This document shows positions 1-64,000 of a DNA stretch of 64,000 nucleotides, one piece after another. The notes under the pieces were generated by a model, which saw nothing but the letters and a program-made list of their open reading frames with translations, was not told the DNA's origin and did no database searches. Made by a program: the position numbers and the translations under genes. The stretch comes from a bacterium SCSIO 12643 (GTDB lineage: Bacteria > Bacteroidota > Bacteroidia > Flavobacteriales_G > Salibacteraceae). The stretch spans positions 2,852,001 through 2,916,000 of the forward strand of contig CP073750.1 in assembly GCA_024398135.1 (NCBI GenBank). The letters are read 5' to 3'. How positions within the stretch are numbered: position 1 is the first letter of the stretch; each line of letters opens with the position of its first letter.

Positions 1-65
1 TTTCGCATAGCGTCAAGAAGTATTTCTTCTTGTTTGAGGATGAGTTCTTTGCTGATAGTGTCCAT
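1..65 (-). CDS. N-terminal fragment, possible DUF4440/NTF2-like protein
   Basis: Only the first 21 codons lie in the window; the rest runs off the left edge. The start is ATG at 63-65, 20 bp after the stop of the next minus-strand gene, so the two are probably cotranscribed. The visible peptide begins MDTISKELILKQEEILLDAM, a charged amphipathic helix like the first helix of DUF4440/NTF2-fold proteins. That family call is inference from a short stretch and from the NTF2-like neighbour at 86-445. Confidence 0.5.
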   Translation of the reverse strand, partial: MDTISKELILKQEEILLDAMR

Positions 66-85
66 TTGAAATTATTTTAGGATGA

Positions 86-445
86 TTATTCTGATGGAAT
101 TGGTAAATTATTTAATCTCAAAAACGAAAGTTTATCCCAATAGCCACGCTGGAAAATGATTTTACTGTCATGTATTTGGAAGAATCCACAACCCCTTAGT
201 CCGTTCGGATCTTTCCATTCTAAAATGGTCCAGTCTCCATCTTCGAAGATATTTTCAGGAATACATACCATATCCGCAGCCGAGAATTCCTGTTGAAACA
301 TATCTCGAATGGCCATACGTCCGGAAACAGGATCGTTAGCGACTTGATGATTGATTGCATTCTCGCTATATAATTCAGAAATGGCTTCCGCATCTCCAGC
401 ATTAAATAAATCAATCCATTTTTCAAGTACTTTCCTGGGAGTCAT
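86..445 (-). CDS. SnoaL-like / NTF2-family protein
   Basis: This 119-residue protein has the size and helix-then-curved-sheet pattern of SnoaL-like NTF2-fold proteins. It opens with the typical amphipathic helix (KWIDLFNAGDAEAISELYSE), followed by an N-H near residue 32 and aromatic beta strands (WTILEWKDP, GFFQI). Such proteins bind or isomerise small hydrophobic molecules, but the substrate cannot be read from sequence. It has no signal peptide, so it is cytoplasmic. It is followed after 20 bp by another probable NTF2-like gene. Family call good, function unknown. Confidence 0.75.
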   Translation of the reverse strand: MTPRKVLEKWIDLFNAGDAEAISELYSENAINHQVANDPVSGRMAIRDMFQQEFSAADMVCIPENIFEDGDWTILEWKDPNGLRGCGFFQIHDSKIIFQRGYWDKLSFLRLNNLPIPSE

Positions 446-481
446 ACGTGTTAAACTTTTCGTGTGATAATTCTGTTGCTT

Positions 482-946
482 TTATTCTCTTGAATAGTTT
501 TTTAACTCTTTCTTGATCGCTTTGTTTCTTTTTAAGCTGCTAAACTTATAACAGTAGTCCAGAAAAAGTATTGAGGTTTGTTTGTTTATCTGGTCAGTAG
601 TTGCACTTTCTGTATCGGCAAGAGCAGCCGTGGTCATCGCGGCCAGGTATACTGCAGTTCTATCCGTGTCTTTACCTGCGTATTTTAAGAAATCTTCACC
701 CAGTTCAAATGTAATCTCTGTCCCTTCCATCCATCGAAGAATAAATTGGATAGCTAATAACCTGTTTCTTTGCTGATATTCCGGTGCATGCGATAAAATG
801 AATTGCGCACATTCCAAAGCCACAGATTCATTTTCTTTAAAGTCTTCTTTGGTTTCCATCGAAATGGTTGGAAGTTCTTTGAAATCCTGAGCGTTAATAG
901 TTAGAGTTACCAAGGAAAATAGGAGTGAAAAGATTATTTTATTCAT
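482..946 (-). CDS. Secreted hypothetical protein
   Basis: This 154-residue protein is not recognised. Residues 1-19 form a signal peptide (MNKIIFSLLFSLVTLTINA, probable cleavage before QDF), so it is exported to the periplasm or beyond. The mature part is mostly helical and charged, ending in a lysine-rich helix (LKRNKAIKKELKN). It contains an alanine-rich segment (TAVYLAAMTTAALAD, about residues 97-111). A possible promoter box, TATTTTTG on the minus strand, lies at 983-990, 37 bp before the start. Confidence 0.7.
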   Translation of the reverse strand: MNKIIFSLLFSLVTLTINAQDFKELPTISMETKEDFKENESVALECAQFILSHAPEYQQRNRLLAIQFILRWMEGTEITFELGEDFLKYAGKDTDRTAVYLAAMTTAALADTESATTDQINKQTSILFLDYCYKFSSLKRNKAIKKELKNYSRE

Positions 947-1085
947 GTCGTGTATTTAATACGTTATTAATTGGTTATACTCCAAAAATAGGGATTTATT
1001 TAATGTGAAATATGATCGCAAAAATGGAGCACTCAAACCAATATGATCCCAATGGCTAAGATTGATTTGAGTGCTTTGAATATTA

Positions 1086-1478
1086 TTATCCCCTAATGAT
1101 ATTCAGAGCAAAAGCAGCTGCAGCAGCAGTAAATACCGAATAGTCGAAAGCACCTTTAATTCCTGTAGAGAATGTCATAGCGATAGCGAATAAAAGTAAT
1201 AACAAACCACTCAGTTTTGCGAAGAGTTCTGTTTTATATCCGATAAGTAATCCAATTGCTAAAAAGACTTCAGCTACGGTTGCTAATATGGCGATAATAG
1301 GTATAATCGAGTTAGGGAACCAGGGGTTGATAACTTCGGTATATGCTACAAAAGAATCCCAGTTGCCCCAGACTGAAATTTCTGATTTCCATAATCCAAG
1401 TCTATCTGCTACAGCAGATAAGAAACTAAAAGCGATAGATATTCTCAGAAACAGTTTTATAATAAGCTGTGTTGACAT
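1086..1478 (-). CDS. DoxX family integral membrane protein
   Basis: This 130-residue protein has four hydrophobic segments (about residues 5-25, 55-78, 88-105 and 112-128) and the DoxX layout: an N-terminal R-I-S-I-A-F helix, then a long loop with aromatic residues and a P-N-S-I-I-P turn. DoxX proteins are inner-membrane redox-associated subunits of poorly defined chemistry. It lies 5 bp downstream of an AhpD-like gene and in line with a Crp/Fnr-type regulator. This DoxX/AhpD/regulator trio suggests an oxidative or electrophile stress role, which is inference. Confidence 0.85.
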   Translation of the reverse strand: MSTQLIIKLFLRISIAFSFLSAVADRLGLWKSEISVWGNWDSFVAYTEVINPWFPNSIIPIIAILATVAEVFLAIGLLIGYKTELFAKLSGLLLLLFAIAMTFSTGIKGAFDYSVFTAAAAAFALNIIRG

Positions 1479-1483
1479 TTATT

Positions 1484-1921
1484 CTAAACAAAAGGTTTAA
1501 GCGTACTAATCGCAATTCTATTCCAGGCATTAATGGTGGTAATGGCCATAATGATTTGAGAAAAATAATGGGCGTCAAACTTCTCGATGGCTTTGTTATA
1601 AGTGTTGGTTGTGAGGCCGTTTAAATGAATGAGTGTTACTTCTTCGGTCATTTGTAAAATGATTTTTTCAGTATCACTAAATAGATCGAGTTCTTTCCAG
1701 GCATTGAGTAAAAAGATGCGTTCTGATTTTTCTCCATTTTTAAGTGCTTCTTTGGTATGCATATCAATACAAAAAGCACATCCATTAATTTGTGATGCTC
1801 TGATTTTAATAAGGTTTAAATGATTTGGTGTGAGTTGACTTTGCTGTAAAAAAGCTTCTAAAGCAAACATTCCTTTATAGGCTTCCGGTTCGGTTTGATC
1901 AATTTGAATTCTGTTTTCCAT
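1484..1921 (-). CDS. Carboxymuconolactone decarboxylase / AhpD-like protein
   Basis: This 145-residue protein has the AhpD-like core, with the redox motif C48-A-F-C51 followed by H55 (QINGCAFCIDMHTKEA). In this superfamily the CxxC pair and the histidine carry peroxidase or disulfide chemistry. Full length for the single-domain type. The ATG at 1919-1921 fits the family start. It shares an operon with the DoxX gene (5 bp gap). A TAGCTTTG box at 1944-1951 (minus strand) is a possible promoter, though no good upstream TTG was found. Confidence 0.9.
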   Translation of the reverse strand: MENRIQIDQTEPEAYKGMFALEAFLQQSQLTPNHLNLIKIRASQINGCAFCIDMHTKEALKNGEKSERIFLLNAWKELDLFSDTEKIILQMTEEVTLIHLNGLTTNTYNKAIEKFDAHYFSQIIMAITTINAWNRIAISTLKPFV

Positions 1922-1983
1922 TTGTAATAGTTTTGATTTTGGACAAAGCTATTGGCTGGAATATCAGGAATTCTTAAACTGGT

Positions 1984-2559
1984 TTAAGAACGGTTTTTGC
2001 TTCTGATTTCGCTTACATACTCCGGAGTCAAACCCAAAAAAGAGGCGATTAAATATTGTGGGACTCTTTGCTCAAATTCAGGAAATTGTTCAATAAAGTT
2101 GAAGTACATTTCTTCTTTTGAAAAATTATATAGATGTTTCATTTTAATCAATGCAGCGCCATATGAAATTTGATAGATGTGTCGAAAGTATTTTTCCAGT
2201 TGTGGAAACTTTTGGAGGAGTATTTCCTGATTTTGATAACTGATGGAGAGTACCTGTGTTGGCTCAACTGCTTGAATAGAAAATTCAGTAGTGGAACCAT
2301 GATGGAAAGCTAAGAAATCGGTTAACCACCAATTTTCAATGGCAAATTGTACTGTACGCTCAATTCCTTTGTCGTTTACAAAAAATAGATGCAAACAGCC
2401 CTTTAGAACAAAATGGTTCTTATAACATCTTTGTCCGGAGCGCATGAGGAGTTCTTTCTTTTTTAATTCGATTTGATCAAAAAAGAGCAACATTTGTTCA
2501 AAGTCTGGTTCGTTGATTTTGACATATTTATTAAAATGATTAAAAAGCTCTTTAGACAT
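1984..2559 (-). CDS. Crp/Fnr family transcriptional regulator
   Basis: I chose the ATG at 2557-2559 (191 residues); an upstream TTG would add 13 residues but is less family-like. The N-terminal half is a cyclic-nucleotide-binding-type jelly roll (KKKELLMRSGQ, FVLKGCLHLFFV) and the C-terminus ends in a helix-turn-helix (IASFLGLTPEYVSEIRSKN). Bacteroidota proteins of this type usually lack the cAMP-contacting residues, so the ligand is unknown. It precedes the AhpD/DoxX pair on the same strand and probably regulates it. Confidence 0.88.
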   Translation of the reverse strand: MSKELFNHFNKYVKINEPDFEQMLLFFDQIELKKKELLMRSGQRCYKNHFVLKGCLHLFFVNDKGIERTVQFAIENWWLTDFLAFHHGSTTEFSIQAVEPTQVLSISYQNQEILLQKFPQLEKYFRHIYQISYGAALIKMKHLYNFSKEEMYFNFIEQFPEFEQRVPQYLIASFLGLTPEYVSEIRSKNRS

Positions 2560-2697
2560 ATTGAGTTGGGAATGGCAGTTTGACAATAGTATATTCAATA
2601 GATCCTTCTGGTTGTTTCAGGTTGATTTAATGATATTCTTTTTTCTTCCAAATATACATGTGAAATTAAAACTTGTTGATTTGGTGAGGAGATGTTT

Positions 2698-3447
2698 TTA
2701 TTGTTGATATAGACAATAAACCTGACCTTGAGATTCCAGGCAATCAATGCCCGGCCCATCATCTATTCTCGTAGAACTAGTTGTCACCAGAAAAAAAATC
2801 GTAGTACTTAAATCACTCTTTTTTTGATCAGGTTTTAACCTAACCCTATTGTTTTTAATTACATACTTTCCGGTTTCTAAGACGGTACCATTCGTATCTC
2901 CCCAGCCATTCCAATGGATATATTCATAGGAGGAATCCGCATTTAATTTCAGAAACCATCCGTTGTCCGGTAAACTACGCAGTAGAAATTTTAAATCAAA
3001 AGTGACATGGTCAATTCTATCAGAGTTTTTAAGTGCCGTCTTCAATGGAATAGATATGTCTTTTGAAGGTGTAAGTAAAGCAAAGGTTCCCGTAGATGTT
3101 ACACCAACTGAATATAAGATTGGAGCATTTTTATTAAATGAGATGATTAGGTGATTCCCTTCTATTTGATAGGCAAAGGTACCTATTAAACGTTCTTGTT
3201 TTAAATCGGTATTGTAAAGTTTGATCCGTAGACTATCTCTAAAATACCAGATGGTACGATTAGTAGTCAGGGAGTCTATAGGTTTACTAAGTTTTTCCAG
3301 TCCAAATTCATTTCTTTTGGCATGTGTGATGTCAGCAATTGAACTATCTGATGACCATAAGGTGTTTTTCAGGTCATTAAAAAATAAGGATTGACCCCAA
3401 CAAGATGTTGAAATGAAAACTACAATATAGAATATCAAATGTTTCAT
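2698..3447 (-). CDS. Secreted hypothetical protein
   Basis: This 249-residue protein is not recognised. A signal peptide covers residues 1-18 (MKHLIFYIVVFISTSCWG). The mature protein has two repeat-like halves, each with a W-Y/W-F tract followed by beta strands that read like a lipocalin-type fold (IWYFRDSLRIKLYN, then GWFLKLNADSSYEYIHWNG). W-x-G-x-W-type segments such as NGWGDTNGTVLETGKY recall lipocalin-like domains, but this is only a resemblance. It lies 6 bp after a methyltransferase gene, in the same operon. Confidence 0.7.
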   Translation of the reverse strand: MKHLIFYIVVFISTSCWGQSLFFNDLKNTLWSSDSSIADITHAKRNEFGLEKLSKPIDSLTTNRTIWYFRDSLRIKLYNTDLKQERLIGTFAYQIEGNHLIISFNKNAPILYSVGVTSTGTFALLTPSKDISIPLKTALKNSDRIDHVTFDLKFLLRSLPDNGWFLKLNADSSYEYIHWNGWGDTNGTVLETGKYVIKNNRVRLKPDQKKSDLSTTIFFLVTTSSTRIDDGPGIDCLESQGQVYCLYQQ

Positions 3448-3453
3448 GACCTG

Positions 3454-4203
3454 TTAATTCTTTTTGGCGATATAAAATCCATAGCTGTAATAGTCTTTGT
3501 ATTGAAGGTATAAGTCCAACTCGGCTTTATGATCATTAACAACTTTTTGGGCAAGTTCTTGTTGGTGATGACGTTTAAGAAATGATTCGAATCGATTTGA
3601 CAAAGGTGTGTAGTAGTTATCTATCCAGCTGTTTTGAGATAGATAAAAATACCCCACTATGGTAAAACCATTGTTTTCTAAAATGCTGATTTTATTAGAG
3701 GCCAAATCAATTTCAGGATATTCATTCATCCAGAAGCTTTCAATTTCTTTTGGACGTGACGGGGTGATCCATGTGATTTCGCTTACTGCTAAATATCCTC
3801 CCTTTTTTAAATAATCATACCACTTTTGGATTCCTTTTGTGAATCCCATATTATAGATGGCTCCTTCAGACCAAATGAGATCTAGTTCTTCGTTTTTGAA
3901 TGGTAAATCGTCCATAGATTTTTCCAGAGGTATAATGCGATCTATTAATCCAAGTTTTTGCGATTTTTCTTGAAGTTCATCTAAAAAATCCGGAAATAGG
4001 TCTACAGCGCTTATTTTACCATTCAGATGTTGTGCCAATGTGATTGTTTGTCCACCTGATCCGCAACCTATATCGGCAATTTTAAGATTTGTACGACCGG
4101 ACAAATTCGTAAGTTCAAGGGCACGGAGGGTTTCTTGAGGACTTCCAGGCCCCTGACGGTCTGAGTTTTTATGTAGGTCTATGATGAGCTCTAATTCAGT
4201 CAT
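3454..4203 (-). CDS. Class I SAM-dependent methyltransferase
   Basis: This 249-residue protein has the class I methyltransferase core. Motif I is IADIGCGSGGQT (about residues 41-52), an acidic end of strand 2 is at AVDLF, and motif II/III segments are DLIWSEGAIYNMG and LKKGGYLAVSEITW. These bind S-adenosylmethionine; the acceptor substrate is not evident. Its start overlaps the end of the upstream lipoprotein gene by 4 bp, so the two are translationally coupled in an operon with the dehydrogenase-like gene at 4703-5638. Confidence 0.9.
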   Translation of the reverse strand: MTELELIIDLHKNSDRQGPGSPQETLRALELTNLSGRTNLKIADIGCGSGGQTITLAQHLNGKISAVDLFPDFLDELQEKSQKLGLIDRIIPLEKSMDDLPFKNEELDLIWSEGAIYNMGFTKGIQKWYDYLKKGGYLAVSEITWITPSRPKEIESFWMNEYPEIDLASNKISILENNGFTIVGYFYLSQNSWIDNYYTPLSNRFESFLKRHHQQELAQKVVNDHKAELDLYLQYKDYYSYGFYIAKKN

Positions 4204-4706
4204 TGCGCCAGTTTTAATATTTCTCCTGTCGGTGATATTTGATATAAAGTGCTGTCTAATGAAGCGTTACTTTGACCCAATACGACATCCATTTGAATAA
4301 TCTTTCCGGGTTTAGGTTGGATCTCTTTGACGATTAAATAGTTATAGGCAATATATTGAACAGTTAAATCGTAGGAGGATTCCGGAACATAAAGTTTGAA
4401 ATGCCCCTGGATATCCGCAACTGCTCCAAATGTAGCCCCCGATTTTTTATCTACAAGATATACAGCTGCAAATTCTAATGTATCCATATGGTGCTGATTT
4501 TCATTGATAGTTTCCCCAAGAATTACACCAGAAATGATAGCTGCAGAGGTATCGGTTTGTTCAGTACTTTCCAGTGAGATGATCCTACTATCTATAGAAG
4601 GCCGATTAGCCAGATACATTACTCCACAGGTGGTAATTGGTTTTGGCGCACAGCCAGATAACCCGAATAAAGTCAGTAATACAGATGTGTAGATGAATCG
4701 CATCAT
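4200..4706 (-). CDS. Lipoprotein with carboxypeptidase-regulatory-like domain
   Basis: This 168-residue lipoprotein has a lipobox (LFGLSGC, about residues 13-19). A beta-sandwich segment around residues 60-145 resembles CarboxypepD_reg-like domains (AAVYLVDKKSGATFGAVADI, then GHFKLYVPESSYDLTVQYIAY). Such domains occur as surface or TonB-associated modules in Bacteroidota. It overlaps its neighbours by 4 bp on each side, so three unrelated-looking proteins are tightly coupled. Two adjacent ATG codons start the gene (4704-4706 and 4701-4703). Confidence 0.7.
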   Translation of the reverse strand: MMRFIYTSVLLTLFGLSGCAPKPITTCGVMYLANRPSIDSRIISLESTEQTDTSAAIISGVILGETINENQHHMDTLEFAAVYLVDKKSGATFGAVADIQGHFKLYVPESSYDLTVQYIAYNYLIVKEIQPKPGKIIQMDVVLGQSNASLDSTLYQISPTGEILKLAQ

Positions 4707-5638
4707 AGGTGCGTAGAAAGGTATTTCGTTGGAATATTTCTTTTGATGATTCGTGTGGATTGAATTAAGCTTTCCTTTTCTTTTAGATCAGGGAGGTAGT
4801 CCTTTAAAGGGTGCGCCCCAGATGAATTGATTTCGCTGTATAAACTCAGGTAAATTTCAGATTCTCCAATTTGAGTACTTAATTCGGCTGGAATAAAAGT
4901 GCTTACTGCCAGTTTTTTACCCATAGGAGATAACAATGATTCGAATATCTTAATGGCGCAGTATCCTACTCCGTAAATGGTGGCACCTTGTGTTTCTTTA
5001 ATCTTTTCAGCAGATGATTTGACCAAATCCATAAGTTGATTTGTAGCATGTTCATCCATCATAGTATGGAAGGGTAGTCCATTCACGTAGGAAAATTGTT
5101 GGCTCAGGAACGCAGAGTTACCATGTTCACCCAAAACAATGGTGTTTACGGAATCTAAATCAGGCCAGACCTTTTTTGTAAAGTAATCCATTCGTATAGA
5201 ATCCAGAAAAGTTCCGGTACCTATGACTTTGGTTTTAGGTAAGCCGGTGATTTTTTGCGTGATGAAAGTGATAATTTCGACCGGATTGGTGACCACAATA
5301 ATGAAGGGATTTTTGGTGGATTTAAAGTCCTTGAAAATGGCTTTGGTGATTTCAATACTTGCCTGACAGGTAGTGAGTCGGGATTCACCAACCGGTACGG
5401 ATGCTCCGGCACAATGAAATATAAAGTCGGATGCGTTTAAAAGTTGAGGATCATTAAAAACAATTTCATGGTTTGGATATAATTGCGCGCCTTGTCGAAG
5501 ATCTAATAAAGCCCCGGAAACATGGTCATCCGTATCCATAATGTGGATGGTAGATTTGAAGCTTTTATAGGGCAATAATAAAGCACCAATAGTCTTGCCT
5601 ACATTTCCGAAACCAAGTATTGTTATAATCAACTCCAA
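4703..5638 (-). CDS. Malate/lactate dehydrogenase family protein, altered specificity site
   Basis: This 311-residue protein is a full-length NAD-dependent 2-hydroxyacid dehydrogenase homologue. The nucleotide loop is G9-F-G-N-V-G14, with D35 at the end of strand 2, which fits NAD. The catalytic set is present: R87 in GESRL, D146 and R149 in FLDSIRM, and H172 in GEHGNS. The residue that is Gln in lactate and Arg in malate dehydrogenases is Val81 here, so the substrate is probably neither. The start is TTG at 5636-5638, with no in-frame ATG nearby. It leads a three-gene coupled cluster. Confidence 0.85.
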   Translation of the reverse strand: MELIITILGFGNVGKTIGALLLPYKSFKSTIHIMDTDDHVSGALLDLRQGAQLYPNHEIVFNDPQLLNASDFIFHCAGASVPVGESRLTTCQASIEITKAIFKDFKSTKNPFIIVVTNPVEIITFITQKITGLPKTKVIGTGTFLDSIRMDYFTKKVWPDLDSVNTIVLGEHGNSAFLSQQFSYVNGLPFHTMMDEHATNQLMDLVKSSAEKIKETQGATIYGVGYCAIKIFESLLSPMGKKLAVSTFIPAELSTQIGESEIYLSLYSEINSSGAHPLKDYLPDLKEKESLIQSTRIIKRNIPTKYLSTHL

Positions 5639-5752
5639 GATAATAACATGTGTTTTAGTGCAATTTGTGATGAGGTGCTAAAGGTACATCTTTATTTACG
5701 TTAAAAGACGATCATTCATATTGAGATCAGTGCTTTAGCTGGTTTTTTATTT

Positions 5753-6361
5753 TTATAAAATTTTCTCCCACGTTTTCATGGTTTCATTATTTAGATATGG
5801 TAACCACGATCTAAATAGAAATTTGGCATAATGTTCTACTGAATGTTCTTGTGGGTGATAATTTTTGACCATTAACCAGGATTGGATAGTAAATATAAAC
5901 TGCTCAGTCAGAAACTCGATTTGCGATGCACTGATATCCTGTCTGAATTTCCCTTCAGATTTATAGATATGGATCAGATCTAAAATTTCATTTTTTTTTG
6001 ATTGAAATAATTGAATCATACCATTTTTGATTTCCGGGATTCTTCGCCAGATGACTTCATTTTGTTGAAAAAATAATCGGTAATTATCCATGATTCTAAA
6101 ATTCTCAAGCATGGATTCATACATTTCAATGGTGTCAAATTCTGTTCCATTAAATCTTTCGGCAGATTTTATTTGATGTATAAAATTATGGAATAGGGTG
6201 GAGAGAATTTCATTTTTGTTGGGGTAGTGATAATGTAAGTTTCCCTGGCTTATCCCAAGCTCTTTGGCGATATGCCGGGTGGTTATATTTTCTACGCCAT
6301 ATTCATTAAACATAGCCAATGATTTCGCGATGATTTTTTCTTTTGTTGATAATTGGTTCAT
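5753..6361 (-). CDS. TetR/AcrR family transcriptional regulator
   Basis: I chose the ATG at 6359-6361 (202 residues) over an upstream GTG at 6383-6385. The N-terminus is a classic TetR DNA-binding domain (KEKIIAKSLAMFNEYGVENI, then HIAKELGISQGNLHYHYPNK). The rest is a helical ligand domain of unknown specificity. It is divergent from the amidohydrolase at 6410-7792. Two copies of a 12-bp palindrome sit between them and one overlaps this start codon, so autoregulation and control of the amidohydrolase are likely. Confidence 0.92.
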   Translation of the reverse strand: MNQLSTKEKIIAKSLAMFNEYGVENITTRHIAKELGISQGNLHYHYPNKNEILSTLFHNFIHQIKSAERFNGTEFDTIEMYESMLENFRIMDNYRLFFQQNEVIWRRIPEIKNGMIQLFQSKKNEILDLIHIYKSEGKFRQDISASQIEFLTEQFIFTIQSWLMVKNYHPQEHSVEHYAKFLFRSWLPYLNNETMKTWEKIL

Positions 6362-6367
6362 TTGAAC
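6356..6367. promoter_or_regulatory. Probable TetR operator, copy 1
   Basis: GTTCATTTGAAC is a perfect 5-2-5 inverted repeat. It covers the TetR start codon and lies in the spacer of the divergent amidohydrolase promoter (TTG at 6353-6355, TATATTTG at 6375-6382). A second copy with one mismatch lies at 6393-6404. Confidence 0.65.
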
Positions 6368-6374
6368 TAATCTG

Positions 6375-6382
6375 TATATTTG
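6375..6382 (+). promoter_or_regulatory. Bacteroidota-type promoter of the amidohydrolase gene
   Basis: TATATTTG fits the Bacteroidota -7 element TAnnTTTG. A TTG at 6353-6355 gives the -33 element with a 19-bp spacer, which is typical. The start site would be near 6389, about 20 bp before the ATG at 6410. Confidence 0.65.
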
Positions 6383-6392
6383 CACAAGTATA

Positions 6393-6404
6393 GCTCAAAT
6401 GAAC
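6393..6404. promoter_or_regulatory. Probable TetR operator, copy 2
   Basis: GCTCAAATGAAC matches the reverse complement of the 6356-6367 palindrome at 11 of 12 positions. It sits just downstream of the predicted transcription start of the amidohydrolase gene, where a bound repressor would block initiation. Confidence 0.6.
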
Positions 6405-6409
6405 TAAAT

Positions 6410-7792
6410 ATGAAAACGTATTATTTCCTGATTATGATGATATTTTTGGGTGCATGCTCAAAAAATGCGAATGATCCTCTTGTGGAGAAATTATCACATT
6501 CAGAATCTATTCTGATAAAAAAGGTCCATATTTTCAATGGTAGAGATCGTGAAATAATGAGTCCAAAAGACGTTTTAATTCAAGATGGAATAATAAAATC
6601 GATCTCAGATGAAATTGAGGAAACCCCAAATCAAATTGTTATAAATGGTGCCGGTCAAACCTTAATGCCTGGAATGGTCGATGCCCATGTCCATTTATCA
6701 GGTAGTGGAGCGGTGCCCTGGGAAAATCAAAAGGCAGATGTAATCTATAATCTACAAGCGTATTTATATGCAGGAGTAACTACGGTTTATGATTTGGGAG
6801 GTTTGGCTGGAGATATAAGCGAGTTTTCAGATCAAATTGAAACAGGTGAAATATTAGGCCCCCGTGTATTTAACACCCATATACCGATTACGGTGAAGAA
6901 TGCCCATCCGATTCCATTAACTGAGATTATGTTGCCATGGCCATTAAAAAGTATGGTGAATACGATATCTCCTACGATAGATCATGTTTCAGAAGCGCCA
7001 AAACTCATAGAAAAATACACCTCAAAAGAAATTGATTATGTGAAGATTATTTGTGATCAAATACCACCTGGATCACCTGAAATGAACTTTGAACAATTGC
7101 AGGCTTTGGTTTCAGCATCTCATAAGGCAGGTAAAAAGGTTTTTGTTCATATCGGAAGTCCGGAAAACGCGATTACTGCCATAAAAGCAGGAGCTGATGT
7201 TTTGGCGCATGGTGTTTGGAGAGGGAAGTTATCAGAAGATCAAGCCAGTTTTATTGCACGTTCCAATGTGCCTATTATTTATACGATATCAGGGTTTAAA
7301 AATGTAGCACACATTCATAATGGTGTATTTAAACCAAATGAACTAGATCAAAAACTAGTGCCGCAAGAAGTATTGGTACCGGTTACTCTGGAAAAAGGTA
7401 AAGATGTTCATCAGCAAAAGGTGATGAATAATTTTTTTAAAGATGTATCTGCGCATAGTGGTTATTGGGAACAAAATTTCACACTTTTATATCAGAAAGG
7501 AGCCAGGATTCTGGTTGGAACAGATAGTAATTTACCTGGTACATATGCGGGTTCAACTTATTATCAGGAACTGGATGAATTAAAGAATTTTGGAATGACA
7601 AATTTTGAAATATTAACCGGTGCTACTTATTTGAATGCACAATTGTTTTTGGAGCATCCGGATTTTGGATTTGTAGGTGTTGACATGCAAGCAGATTTAT
7701 TATTAATAGATGGAAATCCGCTAGAAGATTTACAATTGGTAAAGAAACCAAATTTGATCATTAAAAGAGGAGAAATTATCAAGCGTATATAG
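6410..7792 (+). CDS. Amidohydrolase-family lipoprotein
   Basis: The ATG at 6410 gives 460 residues and a lipobox (IFLGAC), so the enzyme is probably membrane-anchored outside the cytoplasm. An earlier TTG would lie inside the promoter. The amidohydrolase metal site is visible: DAHVHLSG after the first beta domain, a possible bridging lysine in DYVKII, then VFVHIG, VLAHGVW and GTDSN, and a C-terminal beta domain (GFVGVDMQADLLLIDGNPLE). This resembles imidazolonepropionase-like or prolidase-like amidohydrolases. The substrate is unknown; expression is probably controlled by the divergent TetR. Confidence 0.9.
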   Translation: MKTYYFLIMMIFLGACSKNANDPLVEKLSHSESILIKKVHIFNGRDREIMSPKDVLIQDGIIKSISDEIEETPNQIVINGAGQTLMPGMVDAHVHLSGSGAVPWENQKADVIYNLQAYLYAGVTTVYDLGGLAGDISEFSDQIETGEILGPRVFNTHIPITVKNAHPIPLTEIMLPWPLKSMVNTISPTIDHVSEAPKLIEKYTSKEIDYVKIICDQIPPGSPEMNFEQLQALVSASHKAGKKVFVHIGSPENAITAIKAGADVLAHGVWRGKLSEDQASFIARSNVPIIYTISGFKNVAHIHNGVFKPNELDQKLVPQEVLVPVTLEKGKDVHQQKVMNNFFKDVSAHSGYWEQNFTLLYQKGARILVGTDSNLPGTYAGSTYYQELDELKNFGMTNFEILTGATYLNAQLFLEHPDFGFVGVDMQADLLLIDGNPLEDLQLVKKPNLIIKRGEIIKRI

Positions 7793-7824
7793 ACGTGATC
7801 ACTGATATGAGGGGAGAATGAAGT

Positions 7825-8730
7825 CTAGTTTAAGTTTCTATATTCGGTAGGCGTCATTCCAGTCTTATTTTTGAAAAAACGGCTGAAATATTGAGGGTAT
7901 TCAAACCCAAGTTCATAAGCTAATGACTTAACGGAAATATCGGAACTCAACAATTGATGCTTCGCTTTTTGAATGAGTTTTAAATGAATGTGTTCTTTGG
8001 CTGTTTTTCCGGTTTCAATTTTAAGTAAGTCGCTCAAATAATGTCCCGACATATTTAACGCATTTCCACATTGAGTAATTGATGGGATACCTTTAGTGAC
8101 AATTTCATCGGAATTAAAATACCGGATAAGATATTGTTCAAAAAGACTAACAAAATCTTTGTTGGTATTGGAACGCGTTAAAAATTGACGATCATAAAAT
8201 CGCTGGCTGTATTTTAGAATGGATTCCAGATTATGAATAATCAGATCGTGACTATGACGATCTAAATTTTGAGAGATTTCGTTTTCGATGTTTGATACAA
8301 ATTTTTCTAAAATCAGTTTTTCCTTTTCCGAAGTATGAAGTGCTTCATTGATGTCATATGAGAAGAAATTATATTGTTGAATGGTTTGATGAAGATCAGA
8401 CCTGGTGAATAGTTTTGGATGAATAAAAAGACTCCATCCGTTGATGTCAATTACTGGATCAGATGTAATACTAAATACCTGACCAGGAGAGGAAAACAGG
8501 ATGCTACCTTCTTCAAAATCATATGTATTACGGCCATAATTGATACTGCCATGAATATCGGACTTGAATGAGATGATGTAAAAGTCAAAATATACATTTA
8601 CATTTTGAATTTTTAAATTCATCTCAGGGATGTGTCTACATATCGATATTAATGGATGTAATGGCTTTCCAATATTCAGCAACCGATGAATTTCACCGAT
8701 GGTTTTTATCCTATTGACCTGATGGCTCAT
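7825..8730 (-). CDS. AraC family transcriptional regulator
   Basis: This 301-residue protein has a C-terminal AraC DNA-binding domain with both helix-turn-helix units. The second carries the signature SVKSLAYELGFEYPQYFSRF followed by FKNKTGMTPTEYR. The N-terminal 170 residues form a cupin-like sensor region typical of small-molecule-responsive AraC proteins. Its start overlaps the end of the membrane protein gene at 8711-9223 by 20 bp, placing it in an operon with that gene and the SDR gene upstream. Confidence 0.92.
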   Translation of the reverse strand: MSHQVNRIKTIGEIHRLLNIGKPLHPLISICRHIPEMNLKIQNVNVYFDFYIISFKSDIHGSINYGRNTYDFEEGSILFSSPGQVFSITSDPVIDINGWSLFIHPKLFTRSDLHQTIQQYNFFSYDINEALHTSEKEKLILEKFVSNIENEISQNLDRHSHDLIIHNLESILKYSQRFYDRQFLTRSNTNKDFVSLFEQYLIRYFNSDEIVTKGIPSITQCGNALNMSGHYLSDLLKIETGKTAKEHIHLKLIQKAKHQLLSSDISVKSLAYELGFEYPQYFSRFFKNKTGMTPTEYRNLN

Positions 8731-9223
8731 TTAAATGCTTTAAGATTTCAATATAATAGATTTTGGACCTTTCTTTCGAAAAATGATCAATTATTATGAG
8801 GGTAAATGAGATCAACAAGAGCGCGATACAAATGGATTGAAATATTCGATTATTTAAGAATCCAAAGCCCACAATGGTAAGAACAAAACTAAAAGTCGCA
8901 AAAATCAATGAGTAGGTATATAGTATTTGAAAACCTTCCACACGTTCTTTTTCTTGTAACATGAATTCTGCGGGGTTTTCTTTAAAGGCACGTTCTGATT
9001 GTGCCATTCTTTGAGGATAGTCTCTCATAATCCAGCCAATCCCTATAGAAAAGAATAGACCTACGGATAAAATGGGGATCACCAGAGCTTTCGCGTTGGG
9101 TGTTGTACCATATCTCCAAATGAATATCGAAATTATCATCATGAGAATACCGGCTATGAGAACCATTTTACCTTCAAAAAGTTCTCCATTAAACCAGTTT
9201 TGCGTATGATTATAAAAACTCAT
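8711..9223 (-). CDS. Four-helix membrane protein, unknown
   Basis: This 170-residue protein is not recognised. It has four predicted membrane helices at about residues 18-36, 46-64, 98-120 and 126-146. A polar, charged loop of about 30 residues after helix 2 (MRDYPQRMAQSERAFKENP) probably faces the cytoplasm. It sits between an SDR dehydrogenase (5 bp upstream) and an AraC regulator (20-bp overlap), so all three are likely cotranscribed. No catalytic motif is apparent. Confidence 0.65.
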   Translation of the reverse strand: MSFYNHTQNWFNGELFEGKMVLIAGILMMIISIFIWRYGTTPNAKALVIPILSVGLFFSIGIGWIMRDYPQRMAQSERAFKENPAEFMLQEKERVEGFQILYTYSLIFATFSFVLTIVGFGFLNNRIFQSICIALLLISFTLIIIDHFSKERSKIYYIEILKHLNEPSGQ

Positions 9224-9228
9224 GACAA

Positions 9229-10089
9229 TTATTTTAATTCTGATTTAATCTTTTTTCCTTCCTTCACTAACCAGTTGAGATACATCTTGTCCCATGTACG
9301 GTAGGGCAACCAGAGTCTTAAATAGATTAGGGCCTTGGCGACAATTCCGGGTCTATATCTCGCTTTTGGTTTCTTTTGTGTACTGGCCTTAAAACTCACT
9401 TTTGCAACTTGTTCAGGGGTCCAGGTTCCGGGAGCTCCGTCTTTAACTGCCGCACTGGTAATTTTGTTAATACCTAACATGAGTTCTTGATATGGACCTA
9501 CTTCTGTTCCTAAAACAGATCCGTTTAAAGCAAATTTTGAAGCAATTGCCCCAGGCTGAATCATGATAACATCGATTCCAAAGAGACTGAGTTCTGCACG
9601 CAAAGCATCGTTCATTGAAGTCAAGGCATATTTAGTAGCCTGATAAACTCCTCCGCCTGGGGTCGTAAATTCGCCACCGCTGGAGCCAATATTCACAATT
9701 CTACCTTTTTGAGCTTTTCGCATACCGGGTAATACGGCCTGAGTTAAAGCAAGTAAACCAAAGACATTCGTTTCATATTGTCTTTTAACCTCTGTAATAG
9801 GAATGGTTTCTAAAGGTGTCATGATACCAATGGCCGCATTATTGACCAGAATACCCACAGCTCCATGTTGACTTTCAATTTCTTGTACCGCAGTATGGAT
9901 AGAGGAATGATCTGTCACATCAAGTTTTAAGGTTTCACAACCCAATTTCTTTAATTGGATAAGAGATTCTGGTTTTCTAGCAGATGCATAGGTGGGATAT
10001 CCCTCTTTTACAAAGAGTTTGGCGAGAGCTTCACCATGCCCTGAAGAACACCCTGTAATCAATACTACGGGAAGGTTATTTTGTGCCAT
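9229..10089 (-). CDS. Short-chain dehydrogenase/reductase (SDR)
   Basis: This 286-residue protein is a classical SDR oxidoreductase. The nucleotide motif is TGCSSGHGEA (TGxxxGxG, residues 13-20 region), followed by a NNAA motif (LVNNAAIG), the catalytic Ser in VNIGSSGGEF, and YQATK. An Arg after strand 2 (ASARKPE) favours NADP. The family reduces or oxidises small carbonyl and alcohol compounds; the exact substrate is unknown. It is the first gene of a likely operon with a membrane protein and an AraC regulator. Confidence 0.93.
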   Translation of the reverse strand: MAQNNLPVVLITGCSSGHGEALAKLFVKEGYPTYASARKPESLIQLKKLGCETLKLDVTDHSSIHTAVQEIESQHGAVGILVNNAAIGIMTPLETIPITEVKRQYETNVFGLLALTQAVLPGMRKAQKGRIVNIGSSGGEFTTPGGGVYQATKYALTSMNDALRAELSLFGIDVIMIQPGAIASKFALNGSVLGTEVGPYQELMLGINKITSAAVKDGAPGTWTPEQVAKVSFKASTQKKPKARYRPGIVAKALIYLRLWLPYRTWDKMYLNWLVKEGKKIKSELK

Positions 10090-10186
10090 AAAGTGTTTGT
10101 TTTATTGTATGCACAAATGTCAATACCCCATAAGATTTTCAGGTATACGAATCGCAGAAGGGTGAATACTTTTCGCAGAGAGTGAA

Positions 10187-11101
10187 TTAGAACTTGATCT
10201 TATATTCTAATGTGGCAATAGAGCTACGGGTTAAACCATCTGGCCTGGATTCTCTGACGATAAATGGAAACCCTACATTAAATTGTAATATGTTGGTGGC
10301 GTTGATCTCGTAGTCCAGGTATAGATTAGCGTTTAAGGTTAATCCGTCAGAACCCATAATTTCTCTTTCGATATTTAATTCATCGGTATATTTATCATTG
10401 GCCAGATGATAGATGGGTAATAGGCTTGGTGTAAAAATAAATTTGTCTTTAATGGTGATCGGATAAGAAACACGTAAAAGTACATCACCACTTCGTTTGA
10501 ATTGATTTGTAGACTGGAATTTTCGGAGTTCTGAACCAATTGGATATAATGAGGAGAAGAATTGATTATCGTTTTGCGTTAAGGGTTGTTGAATAGCGGC
10601 TATGAATTGAAAACCCGCTAATTCATAACCCATTCCGAATATTAAATCAAAGGTTCCTAAACTCGATTGATAATCCATAGGTAGCGGAAGTCCATCAAGT
10701 GATTTGCTGGCCTGAGAAAATGGAATTTTTCCACCCAGAATTAATTTAAACTCCTTGTTTACGGAGTATTTTGTGGTGAGAAATAAATCGGATACGCCAA
10801 ATACGGAAATATCATTTCCGGTTTGCCCAATAGTGGTCAATTTTACTTCAATTCCAAATTTATCATTAAGGACCCGGCCATACTCGAAATACGCTCCATA
10901 GGCAGAAATCATGTGATCGGCATTTCCTAGAAATACACCCGTTTTTACTTGATTCAAAACCGTTTCAGTACTGTCATCACTATTGGGTTTAATGCTCCCG
11001 ATGGTACAAAACCCTGCATCACTACATCCTTGCGCAATAGAGGTTTTAGCAGAAAAAAGAATAAGAGAAATCAACGCTATTTTGAAAACTAATCTAGTCA
11101 T
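10187..11101 (-). CDS. Predicted outer-membrane beta-barrel protein
   Basis: I chose the ATG at 11099-11101 because it starts directly at a signal peptide (MTRLVFKIALISLILFSAKT, cleavage after SIAQ); an earlier in-frame start would add 22 implausible residues. The 304-residue protein consists of alternating strands ending in F (SIATLEYKIKF), the usual C-terminal outer-membrane insertion signal. Motifs such as GKIPFSQASKS and QFIAAIQQPL resemble outer-membrane transporters of the aromatic-compound (MetA-pathway) type. Cargo unknown. Confidence 0.7.
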   Translation of the reverse strand: MTRLVFKIALISLILFSAKTSIAQGCSDAGFCTIGSIKPNSDDSTETVLNQVKTGVFLGNADHMISAYGAYFEYGRVLNDKFGIEVKLTTIGQTGNDISVFGVSDLFLTTKYSVNKEFKLILGGKIPFSQASKSLDGLPLPMDYQSSLGTFDLIFGMGYELAGFQFIAAIQQPLTQNDNQFFSSLYPIGSELRKFQSTNQFKRSGDVLLRVSYPITIKDKFIFTPSLLPIYHLANDKYTDELNIEREIMGSDGLTLNANLYLDYEINATNILQFNVGFPFIVRESRPDGLTRSSIATLEYKIKF

Positions 11102-11241
11102 GTTATTGTTTTTTGATATCCACATATCTGATGGTAAATGCAGAATAATCCAAAAATAGAAAAACAAGAGAGTGGGGCGGGCAAGTCCTTTGTCGTGTGC
11201 TGGACATACCTCCAGATTTTTATTTAATTATTAGATGGGAT

Positions 11242-11907
11242 TTATAGAGAACCTTTAACAATATGTCCCTTATCATTAGCCTTTATATATTCTTTGGTCT
11301 TGACGTTAAGGCACGTCAACCACATTCCACCATAGGCATATGTATCGATGCAAATGGTATGTCCAAAGTCGGCAATTTCACCATTTTTCCTGGAGGTATG
11401 TCCACATATGACTGTTTTTCCATCACAATATTGTTCTGGTATTTCATATTTTTTCCAAAACAAATGGTGTCTGTTTTGATCTTGCAGGTCTATGTGGGTT
11501 TCGAGTCCTGCGTGAACGAATATGTAGTCCTGTAGTTCGAAATAGGGGAGACAAGCATCTATAAATTCCCAATGTGTCGAATCTATTTTATTCATCCATT
11601 TAGGGTCGTCACCGATGCCGTAAGAATCTAGAGTTGCTGCCCCTCCAAAATATAGCCATTCCATTAGCCTGTCAGGAGATGTTTTTGCGACTTGCATCAT
11701 GATTTCGTGATTCCCAAGAATAAATTTAAAATTGAAATCCTGTTGGTGTTGAATGAGCCAATCAATGACTCCGGCACTATTGGGACCACGGTCTATATAA
11801 TCTCCAAGAAAAACCACCGTATCTCCTTTATCTATTGGACCTTTTTTGAAAATAGTTTTGAGCGCAGTTAAGCATCCATGGATGTCACCAATTGCGTATA
11901 TAGCCAT
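11242..11907 (-). CDS. Serine/threonine-type metallophosphoesterase
   Basis: This 221-residue protein carries the PPP-family metallophosphatase signatures in order: GDIHG (about residues 7-11), GDYIDRG (about 45-51) and GNHE (about 75-78), followed by the metal-binding His motifs HAGLE and CGHTS. These coordinate two metal ions for phosphoester hydrolysis. It resembles bacterial bis(5'-nucleosyl)tetraphosphatase or lambda-type protein phosphatases; the substrate class cannot be settled from sequence. It is cytoplasmic. Confidence 0.93.
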   Translation of the reverse strand: MAIYAIGDIHGCLTALKTIFKKGPIDKGDTVVFLGDYIDRGPNSAGVIDWLIQHQQDFNFKFILGNHEIMMQVAKTSPDRLMEWLYFGGAATLDSYGIGDDPKWMNKIDSTHWEFIDACLPYFELQDYIFVHAGLETHIDLQDQNRHHLFWKKYEIPEQYCDGKTVICGHTSRKNGEIADFGHTICIDTYAYGGMWLTCLNVKTKEYIKANDKGHIVKGSL

Positions 11908-11919
11908 TATAATTTGAGT

Positions 11920-12261
11920 TTATGGATTATTTTTTTTCTTTTTTGACGATTGGTTAAAGTCACCTGTAGCCCATTTTTCTTGTAATTTTAGATATTTATC
12001 TCTGGGTTCACAAGTCAACCAATTAATATGATGTTGATGACAAATCTTGGTATGAAATATAAGCCCCAACAAAGGATGCCCAACAGTAAAACTGAGTCCC
12101 CAATGTCCAAACCAATGGATCAGAGCAAATGAAACGCTTACATAAAAAATGAATTTTCCTGGTATTTTCCATTTGGGGCGAACAAACCTTCCTGTATGTA
12201 AATATCCGACAAACCAGATCAATATGGATAAAAAGAAGTATATAAGTTGCAAGCTGATCAT
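11920..12261 (-). CDS. Small membrane protein, unknown
   Basis: This 113-residue protein is not recognised. It has hydrophobic segments at about residues 3-20 and 35-55 and a histidine-rich second half (IHWFGHWGLSF, then HTKICHQHHINW) that could bind metal or haem, which is inference. A very basic tail ends in KKKKNNP. The start overlaps the stop of the upstream small gene by 4 bp, so the two are translationally coupled. Confidence 0.6.
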   Translation of the reverse strand: MISLQLIYFFLSILIWFVGYLHTGRFVRPKWKIPGKFIFYVSVSFALIHWFGHWGLSFTVGHPLLGLIFHTKICHQHHINWLTCEPRDKYLKLQEKWATGDFNQSSKKKKNNP

Positions 12262-12485
12262 GTACTTAATGTCTTTAAGTGAGTATGATAGATAATTTTT
12301 GAATTAGTCAGAATTTCGTTTTCACCAGAAGTATAGGAGACCATTTCTGTATGAGGTTTTTCGAATGCACTCGGGTGTTCTAATATGGATAATTTCGACT
12401 GGGATTTAGTTCTTAGTTTTTTGGCTTTAATAATAAAAAACAGACCAACTGAGATACAGATTATTATGATGAGTAATTCCTTCAT
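12258..12485 (-). CDS. Small single-pass membrane protein, unknown
   Basis: This 75-residue protein has one N-terminal membrane helix (LLIIIICISVGLFFIIKA, residues 4-21), followed by a basic segment (KKLRTKSQSK) and a short polar tail. The positive-inside rule puts the tail in the cytoplasm. It is coupled by a 4-bp overlap to the membrane protein at 11920-12261. Probably a real gene because of that coupling, but nothing identifies its role. Confidence 0.5.
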   Translation of the reverse strand: MKELLIIIICISVGLFFIIKAKKLRTKSQSKLSILEHPSAFEKPHTEMVSYTSGENEILTNSKIIYHTHLKTLST

Positions 12486-12745
12486 ATGTAGTTATGTAGG
12501 AGCAGTCAAACATTATTCCATGATGTCGAATTATGCCAATGTGTCAGCAATTTTAGTTAGTCGAAATACGCTTTGTCCATTCAGATAGAATGGTTCTTTG
12601 AGGGTTTTGGTCCCGATATAAAATAGTCATTGTTTGATCCTCCTTTAGAGTTTAATTTTTCAAGAACTTTAATGACGAATAAATAGAATACATTGCCTGT
12701 AAAGAAGAAAAATATAAATGCCTATAAGATGTTTTTCATGTAATC
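12486..12745. other. 260-bp intergenic region
   Basis: No conventional gene is seen. It holds one possible 25-codon minus-strand reading frame with a strong Shine-Dalgarno sequence (12553-12630, listed separately). A 6-bp-stem hairpin at 12578-12594 (CCATTC/GAATGG, 5-base loop) lies within it. Confidence 0.5.
12553..12630 (-). CDS. Possible 25-residue small protein with strong RBS
   Basis: On the minus strand, AAAGGAGG is followed 8 bases later by ATG (12628-12630) and 25 sense codons to TAA (12553-12555). The product would start MTILYRDQNPQRTILSEWTK and is basic with no membrane helix. Strong AGGAGG sites are uncommon in Bacteroidota, which makes this stand out. It may be a small protein, a leader peptide, or the remnant of a longer gene. 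No homologue is recognised. Confidence 0.3.
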   Translation of the reverse strand: MTILYRDQNPQRTILSEWTKRISTN

Positions 12746-13510
12746 TTAGTTCCAAATTCCATTCGAATCGGTTAAGATAATTGGCGCTTGATCTGTAATT
12801 AAAATAGTATGTTCATGTTGAGTGACGAACCCACCTTTGTTTCCAACAAGTGTCCAGCCATCATTTAATTCCATGGCGATTGTAGAGTGGGTAGCTATAA
12901 AAGTTTCAATAGCCACTGTGGTGTTCTTTCTAAATCGTTCTCGATTGGTACGTACACGATAGTTTAGAATATTCTCCGGTTTTTCGTGTAAGCTTCTTCC
13001 TACTCCATGACCCGCCAAATTCTTGATGACTTTAAAACCTGATTTTTTAGCTTCAGTTTCTATTAAATGTCCAATATCTGAGATTTTAACTCCACCTTTA
13101 ATTTGGCTTATGGCTTTTTGCAAAATATTCTTTGAAGCATCTACTAGTGGTTGATGGTTGTGCAGATCTTTTCCTAAAACGAATGAACCTCCGTTGTCTG
13201 ACCAAAAGCCATTTAACTCGGCCGATACATCAATATTGATCAAATCACCTTCTCCAAGGATTTTATTTCTGGATGGGATCCCATGAGCGGCTTCGCGATT
13301 TATACTGATACAAGTATATCCGGGGAATCCATAGGTTTCATATGGAGCAGATTTGGCACCATAGCTCTTTAAAATTTCCCCTCCAAATTCATCCAGCTCC
13401 TTAGTAGACATTCCCACTCTGGCATATTCCCGCATACGTTTAAGCGTGATTCCCACCACCTCACTTACGCGTTTCATTCCGTTTAGTTCTGCTTCGTTTG
13501 TTATTGACAT
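12746..13510 (-). CDS. map: Methionine aminopeptidase, type I
   Basis: This 254-residue protein removes N-terminal methionine from proteins. All five metal ligands are visible in family spacing: Asp in LINIDV, a second Asp 11 residues later (WSDNGG), His in GHGVGRSLHE, Glu in VAIETF and Glu in TQHEHTILIT. The substrate histidine is in AAHGIP. It stands alone rather than in a ribosomal-protein/secY operon, so it may be a second, accessory copy; the window cannot confirm that. The next gene downstream of it, at 11920-12485, is unrelated. Confidence 0.93.
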   Translation of the reverse strand: MSITNEAELNGMKRVSEVVGITLKRMREYARVGMSTKELDEFGGEILKSYGAKSAPYETYGFPGYTCISINREAAHGIPSRNKILGEGDLINIDVSAELNGFWSDNGGSFVLGKDLHNHQPLVDASKNILQKAISQIKGGVKISDIGHLIETEAKKSGFKVIKNLAGHGVGRSLHEKPENILNYRVRTNRERFRKNTTVAIETFIATHSTIAMELNDGWTLVGNKGGFVTQHEHTILITDQAPIILTDSNGIWN

Positions 13511-13582
13511 ATCTTGTTTTAATAGACTTTAACTTAGGGCTAAAAGTACATTAATAGTTGGGATCATTTTGATTTTAGAAGT

Positions 13583-14326
13583 TTAAAAAGACCACCAATT
13601 GTTACTCGATTTCTCTTTTTTATTTTTCCATTTGTTGTACTGGGTTTCTAAATATTGTTGTTTCTGGTTTCCGGAATAAGCTCCTTGTAGAAGCTTAGCA
13701 TTGATTAGGCTCAAAATCAAATCTTGGATCTTGAAGTTTTTTAATTCCCATTCACTATCTATAATTTCTTGTAAGGTCATTTCACTTAATTTGGTTTGGA
13801 CCCTTCTTAAAATAGAAATGTTTTCATCCAGCCAGGTTTCATAGAGATTGAAAATGGTTTCACCTCTTAGTTTTTCAAACCTGCCATCGCAATCAAAAAA
13901 TATTAAATCACCCTGTTCTTGACCATTAACGATTAAACAGGTGTCCATACCACATCCATAATCAAATAGTTTAATATATCCGGAAATCTCATCCAGATCA
14001 AACATATCTAGGTCAATTTCTTCAGGGGAATCACAATTTCTCAATAGTTGTGGTGTGCCCATATATGGTGGATGAACATGATCCAGACGAAGTGGTTCGA
14101 AACCATATCCGCAACCTGCTCCTCCATTCCCTAATTGTGTGAGAATACATTTAAATTCATCGGTTAGGGTGATATGGTGGTCTCTTTCTATTTGTTGAAC
14201 TTTTTTATTCGAAAGTGTTGCGTTGAGCCGATATTTATGTTTATCCGCCCCGAAAATAGCATACTGTTTATCCAGGTTTTTTAATTCGGTTAGTTTTTCT
14301 TTTATGGTATGGATTTGATTCATCAT
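13583..14326 (-). CDS. SMI1/KNR4 family protein
   Basis: This 247-residue protein has the SMI1/KNR4 (SUKH) pattern: IERDHHITLTDEFKCILTQL followed by GNGGAGCGYGFEPL, then IKLFDYGCGMDTCLIVNG and LIFFDCDGRFE. Bacterial members are often immunity proteins against polymorphic toxins, but many stand alone with unknown roles. No toxin gene is adjacent. A C-terminal extension of about 70 residues ends in a lysine-rich region with WWSF. Two adjacent ATGs (14321-14326) provide the start. Confidence 0.88.
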   Translation of the reverse strand: MMNQIHTIKEKLTELKNLDKQYAIFGADKHKYRLNATLSNKKVQQIERDHHITLTDEFKCILTQLGNGGAGCGYGFEPLRLDHVHPPYMGTPQLLRNCDSPEEIDLDMFDLDEISGYIKLFDYGCGMDTCLIVNGQEQGDLIFFDCDGRFEKLRGETIFNLYETWLDENISILRRVQTKLSEMTLQEIIDSEWELKNFKIQDLILSLINAKLLQGAYSGNQKQQYLETQYNKWKNKKEKSSNNWWSF

Positions 14327-14341
14327 TAGTGAATGAACATT

Positions 14342-14881
14342 TTAAAGTTGTTTGACAAACAAATGGCTTTGCGGATATTCATTTTGTGCCATTTTACTAA
14401 ACCCAGCATTTTCGAAGATTCTTATGGAGGCCAGATTTTCTTTGATGCACCACGCTTTGAGTTCTTTCATTTGCTTTAGTGTTTGAAGTTGAGAAATAAC
14501 CATTTGAAGTGTTTCCGTTCCATAGCCCTGATTCCAAAATTTTTTACCAAAAGAAAACCCAATTTCCAGTTGATTTTCCAGATCGTAATTATAAGAAAGG
14601 AGAAGCGTTCCAATCAAAATATTTGAAGACTGGGTTCTGATTCCTAATCGCAGTTTTGATATAGAGCCTTTTTCTGAAATTGGGTTCGCAACCATTGTAT
14701 GAGCTTCTGAAATACTAGTCATCGGTTGACTTCCTCGATATTTCATAGCTTCATGATCTGAATACATTTGAAAGAGCGCTTCAATATCATCTTCGTATAA
14801 GATCGAAGTCTTTAGTCTTTCAGATTCAAAAGATACTGATGTGTGTATATGTTTAATGAGATTCAAATTTTTCAAAGTCAC
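14342..14881 (-). CDS. GNAT family N-acetyltransferase
   Basis: This 179-residue protein is a RimJ/RimL-type acetyltransferase: it starts with the ERLKTSILYEDDIEALFQMY layout and has an acetyl-CoA loop region in GKKFWNQGYGTETLQMVISQ, followed by NLASIRIFENAGFSK. It transfers acetyl from acetyl-CoA to an unknown amine acceptor. The start codon is GTG at 14879-14881; no ATG is near, and two in-frame TTGs (14875, 14866) are alternatives. It overlaps the end of the upstream lipoprotein gene by 29 bp. Confidence 0.9.
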   Translation of the reverse strand: MTLKNLNLIKHIHTSVSFESERLKTSILYEDDIEALFQMYSDHEAMKYRGSQPMTSISEAHTMVANPISEKGSISKLRLGIRTQSSNILIGTLLLSYNYDLENQLEIGFSFGKKFWNQGYGTETLQMVISQLQTLKQMKELKAWCIKENLASIRIFENAGFSKMAQNEYPQSHLFVKQL

Positions 14882-15617
14882 TACTATCTATTTCAACTGT
14901 ATGGAAGCCGTTTGTAATGATTGCTTTTTCCAAACTAAACTGTTCTTTTAGCATTTTAAAATATTGAGCATCCGCCAGACTCGGAGCTAGAATACCAACA
15001 TAATCTCCATCCTCTTTACAATAGTGATTGTGCAGGTGATAGATTAATTTCCAGTTATGATCGAGTTCGGTTAATTCCTTTAAAATGATTCGGGGTTGTG
15101 GAGGCCATTCAGTATCACTTGCTCCAAAATAGACGCGGATGATTCCGGTTTTTTTATGACTCAAAATAAAGCCGTGAAACTCGGTTGGAGTACTAAACAA
15201 TGGAAATCTGCTCACTTGATAATTGAGCAAGCAAGATTCTAAAAAGTTCATGTCTCGTATGGAGCCAATTTTCCCTGTATGCACCAGAAGCGCATTGATA
15301 CTATCTCCGTTTACTGCATTTTTGAGGCGGTCGGAGTCTAAGTCTTGCACGGATTCTTTGTGTACCGTTTGCGCATATTTTGAGCTTCCTAATTGGTGTT
15401 GAACAGAATCTCGATAACTCTGTATGGCTGCAATATTATCTGGATTGGATGCCCAAATTTCAGGTCTGTCTTTTAGTTCAAAATAGAAGAATTCCGTTGG
15501 ACCTTCTTTTGAAAGCATGACCTTTTCTACATCTTTCATCAATAAATCTTCCATCGATGTATCTGCATCACACCCAATAAATAGAATAGTAAGAACAATG
15601 AAAATTAAATGTTTCAT
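14853..15617 (-). CDS. Hypothetical lipoprotein
   Basis: This 254-residue lipoprotein is not recognised. Its lipobox is LFIGCD (about residues 12-17). The mature part contains a histidine cluster (IYHLHNHYC, about residues 190-198) preceded by an acidic-hydrophobic tract. The H-x-H-x-H-like cluster recalls Mov34/JAB-type peptidases (with EFHGF upstream and S-x-x-D-like ADAQ downstream), but the match is incomplete. The 3' end overlaps the GNAT gene by 29 bp. Confidence 0.65.
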   Translation of the reverse strand: MKHLIFIVLTILFIGCDADTSMEDLLMKDVEKVMLSKEGPTEFFYFELKDRPEIWASNPDNIAAIQSYRDSVQHQLGSSKYAQTVHKESVQDLDSDRLKNAVNGDSINALLVHTGKIGSIRDMNFLESCLLNYQVSRFPLFSTPTEFHGFILSHKKTGIIRVYFGASDTEWPPQPRIILKELTELDHNWKLIYHLHNHYCKEDGDYVGILAPSLADAQYFKMLKEQFSLEKAIITNGFHTVEIDSSDFEKFESH

Positions 15618-15636
15618 TTTTTAAAATCCCAATGAT

Positions 15637-16506
15637 TTAACAGCCGTAAGATAAGCCAATTTCGATGTACTCCGTTGAAGTGTTTTTGTCAAGATCAGTA
15701 GTTACAATTTTTAAGATGATAGATTGTATTTCATATGGAACGATTTGGCCCTTATAAATATACCTTGGAAACCAACCGCCTTCTCCTGATTCTTCCCAAT
15801 CAGGAGAGCGTTTCAGATGCATTATCTGTGCACGTTTTTCTCTAACGTTGTCATAGTCGGTAGGAGGGATGCGATAGAAAAACTGGTTAAAGGGCTCTAG
15901 TTTAACAAAAGGATCATGACCTTTCCATTTTGGGATAATCCCGTTGGAATCCTTCGCAGTTTCCCATGCATTTAGTGTTTCTACTCTGGTATAATACACT
16001 TCAATATTTTGGAATTCTTTTCGAGGTTTGACTTTTAAAAGTTTATCTCCGACTTCGTTGAAGACTGCTTCGTACAAAGCAAAAGTATCTGGCTTATGAT
16101 CTTGTCCTTCGATTTCAAAGTTGAATATTTCTAATGCACAATTGGGGGTCGAAAGCTTGGTACTGCATGGAATGTATTCGTCTTCGCAAGTGACTCCATT
16201 TTGCCAACTCTCCAGTTTTGGAAGAAGATATCCACTAAAAAGATATCCCTGATACCCGGATGGAGACGACATTAAATACCAATGGCCTTTGATGGTTCCG
16301 TTCTGGTCTTGTACTTCAACAGAAATATCAGTTTTTTGGATGAGTTTTAAATCCTGACCGCAGAGGAATTTGCCAATTCTAGGAGAGGTCATATCAGCTT
16401 TTTGTCTAATAATCAACCCATGTTCAGCTGCGACCGAATAAAATTCTTGTGCGTTAACGTTTAAATGGAGAGATATTAATATGATGAGTAAGTAATGTAC
16501 TTTCAT
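15637..16506 (-). CDS. Secreted protein with SH3-like domain
   Basis: This 289-residue protein has a signal peptide (residues 1-19, cleavage after NVNA). An SH3b-like domain spans about residues 22-95: HGLIIRQKADMTSPRIGKF is the typical LNVRSGPSTS-style opening, ending in GYLFSGYLLPKL. The remaining 190 residues are unrecognised and rich in aromatic strands. SH3b domains commonly bind cell-wall peptides. It ends 20 bp before the start of the downstream lipoprotein gene, so they may be cotranscribed. Confidence 0.75.
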   Translation of the reverse strand: MKVHYLLIILISLHLNVNAQEFYSVAAEHGLIIRQKADMTSPRIGKFLCGQDLKLIQKTDISVEVQDQNGTIKGHWYLMSSPSGYQGYLFSGYLLPKLESWQNGVTCEDEYIPCSTKLSTPNCALEIFNFEIEGQDHKPDTFALYEAVFNEVGDKLLKVKPRKEFQNIEVYYTRVETLNAWETAKDSNGIIPKWKGHDPFVKLEPFNQFFYRIPPTDYDNVREKRAQIMHLKRSPDWEESGEGGWFPRYIYKGQIVPYEIQSIILKIVTTDLDKNTSTEYIEIGLSYGC

Positions 16507-16575
16507 TTAGTATTAAAATATTTTGATTTTATTCATCATATATAGTGCCAACCAGGAAGGTATGGTCATTTGATT

Positions 16576-16953
16576 TTATGAATTTAACCGATCCACATCT
16601 CTATGAAATCGTTCAATCAGATCTGTAGAAAAAGAGCTGATAATGTTTGATTCATTTTGATCAATACCATTTGAAGATTTTGCAATAAAAGTCATGGCAT
16701 CGATAAATTCATTATACACCGGAGAAGGCCCGTGTTTGTGACAGAAGTTGATCACCTTGTTGTAAGTCTCTTCAACGGAAGACTCTTTAGATTCTTCATA
16801 ATTGAAGGACCATTTAATTTCAGATGCCCATGGATGATTTTTTAACAATCGATTTAATGAAGTTCTTTCTTCATCCTGTATAATTCCATCGGCTTTGGCA
16901 ATAACGAATAACAATTCTCCCAGGGTTTCATATAGTTTTTCTGTTTCGGTCAT
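16576..16953 (-). CDS. TerB-like protein
   Basis: This 125-residue all-helical protein resembles TerB/DjlA-type domains: a first repeat ELLFVIAKADGIIQDEERTS and a second AMTFIAKSSNGIDQNESN, each with the D/N-G-I-xx-E loop typical of the family. TerB domains bind metal through such acidic loops and act in membrane or stress-associated complexes. It stands alone without other ter genes, so tellurite resistance should not be assumed. Confidence 0.75.
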   Translation of the reverse strand: MTETEKLYETLGELLFVIAKADGIIQDEERTSLNRLLKNHPWASEIKWSFNYEESKESSVEETYNKVINFCHKHGPSPVYNEFIDAMTFIAKSSNGIDQNESNIISSFSTDLIERFHRDVDRLNS

Positions 16954-17051
16954 AAGTTTAAAATTTTAAGAATTAGAATTATCGTTGATTAATTGGGGCT
17001 AAGATAAATATTGTAGTGGTGTGGAGGGTAGAGTTTAGGTATTGATTATTC

Positions 17052-17588
17052 TTAAATCATACTATTTTCAAATCGACTTTTAGTGAACTCATAACTGTTT
17101 ACGGTTTGAAGGTAATTGATCCACCCGGGAATTGTTTCATAGGTTCTAACCAATTCGAAACCAAGTTTTTTTAAGGTCTTATTTGGTGCAATGTTTTTTG
17201 AGTATGGTTCACAGATGAGTTTTTTAAGTTCAAAGTGTTTGAAGTAATAGGGTAGTGTTAACTTGAGGAATTCTGAACCGAGACCTTTTTTTCGAGTTGG
17301 GTTATCCCATAGGTGTAAATGCATGGTTGCGGAATTCCCATATTGGATATTGTTGATATTTGAATGACCAATGGCCTGATGATCTAGTTCCCAAATGATG
17401 TAATAAAAGTCTTTTTTATGATATGGTAGTACAAATTCTGATTCCAGTTTTTTGATCCAATCCTGTTTTTGAGGAAGTTTACTTTTATCAGCACCCATAC
17501 CTTTTAAAAACTCAGAATCTGCAAGAACAAAATAGTCTATTATTTTTTCAAGATCTTCTAAAGTACACTCTCTTACGGTTAGTTCCAT
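17052..17588 (-). CDS. GNAT family N-acetyltransferase
   Basis: This 178-residue protein has the GNAT fold, with FYYIIWELDHQAIGHSNI as strands 2-4, an acetyl-CoA loop in KKGLGSEFLKLTLP, and a typical C-terminal NKTLKKLGFELV. The usual Q/R-x-x-G-x-G/A motif is relaxed to TRKKGLGSE. Acceptor unknown. It begins with ATG at 17586-17588 and appears monocistronic (over 80 bp from both neighbours). Confidence 0.88.
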   Translation of the reverse strand: MELTVRECTLEDLEKIIDYFVLADSEFLKGMGADKSKLPQKQDWIKKLESEFVLPYHKKDFYYIIWELDHQAIGHSNINNIQYGNSATMHLHLWDNPTRKKGLGSEFLKLTLPYYFKHFELKKLICEPYSKNIAPNKTLKKLGFELVRTYETIPGWINYLQTVNSYEFTKSRFENSMI

Positions 17589-17676
17589 TTATCTTTAATA
17601 GTTAACCGATAAAAGTAGTAAAGTTTATACTTAAGAAATAGATAAGGAAAAATGGGGAGATATTTGATGAATGTAA

Positions 17677-18156
17677 TTAATATACCCCATTTGAGTTAGC
17701 GACTTTCCCACCAATCAACCAAAAGAAAAATCTTAAGAATCCATTCATAGGTTGAAGGGCATCCCAGTGCTCTACAATTTGATCATTTTCTATTTTCCAG
17801 GTATCTATAGCATTAAACCCTTTGTGATCATTCCCACGATCTTTTTTGCTGGTGGTAATGTGCGAATGAAAAATAATCATGTCCCCATCTGCGTAAATAT
17901 GTTTGACATCGTATGTATAATCCGGATACCTTTTGGTGAAGTCCTTCACATATTTGATTAAAGATTTCATACCATCAGGGATACCTCGATTATGTTGCTT
18001 GTAGTGTGGGTTGCCAAACTTTTGGAATACCAGTTCAAAATCATGGTTGTTCATGAGTTGTTGTACAAAGTCAACCAGTAATTGCGCATTTTTTGTTTCC
18101 TGATCTGACCAATGTGATTTTTTAAGCTGATCAAAATTGATTTGTATTGTGTCCAT
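17677..18156 (-). CDS. SnoaL/NTF2-like protein under HxlR control
   Basis: This 159-residue protein is an NTF2-fold SnoaL-like protein (FVQQLMNNHDFELVFQKF, then a YKQHNRGIPDGMKSLIKYVK segment typical of SnoaL-like polyketide-cyclase relatives, and DTWKIENDQIVEHWDALQP). Unlike the protein at 86-445 it keeps the H-N and D-W pairs common in the active subgroup. It is divergent from an HxlR regulator. A promoter box TACATTTG at 18195-18202 lies between two copies of a 17-bp palindrome. Confidence 0.85.
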   Translation of the reverse strand: MDTIQINFDQLKKSHWSDQETKNAQLLVDFVQQLMNNHDFELVFQKFGNPHYKQHNRGIPDGMKSLIKYVKDFTKRYPDYTYDVKHIYADGDMIIFHSHITTSKKDRGNDHKGFNAIDTWKIENDQIVEHWDALQPMNGFLRFFFWLIGGKVANSNGVY

Positions 18157-18174
18157 GTTTAAAGATTTTAATTA

Positions 18175-18191
18175 ACTTGCAAAAAACAAGT
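18175..18191. promoter_or_regulatory. Probable HxlR operator, copy 1
   Basis: ACTTGCAAAAAACAAGT is an inverted repeat (ACTTG/CAAGT arms). It lies downstream of the predicted start site of the NTF2-like gene. Copy 2 is at 18210-18226, a centre-to-centre distance of 35 bp. Confidence 0.65.
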
Positions 18192-18194
18192 AAG

Positions 18195-18202
18195 CAAATG
18201 TA
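18195..18202 (-). promoter_or_regulatory. Promoter of the NTF2-like gene
   Basis: On the minus strand this reads TACATTTG, a perfect TAnnTTTG -7 element. A TTG lies 19 bp upstream, inside operator copy 2. The promoter is therefore bracketed by both palindromes. Confidence 0.65.
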
Positions 18203-18209
18203 AATATTA

Positions 18210-18226
18210 ACTTGCAAAATGCAAGT
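18210..18226. promoter_or_regulatory. Probable HxlR operator, copy 2
   Basis: ACTTGCAAAATGCAAGT is an inverted repeat with 6-bp arms (ACTTGC/GCAAGT). It carries the -33 TTG of the divergent gene and also covers the first possible ATG of the HxlR gene (18219). Confidence 0.65.
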
Positions 18227-18629
18227 GATTAAATGTAAGAATATGAGATCAGACTGTCCGGTGAGCTATGCGCTTGATTTTTTTGGAGATAAATGGACGT
18301 TTTTAATCATTCGAGATTTAGTAGATGGGAAGAAATTTTATAAAGACTTTTTAAGTTCCAAAGAGGGGATTGCCACGAATATTCTATCAGATCGTTTAAA
18401 AAAGTTAGAAGCCAATGGAATTGTGGAATGGAAGGTGTACGAAAAGCTTAAAACTAAAAAGGAGTATTCTTTAACGGAAAAAGGAAAAGATTTGATTCCA
18501 ATTCTATTGGAGATCATTGTATGGTCTGATAAACATCAAACTGGATTAGACGTGCGCCCCAATTTGATAGGCAACTTTAAACGTGATCGAGAAGGACTGA
18601 TCACTGAAATCAGATCAGCATTGGATTAA
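18219..18629 (+). CDS. HxlR family winged-helix transcriptional regulator
   Basis: This protein of up to 136 residues has the HxlR signature: CPVSYALDFFGDKWTFLIIR at the N-terminus, then GIATNILSDRLKKLEANGIV as recognition helix and wing, and YSLTEKGKDLIPIL. The cysteine before P-V is the redox or electrophile sensor in several family members. Two starts are possible, ATG 18219 or ATG 18243; the second gives the family-typical MRSDCPV start and leaves operator copy 2 outside the coding region. It likely represses itself and the divergent NTF2-like gene. Confidence 0.92.
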   Translation: MQVIKCKNMRSDCPVSYALDFFGDKWTFLIIRDLVDGKKFYKDFLSSKEGIATNILSDRLKKLEANGIVEWKVYEKLKTKKEYSLTEKGKDLIPILLEIIVWSDKHQTGLDVRPNLIGNFKRDREGLITEIRSALD

Positions 18630-18631
18630 TG

Positions 18632-19018
18632 TTATCTCTGTTTGATTATAATTTTTTTGTTTCCCTTGTTTCTAATCCAGTACTCGTATTTATACCAGCT
18701 TATTGAAGTACAAAGTTCTTCTTTTTGTTCTTTGGTAGTCAAAATTAAGGTATCTCCATTTAAGTTTACAGCTCCTACGGCATCACCACAAGCATTGACA
18801 CTTTGAATGGCTTGAGCGTAGATCGTGTCATTCAGATATTCGATTTTAAAATATTGCTTTTTAAATTCCGAAATGGATCCGTATTTATGATCTATATGTG
18901 GTCCGTCTTCAGTGATAAACTCTCTTGAATATTTTACATTTAAATCAGACTTTGAGTTATCCTCCAGACAAGAGATCAACACAATGCTCAAGAGTATGAA
19001 GAAGAACTTGTTTATCAT
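18632..19018 (-). CDS. Small hypothetical lipoprotein
   Basis: This 128-residue protein has a lipobox (IVLISC, about residues 12-17) and no recognised domain. Three further cysteines (ACGD, ELCTS) may form a disulfide outside the cytoplasm. It converges on the HxlR gene, with stop codons only 2 bp apart. Confidence 0.6.
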   Translation of the reverse strand: MINKFFFILLSIVLISCLEDNSKSDLNVKYSREFITEDGPHIDHKYGSISEFKKQYFKIEYLNDTIYAQAIQSVNACGDAVGAVNLNGDTLILTTKEQKEELCTSISWYKYEYWIRNKGNKKIIIKQR

Positions 19019-19046
19019 ATCAAAAGTGTACGGAATATAGACGTTA

Positions 19047-19874
19047 TTATTTGTTTCGTCTCCTAAACATTTTCAAACCATAAATAAACATAACTACCAA
19101 AATCCAAACAGGCCATATTCTAACTATAAGGACGATAAAATCAATGAATCCCGACCAACCGCCAGATAATGCCTGACCTAGTCTTTCAGATAGTGAAATA
19201 CTTTTTTGAGATTGTTCTTTGTGTTTTATGATATTTAAATCCAGCGTACTAAACGCTACTTGATCATTTAAGTATTTGAGTCGTCCGGTAGTACTTTCTA
19301 TTTCTTCTTCGATTACACGGATATGATTTTCTATTTCCAGAATATCTTTAACACTTTTTGCTTGCTTTAATAAGTCATTGTATTTTTTTAAATAATTTCT
19401 TTTATTGGCAAGTCTGGTTTCCAAATCGATAAATTGAGCAGTCACATCACGTGCATCAATTTCTTTGTATGTGATTTCTCCACCTCCTGATTCGATGCCG
19501 GAAATTAAGTTTTCGAAATGTATGCCGGGCACTCTTATTTTTAGGGTATAAGAGATTTCCCAATTTGAATTATTTAATTTTTCGTTGGCGTAGTAACCTT
19601 TGTATTTTTTGATGAGCACATCAACATTTGATTTAGCGCTTTCTAAATCATTAACATTGATCTCCATGCGCCCATCTTTTATGATTTTCTTTTTGACAAC
19701 CGTTTGATTTTTAACCTCTGATAAAGGAGCTGTTCTTTTAGCCATATTCATAGCCACTGGAGCATCTTGTTCAATCATGAATTCCTCAGCTTGTTCAAAA
19801 GTGTTATTTGATTTCTTCTGATCACATGAAATTATTAGAACGGAAATCAGAAGAAGAGAAACTAGATATTTCAT
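19047..19874 (-). CDS. DUF4349-domain lipoprotein
   Basis: This 275-residue lipoprotein (lipobox LIISC near residues 13-17) matches DUF4349: DGRMEINVNDLESAKSNVDV, then YTLKIRVPGIHFENLISGIE, then a coiled-coil (about residues 150-205), with RLKYLNDQVAFSTLDLNI before a C-terminal membrane helix (FIVLIVRIWPVWILVVMFIY) and a basic tail. The protein is therefore anchored at both ends. Its function is unknown in general. Confidence 0.85.
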   Translation of the reverse strand: MKYLVSLLLISVLIISCDQKKSNNTFEQAEEFMIEQDAPVAMNMAKRTAPLSEVKNQTVVKKKIIKDGRMEINVNDLESAKSNVDVLIKKYKGYYANEKLNNSNWEISYTLKIRVPGIHFENLISGIESGGGEITYKEIDARDVTAQFIDLETRLANKRNYLKKYNDLLKQAKSVKDILEIENHIRVIEEEIESTTGRLKYLNDQVAFSTLDLNIIKHKEQSQKSISLSERLGQALSGGWSGFIDFIVLIVRIWPVWILVVMFIYGLKMFRRRNK

Positions 19875-19965
19875 AAGTTTTAGTTTTAAGTATTAGATTA
19901 ATGGAATATGAGATGCAGTATCCGCAAATACCATTCCCATTTTATAGTCAAGAGATATGTCAATC

Positions 19966-20508
19966 TTATACCGATTTATCATAAGCCTCTTTGATCCATT
20001 CTTTCAATTCGGAATCCACTTCATTGACATCGAAAAGTTGGACTCTGTGTGTACACATCGTACCAAATGGACCGGAATTTCCTAATCTCTCAGAAGTAGG
20101 TGTGTCTTTTAACTTAAATCCTAAATCAATTCTGGTTTTTGTTGCGGGTTTGATGAGAATAAATTGTCTCTTACGAATGATACTCACACTTCCTTTTTTA
20201 GGCGTGATGGTCACATCTTCACCTAAGGTTTTAACATGGGCAATAAGCTCATGGTAGATCGGTAAAAGGATCTCTTTTCCTTTGTATTGCGATGTAACTA
20301 AATCTTCAGATGTAGAAGAATCTTCTTTGGAGAGCGTCACAATGGTATTGGCAAAACCATGCGTTACATTGTGTTCCGTTTTTAGGAATTTAACTCCTTC
20401 CGAATGTTTTGTAAATGATTTTTCTTGTAGGATTTGCTTCCATTCTTCCAACGATTTACCAGTCTTTTCAGGCATGTTTGAGATCATTGTTTGTAATGCT
20501 TTGTCCAT
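19966..20508 (-). CDS. DUF4287 / DUF5655 protein
   Basis: This 180-residue cytoplasmic protein has an N-terminal DUF4287-like helical part (EKTGKSLEEWKQILQEKSFT, then GVKFLKTEHNVTHGFANTIV) and a C-terminal DUF5655-like part (VSIIRKRQFILIKPATKTRI, ending HRVQLFDVNEVDSELKEWI). The second domain resembles the DNA-binding fold found beside some restriction-related proteins. It occurs as a stand-alone protein in many bacteria and its biological role is unknown. Confidence 0.82.
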   Translation of the reverse strand: MDKALQTMISNMPEKTGKSLEEWKQILQEKSFTKHSEGVKFLKTEHNVTHGFANTIVTLSKEDSSTSEDLVTSQYKGKEILLPIYHELIAHVKTLGEDVTITPKKGSVSIIRKRQFILIKPATKTRIDLGFKLKDTPTSERLGNSGPFGTMCTHRVQLFDVNEVDSELKEWIKEAYDKSV

Positions 20509-20621
20509 AGTTCAGATTTAATTGAAGAGAATGTGGAGTTAAAAATACATTTTTAAATAAAAATGATTTGAATTTCATTCGGGTAGGTTTGGGATTATAA
20601 ATGTGGTGTATATCTCTGGTC

Positions 20622-21254
20622 TTAATGATCAGTCTTTCTGAATACGAATGTAATGAGTCTTGGAATTTCTCCTGTAGATTCTTTATCAAACCATTCTTTC
20701 AATTCCACTAAAACAAATCCATTGTTTTGGGCATTTTCCATGTAATTGGAGATATGGTGTATATAGGTTTCCAAATACACAGTTTCACCGTTAGATTGGA
20801 ATTTAGCTTTACTTCCCAGATATTGCTTAAAAGGATGTAATTCACTGATGAAGAAAACTCTATGATCTTGAAGTTTTTGATACGCCTGATCAAAAATATG
20901 ATTTAAGTCTTCAATATGCTCAAGCGTGAGATTTGAGGTGATCAAATCTGCAAATTGAGGAGTTACTTCCCAGTTTTTAGTGATATCCATTTTTTTAAAC
21001 ATCACTTTAGAATCGGAAATTTTTTCTTTGGCGATTTGGAGCATTTCTTCTGAGAAATCAAGACCAATGATTTGTTTAGAACGTTGTAGTAACCAAACAG
21101 TGTTTTTTCCTGTTCCACAACCTATTTCCAAAACATTTTTAAAAGCGTATTTAGAAAGTGTTTCAATTGTTACTTTCTGATCTAAATCTCTGGTAACATT
21201 TAGGTTTGAATCGTATTGTTCTGCCCAGGATTTATATGCGGATTCGATGTTCAT
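20622..21254 (-). CDS. Class I SAM-dependent methyltransferase
   Basis: This 210-residue protein has a clear SAM-binding core: VLEIGCGTGKNTVWL (motif I), IIGLDFSEEML (motif II), FADLITSNLTLEHI (motif IV) and LHPFKQYLGSKAKF, giving the shape of a UbiE/Coq5- or BioC-like small-molecule methyltransferase. The acceptor is not evident. It ends before an unrelated gene at 19966-20508 and starts 3 bp after the small membrane-protein gene at 21257-21505, so the two are probably cotranscribed. Confidence 0.9.
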   Translation of the reverse strand: MNIESAYKSWAEQYDSNLNVTRDLDQKVTIETLSKYAFKNVLEIGCGTGKNTVWLLQRSKQIIGLDFSEEMLQIAKEKISDSKVMFKKMDITKNWEVTPQFADLITSNLTLEHIEDLNHIFDQAYQKLQDHRVFFISELHPFKQYLGSKAKFQSNGETVYLETYIHHISNYMENAQNNGFVLVELKEWFDKESTGEIPRLITFVFRKTDH

Positions 21255-21256
21255 CT

Positions 21257-21505
21257 CTAGATTAGGTTTCTTTCTTTTAAAAGGTCATTAATTTCCTTGA
21301 CTTTTAGTTTGTTTTTTGTAGCAATTGGAATATAAACTAAAGGAAGAAGTGTCAGTAACCCTAAACCATTTTTGTAGATACTATAAAGAGAAACTCCAAT
21401 TAAAAGACCAATAATCAAAGCATCATAAATACCTGTAGGTTTCATTTTTTGTGCTTCTTGTAATAATTCTTCGTCCGATAATTCGGTTAATTTTTTTTGA
21501 CTCAT
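21257..21505 (-). CDS. Small membrane protein, unknown
   Basis: This 82-residue protein has a charged N-terminal helix (KKLTELSDEELLQEAQKMK), two membrane helices around residues 27-45 and 48-62, and a charged C-terminal helix (LKVKEINDLLKERN). It ends just upstream of the methyltransferase gene. The bi-helical hairpin with cytoplasmic ends resembles accessory membrane proteins; no family is recognised. Confidence 0.6.
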   Translation of the reverse strand: MSQKKLTELSDEELLQEAQKMKPTGIYDALIIGLLIGVSLYSIYKNGLGLLTLLPLVYIPIATKNKLKVKEINDLLKERNLI

Positions 21506-21627
21506 GTTTGGTTATAGATGATCAATCGTAAATTTTAATCGCGAAATTAAATTACATTTTAATTTCTGAAGAAATATAATCCGAAATATAAAGTTGGATG
21601 TATTGATATGAAAGGTTAAAATGTACT

Positions 21628-22605
21628 TTAATGATTTCGTCTAGTGGTGAAGTGAATAATCTGTTCTATTTCGAAACGTGCATTGGATGGAGGAAAGTCC
21701 TTTAATAAAGTGAGAGCATTATTGGCAAATTGGATCATTTTTTTTTGCGCATACTGTATTCCATTGTGTTTTTTTACCTCATCGATAATAGAGGCAATTT
21801 TGCGTTCGTTAAGGTGATTACTTTTTATAGACCTTTTTAGTTTCCATTTTTTCCAGATATTAACATTATTCATTGTATATATGAGAGGTAGAGTAGCCTT
21901 TTTTTCCTGAAAATCATTATGATTTGGTTTTCCTGTTTCGGTCGTAAAATATCCAAACAAATCATCTCTAATTTGAAAAGCCATACCTATGTATTCTCCA
22001 ATTTGTCTTAATTTTTCTATTTGGTTGGAATTTGTGAAATTTGAAACTGCACCGGCTTCACAAGAGGCACTGAAGAGTAAGGCTGTTTTTGCACGAATGA
22101 TTTTAAAATAATCTTCTTCGCTAGTATTTATTTTACTACTTTTCTTAAGTTGAAGTAACTCAGCTTCTACCAATGGGTTAATGATTTTTCCGAAGGGTAC
22201 AAAAATATCAATATCCGATTCGTTTAGGTTTAACAATACAGCTTGCATACTGATAATCTGTCCCGAGAATAGCGCTTTTTTGTTGCTCCATTTTGCATTG
22301 ACAGAAGGTGCATTTCTTCTTTGATCTGAATTATCTACTATATCATCATGTAAGAGTGAGGAAATATGTATAAGCTCTGCAGACATTGCAGCTTTATAGC
22401 TTTTTGAATTTAATTCCCCACCTAATAGTGCGCATAATAGAGCTAGTTTTGCACGTAATTGTTTCCCCCTGTGTATAGCTAGGTGATGAATTATGTCTTT
22501 GTGGAAAGGGACTTTAGAATCTAAATAATCAAATAGATGTTGATTGAATAGTTCCATATCCACACTATGGGTCTGAACCTTTTCCAAGTTTGTTATCTTT
22601 TCCAA
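21628..22605 (-). CDS. Polyprenyl diphosphate synthase
   Basis: This 325-residue protein is a trans-isoprenyl diphosphate synthase that condenses isopentenyl diphosphate with an allylic primer. The first aspartate-rich motif is HDDIVDNSDQRRNAPS and the second is QIRDDLFGYF; GKQLRAKLALL near the N-terminus supplies the diphosphate-binding Lys and Arg. Chain length is not evident. The start is TTG at 22603-22605, overlapping the GNAT gene by 13 bp; ATG at 22557 is an alternative but would remove a family-typical N-terminal helix. Confidence 0.9.
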   Translation of the reverse strand: MEKITNLEKVQTHSVDMELFNQHLFDYLDSKVPFHKDIIHHLAIHRGKQLRAKLALLCALLGGELNSKSYKAAMSAELIHISSLLHDDIVDNSDQRRNAPSVNAKWSNKKALFSGQIISMQAVLLNLNESDIDIFVPFGKIINPLVEAELLQLKKSSKINTSEEDYFKIIRAKTALLFSASCEAGAVSNFTNSNQIEKLRQIGEYIGMAFQIRDDLFGYFTTETGKPNHNDFQEKKATLPLIYTMNNVNIWKKWKLKRSIKSNHLNERKIASIIDEVKKHNGIQYAQKKMIQFANNALTLLKDFPPSNARFEIEQIIHFTTRRNH

Positions 22606-23123
22606 TGCTTTTTTAGATATGCATAAATTATATCATCTACCCATTTACCATCTATATATAGACTTTCCAGAAAATGAGCTTCTTTACGGAATCCTAAACG
22701 CTCCATTAATTTAGCAGAATTTGTGTTTTGTGGATCAATTGATCCTGTAATTCTATGCTTATCTAATTCTATAAATAAATACTCCATTATTGAGGTTAAA
22801 GACTCAGAAGCATATCCTTTATTTTGATATTCCTTGTCCAGAGTACATCCAATTTCGACTTGTTTGTTCTCATTACCGTAAAAGTGAAGACCGATATCGC
22901 CAATTATTCTTTGTGAATCGATTTCTATGATAACCATTTGGAACCAGGTTTCAGGTTCGTTGATATGTTCAGGAATTTTAGATATGAAATTTTGAACTTC
23001 TTCAACGGTCTCAGGAATAAAGCCCTGATATTTATTTGTTGTTTTATCTGATCTGTATCGGAATACTGATTCGGCATCATTTGGAATCATTTTTCTTAAT
23101 ACAGTCCTTTTGGTAGTAATCAT
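22593..23123 (-). CDS. GNAT family N-acetyltransferase (RimJ/RimL type)
   Basis: This 176-residue protein has the RimJ/RimL layout: RTVLRKMIPNDAESVFRYRS, then IIGDIGLHFYG, the acetyl-CoA loop region DKEYQNKGYASESLTSIM and NSAKLMERLGFRKEAHF. It acetylates an unknown amine, such as a protein N-terminus or small molecule. It lies 2 bp downstream of a MarR-GNAT fusion gene and overlaps the polyprenyl synthase gene by 13 bp. Confidence 0.92.
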   Translation of the reverse strand: MITTKRTVLRKMIPNDAESVFRYRSDKTTNKYQGFIPETVEEVQNFISKIPEHINEPETWFQMVIIEIDSQRIIGDIGLHFYGNENKQVEIGCTLDKEYQNKGYASESLTSIMEYLFIELDKHRITGSIDPQNTNSAKLMERLGFRKEAHFLESLYIDGKWVDDIIYAYLKKHWKR

Positions 23124-23125
23124 GA

Positions 23126-24118
23126 TTATTTATTTAATTCTAATCGAAATCCAAAGACAGGAAGTTTTCCCTGCATAAAGTCTAAATCACCGGCTCTTTT
23201 AAAACCAATTCGTTCATACATTCCCCATGCCAATTTCATTGATTTTGTGGTATGAATGATCATGGTTTTACTATTACTTTTTTTACCTTTTTCGATACAG
23301 CTTAAAGTAAGTAATTTACCTAATCCTAAGCCCCTGGCATGATCGGCTACACCCAAAAGTCTAAAACCACAAGCGTTTTTCTCTAATGTTGCTGTGCCTC
23401 CAGACCCATAGTCTTTCATATTGCTAAAGTAAACCACAGCTCCACCTATGTTTCCTTGATTGGTAACCGCAACTAATAGTTCAATATTGGGGTTTTGTGT
23501 CAAACTACCCACATTCCTGAGCATATTGTAATATTCCGGCTGTTCTTCGATTTTGGGAAATCCTTTTAATTTTGAATAGACATCAACTAAGATATTCCCA
23601 ATGATGGTAAATTCTTCGGGATGGGCATTTCTTACAGTATAGTTGTAATAATTTTTTAGGATATTTTTTCGAAATGAGTTTTGAAGTAATTTATCATTAA
23701 TGGTTTTAAGTTGTTTCAGAAACATATCATTTTCAGAGTTGAAAAGATGTTCAAGCTCCTTCTGGATTACTTGCCAAACGTCTTGTAGTTTTTCTGCAAC
23801 CACATGTCCCTTGGGGGTTAAACTAACCAGTTTTGAACGATTGTCTAGAGGATTGGTATCAATCATTACATATTCCAATTTCTCCATTTCTTGAATCACG
23901 TTCTTTACGGTAATTCTAGAGTAGGAGATTGCATCTGTAATTTCCATTATGCTTAATGCTCTATTGGATTGCATTAAGGTGTAATATATAGGAAACCAAC
24001 TGGATCTAAATTCCACATTAATATCTTTATACAATCGATCAGCTTCAATTTGAAGCTTCTCATAAATACGTCTCATTTGAGAACCTACAGATAAATATCC
24101 TAGTTTTTCTAAATCCAT
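23126..24118 (-). CDS. MarR regulator fused to GNAT acetyltransferase
   Basis: This 330-residue protein has two domains. Residues 1-150 form a MarR-type winged helix (ALSIMEITDAISYSRITVKN, then YVMIDTNPLDNRSKLVSLTP with the D-x-R wing). Residues 160-330 form a GNAT domain (GSLTQNPNIELLVAVTNQGN, then LGVADHARGLGLGKLLTLSC, then AWGMYERIGFKRAG). The fusion could couple transcription to acetylation of the regulator or of a cofactor. A TATATTTG box at 24135-24142 is a likely promoter. Confidence 0.92.
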   Translation of the reverse strand: MDLEKLGYLSVGSQMRRIYEKLQIEADRLYKDINVEFRSSWFPIYYTLMQSNRALSIMEITDAISYSRITVKNVIQEMEKLEYVMIDTNPLDNRSKLVSLTPKGHVVAEKLQDVWQVIQKELEHLFNSENDMFLKQLKTINDKLLQNSFRKNILKNYYNYTVRNAHPEEFTIIGNILVDVYSKLKGFPKIEEQPEYYNMLRNVGSLTQNPNIELLVAVTNQGNIGGAVVYFSNMKDYGSGGTATLEKNACGFRLLGVADHARGLGLGKLLTLSCIEKGKKSNSKTMIIHTTKSMKLAWGMYERIGFKRAGDLDFMQGKLPVFGFRLELNK

Positions 24119-24134
24119 GTTTATTTATATGTCG

Positions 24135-24142
24135 CAAATATA
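24135..24142 (-). promoter_or_regulatory. Possible promoter of the MarR-GNAT operon
   Basis: The minus strand reads TATATTTG, a full match to the TAnnTTTG -7 element, 16 bp before the start codon. No convincing upstream TTG element was found. Confidence 0.4.
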
Positions 24143-24200
24143 TGAAAGTTATTTCTTATTTTAATGTAGGTTAATTTATTGTTGTTGGTCAGGTATATAA

Positions 24201-24641
24201 TTAATTGTGGATTTTGTTTAGTTCTTTGTAGTTGTCAAAGTTGATTTCATTTGTTTTGAAGTATAACCATTTTGCTTGATCTACTAAATCTTGATTTTGA
24301 TTCACCAGGTCTCTGGGGATTTCCATATACTTCCCATGTGTAGCGGTTGAAATATAGAAGTCTTGATTATTGATTTTAAGTTTAATTTGAATGGCTCCTA
24401 CTTTTGCTGACATGTGAGGTGCATAGATCATTTGATTCAATTCTGTTTTGAGTTTTTTGATTTGAGCATCTGTCAGGTTAAAGGTTCCCGAATTGTTACG
24501 CATTTCAACAGATGTCAATTTTTCAAGGTGGACTAAATCGCTGAAAACGATTTGATGATTTACTTTCTCATTTGAATCCTGACAGGAACAACTCACCATA
24601 AGCAGGACAAAACAAAACGATATGATCTTAAGTTTAAGCAT
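24201..24641 (-). CDS. Hypothetical lipoprotein
   Basis: I chose ATG at 24639-24641 (146 residues), with AAAGG 6 bases upstream, over a GTG five codons earlier. A lipobox (LLMVSC) marks an exported lipoprotein. The mature region has a helix (LTDAQIKKLKTELNQMI) then beta strands (AIQIKLKINNQDFYISTATH). Not recognised. It starts 7 bp after the SRPBCC gene and is in the same likely operon with the YciI gene. Confidence 0.6.
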   Translation of the reverse strand: MLKLKIISFCFVLLMVSCSCQDSNEKVNHQIVFSDLVHLEKLTSVEMRNNSGTFNLTDAQIKKLKTELNQMIYAPHMSAKVGAIQIKLKINNQDFYISTATHGKYMEIPRDLVNQNQDLVDQAKWLYFKTNEINFDNYKELNKIHN

Positions 24642-24648
24642 ATAACCT

Positions 24649-25089
24649 TTAAGCACAGTTACTTTTTATTTTTTCTAAAGCTTGAGGAAAAGTATTTTTC
24701 ATAAACTCCAGATGCTCATCCATAACATCGATTTCAATATGAAGTGTATTTGAGCCATCACCTTCAATAAGTTTGTAAATTTCAGTTGCACCGGACCATT
24801 TTTTTGTTTCCTCATCAATAGGTTGTTCCTCACCATTTACTACATTTCCCAGATGTCTAAATTGGATGATATCATTAGGATGATGCGTTTCAATTTTACT
24901 ATAAATTCCATTTTGATCCGGTCCGAGGAACTGAATGATATTGCCTTCTTGCCAATCACTACATACGATATAGGACCCTTTAAAGAAAACACCTGCCCAC
25001 TGGCGATAAGCGTGGTCATCCCACAATGCTTTCCAAATTGTGCTTTTGTTGGCCTGGATATCGATGGAGAACTCTAGTCTGTGAATCAT
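24649..25089 (-). CDS. SRPBCC (AHSA1-like) protein
   Basis: This 146-residue protein has the SRPBCC/AHSA1 fold: the opening strand LEFSIDIQANKSTIWKALWD, then YRQWAGVFFKGSYIV and the Bet v 1-type C-terminal helix LEFMKNTFPQALEKIKSN. Such proteins form hydrophobic cavities, and AHSA1-like members bind hydrophobic ligands or partner proteins. The ligand is unknown. It lies 4 bp after the YciI gene on the same strand. Confidence 0.85.
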   Translation of the reverse strand: MIHRLEFSIDIQANKSTIWKALWDDHAYRQWAGVFFKGSYIVCSDWQEGNIIQFLGPDQNGIYSKIETHHPNDIIQFRHLGNVVNGEEQPIDEETKKWSGATEIYKLIEGDGSNTLHIEIDVMDEHLEFMKNTFPQALEKIKSNCA

Positions 25090-25093
25090 AACA

Positions 25094-25396
25094 CTATTTT
25101 GGGATTAAAAAACTTAATTCGTCTGAGGTCTTACTAGGAACAAATTCAGTCAGTTCGTAATCTGCTAAATCGTGATGTTTAAACGGATCTTTTTCGATTA
25201 TTTCTTCCAGTTGAGTTTTGGATTCAACGTTGGACAAGATGATGCCTCCTGTTCTGGGTATTTTTCTTCCCGAAGCCAGAAAATAACCCAGTTCATATTG
25301 TTTATTTAGATATTCAATATGCTCTTCTAAATATTGATCCACTGTATCTAATTCAGTTTTATAAGTGAGGTTTATTATAAACATTTCGTTTGCCAT
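25094..25396 (-). CDS. YciI family protein
   Basis: This 100-residue protein matches the YciI (ferredoxin-like alpha/beta) family: TYKTELDTVDQYLEEHIEYL with the family His-Asp pair, then LASGRKIPRTGGIILSN and DPFKHHDLADYELTEF. YciI-like proteins are often fused to or neighbour enzymes acting on muconolactone-like substrates. It is upstream of the SRPBCC gene (4 bp) on the same strand. The role here is unknown. Confidence 0.92.
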   Translation of the reverse strand: MANEMFIINLTYKTELDTVDQYLEEHIEYLNKQYELGYFLASGRKIPRTGGIILSNVESKTQLEEIIEKDPFKHHDLADYELTEFVPSKTSDELSFLIPK

Positions 25397-25417
25397 TTTA
25401 TTTTTTATAGCGAATGA

Positions 25418-26110
25418 TCACGAATCACAGTCGCAATTACATTTTTTAGGTTTTCCTTTTTTAAACCAACAATAGCCTTTCAATTCTCCATATTCATAAA
25501 AGAATAATTTCCCCTCTCCATGGGAAAACGCATTGTTTTCAAACATGATACCTTCAACATTAAAGTATTTGGCGGCTATAAGTCGGTCTTGTTCATAGAT
25601 TAATTCTGATGCGATTTTCCCGTTGGAGTAATATGTGGTTTGATTGCCATCACGTAAATCATTTACGTATGTACTGCTGTTCTTGGGTTTCCCATTAGCA
25701 TAATAGACCATATGTTCACCATTCATTTTGTTGTTTTGATACATTATGGATTGAAGTAAATTCCCTTGTTCGTCATATGCTGAGTACATACCATCTAAAC
25801 TTGATTTTCCAAAGAATGTTTTATTAATCATATACCAGAAATAACGGGCTTTCATTTGTCCATTTTCATGATATTCAGTGATTCGTTCATATTGAATGTT
25901 ATTTTTCCATGTTACAAAAGTTTCTTTTTGCAACATGCCAGAATTAAAGTACTCAAAATAAAGAGCTCTATGATCAACACCTTTTTCTTCGATAGATAAT
26001 ATTCTTAGTGAATCATCTAGTAACGTATCTGGTGTAATCCAGGTACTCACATTTTGAGCGAATCCTCCTAAATAAAGGAGACTAAGCAATATGAAGAGTA
26101 GCTGTTTCAT
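25418..26110 (-). CDS. YwqK-type MORN-repeat secreted protein
   Basis: This 230-residue protein has a signal peptide (residues 1-18) and a series of MORN-like repeats of about 23 residues, for example EYHENGQMKARYFW, VYYANGKPKNSSTYV and TYYSNGKIASELIY. Databases often label this family a YwqK toxin-antitoxin antitoxin, but the signal peptide argues for a surface or periplasmic role and no toxin gene is adjacent. Residues 222-230 form a cysteine tail (KKCNCDCDS). Confidence 0.8.
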   Translation of the reverse strand: MKQLLFILLSLLYLGGFAQNVSTWITPDTLLDDSLRILSIEEKGVDHRALYFEYFNSGMLQKETFVTWKNNIQYERITEYHENGQMKARYFWYMINKTFFGKSSLDGMYSAYDEQGNLLQSIMYQNNKMNGEHMVYYANGKPKNSSTYVNDLRDGNQTTYYSNGKIASELIYEQDRLIAAKYFNVEGIMFENNAFSHGEGKLFFYEYGELKGYCWFKKGKPKKCNCDCDS

Positions 26111-26149
26111 TTATTCAGAATGCAATTTACATAGCGTGTTAAATTCATT

Positions 26150-27262
26150 CTATTTTTCAATAAAATAAGGAAGAATATATCTGTACATCATATCAAATGG
26201 TTGCTTGTTTAAAATAGGTTTACCATAATTGCTTCCGGTGAATACCACAACCAAATCATTTAATTCAGGAATAAGAATGATATAATTTCCCCCATTTCCG
26301 AACGTGAATTTAAGCGTGATTTCCTTCTCGTTAATTTTTACCTTTTCGGTGTACCAGTAATAACCATATGAAGCGGATTCTTGTCCTTCCCAGGAATTTC
26401 CGGCTGTTTTGAAAAAAGAATAATCATTTGGTAATTTGACTTTTTCATCTAAAATTTCATGGATCATTTTTTCCGAAATCACCTGCTGTCCGTTGTACTT
26501 CCCATTATGGATGACCATATGACCAATTTTAGCCATATTCCTGGGGGATATTCTCAGATTACCAGCTGTAAAATATCTTCCAGTAGCTTCATTTTTTGCC
26601 CATTGGTAATTGTTCGTAATGTTTAAAGGAGCGAATAAATTTTTGGCAGCAAAATCGGCAATGCTGGTTTGAGACGATTCGCTAATTACCGCACCCATAA
26701 TCATTGGCGCAGTTCCCGTATAGAGCCATTTTTCTTTTGGAGCAAAAGCCATTTCTTGATCAAGACCATATTTTACCCAATCTTTTTGGTCGAACATTTT
26801 TTCTTCACAATCAGGAAACCCCAGATCTCCAAAAAACTGTTCGCAGCCAATTCCGGTACGCATGGTTAACAAGTCTTCAACCGTAATCAAAGATTTTCTA
26901 TCGTCCCAATGGTCAAGATTACTTTTATTGTACTGCGTGAGATAACTTAAGATAGGAGCGTCTACTTTTAGAATTCCTTGATCCATAGCTATTCCGGCCA
27001 ACAAGGCGGTAATAGATTTTGTAGTGGATCGAACATCTTGTAAACTGTCTTTCCCGTAACCATTGAAGTATTTTTCAAAAAGCAGACTGTCATTTTGAGA
27101 AATAAGGATAGCATTAGTTGCGGGGTATTTTCCAAGCTCAATTTCTGAAAATAATGTTTCAATATGGTTTTTTTCTAGAGTAACTTGTTGAGGTTTTTGA
27201 TCCTCCGAACTACAGGAATAGCATAATACGGGGAACAAAAGGAGATAGAGTATTTGTTTCAT
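26150..27262 (-). CDS. Serine hydrolase, beta-lactamase family, lipoprotein
   Basis: This 370-residue class-C-beta-lactamase-like serine hydrolase has the S-x-x-K catalytic motif in RSTTKSITALLAG and a Y-x-x-type tyrosine in WLYTGTAP. It is anchored by a lipobox (FPVLCYSC). Full-length relatives act as D-Ala-D-Ala carboxypeptidases, esterases or peptidases, and resistance cannot be inferred. A third KTG-like motif appears as FTFGNGGNY. It is monocistronic. Confidence 0.9.
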   Translation of the reverse strand: MKQILYLLLFPVLCYSCSSEDQKPQQVTLEKNHIETLFSEIELGKYPATNAILISQNDSLLFEKYFNGYGKDSLQDVRSTTKSITALLAGIAMDQGILKVDAPILSYLTQYNKSNLDHWDDRKSLITVEDLLTMRTGIGCEQFFGDLGFPDCEEKMFDQKDWVKYGLDQEMAFAPKEKWLYTGTAPMIMGAVISESSQTSIADFAAKNLFAPLNITNNYQWAKNEATGRYFTAGNLRISPRNMAKIGHMVIHNGKYNGQQVISEKMIHEILDEKVKLPNDYSFFKTAGNSWEGQESASYGYYWYTEKVKINEKEITLKFTFGNGGNYIILIPELNDLVVVFTGSNYGKPILNKQPFDMMYRYILPYFIEK

Positions 27263-27370
27263 TGATATTTGATTGCAGGTTTGTGTTTTTCAGTCATTAT
27301 TGAGTCACTAATGTATAAAATATTTTAACCTGTTCAATTTCAGTTGTAAACCTATCGGTATCAACGCGAC

Positions 27371-27700
27371 TTAATCTGTATAAGCATCTTCTAATCGATC
27401 AAAAGCAGAGCAGTATAATGTGCCTTCATAATTATATAAATCGATTTGAACTCCCGTAAATTTTGAATCCAGGGTTAATTCAAATCCTTGATTCCAGGTA
27501 TGAGGAAAAGGGTCATTTGAGCCATTAAATACCGTATGTATGGTAATTAGATGATACCAATCCCCATTTGCATTTTGAATTTTAGATTGCGTCACCGGAC
27601 CGATGCCAATTCCGCCTTCAAGGTTTACCCAAATATTCTCTGTATAGGTGGTTGTTCCGGTTTTGATTAAAAAATGTCCAGGTTGATAAAATGGTGTCAT
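27371..27700 (-). CDS. Small hypothetical protein
   Basis: This 109-residue protein lacks a signal peptide and is not recognised. It is dominated by beta strands and aromatics (GHFLIKTGTTTYTENIWVNL, then NQGFELTLDSKFTGVQIDLY). The fold could be a small lectin- or FNIII-like sandwich. No neighbour helps. Start ATG at 27698-27700. Confidence 0.55.
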   Translation of the reverse strand: MTPFYQPGHFLIKTGTTTYTENIWVNLEGGIGIGPVTQSKIQNANGDWYHLITIHTVFNGSNDPFPHTWNQGFELTLDSKFTGVQIDLYNYEGTLYCSAFDRLEDAYTD

Positions 27701-27844
27701 AAGTTTTTAGTTGAAGATTATTTGACCAAGATACGTTAATTAGGCTTAGAAAATAAAATGTCAATCATAAGCGCTTAATTCTAATATTCGTATTAAGATA
27801 TTTACTGTCAATTATATAAGGGTTATTGGATGGGTGGTGAGATC

Positions 27845-28372
27845 TCAATTCTTCAGAACCATGTTCTGTTTGATACGCGATTTTTCTAATTCAATCTTAA
27901 ATTCTTCGGGTTTAATTTTAGCAAAACTTAAATCAAATAGAAGCCAGCGATAATTACCTGTTGGTAGTTTGAGACGTTTACGCTCAGTCTCTGTTAAATT
28001 TCCTTGAAGATTAGTTTTTGAATTTAAGCCAATTCCAATAAATGTATCTCTTCTCCACTTAATTATTTCTACTTGTTCTATATCCGAGAGTTTAACAGTC
28101 GAATAGTTTGAATTATCGTATATGATTAATTGAGTATTAGAGATTTCAAATTCAGGATCATTCGATAACAGTTTTCTCAATTTCATTTTAATGTTTGACG
28201 TTAATATTAAAAATGAGATTAAGGCAAAAAAACTTATAATGAGTTTGCTTTTAAGATCAATTTCTTCAGATTGAATCCAAGCAAATAGTGCCAAAGAATT
28301 AAAGATCAAAAACAACAAAATGGCCAGACCTAAATGAACTCCGTTTTTGATTTTATTTTTTTCTATAATCAC
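27845..28372 (-). CDS. STM3941-like membrane protein
   Basis: This 175-residue protein has two N-terminal membrane helices (residues 14-32 and 43-60) followed by a PH-like beta domain (EFEISNTQLIIYDNSNYSTV, then LSDIEQVEIIKWRRDTFIGI, then NYRWLLFDLSFAK). The layout matches the STM3941 group of bacterial PH-like membrane proteins. Function unknown. The start codon is GTG at 28370-28372. Confidence 0.7.
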   Translation of the reverse strand: MIIEKNKIKNGVHLGLAILLFLIFNSLALFAWIQSEEIDLKSKLIISFFALISFLILTSNIKMKLRKLLSNDPEFEISNTQLIIYDNSNYSTVKLSDIEQVEIIKWRRDTFIGIGLNSKTNLQGNLTETERKRLKLPTGNYRWLLFDLSFAKIKPEEFKIELEKSRIKQNMVLKN

Positions 28373-28414
28373 TGACCTTACTTTTAATTTGACTTTTTTA
28401 GTATGTTTTTATTC

Positions 28415-28942
28415 CTATTTGTTATATGTCAATATTTGCAGCCCATCCGAAAACGATTCCTGGTCCGTGAGTTTCCATTTTACGGCTGTTGTAGAAGAAC
28501 CAAATAGAGGCGTCCCATTTCCTAGAACAACAGGGTTTAATTTGATTTTCAATTGGTCAATCAAGTCGTTGTCCAATAACCAGCCGGCAAATTCACCTCC
28601 ACCACATAAGTAAATATCGGTTTGCGCATTTTGACGAATTTCATTGATGGTATCAATATGTAGTTTTTCAATTTTTACCGATGGAGCAAGATGGTCAATC
28701 TTTAATGTATCGGAGAAGATGAAATGCGCCATATTGGGATATGCAGGTTGTCCCGGTTCCAGTCCAAATTGAAAACCAAATTCATAGGTCTTTCGCCCCA
28801 TAATGACCGTTTCGAAATTAGCCAGATCAGATTGATATTTCTCAACACCTTTTCCTTGTAAAATAAATTGACTGATATCGCCATTTGGGCCAGCAATGTA
28901 CCCATCTAAGGAACTTGCTACGTAATAGATTATTTTTTTCAT
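28415..28942 (-). CDS. Dihydrofolate reductase-family protein (RibD C-terminal-like)
   Basis: This 175-residue protein belongs to the DHFR/RibD C-terminal superfamily: IIYYVASSLDGYIAGPNGDI at the N-terminus, VIMGRKTYEFG, IYLCGGGEFAGWLL and LKIKLNPVVLGNGTPLF. The G-x-G-x-x-G-like glycines bind NADPH in relatives. Stand-alone members reduce unknown substrates and are not folate enzymes by default. It starts with ATG at 28940-28942. Confidence 0.92.
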   Translation of the reverse strand: MKKIIYYVASSLDGYIAGPNGDISQFILQGKGVEKYQSDLANFETVIMGRKTYEFGFQFGLEPGQPAYPNMAHFIFSDTLKIDHLAPSVKIEKLHIDTINEIRQNAQTDIYLCGGGEFAGWLLDNDLIDQLKIKLNPVVLGNGTPLFGSSTTAVKWKLTDQESFSDGLQILTYNK

Positions 28943-28962
28943 TTATGCAGTTTTGGGAGTAG

Positions 28963-29481
28963 TTATTCTAATTTTTTAATCAATTTCTGATCAATCTGAT
29001 TTGAAATTTTGAGTTTGTGATACATCTTCTCATTTTCACAAGCTCTCTTTCTTTGGTATTCAATGTTCATTATGGTTAAACTAGACATCGTACTGTCACC
29101 GGCTATAATTGCCAATAACTGAATTTGCTTTCTACTATGATGTTTACCTATTAAAAGGTTTAAAGTGTCAGATGTATTGTTTCTAATTTCTGATTTTACA
29201 TCATCCCAATCTCCCTTGTCCAACCAAACTTCAACACTTTTTCTGTATTCTGAATTAACCGTTTCCTCTTCAATTAATGTAAGACCAAAATTCTTTAAAA
29301 GTAGACTTTTATCATAGGTATAAGCTTCCACAATTCGGTTTTTCAATTCAGTCTTTGAAAAGTTGAAATCGTAGGTCTTCTTGTAATCGGAAAACTTTAA
29401 ATAGCATACCAATACAGATGGGGTACAACTACTAATGGAAGCTGATAGAATTAGTATTATGAATAAGTATCTGATTTTCAT
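28963..29481 (-). CDS. Hypothetical lipoprotein
   Basis: I chose ATG at 29479-29481 (172 residues) because it begins a lipoprotein signal (MKIRYLFIILILSASISSC). A longer in-frame start would add eight residues before it. The mature part is helical with a charged stretch of about residues 85-125. Not recognised. It lies just upstream of the DHFR-like gene. Confidence 0.6.
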   Translation of the reverse strand: MKIRYLFIILILSASISSCTPSVLVCYLKFSDYKKTYDFNFSKTELKNRIVEAYTYDKSLLLKNFGLTLIEEETVNSEYRKSVEVWLDKGDWDDVKSEIRNNTSDTLNLLIGKHHSRKQIQLLAIIAGDSTMSSLTIMNIEYQRKRACENEKMYHKLKISNQIDQKLIKKLE

Positions 29482-29529
29482 TTTCAATGGTTTGAGAATT
29501 ACCACAAACTGCCAAAATCGCTATGAAAT

Positions 29530-30408
29530 TCACACGGTGTTAGAGACTTTAATTCTTTTCTTATGCCTTAATTGATAAATTTTTATCGTTTCATCTAAGT
29601 CTGGCATTGAGATGTTTAAGGTACGGATGTTAAATTTTAACGTTTTCATTTCCCCTCCATGCTTAAATGAAAATTCGAGGCTTTTCTCCCGAGTTGAACG
29701 TTTCGAACCTCGATGGTGGATTCTGGAAAAAACTTGTAGGTTTTCAATCTTATCCCAACTTAACACCCCATACTTTCTTAACTCGATACCCTGATGACTT
29801 AATTTTAAGATAAAGTCTCTATCCATTAAACGTCTAATTGACCATTGGATAAATAATAACGCGCTAATTCCGCAAACTACCTTGCCAAATATTGCATCTC
29901 CTGTATTTGTTGGGATTAGAAAGAATACATACCCAATAGAGATTCCAATTAGTAAGAAAAATAAATAGTAAATAATAGAATATTTTATTTCTGTCTTTGC
30001 TGGAAGAAATGTGTCTTCTATTTCCAGTGCAAACGTTTTATTCCGTTTTCTTTCGAATGCAATTTTTTTTATGCGTTCTTTATCTTTTTTATAAGACAAA
30101 ATGGTCTTTTCTTCAAGCGGATTGTTTCCTGATAAAAGTAAGGAACTTGTCTCTTTGGTTAGTAGATCAGATAAATCTCTAACATTTTCAAAGGCCCAAA
30201 GCTTCCATTTTATTTTTTGGTGTTGATACAAGAAAATTGGTAAAATAAAACTTAAAGCCATTAAACTCACCACATAAAAAATGGAATCAGTATTTAGAGC
30301 AACAAATACGCCTAAAGACATCATTACTAACATGAAGAGAATAAAAGGCAGTGTAACTGTCAACTCTCCACGATTAAGCACCTTATAGGTTGATAAATAT
30401 CTTCTCAT
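29530..30408 (-). CDS. Membrane protein with PH-like C-terminal domain, unknown
   Basis: This 292-residue protein has two pairs of membrane helices (about residues 18-36 and 42-60; 145-163 and 170-190), separated by a charged cytoplasmic region, with a C-terminal beta-rich domain (LSHQGIELRKYGVLSWDKIE, then SRIHHRGSKRSTREKSLEFS). The C-terminus resembles bacterial PH domains. It probably forms part of a membrane-associated complex, but no partner is evident. Confidence 0.6.
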   Translation of the reverse strand: MRRYLSTYKVLNRGELTVTLPFILFMLVMMSLGVFVALNTDSIFYVVSLMALSFILPIFLYQHQKIKWKLWAFENVRDLSDLLTKETSSLLLSGNNPLEEKTILSYKKDKERIKKIAFERKRNKTFALEIEDTFLPAKTEIKYSIIYYLFFLLIGISIGYVFFLIPTNTGDAIFGKVVCGISALLFIQWSIRRLMDRDFILKLSHQGIELRKYGVLSWDKIENLQVFSRIHHRGSKRSTREKSLEFSFKHGGEMKTLKFNIRTLNISMPDLDETIKIYQLRHKKRIKVSNTV

Positions 30409-30560
30409 TTAAGTTTGTATTTTGAGCTTTGGCTTTATGGTCTCTAGTAAATCTGTTAAGATTAAGATACTTCGTTTTTGGAATTGATTACTCAATGAAC
30501 CGATCTTAAGCATTGTTTAGAAGGGAAGGTGTTTTAGATATTTTGACTTATAGTTTTTGA

Positions 30561-31175
30561 TCACTCCAAATGATACCTTTTTAAATCCCAGGTAATGACT
30601 CCCTGTTTGTGATCATGTATGACGATACGAACGATTCCAATGGAAGGCACAAAATAAAAATCACGATCATAATCAAATTTTTTCTGAAATTGTTGATCTG
30701 CCTGCACGGTCATTTTTTCTACATTATAATACATTGTATTGGATACCTGAAGACTATCGAAGACTTCTCCAACGACCAATCCGTTAAACTGATATCCTTG
30801 ATCTCTGTTCAAAATATGGATAGGTTGTCCGTGTTGTCCAAAGGTGCCTCCACCATTATATCGAATAAAGTTTGACATGAGATATTGGTTGAAAGAAACA
30901 CCACGGCTCATACTTTTAAAAGTTAGAGTGATAAATTCATTTCTGGCACAATCATTTTGGGGACAGACCGAAGTGAACCCCGTTTCTTGATTTACTAAAA
31001 CCACACTATCAATATTTGAATTTTGATTTTCATACACCCAATAAGAGTTTGGATTGAAGGAATAGTCCGTCTTTAAGTTTTGATTAAGATAATTGTATTT
31101 AACCTGGCTTACAGGTTCTTCTTTTTTGCAGGAGGAAATGAACAGAATGAATAATAAGAATAATAGGTTTTGCAT
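30561..31175 (-). CDS. Hypothetical lipoprotein
   Basis: I chose ATG at 31173-31175 (204 residues), which begins a lipoprotein signal (MQNLLFLLFILFISSC). An upstream in-frame start would add 15 residues. The mature protein has strand-rich segments (NYLNQNLKTDYSFNPNSYWV) and ends KRYHLE. It includes two cysteines (VCPQNDC). It belongs to a type of conserved Bacteroidota lipoproteins of unknown role, found mostly with secreted proteins. Confidence 0.6.
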   Translation of the reverse strand: MQNLLFLLFILFISSCKKEEPVSQVKYNYLNQNLKTDYSFNPNSYWVYENQNSNIDSVVLVNQETGFTSVCPQNDCARNEFITLTFKSMSRGVSFNQYLMSNFIRYNGGGTFGQHGQPIHILNRDQGYQFNGLVVGEVFDSLQVSNTMYYNVEKMTVQADQQFQKKFDYDRDFYFVPSIGIVRIVIHDHKQGVITWDLKRYHLE

Positions 31176-31333
31176 CTTGGAATGGACTAAAAATTGTCCA
31201 GTTAGATTATGTAGCGTCATTATTTTTCTTTTTGAGGATTACAGCTACTAATGTACGGTATATATCAAAGCAAGAAAAGAAAAAATGCATGTTAAACACC
31301 CGTTAATGAATATCCGACCAATTAAAAAATCTG

Positions 31334-31341
31334 TACTTTTG
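31334..31341 (+). promoter_or_regulatory. Possible promoter of the copper-efflux operon
   Basis: TACTTTTG matches the TAnnTTTG -7 element 17 bp before the ATG at 31358. No clear -33 TTG was found, so this promoter may need an activator. Confidence 0.4.
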
Positions 31342-31357
31342 TGACGTTCAGGAAATC

Positions 31358-31762
31358 ATGAAGAAAGTTTTAGCCATATTTTTTGCGTTACTGTTAATGA
31401 CTTCTCATTCAGGGGTGGTTTTTGCTACGCACTATTGTATGGGTGAAATTGCGGACATCAGCGTAGGTTTTGCCACAGAAGCAGAACCTTGTGAAATGGC
31501 TACAAAGCCAAAATCATGTGAGGGGGATGCGCTAAAGAAAATGAATTGTTGTCACGATGATTACGTACAGATTCAATTGAATGAGTCATATCAAACTACT
31601 GCATCTGATGTGCAGATTCATGTGCCTTTTTGGGTAGCTTTTACTTGTGTTTATTTTAATCTTTGTGATAATGATATCGCACAGAAATCTGAGTTTTGTG
31701 CGTATAGCCCACCCTTGATACAACAGGATCGACCGATCTTGTTTCAGTCATTTTTAATATGA
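31358..31762 (+). CDS. HYC_CC_PP family protein
   Basis: This 134-residue exported protein has a signal peptide (residues 1-23) and the family landmarks H25-Y26-C27, C45, C54, the C64-C65 pair (MNCCHDD), and a C-terminal YSPP. Proteins of this family occur beside heavy-metal RND efflux genes, and the cysteines suggest periplasmic metal binding or delivery. It is the first gene of the Cus-like operon, 96 bp before the pump gene. The gap carries two hairpins. Confidence 0.85.
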   Translation: MKKVLAIFFALLLMTSHSGVVFATHYCMGEIADISVGFATEAEPCEMATKPKSCEGDALKKMNCCHDDYVQIQLNESYQTTASDVQIHVPFWVAFTCVYFNLCDNDIAQKSEFCAYSPPLIQQDRPILFQSFLI

Positions 31763-31778
31763 GAATTTCATTTATTGG

Positions 31779-31821
31779 GTGAAGAATCCTTCACACCATA
31801 CTTTACGTCATGATGTAAAGT
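31779..31821 (+). promoter_or_regulatory. Tandem hairpins in the leader of the pump gene
   Basis: Two inverted repeats follow each other: GTGAAG/CTTCAC (31779-31794, 4-base loop) and ACTTTAC/GTAAAGT (31800-31821, with TCATGA in the middle). They fill most of the 96-bp gap and could stabilise mRNA, act as a weak attenuator, or serve as an operator. No long T-run follows directly, so this is not a standard terminator. Confidence 0.45.
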
Positions 31822-31858
31822 GTTTTAAATGAGTTATTCATATTAAATTACATGATTT

Positions 31859-34800
31859 GTGTTAAATAAAATTATAAGATATTTTCTTGAAAATAAACTG
31901 GTGACTATTCTCGTGGCACTGGTATTTATATTGGGTGGATGGATTACAGCTCCCTTTGGATGGGATACTGGAGTTTTACCATCTGATCCGGTTGCAGTGG
32001 ATGCGATTCCGGATATTGGAGAGAACCAACAGATTGTTTTTACCCAATGGCAAGGACGATCTCCTCAGGATATAGAAGATCAAATTACATATCCTTTAAC
32101 AACTTCTCTATTGGGAATTCCGGGAGTAAAATCTATTCGGAGTTCTTCGGTATTTGGCTTTAGCAGTATCTATATCATTTTTAATGATGATGTAGAATTT
32201 TACTGGTCCAGATCACGGATTTTGGAGAAATTAAATTCATTACCCGCTGGAGTGTTACCTGATGGTGTCCAGCCAGCTTTGGGCCCGGATGCTACGGCTC
32301 TGGGACAGGTGTTTTGGTATACTTTGGAAGGACGGGATGCGCAAGGAAATCCAACGGGTGGTTGGGATTTACATGAAATCCGATCGGTACAGGATTTCTA
32401 TGTGAAATATGCGTTGAATGCAGTGGACGGTGTTTCAGAGGTAGCCAGTATTGGTGGTTATGTTCAGGAGTATCAGGTAGATGTCAATCCGGATGCATTA
32501 AAAGCGTATGACATTTCATTGGAAAAGGTGTTAAATGCCGTGAAGAACTCCAATAAAGATGTGGGTGCAAAAACCATAGAAATCAATCGCGCAGAATATT
32601 TAGTACGTGGATTGGGATATATCAAATCTGTAGAAGATTTGGAATTGGCTGTAGTGGCGGTTGCGGATAATGTACCAATTCGAATTAAAGATATTGGAAA
32701 AGTGAATCTGGGTCCGGCTACACGTAGAGGTCTGTTGGATAAAGATGGCGCAGAAGTCGTTGGAGGAGTTGTCGTGGCGCGTTATGGAGCCAATCCGTTA
32801 CAGGTAATCAATCAGGTAAAAGGCAAGATGGATGAGATTGCTTCCGGGTTACCCAAAAAAGTGTTGGCTGATGGAACCGAAAGTCAATTAACCATTGTCC
32901 CATTTTATGATCGTACTCAATTGATCCAGGAGACGTTGGGAACCTTGGAAGAAGCGTTGACTTTGGAATTGATGATTACCATTTTGGTAGTGATTGTGAT
33001 GGTGCTGAACCTCAGAGCATCTATTCTGATTTCCAGTTTATTGCCGATCGCAGTTTTGATGGTTTTTATCGCTATGCGAATATTTCATGTAGATGCCAAT
33101 ATTGTGGCCTTATCCGGAATTGCGATTGCGATTGGAACTATGGTGGATTTGGGGATTGTGTTATCAGAAAATGTGATTAAACATGTCAAAGAAGCTCCGG
33201 CTACTCAGAAATTGATTGATACTATTTATAATGCCGCAGCTGAAGTGAGTTCAGCCATATTGGCGGCAGTGTCCACAACCATTGTGAGTTTTATTCCGGT
33301 ATTTACGATGGAAGCGGCTGAAGGGAAATTGTTTAAGCCATTGGCGTTTACCAAAACCTTTGCGCTGTTGGCTTCATTGATCGTAGCGTTATTGATTTTA
33401 CCAGCTCTGGCGCATGCAGTATTCGGATTTAAAATTAAGAAGGATGTCAAGGGAATGGTTTTTCATGTTGCATTAACTGTTTTGGGTATAGGTCTATTGA
33501 TTTTTGGATTCCATTGGGCTGGAATTACAGTGGCCGCTTTTGGAATCATTGGCGGGGTAGTTTCCAGAATATCAGTGCCTAACTTCTTTACTGAAAATTA
33601 TGCAGTGATCATCACATTAGTTTCGGTAACCTGGTTATTGGCTAAATCATGGATGCCATTAGGAGCAGGAGAATCTTTGATGTTGAATTACATGTTCGTG
33701 GTTCTAATCGTGGCATTGATCTTAGGTGTTTTCTACGCATTGGAACATTATTATGAGCGGATTTTAAATATGGTCCTAATTCATAAAAAAAGATTTCTAA
33801 TGGTTCCAGCTGTTTTGATGCTTATTGGACTCATGAGTTGGATCGGTTATAATTCCACATTTGGTTTTGCCGCGAAAGGCTTGGATCGCGTAGGGTGGAA
33901 TATTCGTACAACAGCGGTCTGGTCATCTTTGGCACATACGTTTCCAGGAATTGGCAAAGAGTTTATGCCAGCTTTGGACGAAGGGAGTTTTTTATTGATG
34001 CCATCTTCAATGCCGCATGCAGGAGTTGAACAGAATAAAGAAGTTGTCCAGCAATTGGATATGTTATTGGCAAATATTCCAGAGGTGGATTTGGCTGTAG
34101 GAAAGATGGGACGTGCGGAAACGGCCTTGGATCCTGCGCCTATTTCTATGTATGAAAATGTAATTAATTATAAATCCGAATATGTAGTTGATGAGAAAGG
34201 ATATAAAGTGCCATTTAAAGTAAATGAAAAAGGATGGTTTATTTTAAAAAATGGAAATGCCGTATCTAGAAAAAGATTGCTCATCAAAAGGATTTCTACG
34301 GATCAATTAGTACCAGATTCGGATGGCGAATATTTTAGAAATTGGCGTGATGACATTCAATCTCCGGATGATATTTGGAAAGAAATTGTGAAGTATACCA
34401 AGTTACCGGGGGTCACATCTGCACCAAAGCTTCAACCTATTGAAACACGTTTAGTTATGTTACAAACTGGAATGCGTGCACCAATGGGAATTAAAGTATA
34501 CGGACCGGATTTGGCAACGATTGAACAATTTGGAATTGAATTGGAGTCCGTGCTTAAAGAAGTGCCTTCAGTAAAAACAGAAGCCGTATTTGCAGATCGA
34601 ATAGTGGGGAAACCTTACATTCATCTAAAAATCAATCGCTCCAAAATTGCACGTTATGGATTATTGGTGAACGATGTACAGAGAATCATAGAAACCGCGA
34701 TTGGTGGAATGACGCTAACTTCAACCGTTGAAGGCCGTGAACGTTTTCCGGTTCGCGTAAGATACCCTCGGGAGTTGCGTGATGACCCGGAAGCGATTCG

Positions 34801-35665
34801 AAGCATTTTGATTCCAACACCAACGGGGACGCAAGTTCCTTTGGGTGATCTGGTGGATGTGGAATATGTACGTGGACCACAAATGATCAAAAGTGAAGAT
34901 ACATTCCTGGTGGGCTATGTGTTGTTTGATAAGCGTGATGGATTTGCGGAGGTCGATGTGGTTGAAGCCGCTCAGGATTATATTCAAATGCAAATTAATT
35001 CGGGAGCTTTGGAAATTCCTCCCGGAGTGAGTTACAAGTTTTCGGGGAATTATGAAAATCAGGTGCGAGCAGAGAAAAGATTGTCTTTTATTGTGCCTGC
35101 GGTGCTATTGATTATTTTCTTGATTCTGTATTTCCAGTTTAGATCAATCACCACATCACTGATGGTGTTTACAGGAATTGCAATGGCATTTAGTGGCGCT
35201 TTTCTGATGTTGTGGTTGTATGGGGAATCCTGGTTTATGAATTTTAGCTTTTTCGGAGAAAATATGCGTGAATTATTTCAAATGCATACCGTTAATCTGA
35301 GTGTCGCTGTATGGGTAGGATTTATTGCCTTATTTGGAATTGCCACTGATGACGGAGTTTTGATCGGTACCTATTTGGATCAAAGCTTTGCGCAGTTTAA
35401 ACCACAATCTAAGGCTGAAATCAGAAAAGCGGTAATACATGCAGGGTTACGTAGAATTAAACCAGCCGTGATGACATCTGCTACAACGATTATCGCATTG
35501 CTCCCGGTGTTGACATCTTCCGGACGCGGTGCAGATATTATGATTCCAATGGCTATTCCGGCATTTGGTGGAATGGTAGTCGCATCAATAACCTTCTTCA
35601 TTGTACCAGTGTTGTATAGCTGGCGGGCAGAGTACCAGTTGAATAGAAAAAAGTTAGAACCTTAA
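31859..35665 (+). CDS. cusA: CusA/CzcA family heavy-metal RND efflux pump
   Basis: This 1268-residue inner-membrane RND transporter expels metal ions using the proton gradient. Visible are the N-terminal helix, TM4 acidic residues (TMVDLGIVLSENV), and three methionines, M714, M764 and M867, that align with CusA M573, M623 and M672, the copper/silver relay. It is about 220 residues longer than CusA because of extra membrane segments (about residues 520-690) and an inserted hydrophilic piece before M867. The start codon is GTG at 31859. Substrate likely Cu(I)/Ag(I), which is inference. Confidence 0.95.
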   Translation: MLNKIIRYFLENKLVTILVALVFILGGWITAPFGWDTGVLPSDPVAVDAIPDIGENQQIVFTQWQGRSPQDIEDQITYPLTTSLLGIPGVKSIRSSSVFGFSSIYIIFNDDVEFYWSRSRILEKLNSLPAGVLPDGVQPALGPDATALGQVFWYTLEGRDAQGNPTGGWDLHEIRSVQDFYVKYALNAVDGVSEVASIGGYVQEYQVDVNPDALKAYDISLEKVLNAVKNSNKDVGAKTIEINRAEYLVRGLGYIKSVEDLELAVVAVADNVPIRIKDIGKVNLGPATRRGLLDKDGAEVVGGVVVARYGANPLQVINQVKGKMDEIASGLPKKVLADGTESQLTIVPFYDRTQLIQETLGTLEEALTLELMITILVVIVMVLNLRASILISSLLPIAVLMVFIAMRIFHVDANIVALSGIAIAIGTMVDLGIVLSENVIKHVKEAPATQKLIDTIYNAAAEVSSAILAAVSTTIVSFIPVFTMEAAEGKLFKPLAFTKTFALLASLIVALLILPALAHAVFGFKIKKDVKGMVFHVALTVLGIGLLIFGFHWAGITVAAFGIIGGVVSRISVPNFFTENYAVIITLVSVTWLLAKSWMPLGAGESLMLNYMFVVLIVALILGVFYALEHYYERILNMVLIHKKRFLMVPAVLMLIGLMSWIGYNSTFGFAAKGLDRVGWNIRTTAVWSSLAHTFPGIGKEFMPALDEGSFLLMPSSMPHAGVEQNKEVVQQLDMLLANIPEVDLAVGKMGRAETALDPAPISMYENVINYKSEYVVDEKGYKVPFKVNEKGWFILKNGNAVSRKRLLIKRISTDQLVPDSDGEYFRNWRDDIQSPDDIWKEIVKYTKLPGVTSAPKLQPIETRLVMLQTGMRAPMGIKVYGPDLATIEQFGIELESVLKEVPSVKTEAVFADRIVGKPYIHLKINRSKIARYGLLVNDVQRIIETAIGGMTLTSTVEGRERFPVRVRYPRELRDDPEAIRSILIPTPTGTQVPLGDLVDVEYVRGPQMIKSEDTFLVGYVLFDKRDGFAEVDVVEAAQDYIQMQINSGALEIPPGVSYKFSGNYENQVRAEKRLSFIVPAVLLIIFLILYFQFRSITTSLMVFTGIAMAFSGAFLMLWLYGESWFMNFSFFGENMRELFQMHTVNLSVAVWVGFIALFGIATDDGVLIGTYLDQSFAQFKPQSKAEIRKAVIHAGLRRIKPAVMTSATTIIALLPVLTSSGRGADIMIPMAIPAFGGMVVASITFFIVPVLYSWRAEYQLNRKKLEP

Positions 35666-35675
35666 AATTCTAAAA

Positions 35676-36920
35676 ATGAAAAGAGTATTAAAAATATATC
35701 TGATGGTTTGCGTAGTCCTGAGTATTCAAATAGTTGCACAGGGACAGAGTATGCCACCAGAATTGCATGAATATTTAAAGATGGCTGCATCAGGTAATCC
35801 CGGTTTAAAAGCGAAGTATACCCGATTTGAAATGGCCGTAGAAAAGGTTGCACAATCAAATGGTCTTCCGGATCCAACATTGTCATTTGGCTATTTCGTT
35901 CAGCCTATTGAAACCAGAGTAGGGCCCCAACAAGCGAAATTAAGTTTGACACAAATGTTTCCCTGGTTTGGCACCTTGAAAGCGAATTCTCAAAGAGATA
36001 GTTTAATGGCACAGTCGAGATATCAGGAGTTTCTGGAAGCCAGGTATCAATTGTATTATGAGGTGAAATCCGCATATTATCCGATATATGAGTTACACCA
36101 AACGATTCGGTTACATGAGGAAAACATTAAAATCTTGGAAAACTTCAAGCAAATCTCTACAGTAAAGTATAAAAATGGGATTGGAAGTATGGTGGATGTC
36201 ATTCGAGTAGATATTCTATTGGAAAATGCGCAGACAGAAATTGAAGTGCTCCGTTCTCAAAAATATCCATTGGAAGTTAGATTTAATCGCTTGCTGAACC
36301 GTGAAGATTCAATGGTGGTCTATATCCCAAGGGAGTTAAAGATTTCAAAGGATGAAATCATAGGAGATAGTATCCTGGGAAATCCGGTTTTACGCGCCTA
36401 TGATTTGCAAATCGAATCCTCAAAGGCAGAGCAGATAGTCGCAAAGAAGCAGGGACATCCTATGATCGGTGTAGGGGTAGATTATGTATTTGTAGGGAAT
36501 AGTGAAAGCGTTGTTCAAAATAGTGGGAGAGATGCATGGATGCCTATGGTTTCTATGACGCTCCCCATTTATCGAAAGAAATACAAAAGTGCAGTTCGTA
36601 CAGCTGAGTTAAAGGAGAAAGCGCTGCAACTGGAACAACATGATTACGAGAATACATTAATGACGGATTATGAACTGGCTAGATACACCCTGGAGATATC
36701 CGTAGAGAAATTGGATTCTTATCAAAGACAGATTAAAAACTCTGAAATGGCAATTAAAATCTTGATGGCATCGTATAGCAATTCGGGAAAAGACTTTGAA
36801 GAAGTTTTGAGAATGCAACAGGAGTTATTACAGTATCAAAAAGCGCAAGTGGTGGCTATGAAAGAGTATCACATTGCTTTAGCCAGATTAAAATATTTAA
36901 CAGGAGATCCATTTCCTTAA
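35676..36920 (+). CDS. TolC-family outer membrane efflux protein
   Basis: This 414-residue protein has a signal peptide (residues 1-23) and the internally repeated helical hairpins of TolC-like channels (ILENFKQISTVKYKNGIGSM and LEQHDYENTLMTDYELARYT), with beta segments for the outer-membrane barrel (DPTLSFGYFVQPIET, PMIGVGVDYVFVG). It would form the outer-membrane duct for the adjacent RND pump and adaptor. Only 10 bp separates it from the pump gene. Confidence 0.93.
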   Translation: MKRVLKIYLMVCVVLSIQIVAQGQSMPPELHEYLKMAASGNPGLKAKYTRFEMAVEKVAQSNGLPDPTLSFGYFVQPIETRVGPQQAKLSLTQMFPWFGTLKANSQRDSLMAQSRYQEFLEARYQLYYEVKSAYYPIYELHQTIRLHEENIKILENFKQISTVKYKNGIGSMVDVIRVDILLENAQTEIEVLRSQKYPLEVRFNRLLNREDSMVVYIPRELKISKDEIIGDSILGNPVLRAYDLQIESSKAEQIVAKKQGHPMIGVGVDYVFVGNSESVVQNSGRDAWMPMVSMTLPIYRKKYKSAVRTAELKEKALQLEQHDYENTLMTDYELARYTLEISVEKLDSYQRQIKNSEMAIKILMASYSNSGKDFEEVLRMQQELLQYQKAQVVAMKEYHIALARLKYLTGDPFP

Positions 36921-36932
36921 AAAAGAAATCAA

Positions 36933-38213
36933 ATGAAAAATTTAAATTATAAAAAACTGATTGGATACCTGGTGCTTATTGCATTAGGGTTTGGTATCGC
37001 AAAGATTACGTCCAATTCAGATAAAAGTCAGAAAGAAACTCATGAATTGCATCAGCATGCAGATCAAAATGAAACGTATACTTGTGCCATGCATCCCCAG
37101 ATTCGTAAGAATGAACCTGGGGATTGTCCTATTTGTGGGATGGAATTGATTCCGGTAAAAAACGAAACGAATCAAGACAATCCTGCAGCAATCAAGATGT
37201 CGTCATCTGCGATGAAGTTGGCTGAAATTCAAACACAAAAGATTGCTACAAAGAAGCCCACAAAGGAGTTGCGATTAAATGGAAAGGTTCAACCGGATGA
37301 ACGCTATGTTTTTTCACAAACTTCGCATATTGGTGGACGAATCGAGAAATTATTGATCAGTTATACTGGTGAGTTTGTACGTAAAGGTCAGGTGATTGCC
37401 TATGTCTATTCTCCGGAATTGGTAACGGCTCAGGAAGAATTGATTGAAGCGCATAAAATCAGATCTCATCAACCGGAATTATACGAAGCGTCACGGGTAA
37501 AACTGAAAAACTGGAAACTGAGTGATGCACAAATCGATGGAATTTTAAAATCGGGTAATGTGACCGAAGAATTCCCGATTCATTCGGATATTTCCGGGGT
37601 AGTGGTCTTAAAGCGTGTGAATGTTGGAGATCATATTATGCAGGGTCATTCGCTATATGAAGTAGCAGATTTATCTAAGGTGTGGGTCATGATAGATGTG
37701 TATGAAAAAGACTTACCCTGGGTAAAAGTGGGAGATTGGGTACAATTTACGATTCAGTCTCTACCAGGCGAACAGTTTTCCGGGAAGATTAGTTTTATTG
37801 ATCCGGTAATTCATCCTAAAACAAGAGTGGCACGTGCGAGAATTGAAATGCCGAATACGGATGAAAGATTAAAACCGGAAATGTTTGTGAGTGGGATCAT
37901 AGAAAGTAAATTGAATGATGAACCGGAAGCGATTGTCGTACCGAAATCCGCAGTGATGTGGACCGGGAAACGATCAGTGGTTTATGTGAAAATGAAAAAC
38001 GCATCTGAAATTCAATTTGTGCTACGCCAAGTTGTTGTAGGGCCGGAATTGGGTGATGGATATGTGATTTTAAGTGGATTGGAATCCGGTGAAGAAATCG
38101 CTATACATGGCACATTTGCAATTGATGCTGCTGCACAACTAGCAGGGAAACCTAGCATGATGAGTCCTGAAATGGGAAGTAAATCTCACAAAGAACATCA
38201 TATGGAAATGTAA
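36933..38213 (+). CDS. cusB: RND periplasmic adaptor with heavy-metal-binding domain
   Basis: This 426-residue membrane-fusion protein has a membrane-anchored N-terminus (residues 6-24) and a heavy-metal-binding domain with C51, M53, H54, C65, C68 and M70 (YTCAMHPQIRKNEPGDCPIC). Barrel-sandwich, hairpin and beta-barrel segments follow (IEKLLISYTGEFVRKGQVIA, then WVMIDVYEKDLPWVKVGDWV). It links the pump to the TolC-type channel and delivers metal. CusB-like by domain and neighbourhood. Last gene of the four-gene operon. Confidence 0.93.
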   Translation: MKNLNYKKLIGYLVLIALGFGIAKITSNSDKSQKETHELHQHADQNETYTCAMHPQIRKNEPGDCPICGMELIPVKNETNQDNPAAIKMSSSAMKLAEIQTQKIATKKPTKELRLNGKVQPDERYVFSQTSHIGGRIEKLLISYTGEFVRKGQVIAYVYSPELVTAQEELIEAHKIRSHQPELYEASRVKLKNWKLSDAQIDGILKSGNVTEEFPIHSDISGVVVLKRVNVGDHIMQGHSLYEVADLSKVWVMIDVYEKDLPWVKVGDWVQFTIQSLPGEQFSGKISFIDPVIHPKTRVARARIEMPNTDERLKPEMFVSGIIESKLNDEPEAIVVPKSAVMWTGKRSVVYVKMKNASEIQFVLRQVVVGPELGDGYVILSGLESGEEIAIHGTFAIDAAAQLAGKPSMMSPEMGSKSHKEHHMEM

Positions 38214-38255
38214 ATTTTTTCAAAAAAAATCAGAAAAAGAGTTGTAGTTAAGATA

Positions 38256-38277
38256 TTCATCGTAATATTGCAATGAA
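38256..38277. promoter_or_regulatory. Probable ArsR operator
   Basis: An imperfect 22-bp palindrome (left arm TTCATCGTAAT, right arm ATTGCAATGAA, 9 of 11 positions paired) ends 14 bp before the ArsR start. An inverted repeat of this size just before an arsR gene is the usual autoregulatory operator. Confidence 0.6.
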
Positions 38278-38291
38278 ACAATAGAAGGGTT

Positions 38292-38621
38292 ATGGGAGTC
38301 ACAAAATCAGATTTGTTTACAGACGAACAAAATGAAATTGCCAGAATTGCGAAGGCCATGGCACATCCTGCGCGCGTAGCTATAATTGATTATTTATTAA
38401 AGGCAAATGCGTGTATTAATGGCGATTTAGTAGAAGAGTTGGGTTTGGCTCAAGCTACAATTAGTCAGCATTTAAGAGAATTAAAGAATATAGGAATCAT
38501 ACAGGGCACCATTGAAGGAGTATCGGTGAGTTATTGTATCAACTCCGCAAAATGGAACGAAATCAAGACCCTGTTTAATGCGTTGTTTGATCAATATAAC
38601 GATCCGACAACCTGTTGTTAA
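38292..38621 (+). CDS. arsR: ArsR-family metalloregulatory repressor
   Basis: This 109-residue winged-helix repressor has the ArsR core AKAMAHPARVAIIDYLLKAN with recognition helix LAQATISQHLRELKNIGII. Likely sensor cysteines are C41 (NACINGD), the cysteine in VSYC, and the C-terminal pair C108-C109; the C-terminal pair is typical of the arsenic sensors in Bacteroidota. It leads the ars cluster and has a palindrome just upstream. It would release DNA on binding As(III). Confidence 0.92.
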   Translation: MGVTKSDLFTDEQNEIARIAKAMAHPARVAIIDYLLKANACINGDLVEELGLAQATISQHLRELKNIGIIQGTIEGVSVSYCINSAKWNEIKTLFNALFDQYNDPTTCC

Positions 38622-38640
38622 ATCAGTTAAAATTAGAACG

Positions 38641-39111
38641 ATGAAACTATCAGAAGTAAAAAGCGTTTTATCAAACTTAGAGAGTTTGAAATTCCAATTA
38701 CCAAACGGAACATATGTTCCTCAAAATTTTCATATCACGGAAGTAGGGGTAATCACTAAGAATTTTATCGATTGTGGTGGAACCATTCGTACGGAGCATA
38801 AAGTGAATTTCCAGTTATGGGAAGACGAAAAGGATATTGATCATTTATTAAAACCAAAGAAACTATTGGATATCATTCAACTTTCCGAAAGAGTTTTGGG
38901 AATCGAAGATCATGAAATTGAAGTGGAGTACCAGGATACCACCATTGGAAAATATGGGTTGGAATTTGACGGAACACAATTTCTGCTCACCACATTGGTG
39001 ACCGATTGTTTGGCAAAAGATAAATGTGGAATTCCTGAAGAGAAACCAAAAGTAGCATTGGCTGACGTTGGAGAAAGTTCATGCTGTACTCCAGGCGGAG
39101 GTTGTTGTTAA
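38641..39111 (+). CDS. DUF6428 family protein
   Basis: This 156-residue protein matches DUF6428, a family found in Bacteroidota arsenic clusters. The start is ATG at 38641; an earlier in-frame ATG would overlap the ArsR gene. The core is alpha/beta (VTKNFIDCGGTIRTEHKVNF type) and the last residues are a cysteine tail (SSCCTPGGGCC). That tail strongly suggests thiol-metalloid binding; a chaperone-like role delivering As(III) to Acr3 is inference. It ends 68 bp before arsC. Confidence 0.88.
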   Translation: MKLSEVKSVLSNLESLKFQLPNGTYVPQNFHITEVGVITKNFIDCGGTIRTEHKVNFQLWEDEKDIDHLLKPKKLLDIIQLSERVLGIEDHEIEVEYQDTTIGKYGLEFDGTQFLLTTLVTDCLAKDKCGIPEEKPKVALADVGESSCCTPGGGCC

Positions 39112-39128
39112 ATCATTAAAGATGAATT

Positions 39129-39164
39129 TTAAAGGTCACTGAGCGGAGTCGAAGTGACCTTTAA
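39129..39164. repeat. REP-like hairpin inside the ars operon
   Basis: A perfect 12-bp stem (TTAAAGGTCACT and its complement) encloses the 12-base loop GAGCGGAGTCGA. The core CACTGAGCGGAGTCGAAGTG is a short palindromic repeat seen in many Bacteroidota and other genomes. Within the window it occurs once. It lies between the DUF6428 and arsC genes and may stabilise or attenuate the transcript. Confidence 0.65.
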
Positions 39165-39179
39165 TCAAATGCCATAAAA

Positions 39180-39788
39180 ATGAACTTAGATTCAAGTATT
39201 GAACAAATTTTACAGCAACCGATTCCAGAAGAAAGAAAGGCATTGCTGCAAGTATTGATTGATTATGTTCAAGCCAAAGTCGATGAAAAAGAGGACATTG
39301 TTTTAAATTTCATTTGTACCCATAATTCCAGAAGAAGTCAGTTTGCACAAATCTGGGCCACTGTAGCGTCACATGCATTTGAGATCCCAACCACATGTTT
39401 ATCTGGAGGTGTTGAAGTCACCGAATTTAATTCTCGAGCAGTAGCCTCGTTAAAACGTATGGGATTTGGGATTACTTCTGAAGGGCTAGAAAACCCAAAG
39501 TATTCTGTGGAATACGCATTGAAAGCGGATAAGCAGGTGATGTTTTCTAAATTATTTGATGATCCGGTAAATCAATTTCCAAAATTTGCTGCCGTAATGA
39601 CGTGTGATCATGCAGATGAAAATTGTCCGTTTATACCCGGAACTGAAAAACGTATTTCGGTAAACTACGAGGACCCAAAAGCATTTGACGGGACAGCGCA
39701 GGAAGTGGAAATGTATGATCAAAGGTCTATGCAAATCGCTTCTGAAATGTTTTATGTATTCTCAAAAATCAACAAGAATGTCAACTAA
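39180..39788 (+). CDS. arsC: Arsenate reductase (low-molecular-weight phosphatase type)
   Basis: This 202-residue protein has the phosphatase loop C46-THNSR-R52 ([16 protein letters not shown]) and a second pair C142-x6-C149 ([12 protein letters not shown]). C46, C142 and C149 form the cysteine triad of thioredoxin-coupled arsenate reductases, so it probably reduces As(V) to As(III). It overlaps the acr3 start by 11 bp. A leading 40-residue helical extension is common in the Bacteroidota subgroup. Confidence 0.9.
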
Positions 39789-40809
39789 AAAATTAAGCTT
39801 TCTAGATTCGTATTTAACCCTGTGGATTTTTCTCGCTATGGCCGTTGGTGTTGGGTTAGGTTATTTTGTGCCGTCTATTGCGTCAAGTATTGATGGAATG
39901 ACTAGTGGTTCTACAAACATTCCTTTGGCAATAGGATTGATATTGATGATGTATCCACCATTGGCTAAAGTGGATTATAAACTACTACCAAAGGTTTTAA
40001 AAGATGTGAAGCTGCTATCCGTGTCTTTAATTTTGAATTGGATCATTGGTCCAATACTCATGTTTGTATTGGCATTGGTGTTTTTGCAAGATTATCCGGA
40101 GTATATGGTCGGGGTGATTTTAATCGGATTGGCACGTTGTATCGCTATGGTTTTGGTTTGGAATGATTTGGCTGATGGCAGTAGAGAGTATGGGGCTGCT
40201 TTGGTGGCTTTGAACAGTATTTTTCAGGTATTTGGATATAGTTTTTACGCATGGATTTTTATCACTGTATTGCCACCGTATTTTGGGTTTGAAGGAGCGA
40301 TCGTAGATATCTCCATTGGTACTATTGCAGAAAGTGTGGCTATTTATCTCGGGATTCCATTTTTGATGGGAATTTTAAGTAGAACCATTTTGGTGAATAT
40401 GAAAGGTGAAGAATGGTATAAAACGAAGTTTATTCCTACTATCTCTCCAATTACGCTAATCGCATTGTTGTTCACCATTGTATTGATGTTCTCTTTAAAA
40501 GGTGAGTTGATCGTAGAGATTCCAATGGATGTAATAAGGGTGTCTATTCCACTTCTGATTTACTTTTTGGTGATGTTTATTGTAGGTTTCTTTATGAGCC
40601 GTGCTTTAGGTGCGGATTATCAAAAGAATGCTTCGATTTCATTTACAGCCACAGGGAATAATTTTGAATTGGCCATTGCAGTAGCGATTGCGGTATTCGG
40701 ACTAAACTCCGGACAGGCATTCGCTGGAGTGATTGGTCCATTGGTAGAAGTGCCTGCGTTAATCTTGTTGGTTCGTGTCGCTTTTTGGTTAAAGAAGAAG
40801 TATTACTAA
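39778..40809 (+). CDS. acr3: Acr3-type arsenite efflux transporter
   Basis: This 343-residue inner-membrane protein of about ten helices exports As(III). The family signature is [20 protein letters not shown], with its conserved cysteine essential for As(III) in studied Acr3 proteins. I chose ATG at 39778, which begins with [13 protein letters not shown] and overlaps arsC by 11 bp; the longer in-frame start would add 31 residues inside arsC. It completes the ars pathway: sensor, thiol protein, reductase and pump. Confidence 0.95.
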
Positions 40810-41717
40810 TATTCTAAAACATTGTATTTGTGATAGAGTAGTCGCGTATTGTCGTGGTCTAGATCATCGATCCAACCGATGTAATACTCTGTAATTGGAG
40901 AAATCATCAATTTGTCCAATGACTTATGCTGGATACGCATAATTTCATTGGGATAACTTTCCTCAATTTCTTCATAGTTGAAATTATGCGTGACCGTTGG
41001 GTACAAATCAACAGCACCAAATAGATGAAGGAATTCGTGTACGATGACCGCAGGGTTTTTATTTGTAATAATAGAGTATTCTACATCTGGTCCATTTGAA
41101 TACGTGTGGTATGATGCTGAAGGAGTGTTTTCATAGTATCCATTTACAAAAAACATCACTGCAACATTATCTGTGCGATATTCGTTGCGTAAACGAGCGA
41201 TTAGACGTTCCAAGTTCATAACCTTGTTTTTGGTCTTCATTTTACGTTCCTCAGTTTTTTTGACTCCTCGTGATGCGTAAATGGCGATTTTGTTAGCCCA
41301 GGCATCAACAGTTCGAAGTTTCTTGTGGTTAGAAGAATGAAGTAATCCTAAATCAAGACTTAAATCATAAGGCTTGATTTTATTTTCAGAAAGAGACAGT
41401 TTGGATTGTTGTGAGTGAATAACTGGTGAAATAATAAGGTTTTTATTGTGTTTGATTGCCAATTGTTCTATCCAGGTCGTTGCTTTCTTCAGGGAGTCTA
41501 ATGTGGAATCAACATCATATTGTGTCCACGGGTGATATGCATTAACATCTACGAAAATGGCATAAATAATTACGCTGTCTTTTAATGTTTTACATACGTT
41601 TAAATTTCGACTTGGCGCTATGTATTCACTATGATGGTAAATGATTTGTGTTTGGTTGAATCCACCGCAACTGGATAAAAGAAATATTGGAATGGTAAGG
41701 AGCAAGAAGTATTTCAT
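40806..41717 (-). CDS. Lipoprotein with metzincin-like zinc motif
   Basis: I chose ATG at 41715-41717 (303 residues), which begins a lipoprotein signal ([17 protein letters not shown]). The motif [15 protein letters not shown] fits the metzincin zinc site H-E-x-x-H-x-x-G-x-x-H/D, with Asp as the third ligand as in snapalysin-type proteases. A downstream Met-turn candidate is [11 protein letters not shown] or NEIMRI. This suggests a surface-anchored zinc protease, though no substrate is known. The 3' ends of this gene and acr3 overlap by 4 bp. Confidence 0.7.
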
Positions 41718-41830
41718 AGGTCTTTGGGTATTTAGATTCATAACGTGATTAAGAGTAAATTGTTATGTAAGACGACAATATTAGTGCCAAAGAATTATGA
41801 ATTAGTTTCAAGAAAAGATGAGAATCCATT

Positions 41831-41838
41831 TAAATTTG
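41831..41838 (+). promoter_or_regulatory. Possible promoter of the aldose-epimerase gene
   Basis: TAAATTTG matches TAnnTTTG, 17 bp before the ATG at 41856. The -33 element is weak. Confidence 0.4.
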
Positions 41839-41855
41839 GGGCTTAATCTTAAGCA

Positions 41856-42731
41856 ATGAAACACCAAATAGAAAACGAACGGTATACGGTTCAAATCAAT
41901 GAGGTAGGTGCAGAGTTATGTAGTTTTAAATCCAAACAAAGTGGACTGGAATATATATGGCAGGGAGATGCTCAATATTGGGGCAGTACGGCTCCTGTAT
42001 TGTTTCCTATCATCGGTGCGTTAAAGAATGGAGTGTATTCTTATAAAGGACAGGAATATTCCGTACCTAAACATGGATTTATTCGCCATAATGAGAATCT
42101 GACGATCGATAGAAAAGCCACTAATGAAGTTACTTATTCATATGATTCTGATGCGGAAGTGAAGAAGCATTATCCTTTTGATTTTCATTTTGAAATCACG
42201 TTTTTGTTGGAGGACAATAAATTAACGGTATCTCATATAGTTGAGAATAAGGGAACTAATGAAATGCTGTTTTCATTGGGCGGACATCCGGCATTTAATT
42301 GTCCGTTACTACCGAACGAATCTTATGATGATTACTATCTGGAATTTGATCAGGAACAAACTTTACCCACTACTGTATTATCCGGTAATGGTTTACAAAC
42401 TGATGAAACATTTGATGTGATTCAAAACAGTTCAAGAATTGATCTAACGGAAGACTTATTTGCCAATGATGCTTTGATTTTTAAAGATATTGCATCCAAA
42501 AAGGTAGCCTTAAAAAATCATCAAAACCCGCACTCAATTGAAGTGACTTATTTTGACTTTAAGAATCTAGGTGTTTGGGCGAAACATAAAGCTCCATTTA
42601 TATGTGTTGAACCGTGGTTAGGGGTCACCGATCATGAAAATACAACAGGCGATTTTGAAAAGAAGGAGGGAGTTTTGAGTTTGTCTTCAAATGAAGTATA
42701 TCATGCTAAATTTGAGATAAAAGTGAGTTAG
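41856..42731 (+). CDS. Aldose 1-epimerase family protein
   Basis: This 291-residue protein belongs to the galactose mutarotase-like superfamily (LacX-like branch): GAELCSFKSKQSGLEYIWQG at the N-terminus, VLFPIIGALKNG, the conserved PKHGFIR motif, FSLGGHPAFNCPL with the catalytic-type His, and FICVEPWLGVTD near the C-terminus. It interconverts sugar anomers; the exact sugar is unknown. It is cytoplasmic and monocistronic. Confidence 0.92.
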   Translation: MKHQIENERYTVQINEVGAELCSFKSKQSGLEYIWQGDAQYWGSTAPVLFPIIGALKNGVYSYKGQEYSVPKHGFIRHNENLTIDRKATNEVTYSYDSDAEVKKHYPFDFHFEITFLLEDNKLTVSHIVENKGTNEMLFSLGGHPAFNCPLLPNESYDDYYLEFDQEQTLPTTVLSGNGLQTDETFDVIQNSSRIDLTEDLFANDALIFKDIASKKVALKNHQNPHSIEVTYFDFKNLGVWAKHKAPFICVEPWLGVTDHENTTGDFEKKEGVLSLSSNEVYHAKFEIKVS

Positions 42732-42740
42732 TATAAAATA

Positions 42741-43214
42741 CTATTTCCGTAATTTTTCTAGTTGTTGGATATCCAGTAAGTCTTTTGGACGTTGCGCTTT
42801 TAATTTGCTTGAGATGAGATCGTCATAAGATAGAACTCTCCATTTAAGTATTTTGTTTTTGTTTACTTCAACGAGTTCACTATTCTTATAAGCTTCTTCA
42901 AAAGTCTTTGATGAAGTAAATTTAGTTATGAGTTCAAGATTTAAATCTGTAGGGGAGAATTTAATAGAGATATTTTGAAGTTGTTTTTTTACTTGATCAG
43001 GGAAATCGGTTATTTCATATCCCAAATCGTTCAATACCAGAATAAGATTTTCGAAATTTTTAGCACTTGTTTCAATCCAGAAGTCGACATCTGCAGAATG
43101 ACGTTGATAACCGTGGAAATTAACAGCACCACCTCCAACTAACAGCATTTTAACTTTATATTTATTGGCTAAATCAATGAATTGATCAATATTTTCTCCC
43201 CAGACGTTATCCAC
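42741..43214 (-). CDS. Minimal nucleotidyltransferase (MNT-like), possible toxin-antitoxin member
   Basis: With GTG at 43212-43214 this has 157 residues. It carries the nucleotidyltransferase motif GGGAVNFHGYQRHSADVDFW, matching G-G-x-A then D-x-D. Later segments (WRVLSYDDLISSKLKAQRPK) match DUF6036/AbiEii-like proteins. Such proteins can modify tRNA or proteins with nucleotides. An alternative TTG start at 43232 is possible. The GTG overlaps the stop of the 60-residue gene by 8 bp, fitting a coupled toxin-antitoxin pair. Confidence 0.75.
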   Translation of the reverse strand: MDNVWGENIDQFIDLANKYKVKMLLVGGGAVNFHGYQRHSADVDFWIETSAKNFENLILVLNDLGYEITDFPDQVKKQLQNISIKFSPTDLNLELITKFTSSKTFEEAYKNSELVEVNKNKILKWRVLSYDDLISSKLKAQRPKDLLDIQQLEKLRK

Positions 43215-43389
43215 GATTAATAACGATTTCAAAGTTGTTTTTAGATTTCCTCTTATTCTTTACAGGCAGATTTCTAAGGCGATAAGAAAGATTTAAAAAG
43301 GCATAAAAACGTTCTATACCAGTTAATTTCAAGAATTCTTGTTCTTGCGATGTATTACTTTCCTCTTTGGTCTGAAATCTAATTTCCAT
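43207..43389 (-). CDS. Small protein coupled to the nucleotidyltransferase gene
   Basis: This 60-residue basic protein has no recognised family. Its short helical segment FLKLTGIERFYAFLNLSYRL is followed by a basic tail (PVKNKRKSKNN). Size, charge and 8-bp overlap with the downstream nucleotidyltransferase suggest a partner, such as an antitoxin or adaptor. It starts with ATG at 43387-43389. Inference from position only. Confidence 0.55.
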   Translation of the reverse strand: MEIRFQTKEESNTSQEQEFLKLTGIERFYAFLNLSYRLRNLPVKNKRKSKNNFEIVINRG

Positions 43390-43437
43390 GGTCTAACAAA
43401 TTTAGAAGTATTGAACGGAGTAGCAAAATGGAAGTTT

Positions 43438-43445
43438 TACATTTG
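43438..43445 (+). promoter_or_regulatory. Possible promoter of the S4/DUF3820 pair
   Basis: TACATTTG matches TAnnTTTG, 17 bp before the ATG at 43463. The nearest TTG (43411-43413) is 24 bp upstream, slightly far for a -33 element. Confidence 0.4.
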
Positions 43446-43462
43446 TCCAAAACAAAGAATCC

Positions 43463-43672
43463 ATGGAATTTAGTTTAAATGGGAATGAGTTTATTCCGTT
43501 GAATGCACTGTTGAAGATGATGAATATTGCGGAATCAGGAGGACAAGCCAATCTATTTATTACAGATGGAGAAGTTCAGGTGAATGGAGCAGTGGAGACC
43601 GCAAAAAGAAAGAAAATGCGTGCAGGGGATATGGTTGAAATATTTGGTGAACGTATTGAAGTGAAGGCTTAG
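43463..43672 (+). CDS. S4-domain RNA-binding protein
   Basis: This 69-residue protein is a stand-alone S4 domain of the YaaA/YbcJ type (FIPLNALLKMMNIAESGGQA, then FITDGEVQVNGAVETAKRKK and MRAGDMVEIFGERIEV). S4 domains bind structured RNA, usually in ribosome assembly or modification. It overlaps nothing but ends 2 bp before the DUF3820 gene, so both are in one operon. Full length for the family. Confidence 0.9.
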   Translation: MEFSLNGNEFIPLNALLKMMNIAESGGQANLFITDGEVQVNGAVETAKRKKMRAGDMVEIFGERIEVKA

Positions 43673-43674
43673 TT

Positions 43675-43926
43675 ATGGCAGAAGCACTTCCATTATTTGA
43701 TCCGAAAATTCTCAAAGAGCTGGTCACTACAAAAATGTATTTTGGCAAGTATGAAGGACAACTAATTTGTGATGTTCCTGTGCATTATTTAGAATGGTTA
43801 GAACGTAAGGGAATGCCATCTGGAAAAACCGGAATGTTACTATCTACAGCATTGGTGATCAAAAGCAATGGCCTGGAAGATATTTTAAGAGAGTTGAAAC
43901 GGAAGTTTGGTACAACTACCAGATAA
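43675..43926 (+). CDS. DUF3820 family protein
   Basis: This 83-residue cytoplasmic protein matches DUF3820 (MYFGKYEGQLICDVPVHYLE, then YLEWLERKGMPSGKTG and GLEDILRELKRKFG). The F-G-K-Y-x-G opening with a V-P-x-x-Y-L-x-W-L motif is typical. The biochemical role is unknown. It is coupled to the S4 gene (2-bp gap) and converges on the glycosyltransferase gene. Confidence 0.88.
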   Translation: MAEALPLFDPKILKELVTTKMYFGKYEGQLICDVPVHYLEWLERKGMPSGKTGMLLSTALVIKSNGLEDILRELKRKFGTTTR

Positions 43927-43930
43927 TAAA

Positions 43931-44803
43931 TTACCTAACAACTTTATAATTCTGATATTCCCCAAGTGGTTTCCCTGTAATTTTTTGCGCCCACTTTTTA
44001 AATCGTTCTTTAAATGAGAATGAGTTCCTGGAAATATCGTGATCGAATTTCCATCCTTTTTCATCAATACGTTTTTGCATCACTTTAGGGTGTTGCCCTT
44101 CAAATTTCCACAACGTATTGATTTCTGAATAATCAAACTCTTCCGCTTTGGCGATGTTTTTCTCCATCCATTGATCATCATGCCATAGGCGGTGGAAACT
44201 TTCTTGTTTTCTTTGCATCGCATCTGGACTTTTGACCCAGCCATAATGATGAATATAGGCATCAATTTCAGCCACATTTAGTTTTTCTCCCTGGCCTTTT
44301 TTAAACCCTTGCGCATCTCCAAAAGAGTAAATCTCAGGATTGTTCTTAATAATCCGGATTTCTTTAGGATACCACTGAATGGCGTCTCCAATATAATCGT
44401 ATGAACCATAAAAATGACGGTAGTTGAATAAGAGTCCATCCACTTCATCATCGTTGGCGTATTTATGCATGGCTTCACGAATGTGCTCGTAATAATCTTC
44501 ATGCATCACTTCATCACCTTGAATATAGATGGCCCAATCACTGTCTTTCGAAATGGCTTCAAAAGCTTTGTTGGTTTCAATAGCGAGTACCTGACCACCT
44601 TCACGTAAAGAATCATCCCAAATGGTTTCGATAATTCGAATCTTAGGATCGATACTTTTAACTAGTTCTAAAGTTCGATCTTCGGAATTACCTACGGCAA
44701 CTACGATTTCATCACAAAGTGGTAAAATAGATCGAATGGCTTCCTCAATGGGATAGTCCAGTTTGATCGCATTTCGAATGAAGGTAAACCCACTTACTTT
44801 CAT
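43931..44803 (-). CDS. Family 2-like glycosyltransferase
   Basis: This 290-residue protein has the GT-A fold of family-2-like enzymes: the N-terminus GFTFIRNAIKLDYPIEEAIR, DEIVVAVGNSEDRTLELVKS, and DWAIYIQGDEVMHEDYYEHI, whose D-E after G fits the metal-binding motif. It probably adds a sugar to a cell-surface polymer or lipid. It lies 4 bp downstream of lepB on the same strand. Confidence 0.88.
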   Translation of the reverse strand: MKVSGFTFIRNAIKLDYPIEEAIRSILPLCDEIVVAVGNSEDRTLELVKSIDPKIRIIETIWDDSLREGGQVLAIETNKAFEAISKDSDWAIYIQGDEVMHEDYYEHIREAMHKYANDDEVDGLLFNYRHFYGSYDYIGDAIQWYPKEIRIIKNNPEIYSFGDAQGFKKGQGEKLNVAEIDAYIHHYGWVKSPDAMQRKQESFHRLWHDDQWMEKNIAKAEEFDYSEINTLWKFEGQHPKVMQKRIDEKGWKFDHDISRNSFSFKERFKKWAQKITGKPLGEYQNYKVVR

Positions 44804-44807
44804 AGGT

Positions 44808-46502
44808 TTATTTTACAACTCTAAACATTTTGTCCCAACGGAATTTACCATCAGAAGAACTTAATTCTGGGTCGATAGATAACCAAACAAATGCAGCTTT
44901 ACCCACTACGTGATCTTCAGGAACAAATCCCCAGAATCTGGAATCGGCAGAATTATGACGATTATCACCCATCAACCAGTAATAGTTCATTTTGAATGTA
45001 TAGGTAGTTGTTTCTTCTCCGTTGATGAATATCTTACCATTTTTCACTTCCAATTTGTTGTGCTCATACACCGAAATTGGACGACTAAATAGTGGTAAAT
45101 TTTCTAAAGTCAAATCAATGGTCATTCCTTCTTTAGGAATGACAAGAGGTCCAAAATTGTCTTCCGTCCAGTTGTATTCTTTTACGTTAGGATAGTATGG
45201 GTATTTGGGACTGGTAATTCCCTCTTGTTCCAGATAATTCGCAAAATCAGCTCCAAATTCGTTACGAACAATCAACTTATCAATAAAGCTATATTCTCCT
45301 TTGGGATTTACCGCTTTTTGAATGGATGCTACATTTGGATCCTTACTCAATTTATCCTTCATTTCCTGTGATAAAGGAAAACGGAATAAAGTCCCGCCAT
45401 TCAACTGAAGGATATCCTGAAGGTTGACATTATATTTCTTTTTTAGGCGCATTTTAGCTTTATCAGAAACACGTCCCTGATTGTCTAACGCCAATGACTT
45501 TTTGAACTGCACGTAATAAGCATACTGCATATCTTCAGCCATAAACGCTTTCTCGCCATTTACGTATAAGATACTTTCCTTGATTTCGATTTCATCACCC
45601 GGAATTGCTACACATCTTTTGATGTAGTTTTCTCTTTTATCGATTGGGCGAATAGTAAGCGGTCTATTTTTTACAATTCTATCATGCGCTACTTTGTTGT
45701 ATTGCGCATCAGGTTTAATTGCACGTTTATTTCTGAAATCATCATATTTCAGATTGAGAGCTTCCTCACGAATCATCGCATTGAAACTTTTGTTGGCTTG
45801 CCATTCTACGTCTACAGTATCACCTTCAGGATAGTTAAATACAACTACATCGTTTCTTTCGATATGAGAGTATCCCGGAAGACGATAAAATGGAAGTTTC
45901 AACCATTTTAAATAGGCTGGAATAGTGTTGTTTGTTGCAGGAAGCGAATGGTGCGCAAATGGGAATGCCAATGGAGTTACCGGAGTTTTTGGTCCATAAG
46001 CTAATTTGTCTACGAATAGATAATCACCTATCAACAATGATTTCTCCATGGATCCGGTTGGAATCGTAAATGCTTCGAAAGTGTAAGTACGAATGATACT
46101 TGCTGCAACGACTGCAAATAGAATCGCATCACGCCACTCCATCGCAGAAGTCTTAGGATATCTTTCACGATCAATCGGACCGATATGTGTCGGGTCTTCT
46201 TTAAATGCTAAATAAGGTAGGTAGATAAATGGTAAGAGTCCTCCAAATGCAACATCTTTAGGTTCACGATATCCAAAAACGGTTCCCGTATTTACAGACA
46301 TAATCATCAACATCAATACGTTAGGACCAGGAAATAGTAATAGAAAAATCCACCACCACGGTTTTTCAATTACCTTCAACCAAATAACAAAATTGTAAAT
46401 TGGAATAAACGCATACCAGCCTTTATAACCTGCCTTAGGAAAGAGCTTATATAAAGCTACAAACATGGCAATTAAAAGTAGGAGTGTAATTATTAGAGAC
46501 AT
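44808..46502 (-). CDS. lepB: Signal peptidase I, long form with DUF5684-like N-terminus
   Basis: This 564-residue protein cleaves signal peptides from exported proteins. The catalytic dyad is S151 (FTIPTGSMEKSL) and K295 (NYIKRCVAIPGDEI), and the C-terminal box is GDNRHNSADSRFWGFV. Unlike the roughly 320-residue enterobacterial enzyme, it has an N-terminal membrane domain of about 110 residues with a DUF5684-like WYAFIPIYNFVIWLKV segment, and a 170-residue insert near residues 310-480. This long architecture is usual in Bacteroidota. Part of the parA-lepB block. Confidence 0.95.
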   Translation of the reverse strand: MSLIITLLLLIAMFVALYKLFPKAGYKGWYAFIPIYNFVIWLKVIEKPWWWIFLLLFPGPNVLMLMIMSVNTGTVFGYREPKDVAFGGLLPFIYLPYLAFKEDPTHIGPIDRERYPKTSAMEWRDAILFAVVAASIIRTYTFEAFTIPTGSMEKSLLIGDYLFVDKLAYGPKTPVTPLAFPFAHHSLPATNNTIPAYLKWLKLPFYRLPGYSHIERNDVVVFNYPEGDTVDVEWQANKSFNAMIREEALNLKYDDFRNKRAIKPDAQYNKVAHDRIVKNRPLTIRPIDKRENYIKRCVAIPGDEIEIKESILYVNGEKAFMAEDMQYAYYVQFKKSLALDNQGRVSDKAKMRLKKKYNVNLQDILQLNGGTLFRFPLSQEMKDKLSKDPNVASIQKAVNPKGEYSFIDKLIVRNEFGADFANYLEQEGITSPKYPYYPNVKEYNWTEDNFGPLVIPKEGMTIDLTLENLPLFSRPISVYEHNKLEVKNGKIFINGEETTTYTFKMNYYWLMGDNRHNSADSRFWGFVPEDHVVGKAAFVWLSIDPELSSSDGKFRWDKMFRVVK

Positions 46503-46639
46503 GAATTTTGTGTTTAAATCGTTGCTAAAGTAGTGTAATTATTGAATTGGCATTGAATTCACTAGATGGTTTGTTATTTAACGTTTGTTAAAACTATTAT
46601 GCACGGAAATGTGCGTGTATAAACGGAAAAAATGGGCAA

Positions 46640-47356
46640 TTAATTTTGAGCCAATAAATCATTCATAGTATAGATTCCATTCTTACCCGCCATAAATTCA
46701 GCAGCTAAAACAGCACCTGATGCAAATCCTTCGCGACCTTTAGCTTCATGCAGAATTTCAATCTTGTCAATGTGATTTTCATAAGTTACGCTATGGGTAC
46801 CTGGAGTATCTGCAATTCTCTTGGCATGAATGGCAATTTGATCTGGATTCGCATTTTCAGCTTCCACCCATGATGATTTACGATCCATTTCATCTAAAAT
46901 CTGATTGGCAATGGAAAGCGCTGTTCCACTAGGTGAATCCAGTTTTTGCGTATGATGGATTTCTTCCATACTGATTTCATAATCTTTGTGCGGATTCATC
47001 AGTTTGGCCAACTGTTGGTTGATTTTAAAGAAGATGTTCACTCCAATACTAAAGTTTGAAGCATAAAATAATCCACCATTTTGTTGGGCACATTTTTCAG
47101 AAACCTCTTCCAAATGATCCATCCAGCCAGTAGTTCCAACTACCACCGGAACTTGTGCTTCAAAACATTTTTGGATATTGTTAATTGCTGCAGAAGGAAT
47201 GGAGAACTCAATAGCCACATCAACATCTTTTAAATCTTCAGGGCTGAAATCGGCATTTTGAGAGGTGATCTTAACTGTGATATGATGTCCACGTTCTGTA
47301 GCAATTCGTTCAATTACTTTTCCCATTTTCCCATATCCAATAATCGCTATATTCAT
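46640..47356 (-). CDS. dapB: 4-hydroxy-tetrahydrodipicolinate reductase
   Basis: This 238-residue enzyme makes tetrahydrodipicolinate in lysine and diaminopimelate biosynthesis. The nucleotide loop is AIIGYGKMGKVI and the catalytic motif is EEIHHTQKLDSPSGTA, with the His-His and the Lys of the family. VVGTTGW and ASNFSIGVNIFF are further family segments. It is coupled to the DUF5683 gene (4-bp overlap). Confidence 0.96.
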   Translation of the reverse strand: MNIAIIGYGKMGKVIERIATERGHHITVKITSQNADFSPEDLKDVDVAIEFSIPSAAINNIQKCFEAQVPVVVGTTGWMDHLEEVSEKCAQQNGGLFYASNFSIGVNIFFKINQQLAKLMNPHKDYEISMEEIHHTQKLDSPSGTALSIANQILDEMDRKSSWVEAENANPDQIAIHAKRIADTPGTHSVTYENHIDKIEILHEAKGREGFASGAVLAAEFMAGKNGIYTMNDLLAQN

Positions 47357-47961
47357 CGTATGCCGTATTTATTTTTAAAGTTTAATCGTAATGTTAGTCC
47401 CATTACCGCTTGATTCCCTCTATATGGATGTGCATAAGGTTCCATTTGCAGACTCAAATCATCCGAAACATCAAATGTCATAAGTTGCGCGTCTACATTT
47501 GCATCCAGAATTTGAAGAATATAGATGGCACCGGCAACAATATATGCTGTTTCCATCCTAACACGGTAAGTGTCTTTGATATCTTGTAAACTGGCATCTG
47601 AAGCGCCTGGATATTCATCAACCGTAGTGGAATCACCATCAATTCGTTTCACATACTGATCTCTCCAAAAGTGATACTGGTTTCTATAATCCTGACTTAA
47701 GTAAAGAGCAGTTCCAATACCAGCCCAAACAATAGGTGCTTTCCAATATTTTTTATTGTAAATCTGACCTGCACCAGGAACAAATACAGATAACCAGGTC
47801 GCCTTTTTAGGGGAATGTACTAAATACAAATCCTCATGTGATAAAGTAGCCTTTTTAACTTCGCCCTCGACAATTTGACTTGAGGTAGTATCCTGACCGT
47901 TCACATGAACAATATTCCCTAAAAATAGGATGAAAAAGATGATATAGTACCTTCTAAACAT
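47353..47961 (-). CDS. DUF5683 exported protein
   Basis: This 202-residue protein has a signal peptide (residues 1-22) and the DUF5683 signature WLSVFVPGAGQIYNKKYWKA followed by PIVWAGIGTALYL and YRVRMETAYIVAGAIYILQI. The family is found next to parB and dapB in most Bacteroidota, with unknown role at the envelope. A TACTTTTG box (minus strand, 47967-47974) is only 6 bp from the ATG, suggesting a nearly leaderless mRNA. Confidence 0.9.
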   Translation of the reverse strand: MFRRYYIIFFILFLGNIVHVNGQDTTSSQIVEGEVKKATLSHEDLYLVHSPKKATWLSVFVPGAGQIYNKKYWKAPIVWAGIGTALYLSQDYRNQYHFWRDQYVKRIDGDSTTVDEYPGASDASLQDIKDTYRVRMETAYIVAGAIYILQILDANVDAQLMTFDVSDDLSLQMEPYAHPYRGNQAVMGLTLRLNFKNKYGIR

Positions 47962-48028
47962 TGCGGCAAAAGTAAGAAAGAAAATCGCTTAAAATACAAT
48001 GAATTAACCGATGTTAACTTTTGGGAAA

Positions 48029-48910
48029 TTAAGGAAGTAATAAGTCTAAAACCCGGCTTAAATCAGCATCATTTTTAAAGTTGATGGTGATTTTACCTTT
48101 GCCTTTTACATCTTTTTTAATGTCAATTTTGTTGCGGACAATACGTTGTAATTCAAGGTAATTGCTTTGTTGCTCAAATGAAAGCTCAGCCTTTTTTAAA
48201 GAGTCTGTTGTTTTCTTGGCTACTTTTTCTGCCTTTACCAATTGCTCCACCTGTCTCACATTTAGTCCGGCACTCAAAATACGTTTGAAGATACCTAATT
48301 GTAATTCCTGTGTTTTTGCAGAAAGCAATGCACGCGCATGTCCCATACTTAATTGACCTTCACGTAAAGCCAATTGAATTTCAGGAGGAAGATTTAACAA
48401 ACGTAAAAAGTTGGTTACAGTAGATCTGTTTTTGCTCACTTTTTGGGCCAATTCTTCTTGCGTGATTTCCAACTCATCTAACATTCTTTGGTAGGAGATG
48501 GCAATTTCCATCGCATCCAAATCTTCTCTTTGAATGTTCTCAATCAAAGCCAATTCAAGAACATTCTCATCATCTACCTGACGGATGTATGCCGGAACAG
48601 TTTTTAATCCTGCTTTTTGACTGGCTCTCCAACGTCTCTCACCTGAAATGATTTGATACTCACTTGGATTGATTTTTCTCAACGTAATGGGTTGAACCAA
48701 TCCGTGTTGAGCAATCGATTTTGATAATTCTTCAAGTGCTTCCTCATCAAACGCAGTTCTGGGTTGATTTGGATTGGGCTTAATTTGAGAAAGCGCAATT
48801 TCCGAAATTCCAGTACCGGGTGTATCTACACTTAAGCTACTTGGAGCTTCTATATCCGCATCACTTAATAAAGCACTTAAACCTCTTCCTAAAGCCTTTT
48901 TCTTAGCCAT
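48029..48910 (-). CDS. parB: ParB chromosome-partitioning protein
   Basis: This 293-residue protein binds parS and loads SMC through CTP-dependent clamping. The ParB N-terminal box IKPNPNQPRTAFDEEALEEL, the CTP-binding GERRWRASQKAGL and the helix-turn-helix TQEELAQKVSKNRSTVTNFL are in order. It overlaps parA by 8 bp. No canonical parS site was found in the 315 bp beside parA. Confidence 0.95.
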   Translation of the reverse strand: MAKKKALGRGLSALLSDADIEAPSSLSVDTPGTGISEIALSQIKPNPNQPRTAFDEEALEELSKSIAQHGLVQPITLRKINPSEYQIISGERRWRASQKAGLKTVPAYIRQVDDENVLELALIENIQREDLDAMEIAISYQRMLDELEITQEELAQKVSKNRSTVTNFLRLLNLPPEIQLALREGQLSMGHARALLSAKTQELQLGIFKRILSAGLNVRQVEQLVKAEKVAKKTTDSLKKAELSFEQQSNYLELQRIVRNKIDIKKDVKGKGKITINFKNDADLSRVLDLLLP

Positions 48911-49712
48911 TGACCTGAATTATTTTATCTTCTTGATTGATTTGAGTTAGATTGTTCTTTTGTAAAATCTCACGTGCCAGATTCAGGTAATTAATCGCAC
49001 CTTTTGAGCTGGCATCATGTGTAATAATACTTTCACCATGACTTGGTGCTTCACCTAATCTCGTATTTCTGTGAATCATCGTATCGAAAACCAATTGATG
49101 GAAATGTGTTTTTAATTCATCTGCAACCTGATTTGCCAAACGTAAACGTTGATCATACATGGTGAGCAACATACCCTCAATGGATAACTCGGGGTTCAAT
49201 CTGGTTTGAACAATTTTAATGGTATTCAACAATTTTCCTAAACCTTCTAAAGCGAAGTATTCACATTGAATTGGGACAATCACACTATCTGCAGCTGTGA
49301 GTGCATTCACAGTGATTAACCCCAAAGAAGGAGAACAATCAATGATGATAAAATCATACGAATCACGAACCGTTTCAATTGCTTTTTTCATCATTTGTTC
49401 ACGATCAGTTTGACTGATTAATTCGATTTCCGCACCAACTAAATCGATATGTGCCGGAATGATATCCAAATTCGGACTTTCCGTTTTGATAACGATATCT
49501 TTCGCACTGACATTATTTACAATACACTCATAAATGCTGGTCTTAACCTCCTTAGGGTCAAAGCCTAACCCGGAAGTGGTATTCGCTTGCGGATCCGCAT
49601 CTACAATTAAAGTTTTTTTATCCAACGCCCCTAAACTAGCGCCAAGGTTGATAGCTGTTGTTGTTTTTCCAACTCCACCTTTTTGATTTGCTATAGCTAT
49701 TATCTTTCCCAT
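48903..49712 (-). CDS. parA: ParA-family ATPase
   Basis: This 269-residue ATPase moves ParB-parS complexes. The deviant Walker A motif is NQKGGVGKTTTAINL, with DADPQANTTSGLG and FIIIDCSPSLGLI as the further ATPase motifs. It overlaps parB by 8 bp. It is the chromosomal (Soj-like) type, judged by synteny with dapB and lepB. The upstream region is discussed under 49713-50027. Confidence 0.96.
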   Translation of the reverse strand: MGKIIAIANQKGGVGKTTTAINLGASLGALDKKTLIVDADPQANTTSGLGFDPKEVKTSIYECIVNNVSAKDIVIKTESPNLDIIPAHIDLVGAEIELISQTDREQMMKKAIETVRDSYDFIIIDCSPSLGLITVNALTAADSVIVPIQCEYFALEGLGKLLNTIKIVQTRLNPELSIEGMLLTMYDQRLRLANQVADELKTHFHQLVFDTMIHRNTRLGEAPSHGESIITHDASSKGAINYLNLAREILQKNNLTQINQEDKIIQVNG

Positions 49713-50027
49713 TAATATTCAGTTCTAATTCACTCGCTAAATAAGTTAATCTATTGAGTGGGTGTATTTTTATTTGTGCGCGATCGATTAAACGTATCGG
49801 TTGTAAAAGTAGTGTGAATTTTCACAACTTTTTCATGACCCGGTGATCAAATTTTGAACAATTTTTTGAAGCGTTATGAATAAGCGTTTTAGGTTTCAGC
49901 ACATTGTCATAAAATTACCATAAAGAACCAGCTTGAACTTTCATTTTACGGTTTTGTCTTAGGGCTTACATTTTTGAATTTATGAAGCATGGTATTTTCG
50001 CAAAAACAATAACGCAAATTATATTTT
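49713..50027. other. 315-bp intergenic region, divergent parA / Omp28-like gene
   Basis: No gene is seen. It contains a 14-bp palindrome TGTGAATTTTCACA at 49813-49826, whose N4 spacing resembles Crp/Fnr-type operators. No TGTTTCACGTGAAACA-like parS site, DnaA-box cluster, or good TAnnTTTG box was found on either strand. Confidence 0.5.
49813..49826. promoter_or_regulatory. Palindrome resembling a Crp/Fnr-type operator
   Basis: TGTGAATTTTCACA has 5-bp TGTGA/TCACA arms with a 4-bp spacer. It lies between parA and the Omp28-like gene, and could control either. The regulator is unknown. Confidence 0.35.
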
Positions 50028-51047
50028 ATGAGATCAAAACTTACACTAATAGGTTCACTGCTGTTGCTTACATTTAGTGGATTTTCGCAAGAGGTACCAA
50101 GAAAAGTTATCGTAGAGCATTTCACAAATACCAGATGTTCTATCTGTGGAAGTAGAAATCCTGGCTTTTTCAATAATTTTAATTCAGCAAACACCGGGAA
50201 TATGTTGCATTTGGCAATTCATCCTAGTTCTCCTTATAGCAATTGTTTGTTGAACAACCATGATAAAGCAGCCAATGATGATCGCACAAAATATTATGGC
50301 GTTTTTGGAGGAACTCCAAGATTAGTGATCAATGGAAATCCTTTGTCAGCAAGTACGAATTATAATTCGTCTAGCATTTTTACGCCTTATGCAGGGTTGA
50401 CTTCTCCGGTAAATTTAAAGTTATATCAACAAAAATTCGGATCGGACTCTATTCGTGTAAGAGTTGTATTGGAAACCGTAGCAGCACATTCTTTAGGGGC
50501 TCAAAACTTATATGTGGTTTTGGCTGAGGATGTCGTGTTTTATAATGCGCCAAATGGAGAAAATCAACACTATAATGTGATGCGTAGACCTTTGTTTGGG
50601 ACAACTGGAATGCAGGTGAATGTTCCTGCTACGGTAGGAGATTCAGTGGTATATACTACAACCGTTACAGCTCATCAAGATTGGGATTTTAGCCGCATTT
50701 TTGCTTTGGCTATTTTACAAAATGAAGGGGATAAAGTTGTGACGCAAAGTGAGGCTTTAGATCCTTCATCAAATTCGAATGTAACTGTTGGGATTAGAAA
50801 ATTGCAGACATCAAATGAATACAAAGTGTATCCAAGTCCTGCAATAAATAATGTGCGTATTCAAGCAAATACTTCGGGTCAAACGCGTTATAGTTTGATG
50901 TCTATTTCAGGTAATAGAGTATTGACCGGCACATTCAATACTGAGACCGTATTAGATGTAACATCATTATCTAATGGCGTTTATTTTATCACGTTAGAAA
51001 ATGATACCGAAACGTATACACAGAAAATTATTAAAGTATCTTATTAA
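50028..51047 (+). CDS. Omp28-like protein with type IX secretion tail
   Basis: This 339-residue protein has a signal peptide (residues 1-20) and an Omp28/thioredoxin-like domain with the CxxC pair in HFTNTRCSICGSRNPGFF. Its C-terminus (about residues 265-339) is a type A sorting domain: YKVYPSPAINNVRIQ, then GVYFITL and KIIKVSY, which sends the protein through the type IX (por) system. This tail is a strong marker of Bacteroidota. It is followed by a hairpin terminator. Confidence 0.92.
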   Translation: MRSKLTLIGSLLLLTFSGFSQEVPRKVIVEHFTNTRCSICGSRNPGFFNNFNSANTGNMLHLAIHPSSPYSNCLLNNHDKAANDDRTKYYGVFGGTPRLVINGNPLSASTNYNSSSIFTPYAGLTSPVNLKLYQQKFGSDSIRVRVVLETVAAHSLGAQNLYVVLAEDVVFYNAPNGENQHYNVMRRPLFGTTGMQVNVPATVGDSVVYTTTVTAHQDWDFSRIFALAILQNEGDKVVTQSEALDPSSNSNVTVGIRKLQTSNEYKVYPSPAINNVRIQANTSGQTRYSLMSISGNRVLTGTFNTETVLDVTSLSNGVYFITLENDTETYTQKIIKVSY

Positions 51048-51079
51048 GAGGTAAGAGGGTTATAGTAAAGTAGAAGGTG

Positions 51080-51128
51080 AAATCGGGTTAAAGAGAATTT
51101 AAAAAACTCTTTCTCCCGATTTTTTTTG
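51080..51128 (+). terminator. Terminator of the Omp28-like gene, overlapping nth
   Basis: AAATCGGG pairs with CCCGATTT, with an inner AAAGAG/CTCTTT stem and a run of T at 51120-51127. The hairpin includes the last codons and stop of the convergent nth gene. Confidence 0.7.
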
Positions 51129-51729
51129 TGATAATATCTTTCTCAATATCCAGACCTCTGGCTGGAGAATACTCTCTCCCGTAATAAATGATTTGAAGAT
51201 GCAATTTATTCCACAATTCTTCAGCAAATAGTTTTTTCGCATCTTTCTCAGTTTGCTCCACCGACTTCCCATTGGTTAATCCCCAACGCCACATCAATCT
51301 ATGAATATGTGTGTCTACCGGAAAAGCAGGATGGCCAAACGCCTGAGACATTACTACACTTGCAGTTTTGTGTCCCACACCTGCCAATGCTTCTAAATCC
51401 TTAAAATTACTTGGGACAATGCCTTTGTGTTGCTCCACTAAAGAATCGGCTAATTTTTTGATGTTCTTAGCTTTTGATTTATATAACCCACAAGTTTTAA
51501 TAAGTCCTTCAACTTCTTCTAAAGCAAGTTGCTGCATATCATAGGCATTATCTGCTTTGGCAAATAATGCAGGAGTGATCATATTGACCCTTTTATCGGT
51601 ACATTGGGCGGAGAGTAACACCGCAATAAGAAGTTCAAAATCATTGGTATGATCTAAAGGAATAGGAACTGTTGGATAAATTTCCTCAAGTGTTTTAACT
51701 ACAAAATCTGCTTTTTCTGCTTTAGTCAT
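51088..51729 (-). CDS. nth: Endonuclease III homologue lacking the Fe-S cluster
   Basis: This 213-residue protein removes oxidised pyrimidines and cuts abasic DNA. The catalytic Lys121 is in GVGHKTASV and Asp139 in PVDTH, with the helix-hairpin-helix between. The C-terminal four-cysteine iron-sulfur loop of E. coli Nth is absent: the sequence is YYGREYSPARG and contains no cysteines after residue 80. The rest of the fold is intact, so it is probably active. It shares a 2-bp spacing with yjbQ. Confidence 0.93.
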   Translation of the reverse strand: MTKAEKADFVVKTLEEIYPTVPIPLDHTNDFELLIAVLLSAQCTDKRVNMITPALFAKADNAYDMQQLALEEVEGLIKTCGLYKSKAKNIKKLADSLVEQHKGIVPSNFKDLEALAGVGHKTASVVMSQAFGHPAFPVDTHIHRLMWRWGLTNGKSVEQTEKDAKKLFAEELWNKLHLQIIYYGREYSPARGLDIEKDIITKKIGRKSFLNSL

Positions 51730-51731
51730 GA

Positions 51732-52142
51732 TTAGCTCATTATGGTCATTACTAGTTTTCTTGGTGCCGGGTTGTTTCTGAATTCGTGAAAATAGAATCC
51801 TTGCCAGGTACCCAAATTCAATTGATTATTGGTAATCGGAACAGTAAGTTCATTACCAATTAGAGCTAACTTGATATGACTGGGCATATCATCTGGACCT
51901 TCGTCTAAATGCGTGAAATGTGGTTGGTTCTCCGGAATCATATTTTCAATACTGATATGCATATCTGCTCTTACTGATGGGTCGGCATTTTCATTAATGC
52001 TAATTGCGGCAGAAGTATGTTTTAAGAAGATATGTAAGAGCCCACTTTCAGGTAGTGCCGGAAGTTGTCTCATAATTTCGTTAGAAACTAAATGAATTCC
52101 TCTTTTAAGTGGAGGTAAAGAAAATTCGATCTGTTGAACCAT
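51732..52142 (-). CDS. yjbQ: YjbQ-family secondary thiamine-phosphate synthase-like protein
   Basis: This 136-residue protein has the YjbQ (UPF0047) signature HTSAAISINENADPSVRADM and HLDEGPDDMPSHIKLALIGN. The family can show weak thiamine-phosphate synthase activity and its physiological function is unsettled. A conserved His-Glu-Asp site lies within the second motif. It leads an operon with nth. Confidence 0.93.
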   Translation of the reverse strand: MVQQIEFSLPPLKRGIHLVSNEIMRQLPALPESGLLHIFLKHTSAAISINENADPSVRADMHISIENMIPENQPHFTHLDEGPDDMPSHIKLALIGNELTVPITNNQLNLGTWQGFYFHEFRNNPAPRKLVMTIMS

Positions 52143-52246
52143 TCTGAATAAAATTAGGCTCCAAAAATAGATTTTTTATGATGTGGCGAAAATAAAGCCA
52201 GAGGGTTCTGTCGAAATAATTATGTTTTATAGATTTACCGATTATT

Positions 52247-52579
52247 ATGACAAAAGAGGAATTAAAATCCATAGCGAATCTGCTATCTACAGAGATTGAA
52301 AAGACCCGTCAGTTGATTCAAGAGTATAAGGAAGAAACACAACCTATTTCTCCCGATGATTCCATTGGACGTGTTTCACGGATGGATGCGATCAACAATA
52401 GAAGCGTGGTTGAGGCAGCTTTACGTACGCAAGAGAACAAACTCCGTGGACTCATTCATGTAGAATCTCAATTGGGAGAAGATGACTTTGGATTATGTCA
52501 TAGATGTAAGCAACAGATTCCGATTCAAAGAATTTTACTTGTACCTCACAATAAATTTTGTGTGCGCTGCGCGAGGTAA
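52247..52579 (+). CDS. DksA/TraR-type zinc-finger protein
   Basis: This 110-residue protein has a coiled-coil N-terminus (about residues 1-45) and a C4 zinc finger near the C-terminus (LCHRCKQQIPIQRILLVP then CVRC, spacing C-x2-C-x17-C-x2-C). TraR/DksA proteins bind the RNA polymerase secondary channel and control stringent-response genes. It lacks the second Asp of the coiled-coil tip found in E. coli DksA, so its activity may differ. Confidence 0.9.
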   Translation: MTKEELKSIANLLSTEIEKTRQLIQEYKEETQPISPDDSIGRVSRMDAINNRSVVEAALRTQENKLRGLIHVESQLGEDDFGLCHRCKQQIPIQRILLVPHNKFCVRCAR

Positions 52580-52627
52580 TCGTTTTAATGAATTCATATT
52601 TGCCTGGTCTGAATTGAGCATATCAAT

Positions 52628-52645
52628 ATACGTTGTATGTCGTAT
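52628..52645. promoter_or_regulatory. 18-bp palindrome, copy A (possible LuxR-type regulator site)
   Basis: ATACGTTGTATGTCGTAT has ATACG/CGTAT arms. Within it, TACGTTG-TA-TGTCGTA has the 7-2-7 geometry (TAC-N10-GTA) used by NarL-type regulators. It lies 59 bp before the start of the gene at 52705. A copy with 16 of 18 identical bases is at 54747-54764. Confidence 0.55.
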
Positions 52646-52704
52646 TGTGATGTGAAGTTTGACCCTTGAGTTTTGTAGGATTAAAAAAACATAAAATTTA
52701 GACT

Positions 52705-53640
52705 ATGAAACTTAAACTACTTGTAGCAGGTTGTATTTTGATGAGCAGCTCATTGGTAATGGGCCAGACGGTATCTTACGAAATTGAAAAAAATGACCCG
52801 AATGATTTTGATAAACTCCATGTTTACTTAGATCCGATTTATGCAGATATTATGGGGTATAAAGTAAATAATGATGGAATGTTTGCGATGTCTTTAGGTT
52901 TAGGCGCTTCCGGACATTATTTTATAGGAAGTAAGTTAAACTTATCCGCAAGATTTAATTACAAGTATTATTCGATTGGAGCAGAAGAAAATGGTCCGGG
53001 ATTTTTTACTGAAATTGGAGGCCAATATAATTTTACATCAGGTTCAAAAACAGGGAAGGCAAGAATTAAAGTTGGAAAAAACTCAACCATTAAGGACGGC
53101 TATGAGACGACTACAACAAAATCAATAGATGTGTCTGGAATTGAAACAAGCACCTTTTTAGCTGGCCGTGCGGGAATTACTATTGAAAAAACACATGCAA
53201 ATGGTTTTAAAGATGGAGTTTCCGAACAAAATAATTATGATGCCAATTTATTGAATAGTGGAGGCTATTTGGGAGTGTCTTTTCAATCCATAAGAAATGT
53301 ATTGGTAAATGTAGAAGGCTATGGGAAAAGAAGCGGTTCTTACATTAGAGATTTTTATGCGGATGTATTGTTTCAAAGCTACAAAGCTGAACAGGTTTTA
53401 GAAACGGGTAAAAGAATAGATTTCTCCGATTCAAAATACCAGAAAGAATCTCAGTTTGGTTTAGGTTTTAGAGTTGGATATACCAATCATGCCAATCCTA
53501 AAGGTCATGCAACGAATTACAAAATAAATGGAGGAAAGGGTCTTTTTGGCGGTACGTATCAAAAAATTGAATTGGGTTCATTACCTGGAGGTACGTTTTA
53601 TTTCCGATTCTCTTATGGCGTAAAAATTGTCAGCAAATAG
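52705..53640 (+). CDS. Secreted beta-barrel-like protein, unknown
   Basis: This 311-residue protein has a signal peptide (residues 1-20, cleavage after VMGQ) and alternates short strands throughout, ending in a strand with aromatic residues (GGTFYFRFSYGVKIVSK), as in outer-membrane barrels. No family is recognised. A 24-bp perfect palindromic terminator follows at 53661-53693. The upstream palindrome may bind the response regulator at 54816. Confidence 0.65.
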   Translation: MKLKLLVAGCILMSSSLVMGQTVSYEIEKNDPNDFDKLHVYLDPIYADIMGYKVNNDGMFAMSLGLGASGHYFIGSKLNLSARFNYKYYSIGAEENGPGFFTEIGGQYNFTSGSKTGKARIKVGKNSTIKDGYETTTTKSIDVSGIETSTFLAGRAGITIEKTHANGFKDGVSEQNNYDANLLNSGGYLGVSFQSIRNVLVNVEGYGKRSGSYIRDFYADVLFQSYKAEQVLETGKRIDFSDSKYQKESQFGLGFRVGYTNHANPKGHATNYKINGGKGLFGGTYQKIELGSLPGGTFYFRFSYGVKIVSK

Positions 53641-53660
53641 AAAATAATAGGCTTAAAAGT

Positions 53661-53693
53661 AAAAGCCAACGAGAAATTTCTCGTTGGCTTTTT
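53661..53693. terminator. Bidirectional terminator
   Basis: GCCAACGAGAAA and TTTCTCGTTGGC (53665-53688) form a perfect 12-bp stem, with an A-run on the left and a T-run on the right. It can terminate both the gene at 52705-53640 and the convergent gene at 53715-54701. Confidence 0.85.
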
Positions 53694-53714
53694 GTTTAGG
53701 GGAATGAAGATTTT

Positions 53715-54701
53715 TTATTTCTTACCGTTAGCTCTTTTGATAAAATTGGAGTAGCAAATTGAATAATAGCTTAGAATGGCTTCAAGGACTTTCTTCTCGT
53801 AAACAGCTTGCTCACAATCAATGGTGTTTGTAATAGATACCGTAGTATTTTCAACGATAAATATATTCGCATATTCAGGAGTGGTTACCCTTGATTTATT
53901 AGCGGTAGACTTAAACTTTGCGTCTGTAAAAACGCCTTCAATGGGAACATCATTTTTAAGTATTGTGATACTTGATGTAGCTGGTCCAGGAGCAATTTTA
54001 TCTTTACCTGATTGGTATGTTATTGTAGAAAACTTTGAAAGTTTTAAATCGGCACCACCTTTTACTGCTGCTCCTGCTAGATTTACTCCATCTTTTAACC
54101 ATATTGAGGGAATAACAATTTTTACATCAATAACTATTATATCATCTAGTTCTCTGGATATTTTATATCCGGTATCCACGAGTTTAACTCCCTTTTTTTC
54201 TTTTCCGGATTTTGAAATACCTTTTACATAATAACTAAATCCAGTTGGACTAACCATTGCATATCCTTCCAATTGTGCATTGTTGATTTTTGGGCCTGAT
54301 ACCATAGTATAATCCTTAAAATACTCAATACTTTGAATCTCATCGGCCTCCATAATCGTAAAACCATCTTTGGTCAAATCATTTTTAAAACGGGTGAAGA
54401 ACTGATCCGTAATATTTTGTAGGGCGGAGGTTTCTACTCCATTAATGCCCACAGCAAGTCTGGCAGTAGCATCACCTTTATACGCATCTCCACCTACTTC
54501 ACGTCCGCCTTTTTTGGTGTCGCTGGCTTCATCAATCATTTGATAGAGTACTCTAAAGGAATTGATGTAAACCTTTCGCGGTGCTTTTGCCATTCCCTTT
54601 GGGTTTAATGACGTTTCTTTGACATCCTTTTTAGGATCAATGGATTGGCTAAAAACCAATTGGCTAATGGCCATAGCTAAAATTGTAACTGAAATTCTCA
54701 T
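53715..54701 (-). CDS. Secreted protein, unknown
   Basis: I chose ATG at 54699-54701 (328 residues) over a TTG six codons upstream. The signal peptide is residues 1-18 (MRISVTILAMAISQLVFS). The mature region begins PKKDVKETSLNPKGMAKAPR and contains strand segments (VDTGYKISRELDDIIVIDVK) without a recognised motif. It is convergent with the 52705 gene and divergent from the two-component genes, whose intergenic region holds palindrome copy B. Confidence 0.65.
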   Translation of the reverse strand: MRISVTILAMAISQLVFSQSIDPKKDVKETSLNPKGMAKAPRKVYINSFRVLYQMIDEASDTKKGGREVGGDAYKGDATARLAVGINGVETSALQNITDQFFTRFKNDLTKDGFTIMEADEIQSIEYFKDYTMVSGPKINNAQLEGYAMVSPTGFSYYVKGISKSGKEKKGVKLVDTGYKISRELDDIIVIDVKIVIPSIWLKDGVNLAGAAVKGGADLKLSKFSTITYQSGKDKIAPGPATSSITILKNDVPIEGVFTDAKFKSTANKSRVTTPEYANIFIVENTTVSITNTIDCEQAVYEKKVLEAILSYYSICYSNFIKRANGKK

Positions 54702-54746
54702 AGTTTTTGTTTTTTTCAAAGCTGTTGGTTTCCAGAAGTATTTTCT

Positions 54747-54764
54747 ATACGCTGTTTGTCGTAT
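54747..54764. promoter_or_regulatory. 18-bp palindrome, copy B (possible LuxR-type regulator site)
   Basis: ATACGCTGTTTGTCGTAT has the same ATACG/CGTAT arms and 7-2-7 pattern as copy A at 52628-52645 (16 of 18 identical). It lies between the divergent genes at 53715-54701 and 54816-55460, so it could control both. Confidence 0.55.
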
Positions 54765-54815
54765 TTTTTATGTCGTAAAAGCATCTCAATTTTGACGGTA
54801 AATTAATTTAGTAGA

Positions 54816-55460
54816 ATGATTACAATTGGTGTTGTAGATGATATAGTTAAGTTAGGACTGGCCTTAAAGGAGAAAATTGAGGCAGGTTCTGAATTTGAGG
54901 TGAAATTTGTTGCTTTGGATGGATATGAAGCCATTTCATATTTAGAACATGAAATGGTAGATTGTATACTGATGGACATTAACATGCCTAATTTAGATGG
55001 AATAAAGGCCACACAACAGATTCTGAGTAAATGGCCTAAAGCTAAAGTGATTATGTGTACGGTTTTTTCAGATGAACAAAACTTGTTTGATGCGATTATG
55101 GCGGGTGCAATAGGATATTTGTTAAAAGATGAACCACCTCAAAAAATTCATAGATCGATATATGAGGCACTCGAAGGTGGCGCTCCAATGAGTCCGATAA
55201 TGGCTAGAAAATCGTTGAGTCTTATTCATTCCATACCTGCAACAACCAAAAAGACTGTGAGAGAGGAATATAAACTTACCGGTAGAGAGACAGAAGTATT
55301 AGAGTGGGTGAGTAAAGGTTATAGTTATGAACAGGTGGCGGGTAAACTATATGTGAGTTATGGGACTGTAAGAAAACATGTCGAAAATTGTTTTAAGAAG
55401 TTAAGAGTTCATAATAAATTAGAAGCGGTAAATAAGTTGAATAAAGAAGGATTTATTTAA
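54816..55460 (+). CDS. LuxR/NarL-type response regulator
   Basis: This 214-residue protein has a receiver domain with phosphoacceptor Asp54 (DCILMDINMPNLDG) and K in LLKDEPP, then a LuxR/GerE helix-turn-helix (about residues 150-210: LTGRETEVLEWVSKGYSYEQ, then VSYGTVRKHVENCFKKLRVH). It is cognate to the kinase encoded next: the stop and start overlap as TAATG. Two copies of an 18-bp 7-2-7 palindrome nearby are candidate binding sites. Confidence 0.95.
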   Translation: MITIGVVDDIVKLGLALKEKIEAGSEFEVKFVALDGYEAISYLEHEMVDCILMDINMPNLDGIKATQQILSKWPKAKVIMCTVFSDEQNLFDAIMAGAIGYLLKDEPPQKIHRSIYEALEGGAPMSPIMARKSLSLIHSIPATTKKTVREEYKLTGRETEVLEWVSKGYSYEQVAGKLYVSYGTVRKHVENCFKKLRVHNKLEAVNKLNKEGFI

Positions 55461-57289
55461 TGAGGTATTTTATCTTATTCCTGTTGCTACAAGTTAACTT
55501 GTATTGTTTTTCATCGGATACATTAGTTCTACAAGCCTGGCAAGAGCAGGCCAAAGCATACATAAATGTAGATATAGACAGTTCTCGATATTTTGGTCAG
55601 CAAATCTTAGAGAATTCTAAAACTCCTGAGTTAAAGAAATATCAGGCTTTTGCGTTGAATTGGATCGGTATTGCGTATATGCAAACCGGAATTCCGGATT
55701 CAGCGAATTATTATTTTAACCGAGCTATAGAATTTGCATCTAATAACGATGAGAATAGAATAGTTAGAATGGCCACATTCAACCTTAGCGTAAATGCGTT
55801 GAATCAGGGAAAGTTTGAGTTGGCGGCTGAAACGGGATTAAAAGCGCTTGATGTATTTAAGAAAGATGGAGATTCTATAGGTATTGGGAAAGCATTATAT
55901 CATATAGGTAGTTGTTATTTTAGTTTAAGTCAGTGGGGAGAATCCAAAAGGTATATGCAATTGGCGTTACCAGTTGCCAAAAAGCATGGGACTACATGGA
56001 GTCAGGCGAATATTTATGGTGCTTTGGGTTCTATAGCTTTTCAAGAAAAAGATACTCTTGAAGGGATATTAAATACGCAAAGGTCCATTAAGTTAAAAGA
56101 GGGAGCTGGAGGCGCATATTACTGTGGGCCACAGTATGTGAATATTTCAGATGTACATATGGCCCGACAAAATTGGGACAGTGCTTCATGGTATTTAGGT
56201 AAGGCGCAATGGGCTAGTCAAACTCTTGGTGATCAGCAATTGTTGGGAATTATTTTTACCCAAAAGGCTGCATATTTTAATCAGATTGATGAGATTGATT
56301 CTTCATTGTATTATGGCTATCAAGCAGTAAACGTATATGATATAACTAAGGATGATTACACCAGAGAATTGGCTTATTATAGATTATTCGAAGCATATCA
56401 TTCTCAAAATAATTTAGATAGTGCGATTTACTATCAAACACAGTATTACGATTTAAAAGATAGTATTCAAGGAGTAGATGTAAAAGAAAGGATTGCCAAT
56501 TTGGATGCCAATTATCAATTGGCAGAAAAGGATAAAGAGTTGCTTCAAAGCGAACTGGAAATCCAAAAAAAGAACGAAGAAAGAGGGCTGTTAATCTTTG
56601 TTTTAGTGATTCTCGTATTGGGGTTTCTTGGATTCTTTTTCCTATGGAATGTTCGAAAGAGAAAACAAATTATAGAGTCTGAATTAAGATTAGCGAATGA
56701 GAAAAACAGGATTGCTATGGATTTACATGATCATGTTGGTGCGGAATTAACACTTGCAAGTTCGACATTGTTTTCTCAAAGTTATGAAGATGGAATCAGT
56801 TCAAACAGAAAGAAAGAATTGCAGACCATAGGACATCAATTGCGCGATATCACAGAGTTATTACGTGAGACCGTATGGTCCATTCAGGATACGCATATAT
56901 CAATAGAAGATTTGTTTGCTAAATTGGATATATTTCAATCTAAATTGTTCTCGAATCAAGCAGTAAAATGGAGTTCTTCGTTGTGCGAAGAGTACAATGA
57001 ATTACCCTCAGAAATAGCGATTGAAGTGTATAGAATTTTTCAGGAAGGATTGCATAATGCGTTTAAATACGCTCAGGCAAGTGAGTTGAAGATTAAATGC
57101 TCCTCAACTAAAAAGGAAATGATCATTGAGCTTGAAGATAATGGTATTGGTTTTGACGTAAAGAATTTATCAAAATTTGGATTTGGGTTAAAAAACATGA
57201 AAAAAAGAGCTCAGAAAATTAAAGCCCAAATTAGTATTGATACAAAAGAGGATAAAGGAACTAAAATTAAATTGACTCTGGACAGATAA
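55460..57289 (+). CDS. TPR-containing sensor histidine kinase (HisKA_3)
   Basis: This 609-residue kinase has a signal peptide, a periplasmic region of tetratricopeptide repeats (about residues 30-345, e.g. FALNWIGIAYMQTGIPDSAN), a membrane helix near residues 375-395, and a coiled-coil leading to the HisKA_3 phosphoacceptor helix (NRIAMDLHDHVGAELT, near residue 423). The ATPase domain follows (FQEGLHNAFKYAQASELKIK, DNGIGFDV, GFGLKNMKKRAQ). The periplasmic TPR part likely senses an envelope signal. Coupled to the response regulator. Confidence 0.94.
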   Translation: MRYFILFLLLQVNLYCFSSDTLVLQAWQEQAKAYINVDIDSSRYFGQQILENSKTPELKKYQAFALNWIGIAYMQTGIPDSANYYFNRAIEFASNNDENRIVRMATFNLSVNALNQGKFELAAETGLKALDVFKKDGDSIGIGKALYHIGSCYFSLSQWGESKRYMQLALPVAKKHGTTWSQANIYGALGSIAFQEKDTLEGILNTQRSIKLKEGAGGAYYCGPQYVNISDVHMARQNWDSASWYLGKAQWASQTLGDQQLLGIIFTQKAAYFNQIDEIDSSLYYGYQAVNVYDITKDDYTRELAYYRLFEAYHSQNNLDSAIYYQTQYYDLKDSIQGVDVKERIANLDANYQLAEKDKELLQSELEIQKKNEERGLLIFVLVILVLGFLGFFFLWNVRKRKQIIESELRLANEKNRIAMDLHDHVGAELTLASSTLFSQSYEDGISSNRKKELQTIGHQLRDITELLRETVWSIQDTHISIEDLFAKLDIFQSKLFSNQAVKWSSSLCEEYNELPSEIAIEVYRIFQEGLHNAFKYAQASELKIKCSSTKKEMIIELEDNGIGFDVKNLSKFGFGLKNMKKRAQKIKAQISIDTKEDKGTKIKLTLDR

Positions 57290-58009
57290 CTAACCTACTT
57301 CCTTTTCAAAATACTTCCACAATTCATCTTCAACTACAGGTGCAGTAAAAGAAACAGGTTCTTTTTTAACTGGATGTACGAATGAAATGTGGCGTGAATG
57401 AAGAGATATGGACCCATCACGATTGGTACGTTTTGCCCCATATTTAATATCTCCTTTAATAGGAGCTCCTATGGCTGATAGTTGACACCTGATTTGATGA
57501 TGTCTACCTGTAATTAGTTTGACCTCAATTAAGCAGAAATTATCTGACGCAGATCTCATTTCAAAGTCCAAAATAGCTTCTTTATAACCACGAGTCGGTT
57601 TCTTCTTTGCAACCGATTTATTTTTCTCTTCGTTCTTACGCAGGTAATGTGTTAAGCGCCCCACACCATCTAATGGGCGTTCTTTAGTAATAGCCCAATA
57701 CGTTTTTTTGATATCTTTTTTTCTGAACATTTCAGAAAGACGAGAAGCTGCTTTACTGGTTTTCGCAAACACTACAATTCCGCTTGTAGGACGGTCAAGG
57801 CGGTGAACTAAGCCCAGATATACAGCTCCGGGCTTATTGTATTTTTTCTTGATGTAGTCTTTCACCAGATCCATTAAGGAGACATCTCCGGTTTTATCAC
57901 CCTGAACAATTTGTCCTGGTAATTTATTGATTACAATCAGATGATTGTCTTCGTAGATAACCTGAACTTTTCTTAAATCCGGTCTTTCTTTTTGATCTGG
58001 TTTACGCAC
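57290..58009 (-). CDS. RluA-family pseudouridine synthase
   Basis: This 239-residue protein converts uridine to pseudouridine in RNA. The catalytic motif is LVHRLDRPTSGIVVFAKTSK, with the essential Asp, and GRHHQIRCQLSAIG forms the second family motif. It lacks the N-terminal S4 domain of RluA paralogues such as RluC/D. The target (rRNA or tRNA) is not evident. The start is GTG at 58007-58009, sharing one base with the panB stop. Confidence 0.93.
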   Translation of the reverse strand: MRKPDQKERPDLRKVQVIYEDNHLIVINKLPGQIVQGDKTGDVSLMDLVKDYIKKKYNKPGAVYLGLVHRLDRPTSGIVVFAKTSKAASRLSEMFRKKDIKKTYWAITKERPLDGVGRLTHYLRKNEEKNKSVAKKKPTRGYKEAILDFEMRSASDNFCLIEVKLITGRHHQIRCQLSAIGAPIKGDIKYGAKRTNRDGSISLHSRHISFVHPVKKEPVSFTAPVVEDELWKYFEKEVG

Positions 58010-58842
58010 TAGTAAGATTCTTTTTCGTTCGGGAAATCTTTTGTTTTTACATCTTTTATGTAGTTAGACACAGAGTCGTGCATTTGCTCATAAAAATTAT
58101 TGTAACGTCTCAAAAACCTTGGTGAGAAATCGACATTTAATCCCAACATATCATGTAAAACAAGAACTTGTCCATCAACATCTGGTCCCGCACCAATACC
58201 AATTACAGGAATAGAAACAGATTCGGCAACTTGTTTTGCCAAATGCGCAGGTACTTTTTCTAATACCATAGCAAAGCAGCCAATTTCTTCCAACATTTTG
58301 GCATCTTTCATAAGTTGTTCCGCTTCTTCAGTCTCTTTTGCTCTAACCGAGTAAGTCCCAAATTTATAGATCGATTGTGGTGTTAATCCAAGATGTCCCA
58401 TTACCGGAATACCGGCAGATAAAATACGCTCAATAGATTCTTTGATTTCAATACCACCTTCTAGTTTAATGGCATGTCCCCCAGCTTCTTTCATAATGCG
58501 AATAGAAGAATCTAATGCATTCTTAGAGTTTCCCTGGTATGTTCCGAAAGGGAGGTCAACTACCACTAAACAGTTTTTTATTCCGCGAATCACCGATGCT
58601 GCATGATAAATCATATGATCTAAAGTGATGGGTAAAGTAGTTTCGAATCCGGCCATAACATTGGAAGCAGAATCTCCTACTAAAATTAAATCAATATCAG
58701 CATCGTCCAATACTCTAGCCATTGTATAATCATAGGCTGTAAGCATGGCAATTTTTTCACCCTTACGTTTCATTTCGTGTAAAACGTGGGTGGTTATCTT
58801 TTTTGCGTGACCACTAACTGGTTTAAATAATTGTGTGCTCAT
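58009..58842 (-). CDS. panB: 3-methyl-2-oxobutanoate hydroxymethyltransferase
   Basis: This 277-residue enzyme adds a hydroxymethyl group to 2-oxoisovalerate in pantothenate biosynthesis. Family segments are [50 protein letters not shown] and [14 protein letters not shown]. Metal-binding Asp residues are in [11 protein letters not shown] and the VVDLP segment. It starts with ATG at 58840-58842 and overlaps the rluA-like gene by 1 bp. Confidence 0.96.
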
Positions 58843-58995
58843 GGTTTATAATTTATTCTGGTTTACACCCCACCTTATATATATTCGTTTCGTTTCTACT
58901 TTAATAGTATATTCGTGGCGTAAACCGAATCGCCAAAATTATAAAATCCTTTCATGCAATAACGCATTAAAGGCAGAGGACATAACAAATTATAT

Positions 58996-60090
58996 ATGAG
59001 ATTAAATTTCACTTCATCTTTAGTAATTGTATCAGCATTCACATTATTGTTTTCTGCATCATGTAAAAATGATGTAGAGATTTTCGCTCCGCAGTCGGAT
59101 GTAACATTGGTTTACGGACTGTTAAATGCGGATGACTCTATTCACCAGATTAAGATTAATAGAGTGTTTCAAGGTGAGCAAGCTGTAGATCAATTAGCTA
59201 AAGATCCATCATTATCAGAATACGAAAACCTGAAAGCAATGTTGTATGAGTTGAATAATGATGGCTTTGGTAATTATGATACGACAAACCAATGGACGCT
59301 TACGGAGAAGACCATTACAAATAAAGATTCAGGTTTCTTCTATTATCCAAATCAAAAAATATATGAATTACAGGCTAAATTGGATGATACTAAAGATTAT
59401 GCGATTTGGATTGATAAATTAGATGGATCTAAGATCGTAGAGGGGAAAACAGAATTAATCAGACCTGATGGAGATATTTTGATTAAACCATTTGGATTAA
59501 GTTTTTTGGGATTAAGTCTGGCGGATGATAATGGTCCATTAGATAAAGTGTTATTGGAAATGAAAATGCCAATTAATGGTAAGGTGATGGAAGTATTCTT
59601 AGATTTCTCTTGGAAAGATGAATACCATGATGGTACGACTTCAGGTTTGAATACGATTCAATATAAGGTAGGAACGTATGTGGTAAGTAAAATTCCAATT
59701 GATGCGAATGATAATATTCAAATCACAGCAGAATTAAATCCAACCTCTTTTTATGAGTTTATTGCGGCTAAAGTACCTGTTGTTCCGGATGGAAGTAATA
59801 TCAAACAAAGAGTTCCGGAAGATGAGCCTTTAAATTTTAGATTTGTGATTGGTGGTAATGAATTCAATACCTATTTAGAAGTAGCTTCTCCATCTACAAG
59901 TATTTTGGAAACTAAACCTGAGTACACAAATGTTGAAAATGGAGTAGGTATCTTCTCTTGTAGAACATTCCAAAACAAGATTTCAAAAATGAGTAAAAAG
60001 TCGATTGTGTATTTAGTAGATGGAGAAATTACGGCAGGAAGAAAGTTCTGTAATTACTCTAACAGTACTGATCCGAATTATTGCTTTTAA
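58996..60090 (+). CDS. DUF4249-type lipoprotein
   Basis: This 364-residue protein has a lipoprotein signal (residues 1-23, ending TLLFSASC). It reads as the Bacteroidota DUF4249-like class of outer-membrane lipoproteins (DVTLVYGLLNADDSIHQIKI after the signal, then extended beta regions such as YAIWIDKLDGSKIVEGKTEL). Members are often encoded next to TonB-dependent receptors, but no receptor is beside this one. It ends at a hairpin terminator (60117-60150). Confidence 0.7.
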   Translation: MRLNFTSSLVIVSAFTLLFSASCKNDVEIFAPQSDVTLVYGLLNADDSIHQIKINRVFQGEQAVDQLAKDPSLSEYENLKAMLYELNNDGFGNYDTTNQWTLTEKTITNKDSGFFYYPNQKIYELQAKLDDTKDYAIWIDKLDGSKIVEGKTELIRPDGDILIKPFGLSFLGLSLADDNGPLDKVLLEMKMPINGKVMEVFLDFSWKDEYHDGTTSGLNTIQYKVGTYVVSKIPIDANDNIQITAELNPTSFYEFIAAKVPVVPDGSNIKQRVPEDEPLNFRFVIGGNEFNTYLEVASPSTSILETKPEYTNVENGVGIFSCRTFQNKISKMSKKSIVYLVDGEITAGRKFCNYSNSTDPNYCF

Positions 60091-60116
60091 TGTAATTATG
60101 TCGATATGTCATATGG

Positions 60117-60150
60117 AAATGCCAATTCTTAAAAGAGTTGGCATTTTTTT
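60117..60150 (+). terminator. Terminator after the DUF4249-type gene
   Basis: AAATGCCAATTCTT pairs with AAGAGTTGGCATTT (one G-U pair), with a short A loop and T7 tail. Confidence 0.8.
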
Positions 60151-60185
60151 ATGTCAAAATTGCGCGTGAATAAATAAATTTTCTG

Positions 60186-60203
60186 TTGGCACAGCAATTG
60201 ACT
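60186..60203 (+). promoter_or_regulatory. Sigma-54-like promoter before dnaK (degenerate -12)
   Basis: TTGGCAC at 60186-60192 matches the -24 element of RpoN promoters, and TTGA at 60198-60201 sits at the correct spacing for the -12 element, whose consensus is TTGC. The predicted start lies about 38 bp before the ATG. No CIRCE or TAnnTTTG element is seen upstream of dnaK. Confidence 0.35.
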
Positions 60204-60250
60204 AGCGGCAATCAAACAAATTAAAATTTAGAAAGTAAAAACTTAAAGAT

Positions 60251-62152
60251 ATGGGTAAAATAATCGGAATCGATTTGGGAACTACTAACTCTTGCGTTGC
60301 AGTGATGGAAGGTAGTGAGCCAGTTGTTATACCAAACAACGAGGGTAAGAGAACAACTCCATCTATTGTTGCTTTTATCGATGGCAACGAGCGTAAGGTT
60401 GGAGATCCTGCAAAACGTCAGGCAATTACAAATCCTACTAAAACTATCTCTTCTATCAAGAGATTCATGGGAAACTCTTTCGATGAGGTAGCTAGTGAAA
60501 TTGCACGTTCACCATATAAAGTAGTGAAAGGAGATAACAATACTCCACGTGTGGATATTGATGGTAAATTGTATACTCCACAAGAAATTTCTGCAATGAC
60601 TCTTCAAAAAATGAAGAAAACGGCAGAGGATTACTTGGGAACTGATGTAACAGAGGCAGTAATTACTGTACCAGCATATTTTAACGATGCACAACGTCAA
60701 GCAACTAAAGAAGCCGGACAAATTGCAGGTTTAGAAGTAAAGCGTATTATCAATGAGCCTACAGCAGCTTCATTGGCATATGGTTTAGATAAGAAAGGAG
60801 AAGATATTAAAGTTGTTGTATTTGACCTGGGTGGAGGTACACATGATGTTTCGATCTTAGAATTAGGAGATGGAGTATTTGAAGTATTATCTACTGATGG
60901 TGATACACACTTAGGTGGTGATGATTTTGACCAAAAAATTATTGATTGGTTAGTTGAAGAATTCAAAAGTGAAAATGGTGGTTTGGATTTATCTAAAGAT
61001 CCAATGGCTTTACAACGTTTGAAAGAAGCTGCTGAAAAAGCGAAAATTGAGTTGTCTTCTGGAAATTCAACAGAAATCAACCTTCCTTACATCATGCCAG
61101 TTGACGGTGTGCCAAAACACTTGGTGCGTTCATTAACGAGAGCAAAATTTGAGCAATTAGCTGATGATTTAATCAAAAGAAGTATCAATCCTTGTGTGTC
61201 TGCGTTAAAAGCGGCTGATTTAGATAAGAGTGATATTGATCAAATTATCTTAGTTGGTGGTTCTACACGTATTCCGGCTGTAGTTGAAGCAGTAAAAAGT
61301 TTCTTTGGTAAAGATCCTTCTAAAGGAGTAAATCCGGATGAGGTTGTTGCTGTAGGTGCTGCAATTCAGGGAGGTGTATTATCAGGAGATGTAAAAGATG
61401 TATTGCTTTTAGATGTGACTCCACTTTCATTAGGTATTGAAACTATGGGAGGTGTGATGACTAAATTGATCGAAGCAAACACGACAATCCCAACGAAGAA
61501 GTCTGAAGTATTCTCAACAGCTGCAGATAATCAACCATCTGTTGATATCCACGTGCTTCAAGGAGAGCGTCCAATGGCGAATCAAAACCGTAAGATTGGA
61601 AACTTTATCTTAGATAGTATTCCACCAGCACCAAGAGGAGTTCCTCAAATTGAAGTAACTTTTGATATTGATGCGAATGGAATCTTACATGTAACAGCAA
61701 AAGATAAAGCTACAGGTAAAGAGCAATCTATTAGAATTGAAGCTTCTTCAGGGTTAAGTGATGCTGAAATTGAAAAGATGAAGCAAGAAGCTGAAGCAAA
61801 CGCAGAAGCGGATAAAAAAGAAAAAGAGAAGATTGATAAATTGAATTCTGCTGATTCAATGATTTTCCAAACGGAAAAAATGATCAAAGAAGCAGGTGAT
61901 AATCTTCCTGAAGACAAGAAGAAGCCAATCGAAGATGCTTTAACTGAATTAAAAGCGGCACATGCATCTCAAGATTTAGATGCTGTTGATAAAGCAATGG
62001 AAAAAGTACAGGCAGCTTCTCAAGAGTTATACGCAGCAGCTCAAGCAGCACAAGGTGGAGCAGGAGCACCGCAAGATGGTCCTCAATCGGGAAACAACGC
62101 TGGAGCAGATGACGCTGAAGTAACAGATGTAGATTTCGAAGAAGTAAAATAA
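60251..62152 (+). CDS. dnaK: Chaperone DnaK (Hsp70)
   Basis: This 633-residue Hsp70 binds unfolded proteins in ATP-driven cycles with DnaJ and GrpE. Family motifs are in order: [53 protein letters not shown], and the substrate-binding domain from [14 protein letters not shown]. The C-terminal tail is rich in Gly, Ala and Gln ([12 protein letters not shown]) and ends [13 protein letters not shown], the conserved Hsp70 EEVD-like end. No grpE or dnaJ is adjacent. It ends at a strong terminator. Confidence 0.98.
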
Positions 62153-62180
62153 GCTTCGAAGAAGTAAATAACTAAATGGT

Positions 62181-62217
62181 AAAAAACCGTTCTCTAATTT
62201 AGAGAACGGTTTTTTTG
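62181..62217 (+). terminator. Terminator of dnaK
   Basis: A 16-bp stem (AAAAAACCGTTCTCTA, 62181-62196, with its complement 62200-62215) and a 3-base ATT loop, ending in T's. Strong rho-independent terminator; the A-run on the left also permits minus-strand function. Confidence 0.9.
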
Positions 62218-62275
62218 TTTTTATAGCTATCGGTCAAAAGCTTTTCTGTTATTTTGAATCTGCAAAAATGCAAGC

Positions 62276-64000
62276 TTGAAAAAGTATCAATCAATAGCTA
62301 AATGGGTGCTCACTTTTGTGGCCATTTTGACCGTTTTTGGAGTGTGGAAACTTCAGGAATTGAGGTTTGATTATGAGTTTGAAGATTACTTCCCTAAAAG
62401 TGATACTGAGTACGCGTATTATAATGAGTTTCGGGAGCAATATGGCTCTGACAATGATTTTGTTCTGATTTGTTTGGAAAATGAAGAAGGTGTATTTCAG
62501 CAACCGTTTCTAAAGAAAGTAGATTCACTGGCTCAAACATTAAAAGAATTGGAGTATGTGGAATCTGTTGTGGCTCCAACGCAGTTGAGTTATCCTGTGA
62601 AAGGCCCTTTTGGGATGATTCCGGTGAAGTGGATTCACTTAGATGAACCCGATCGGTTAACACAGGATTCGTTAAGAGTATTTGAAAGTGGTGAGTTGAT
62701 CGGCACTGTGTTCTCAAGAGATGGGAAGTCTCTGATATTAGCGTTGAACACAAAATATGGCTTATCGAAAATAAAAAGTGATGCGGCCGTGACACAGATT
62801 AATGAAGTCATGGATCAATTTGTTTTTGATCGGGTACGAATTGCCGGGAGGATTTTTGGACAGCGTTATTTTGTGGAGAAAATGGTGAGCGAACTGTTCT
62901 TGTTTACGCTCATTTCTTTTGTGATTATAATTGTCTTTTTAATTCTGGCATTTAGATCATTTTGGGGAGTAGTATTCCCATTGTTGATTGTGGCTGTATC
63001 GGTCATTTGGTTGATGGCATTCATGATTTTTGTAGGTAAGTCATTTGATTTAATGTCAACGTTATTGCCCACGATTATGTTTGTGGTAGGAATGAGTGAT
63101 GCCGTTCATTTTATTTCCAGATATCTTGAAGAACTGCGGAAATCACCAGACCAGTTAAAAGCATTAAAAATAGCATTTCATCATATTGGTAAGGCGACAC
63201 TTTTAACTTCACTGACTACAGCCATAGGATTTTTAACATTGTATACTTCGGGGATTAATCCGGTAAGAGATTTTGGACTATATACGGCCATAGGAGTGTT
63301 GTTTGCTTTGTTGATTACGTATCTGATCCTACCTGCAGTTTTGATTTTACTTCCGGTACCTAAAAGAGCTTTGGTGGATTCGAAAGAGTTGTTTTGGGAT
63401 AGAATTATGCGGAACGTTTTTAGGTTCAATATTACCAGACCTAAACAAGTCATTTTCTGGAGTATTTTGGTTTTGATCATATCATTTTGGGCAGGAAGTA
63501 GAGTGGAAGTAAATAACTATCTACTAGAAGATTTGGCTAAAGGAGATCCTTTAAGAGATAATTTTGAGTTTTTCGAAAAGGAATATTCAGGAGCACGTCC
63601 TTTTGATGTGGTGATCTCAACCAGGGATTCATCAAGTATTTTGGAGTATGAGAAAGTCAAAGCTCTGAATGTATTAGAATCTCATCTTAAAAGCGAGTTT
63701 GGAATTCAAGGCTTTGTTTCTTTAAACACTGTGGTCAAAGCTATAAACAGAGCAAACGATGGAGGTAGTTTGGAGTCTTATCAATTTCCTGATTCACCTC
63801 AAAAATGGAAAAAGGTAAAATCTCAGATTTTGAAAGTGCAGAAAACCGGTAAATTGGATATGATTTTACCCAGAGAAAATTATGAGACGAGGATTTCGGC
63901 ACAGGTAAAAGACTTTGGTGGGAAGGTTTTTAAATCTAAATATCAAAACATTCAGGATTCATTAAACCCAATATTAGAGAACGCTGGGCTAAACCTGAGG
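62276..64000 (+). CDS. MMPL/RND-type exporter, 5' part only
   Basis: The frame from TTG at 62276 is open to the window edge (575 codons), so the gene is truncated by the window, not by mutation. It begins KYQSIAKWVLTFVAILTVFG, a first membrane helix, then a large periplasmic loop (about residues 30-200), and a membrane block with SELFLFTLISFVIIIVFLIL and the RND-family segment PTIMFVVGMSDAVHFISRYL, which holds the usual acidic residue in TM4. A second periplasmic loop follows. MMPL-like RND proteins export lipids or hydrophobic molecules. Confidence 0.85.
   Translation, partial: MKKYQSIAKWVLTFVAILTVFGVWKLQELRFDYEFEDYFPKSDTEYAYYNEFREQYGSDNDFVLICLENEEGVFQQPFLKKVDSLAQTLKELEYVESVVAPTQLSYPVKGPFGMIPVKWIHLDEPDRLTQDSLRVFESGELIGTVFSRDGKSLILALNTKYGLSKIKSDAAVTQINEVMDQFVFDRVRIAGRIFGQRYFVEKMVSELFLFTLISFVIIIVFLILAFRSFWGVVFPLLIVAVSVIWLMAFMIFVGKSFDLMSTLLPTIMFVVGMSDAVHFISRYLEELRKSPDQLKALKIAFHHIGKATLLTSLTTAIGFLTLYTSGINPVRDFGLYTAIGVLFALLITYLILPAVLILLPVPKRALVDSKELFWDRIMRNVFRFNITRPKQVIFWSILVLIISFWAGSRVEVNNYLLEDLAKGDPLRDNFEFFEKEYSGARPFDVVISTRDSSSILEYEKVKALNVLESHLKSEFGIQGFVSLNTVVKAINRANDGGSLESYQFPDSPQKWKKVKSQILKVQKTGKLDMILPRENYETRISAQVKDFGGKVFKSKYQNIQDSLNPILENAGLNLR

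Follow-up and report, generated by a model that had tools for sequence, protein, structure and literature searches.

A NarL-like dyad at a fixed distance from the −7 box as the putative operator of a TPR kinase–response regulator pair and two families of predicted exported proteins

A NarL-type response regulator (RR) and its TPR histidine kinase very probably switch on their own operon, together with two predicted exported proteins, F52 and F53, through a dyad whose spacing from the promoter is constant. The locus lies in a 64,000-nucleotide stretch of the genome of the bacterium SCSIO 12643 (the window; CP073750.1, positions 2,852,001 to 2,916,000). We observed the dyads themselves, their fixed distances to start codons and −7 boxes, their recurrence across genomes, a paralogous copy of the system, and the fact that F52 and F53 are linked to the RR. 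We infer phosphotransfer, binding, whether the target genes are activated or repressed, which signal is sensed, and what roles F52 and F53 play.

F52 (gene 52705; positions 52705–53640, + strand, 311 residues) and F53 (gene 53715; 53715–54701, − strand, 328 residues) are predicted to be exported and belong to families without a name; the start codon of 53715 is likely the ATG at 54701 rather than the TTG at 54719. The NarL/LuxR-type RR (54816–55460, + strand, 214 residues) is followed by the histidine kinase (55460–57289, + strand, 609 residues), which matches TPR_12, HisKA_3, and HATPase_c. The RR is assigned to the NarL/FixJ (LuxR-type) family by its receiver (Response_reg, 80.7 bits, with the phosphorylation residues D8/D9, D54, T82, and K104 conserved) and its C-terminal GerE helix-turn-helix (54.4 bits; cut-off 23.5); TAC-N10-GTA sites are present and conserved, and their binding by the RR is predicted from sequence. 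The kinase contains DLHDHVG at 421, one transmembrane segment near residues 372–400, and an N-terminus that resembles a signal peptide by eye. The one feature pointing to envelope sensing by the kinase is its predicted exported TPR domain.

The original prediction described two 18-bp palindromes with the TAC-N10-GTA geometry of NarL-type sites, and both descriptions hold. Operator 1 (ATACGTTGTATGTCGTAT; putative, 52628–52645) and operator 2 (ATACGCTGTTTGTCGTAT; putative, 54747–54764), neither assigned to a strand, match ATACG-N8-CGTAT with zero mismatches and are identical at 16 of 18 bases. In both dyads, the three innermost bases on the left are unpaired with their right-arm counterparts, so the strict palindrome consists of 5+5 bases plus the central pair of operator 1. 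Operator 1 is located 59 bp upstream of the 52705 ATG, and operator 2 lies between the divergent F53 and RR genes, which share it, 45 bp from the former and 51 bp from the latter. The dyads thus lie upstream of 52705 and 53715, as had been proposed, but do not flank the regulator–kinase pair, as had also been proposed; both are upstream of it. With two mismatches permitted, the window contains 18 matches to ATACG-N8-CGTAT against a shuffled mean of 17.1, so the exact matches alone are informative.

The RR subfamily is present in 86 of 395 genomes of the class. Random occurrence of the palindrome had been named as the outcome that would speak against a role; instead, the N8 spacing is strongly enriched at RR-subfamily loci. 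ATACG-Nk-CGTAT occurs 28 times at k=8 over 67 such loci, five of these matches (the two in the window, L022, L139, and L044) being the sites that prompted the spacing test; at every other k in the range 0–20 it occurs 0–2 times, and dinucleotide shuffles gave a mean of 0.25. Conservation in front of related genes was borne out as well. A dyad scoring above 10 bits is found upstream of the RR at 38 of 67 loci, spread over 14 family groups and unchanged by leave-one-out scoring, compared with 0.35 of 67 for a column-shuffled matrix and 32 of 508 for other ORFs of the same loci (excluding ORFs under 100 residues, the RR, the kinase, F52, and F53); the other 29 loci have no such dyad before the RR. 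Dyads that retain 9 or more of the 10 arm bases and lie no more than 250 bp away precede 9 of the 24 F52 homologues examined (from 51 rows) and 8 of 17 F53 homologues (from 18 rows, a weak G042 match having been dropped), against 24 of 502 other ORFs of the RR loci. The subfamily consensus is roughly ATAnGnCA-WW-TGnCnTAT, from which the window dyads depart in the inner arm. All 29 rows with G5 have E at RR residue 190, compared with 2 of the 8 rows that lack G5; as a direct readout this covariation was rejected, with the tree showing one event only and receiver-domain columns scoring nearly as high (L196, with a broken RR frame, was excluded from both analyses).

Promoters of Bacteroidota carry a −7 box (TAnnTTTG) and a −33 box, and the position of the −7 box relative to the start site is known; class II activators bind near −41. 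Each of the three window promoters has a putative −7 box that matches TAnnTTTG at 5/6 and lies 22 nt past its operator: GAGTTTTG for 52705 (52668–52675, + strand; operator 1), CAGCTTTG for F53 (54717–54724, − strand; operator 2), and CAATTTTG for the RR–kinase operon (54787–54794, + strand; operator 2). These three are among 59 of 71 dyad promoters in which a −7 box (at least 5/6) starts 21–22 nt past the dyad, the other 12 having no box there. The aligned boxes comprise 24 perfect and 35 imperfect ones, with 0–3 at each of the other 43 offsets; the dyad matrix contains zero −7 information. Since the dyad is 21–22 bp upstream of the −7 box, its centre falls near −41 and it replaces the −33 box, so the RR is most likely a class II activator; the −41 figure assumes the usual TAnnTTTG-to-start distance of these promoters.

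In the mechanism we propose, the kinase would read a periplasmic signal through its TPR domain and phosphorylate the RR, a dimer of which would bind the NarL-like dyad. Bound with the dyad centre near −41, in place of the −33 box, the RR would act as a class II activator. Operator 1 would fire F52, and operator 2 would fire F53 in one direction and the RR–kinase operon in the other, giving positive autoregulation.

The RR could instead bind the dyads and repress, or activate some promoters and repress others, F52 and F53 then being switched off by the signal. This is unlikely, even though the polymerase footprint extends over a dimer near −41 and frdA, whose promoter contains a 7-2-7 site of high affinity, is repressed by NarL, according to an excerpt of PMC4549865. 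The dyad stands where the −33 box would be, and imperfect −7 boxes (35 of 59) are as expected for activator-dependent promoters. Furthermore, repressor sites usually wander in position, whereas the dyad-to-−7 distance is fixed at 21–22 nt in 59 of 71 promoters.

The proposed role of the RR is also consistent with the genome-wide distribution of sites. The strict pattern ATANGNCANNTGNCNTAT occurs at 64 sites versus 8 for the reversed control in 30 genomes with the RR subfamily, and at 5 versus 8 in 29 genomes without it; minus the 19 sites inside fetched RR loci, 45 versus 8 remain (Fisher versus RR-negative, 0.0015). This comparison excluded G001, G002, G028, and G000, and G053, G054, G064, G077, G078, G084, G114, G122, and G124 were scored RR-negative by absence from the match list. 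Among 26 strict-pattern sites from RR-positive genomes, 11 are without a −7 box at 21–22 nt and 8 are within ORFs, so a good part of these may be chance. Near RR loci, a crude rule calls the N-terminus signal-peptide-like in 18 of the 20 other ORFs whose dyad falls between −25 and −75, compared with 192 of 445 dyadless ORFs (Fisher 3e-5); the domain scan covered 16 of the 38 listed other dyad-bearing ORFs, with no background set. Because dyads are also found before genes for exported proteins that are remote from every fetched RR locus, another conserved transcription factor might act on them, with the RR genes merely among its targets. We regard this as very improbable: the site excess is confined to RR-subfamily genomes (64:8 versus 5:8), a dyad precedes the RR at a much higher rate than it precedes the remaining ORFs at these loci (38/67 versus 32/508), and TAC-N10-GTA is the dimer geometry of the NarL family in the excerpted literature.

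The same genome holds a paralogous system comprising an RR (59% identical), a kinase (33% identical), an F52 paralogue (E 9e-15), and an unlinked F53-like gene. Its dyads, ATACGCAAGATTGCGTAT and ATACGCAGAGTTGCGTAT, stand upstream of the start codons at distances of 51 bp (RR), 54 bp (F52 paralogue), and 51 bp (F53-like gene). The recognition helices of the two RRs are alike bar conservative changes (VSYGTVRKHVENC versus ISYGTVRKHVENC), so a given site may be served by either RR. Exact ATACG-N8-CGTAT is found at eight places in the 4.12-Mb genome, versus two for the reversed pattern: four belong to the window and paralogous systems, three are copies of another repeated sequence (ATACGTATAAACACGTAT), and the last is within an ORF that is FtsX-like by eye. 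Sites with at most one mismatch are hardly in excess (96 versus 87 in the control). Among 68 of these 96 (66 listed and two in the window), no site outside the two systems and a second palindrome family combined a −7 box (at least 5/6) at 21–22 nt with a 60-codon ORF starting at an ATG 20–85 nt downstream, so a wider regulon was rejected for the sites covered. The visible regulon of the home genome is small, in agreement with the self-contained regulon of the original prediction: exact gene-preceding dyads of this type belong to the two paralogous systems, with 68 of the 96 sites with at most one mismatch covered. G000 has zero matches to the strict consensus.

Two further readings of the dyads have almost no probability left. 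Palindromic as they are, the dyads would make poor RNA hairpins, terminators, or mobile-element relics: they lie upstream of the inferred −7 box, outside the inferred transcript, they keep a constant spacing from each of two divergent promoters, and the flanks of operators 1 and 2 share no obvious longer identity by eye. Hairpins and terminators were rejected on position. A chance resemblance of the two window palindromes, which would fit the shuffled-level degenerate matches and the near-control number of genome sites with at most one mismatch, is ruled out by the spacing and shuffle controls (28 at N8) and contradicted by the RR-upstream dyads, the genome-wide excess, and the −7 offset.

F52 homologues occur in 36 of 395 class genomes and F53 homologues in 12 of 395 (E≤1e-5 in both cases). 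Ten of the 12 F53 genomes contain the RR subfamily (p 7e-6), the F52 profiles and the wider F53 search having been partly built from proteins near RR loci, with a bias towards co-occurrence; the first F53 profile, A3, built from window 53715 and the G028 homologue only, gave 7 of 8 genomes. Loci L179 and L181, from two genomes of another family, show a divergent F52–dyad–RR arrangement. One of the nine dyad-bearing F52 homologues (G122, 81 bp) comes from an RR-negative genome. F52 and F53 have no match in the same-genus genomes G001 and G002, and the module is thus patchy. Homology of 53715 to the L023 and L041 proteins was not significant by BLASTP (E 3.2 and 0.037). The L023 branch joins F53 via G022 (profile A3, E 4.5e-4; phmmer with the L023 protein, E 1.7e-53), and the L041 branch only probably belongs to the family.

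As the original prediction noted, 52705 and 53715 are unrecognised: neither has a curated Pfam or NCBIfam match. The matches found are weak and all below curated cut-offs, the best (E 0.0075) being to T9SS_sortase_N and covering residues 1–36 of the L022 paralogue; the best E value against the PDB is 0.47. Predicted structures have a mean pLDDT of 34.9 for F53 (2-row alignment) and 30.3 for F52 (single sequence), too low for either model to be used. F52 is possibly an outer-membrane beta-barrel, a fold guessed by eye only.

A broader interpretation is somewhat more likely than not. In it, one NarL-like operator code, ATAnGnCA-WW-TGnCnTAT placed 21–22 bp before TAnnTTTG, is a common exported-protein switch across the class, used by many separate TPR or propeller-like kinases, and several of the targets have a type IX secretion tail; one symmetric operator could, in the F52-linked clade, fire an exported protein and the regulator in opposite directions. 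The RR subfamily is common (86/395 class genomes), yet we found no earlier description of its operator in the portion of the open-licence literature searched. With the composite signature (dyad, 21–22 nt, −7 box), RR-subfamily regulons could be recognised in sequence alone. Targets are predicted in many genomes, and a large share of these are apparently secreted or surface proteins whose function is unknown; F52 and F53, both unnamed families of exported proteins, become linked to one type of signalling system.

Among known systems, Escherichia coli NarXL resembles this one in its regulator. The RR here is of the NarL family (best NCBIfam match PRK10651 NarL, 109 bits, below the equivalog cut-off of 250), and the dyad has the TAC-N10-GTA ends of NarL 7-2-7 sites, but its arm interior is G-n-CA, compared with CCCT in NarL sites. 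NarX has a sensor domain for nitrate, whereas the kinase here has a TPR domain; the targets here are apparently exported proteins, with 21–22 bp to a TAnnTTTG box. NarL sites are given in an excerpt of PMC4549865 as inverted heptamers 2 bp apart, for example TACCCCTAAAGGGGTA. The catalytic half of the kinase resembles LiaS of the LiaS/LiaR envelope-stress system (NCBIfam LiaS, 88 bits, far below the cut-off of 450), with the TPR part outside the match. FimS is a TPR kinase and FimR a LuxR-type regulator; FimS/FimR of Porphyromonas gingivalis is likewise a histidine kinase and RR in Bacteroidota, and controls surface proteins. The kinase here has a TPR sensor with HisKA_3/HATPase, as FimS does, and matches NCBIfam FimS weakly along its TPR and kinase parts (50 bits, below the cut-off of 600); no fimbrial gene was recognised by eye among the listed window ORFs. 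Gel shifts showed binding of FimR to the promoter of mfa1, and the excerpted text of that study makes no mention of a palindrome, the term 'palindrom' being absent (PMC1974823). The third RR-subfamily member of the home genome is partnered by an 880-residue kinase that is propeller-type by eye, a likeness to the hybrid two-component systems (HTCSs) of Bacteroides. HTCSs have Reg_prop/Y_Y_Y sensors. They regulate polysaccharide utilisation genes, according to an excerpt of PMC11253607. Here, unlike in the HTCSs, kinase and RR are two distinct polypeptides, with the RR belonging to the NarL/LuxR type.

The genome of bacterium SCSIO 12643 (G000), from which the window is taken, is a single contig of 4.12 Mb; another genome, G030, is a member of the same family. 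The window locus comprises, in gene order, F52 (52705-53640, + strand), F53 (54701-53715, - strand), a NarL/LuxR-type response regulator (RR; 54816-55460, + strand) and a histidine kinase (55460-57289, + strand). Two ATACG-N8-CGTAT palindromes (dyads), which match the original prediction exactly in both coordinates and sequence, lie at 52628-52645 (dyad 1), ending 59 bp ahead of the F52 start, and at 54747-54764 (dyad 2), flanked by F53 (45 bp) and the RR (51 bp). The RR contains complete receiver and GerE domains. The kinase contains TPR repeats, one transmembrane segment, and HisKA_3 and HATPase_c domains with catalytic motifs present; its N-terminus is signal-peptide-like by eye, a feature that was not flagged by a crude hydrophobicity scan. 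The N-termini of F52 and F53 are signal-peptide-like, and searches of Pfam, NCBIfam and PDB sequences gave no significant match for either protein.

Of 395 class genomes searched with a profile built from six RRs, 86 contained relatives of the window RR (the subfamily) at E <= 1e-60. We assembled 67 loci (60 subfamily loci with 6-kb flanks and seven further loci; 824,511 bp). In this set, ATACG-Nk-CGTAT at k = 8 gave 28 matches in 23 loci, including the five sites that had prompted the spacing test and some sites far from any start codon, compared with 0-2 matches at every other k from 0 to 20, a mean of 0.25 in dinucleotide shuffles and 1 for the reversed pattern. A symmetrised dyad matrix trained on RR upstream regions, reading roughly ATAcGgCA-WW-TGcCgTAT, placed a dyad above the 10-bit threshold ahead of the RR in 38 of the 67 loci (leave-one-out count identical). 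Column-shuffled matrices did so in 0.35 of 67, and among the other ORFs of the same loci 32 of 508 had such a dyad. These 38 loci cover 14 families (by group codes), and dyad-bearing rows occur in most clades of the RR tree (15 changes versus 21.8 with shuffled labels), in which the RR of L044 (JACSSC010000047.1) clusters with f30, a family of the searched class. The dyad ends mostly 30-53 bp upstream of the RR start (three at 103-107 bp). In many loci with the kinase ahead of the RR, the dyad lies in the short kinase-RR gap or at its edge, which suggests that the RR may have its own promoter there. Stand-alone ORFs of 67-74 aa near subfamily RRs (L184 and L185:6723-6947, L188:7214-7417, all + strand) are LuxR-type helix-turn-helix-like by eye, and each adjoins a dyad.

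The element TAnnTTTG (the -7 box) holds a known position within Bacteroidota promoters. It was sought downstream of the dyad in 71 promoters (63 distinct dyads) whose dyad lies 25-75 bp upstream of an ORF. A box matching 5 or more of the 6 bases stands at offset 21 or 22 in 59 (24 perfect), and the remaining 43 offsets gave 0-3 boxes each. All three window promoters conform, as do the promoter pair of L022 (a second home-genome locus) and the divergent promoters of L179 and L181. Given this fixed offset and the place of TAnnTTTG in Bacteroidota promoters, the dyad centre would fall near -41 and the dyad would cover the -33 region, as for a class II activator. The symmetry of the dyad, together with a -7 box to either side of it, explains how a single site can serve a divergent gene pair.

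A stricter pattern, ATANGNCANNTGNCNTAT, was scanned genome-wide with its reversal as control. The excess was confined to genomes with the RR subfamily: 64 sites versus 8 control sites in 30 RR-positive genomes (45 of the 64 outside the fetched RR loci), and 5 versus 8 in 29 RR-negative genomes. When flanks were checked at one site per genome (30 sites), 15 of 26 sites from RR-positive genomes had a -7 box at 21-22 nt (5 of these 15 belonging to RR loci) and 8 of 26 were inside ORFs; all 4 from RR-negative genomes were inside ORFs, none with a -7 box.

A dyad matching 9 or more of the 10 arm bases lies within 250 bp upstream of 9 of 24 F52 homologues and 8 of 17 F53 homologues (all but one at 45-69 bp), against 24 of 502 other ORFs of RR loci. 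The strongest F52 homologues (E < 1e-70) are the most regular: 9 of 10 arm bases are reached in 7 of 9 rows, and the dyads of the other two, at 46 bp and 49 bp, reach 8. Ten of 12 F53 genomes are also RR genomes (p = 7e-6). Among other ORFs near RR loci, a signal-peptide-like start (crude rule) was found in 18 of 20 with a dyad versus 192 of 445 without, and 9 of 16 scanned dyad-bearing proteins, a count with no background set, end in Por_Secre_tail, the type IX secretion tail. The module is patchy, since F52 and F53 had no match in two same-genus genomes and 29 of the 67 loci had no dyad above 10 bits upstream of the RR. At G392:C46 (L261), the variant dyad ATACCCACAATTGGGTAT, 48 bp ahead of an F52 homologue, resembles the heptamer of E. 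coli NarL more than it does the subfamily consensus. At L138:3634-6540 (+ strand; G360), near an F53 gene and a subfamily RR, a dyad stands 58 bp ahead of an ORF for a CHAT-domain protein whose N-terminus is signal-peptide-like.

G000 contains eight exact ATACG-N8-CGTAT sites. One (C1:1922460) lies between a second RR-kinase operon and a divergent F52 paralogue (L022; identity to the window 59% for the RR, 33% for the kinase and 25% for F52), with the same 51 bp between dyad end and RR start as in the window. Another (C1:3985934; L023) stands 51 bp ahead of an F53-like gene at a separate chromosomal location. A third subfamily RR (L041; 46% identical), with a weaker upstream dyad, ATAGGTAAAATGCCCTAT, comes after an 880-aa propeller-like kinase and is followed by a probable F53 relative. 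Cross-talk between the window and L022 systems is possible, since the inner arm of the window dyads departs from the subfamily consensus (CTG/TTG versus ACA) and the two RRs have nearly identical recognition helices. A second palindrome family, roughly ATACGTRTTTATACGKAT, distinct from these dyads, occurs at G000:C1 81588, 83827, 295903, 491951, 1209278, 3984784 and 4066408 (L278, L279, L282, L001/L025, L002/L026, L007 and L008/L027). In several copies a -7-like box follows at 22 nt. Two copies stand upstream of ORFs resembling those of exported proteins or lipoproteins, and two are near other LuxR-type RR/kinase operons; the family may be the operator of a different NarL-type regulator.

The sensor pair itself is of an ordinary kind. 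Its operator and promoter layout, which occurs across the class, is apparently undescribed, and the two exported families are unnamed. From sequence, the RR is the evident candidate to bind the dyad, with activation the more likely effect.

Among characterised systems of the phylum, FimS/FimR is to our knowledge the closest. It acts on fimbrial promoters (PMC1974823); no fimbrial genes were recognised near the window RR-kinase pair, and the window kinase is far from FimS (50 bits versus 600). The window RR is NarL-like by family, yet it is not NarL, scoring 109 bits where the cut-off is 250. The geometry of the dyads does match that of NarL sites; PMC4549865 gives an engineered NarL site as TACCCCTAAAGGGGTA.
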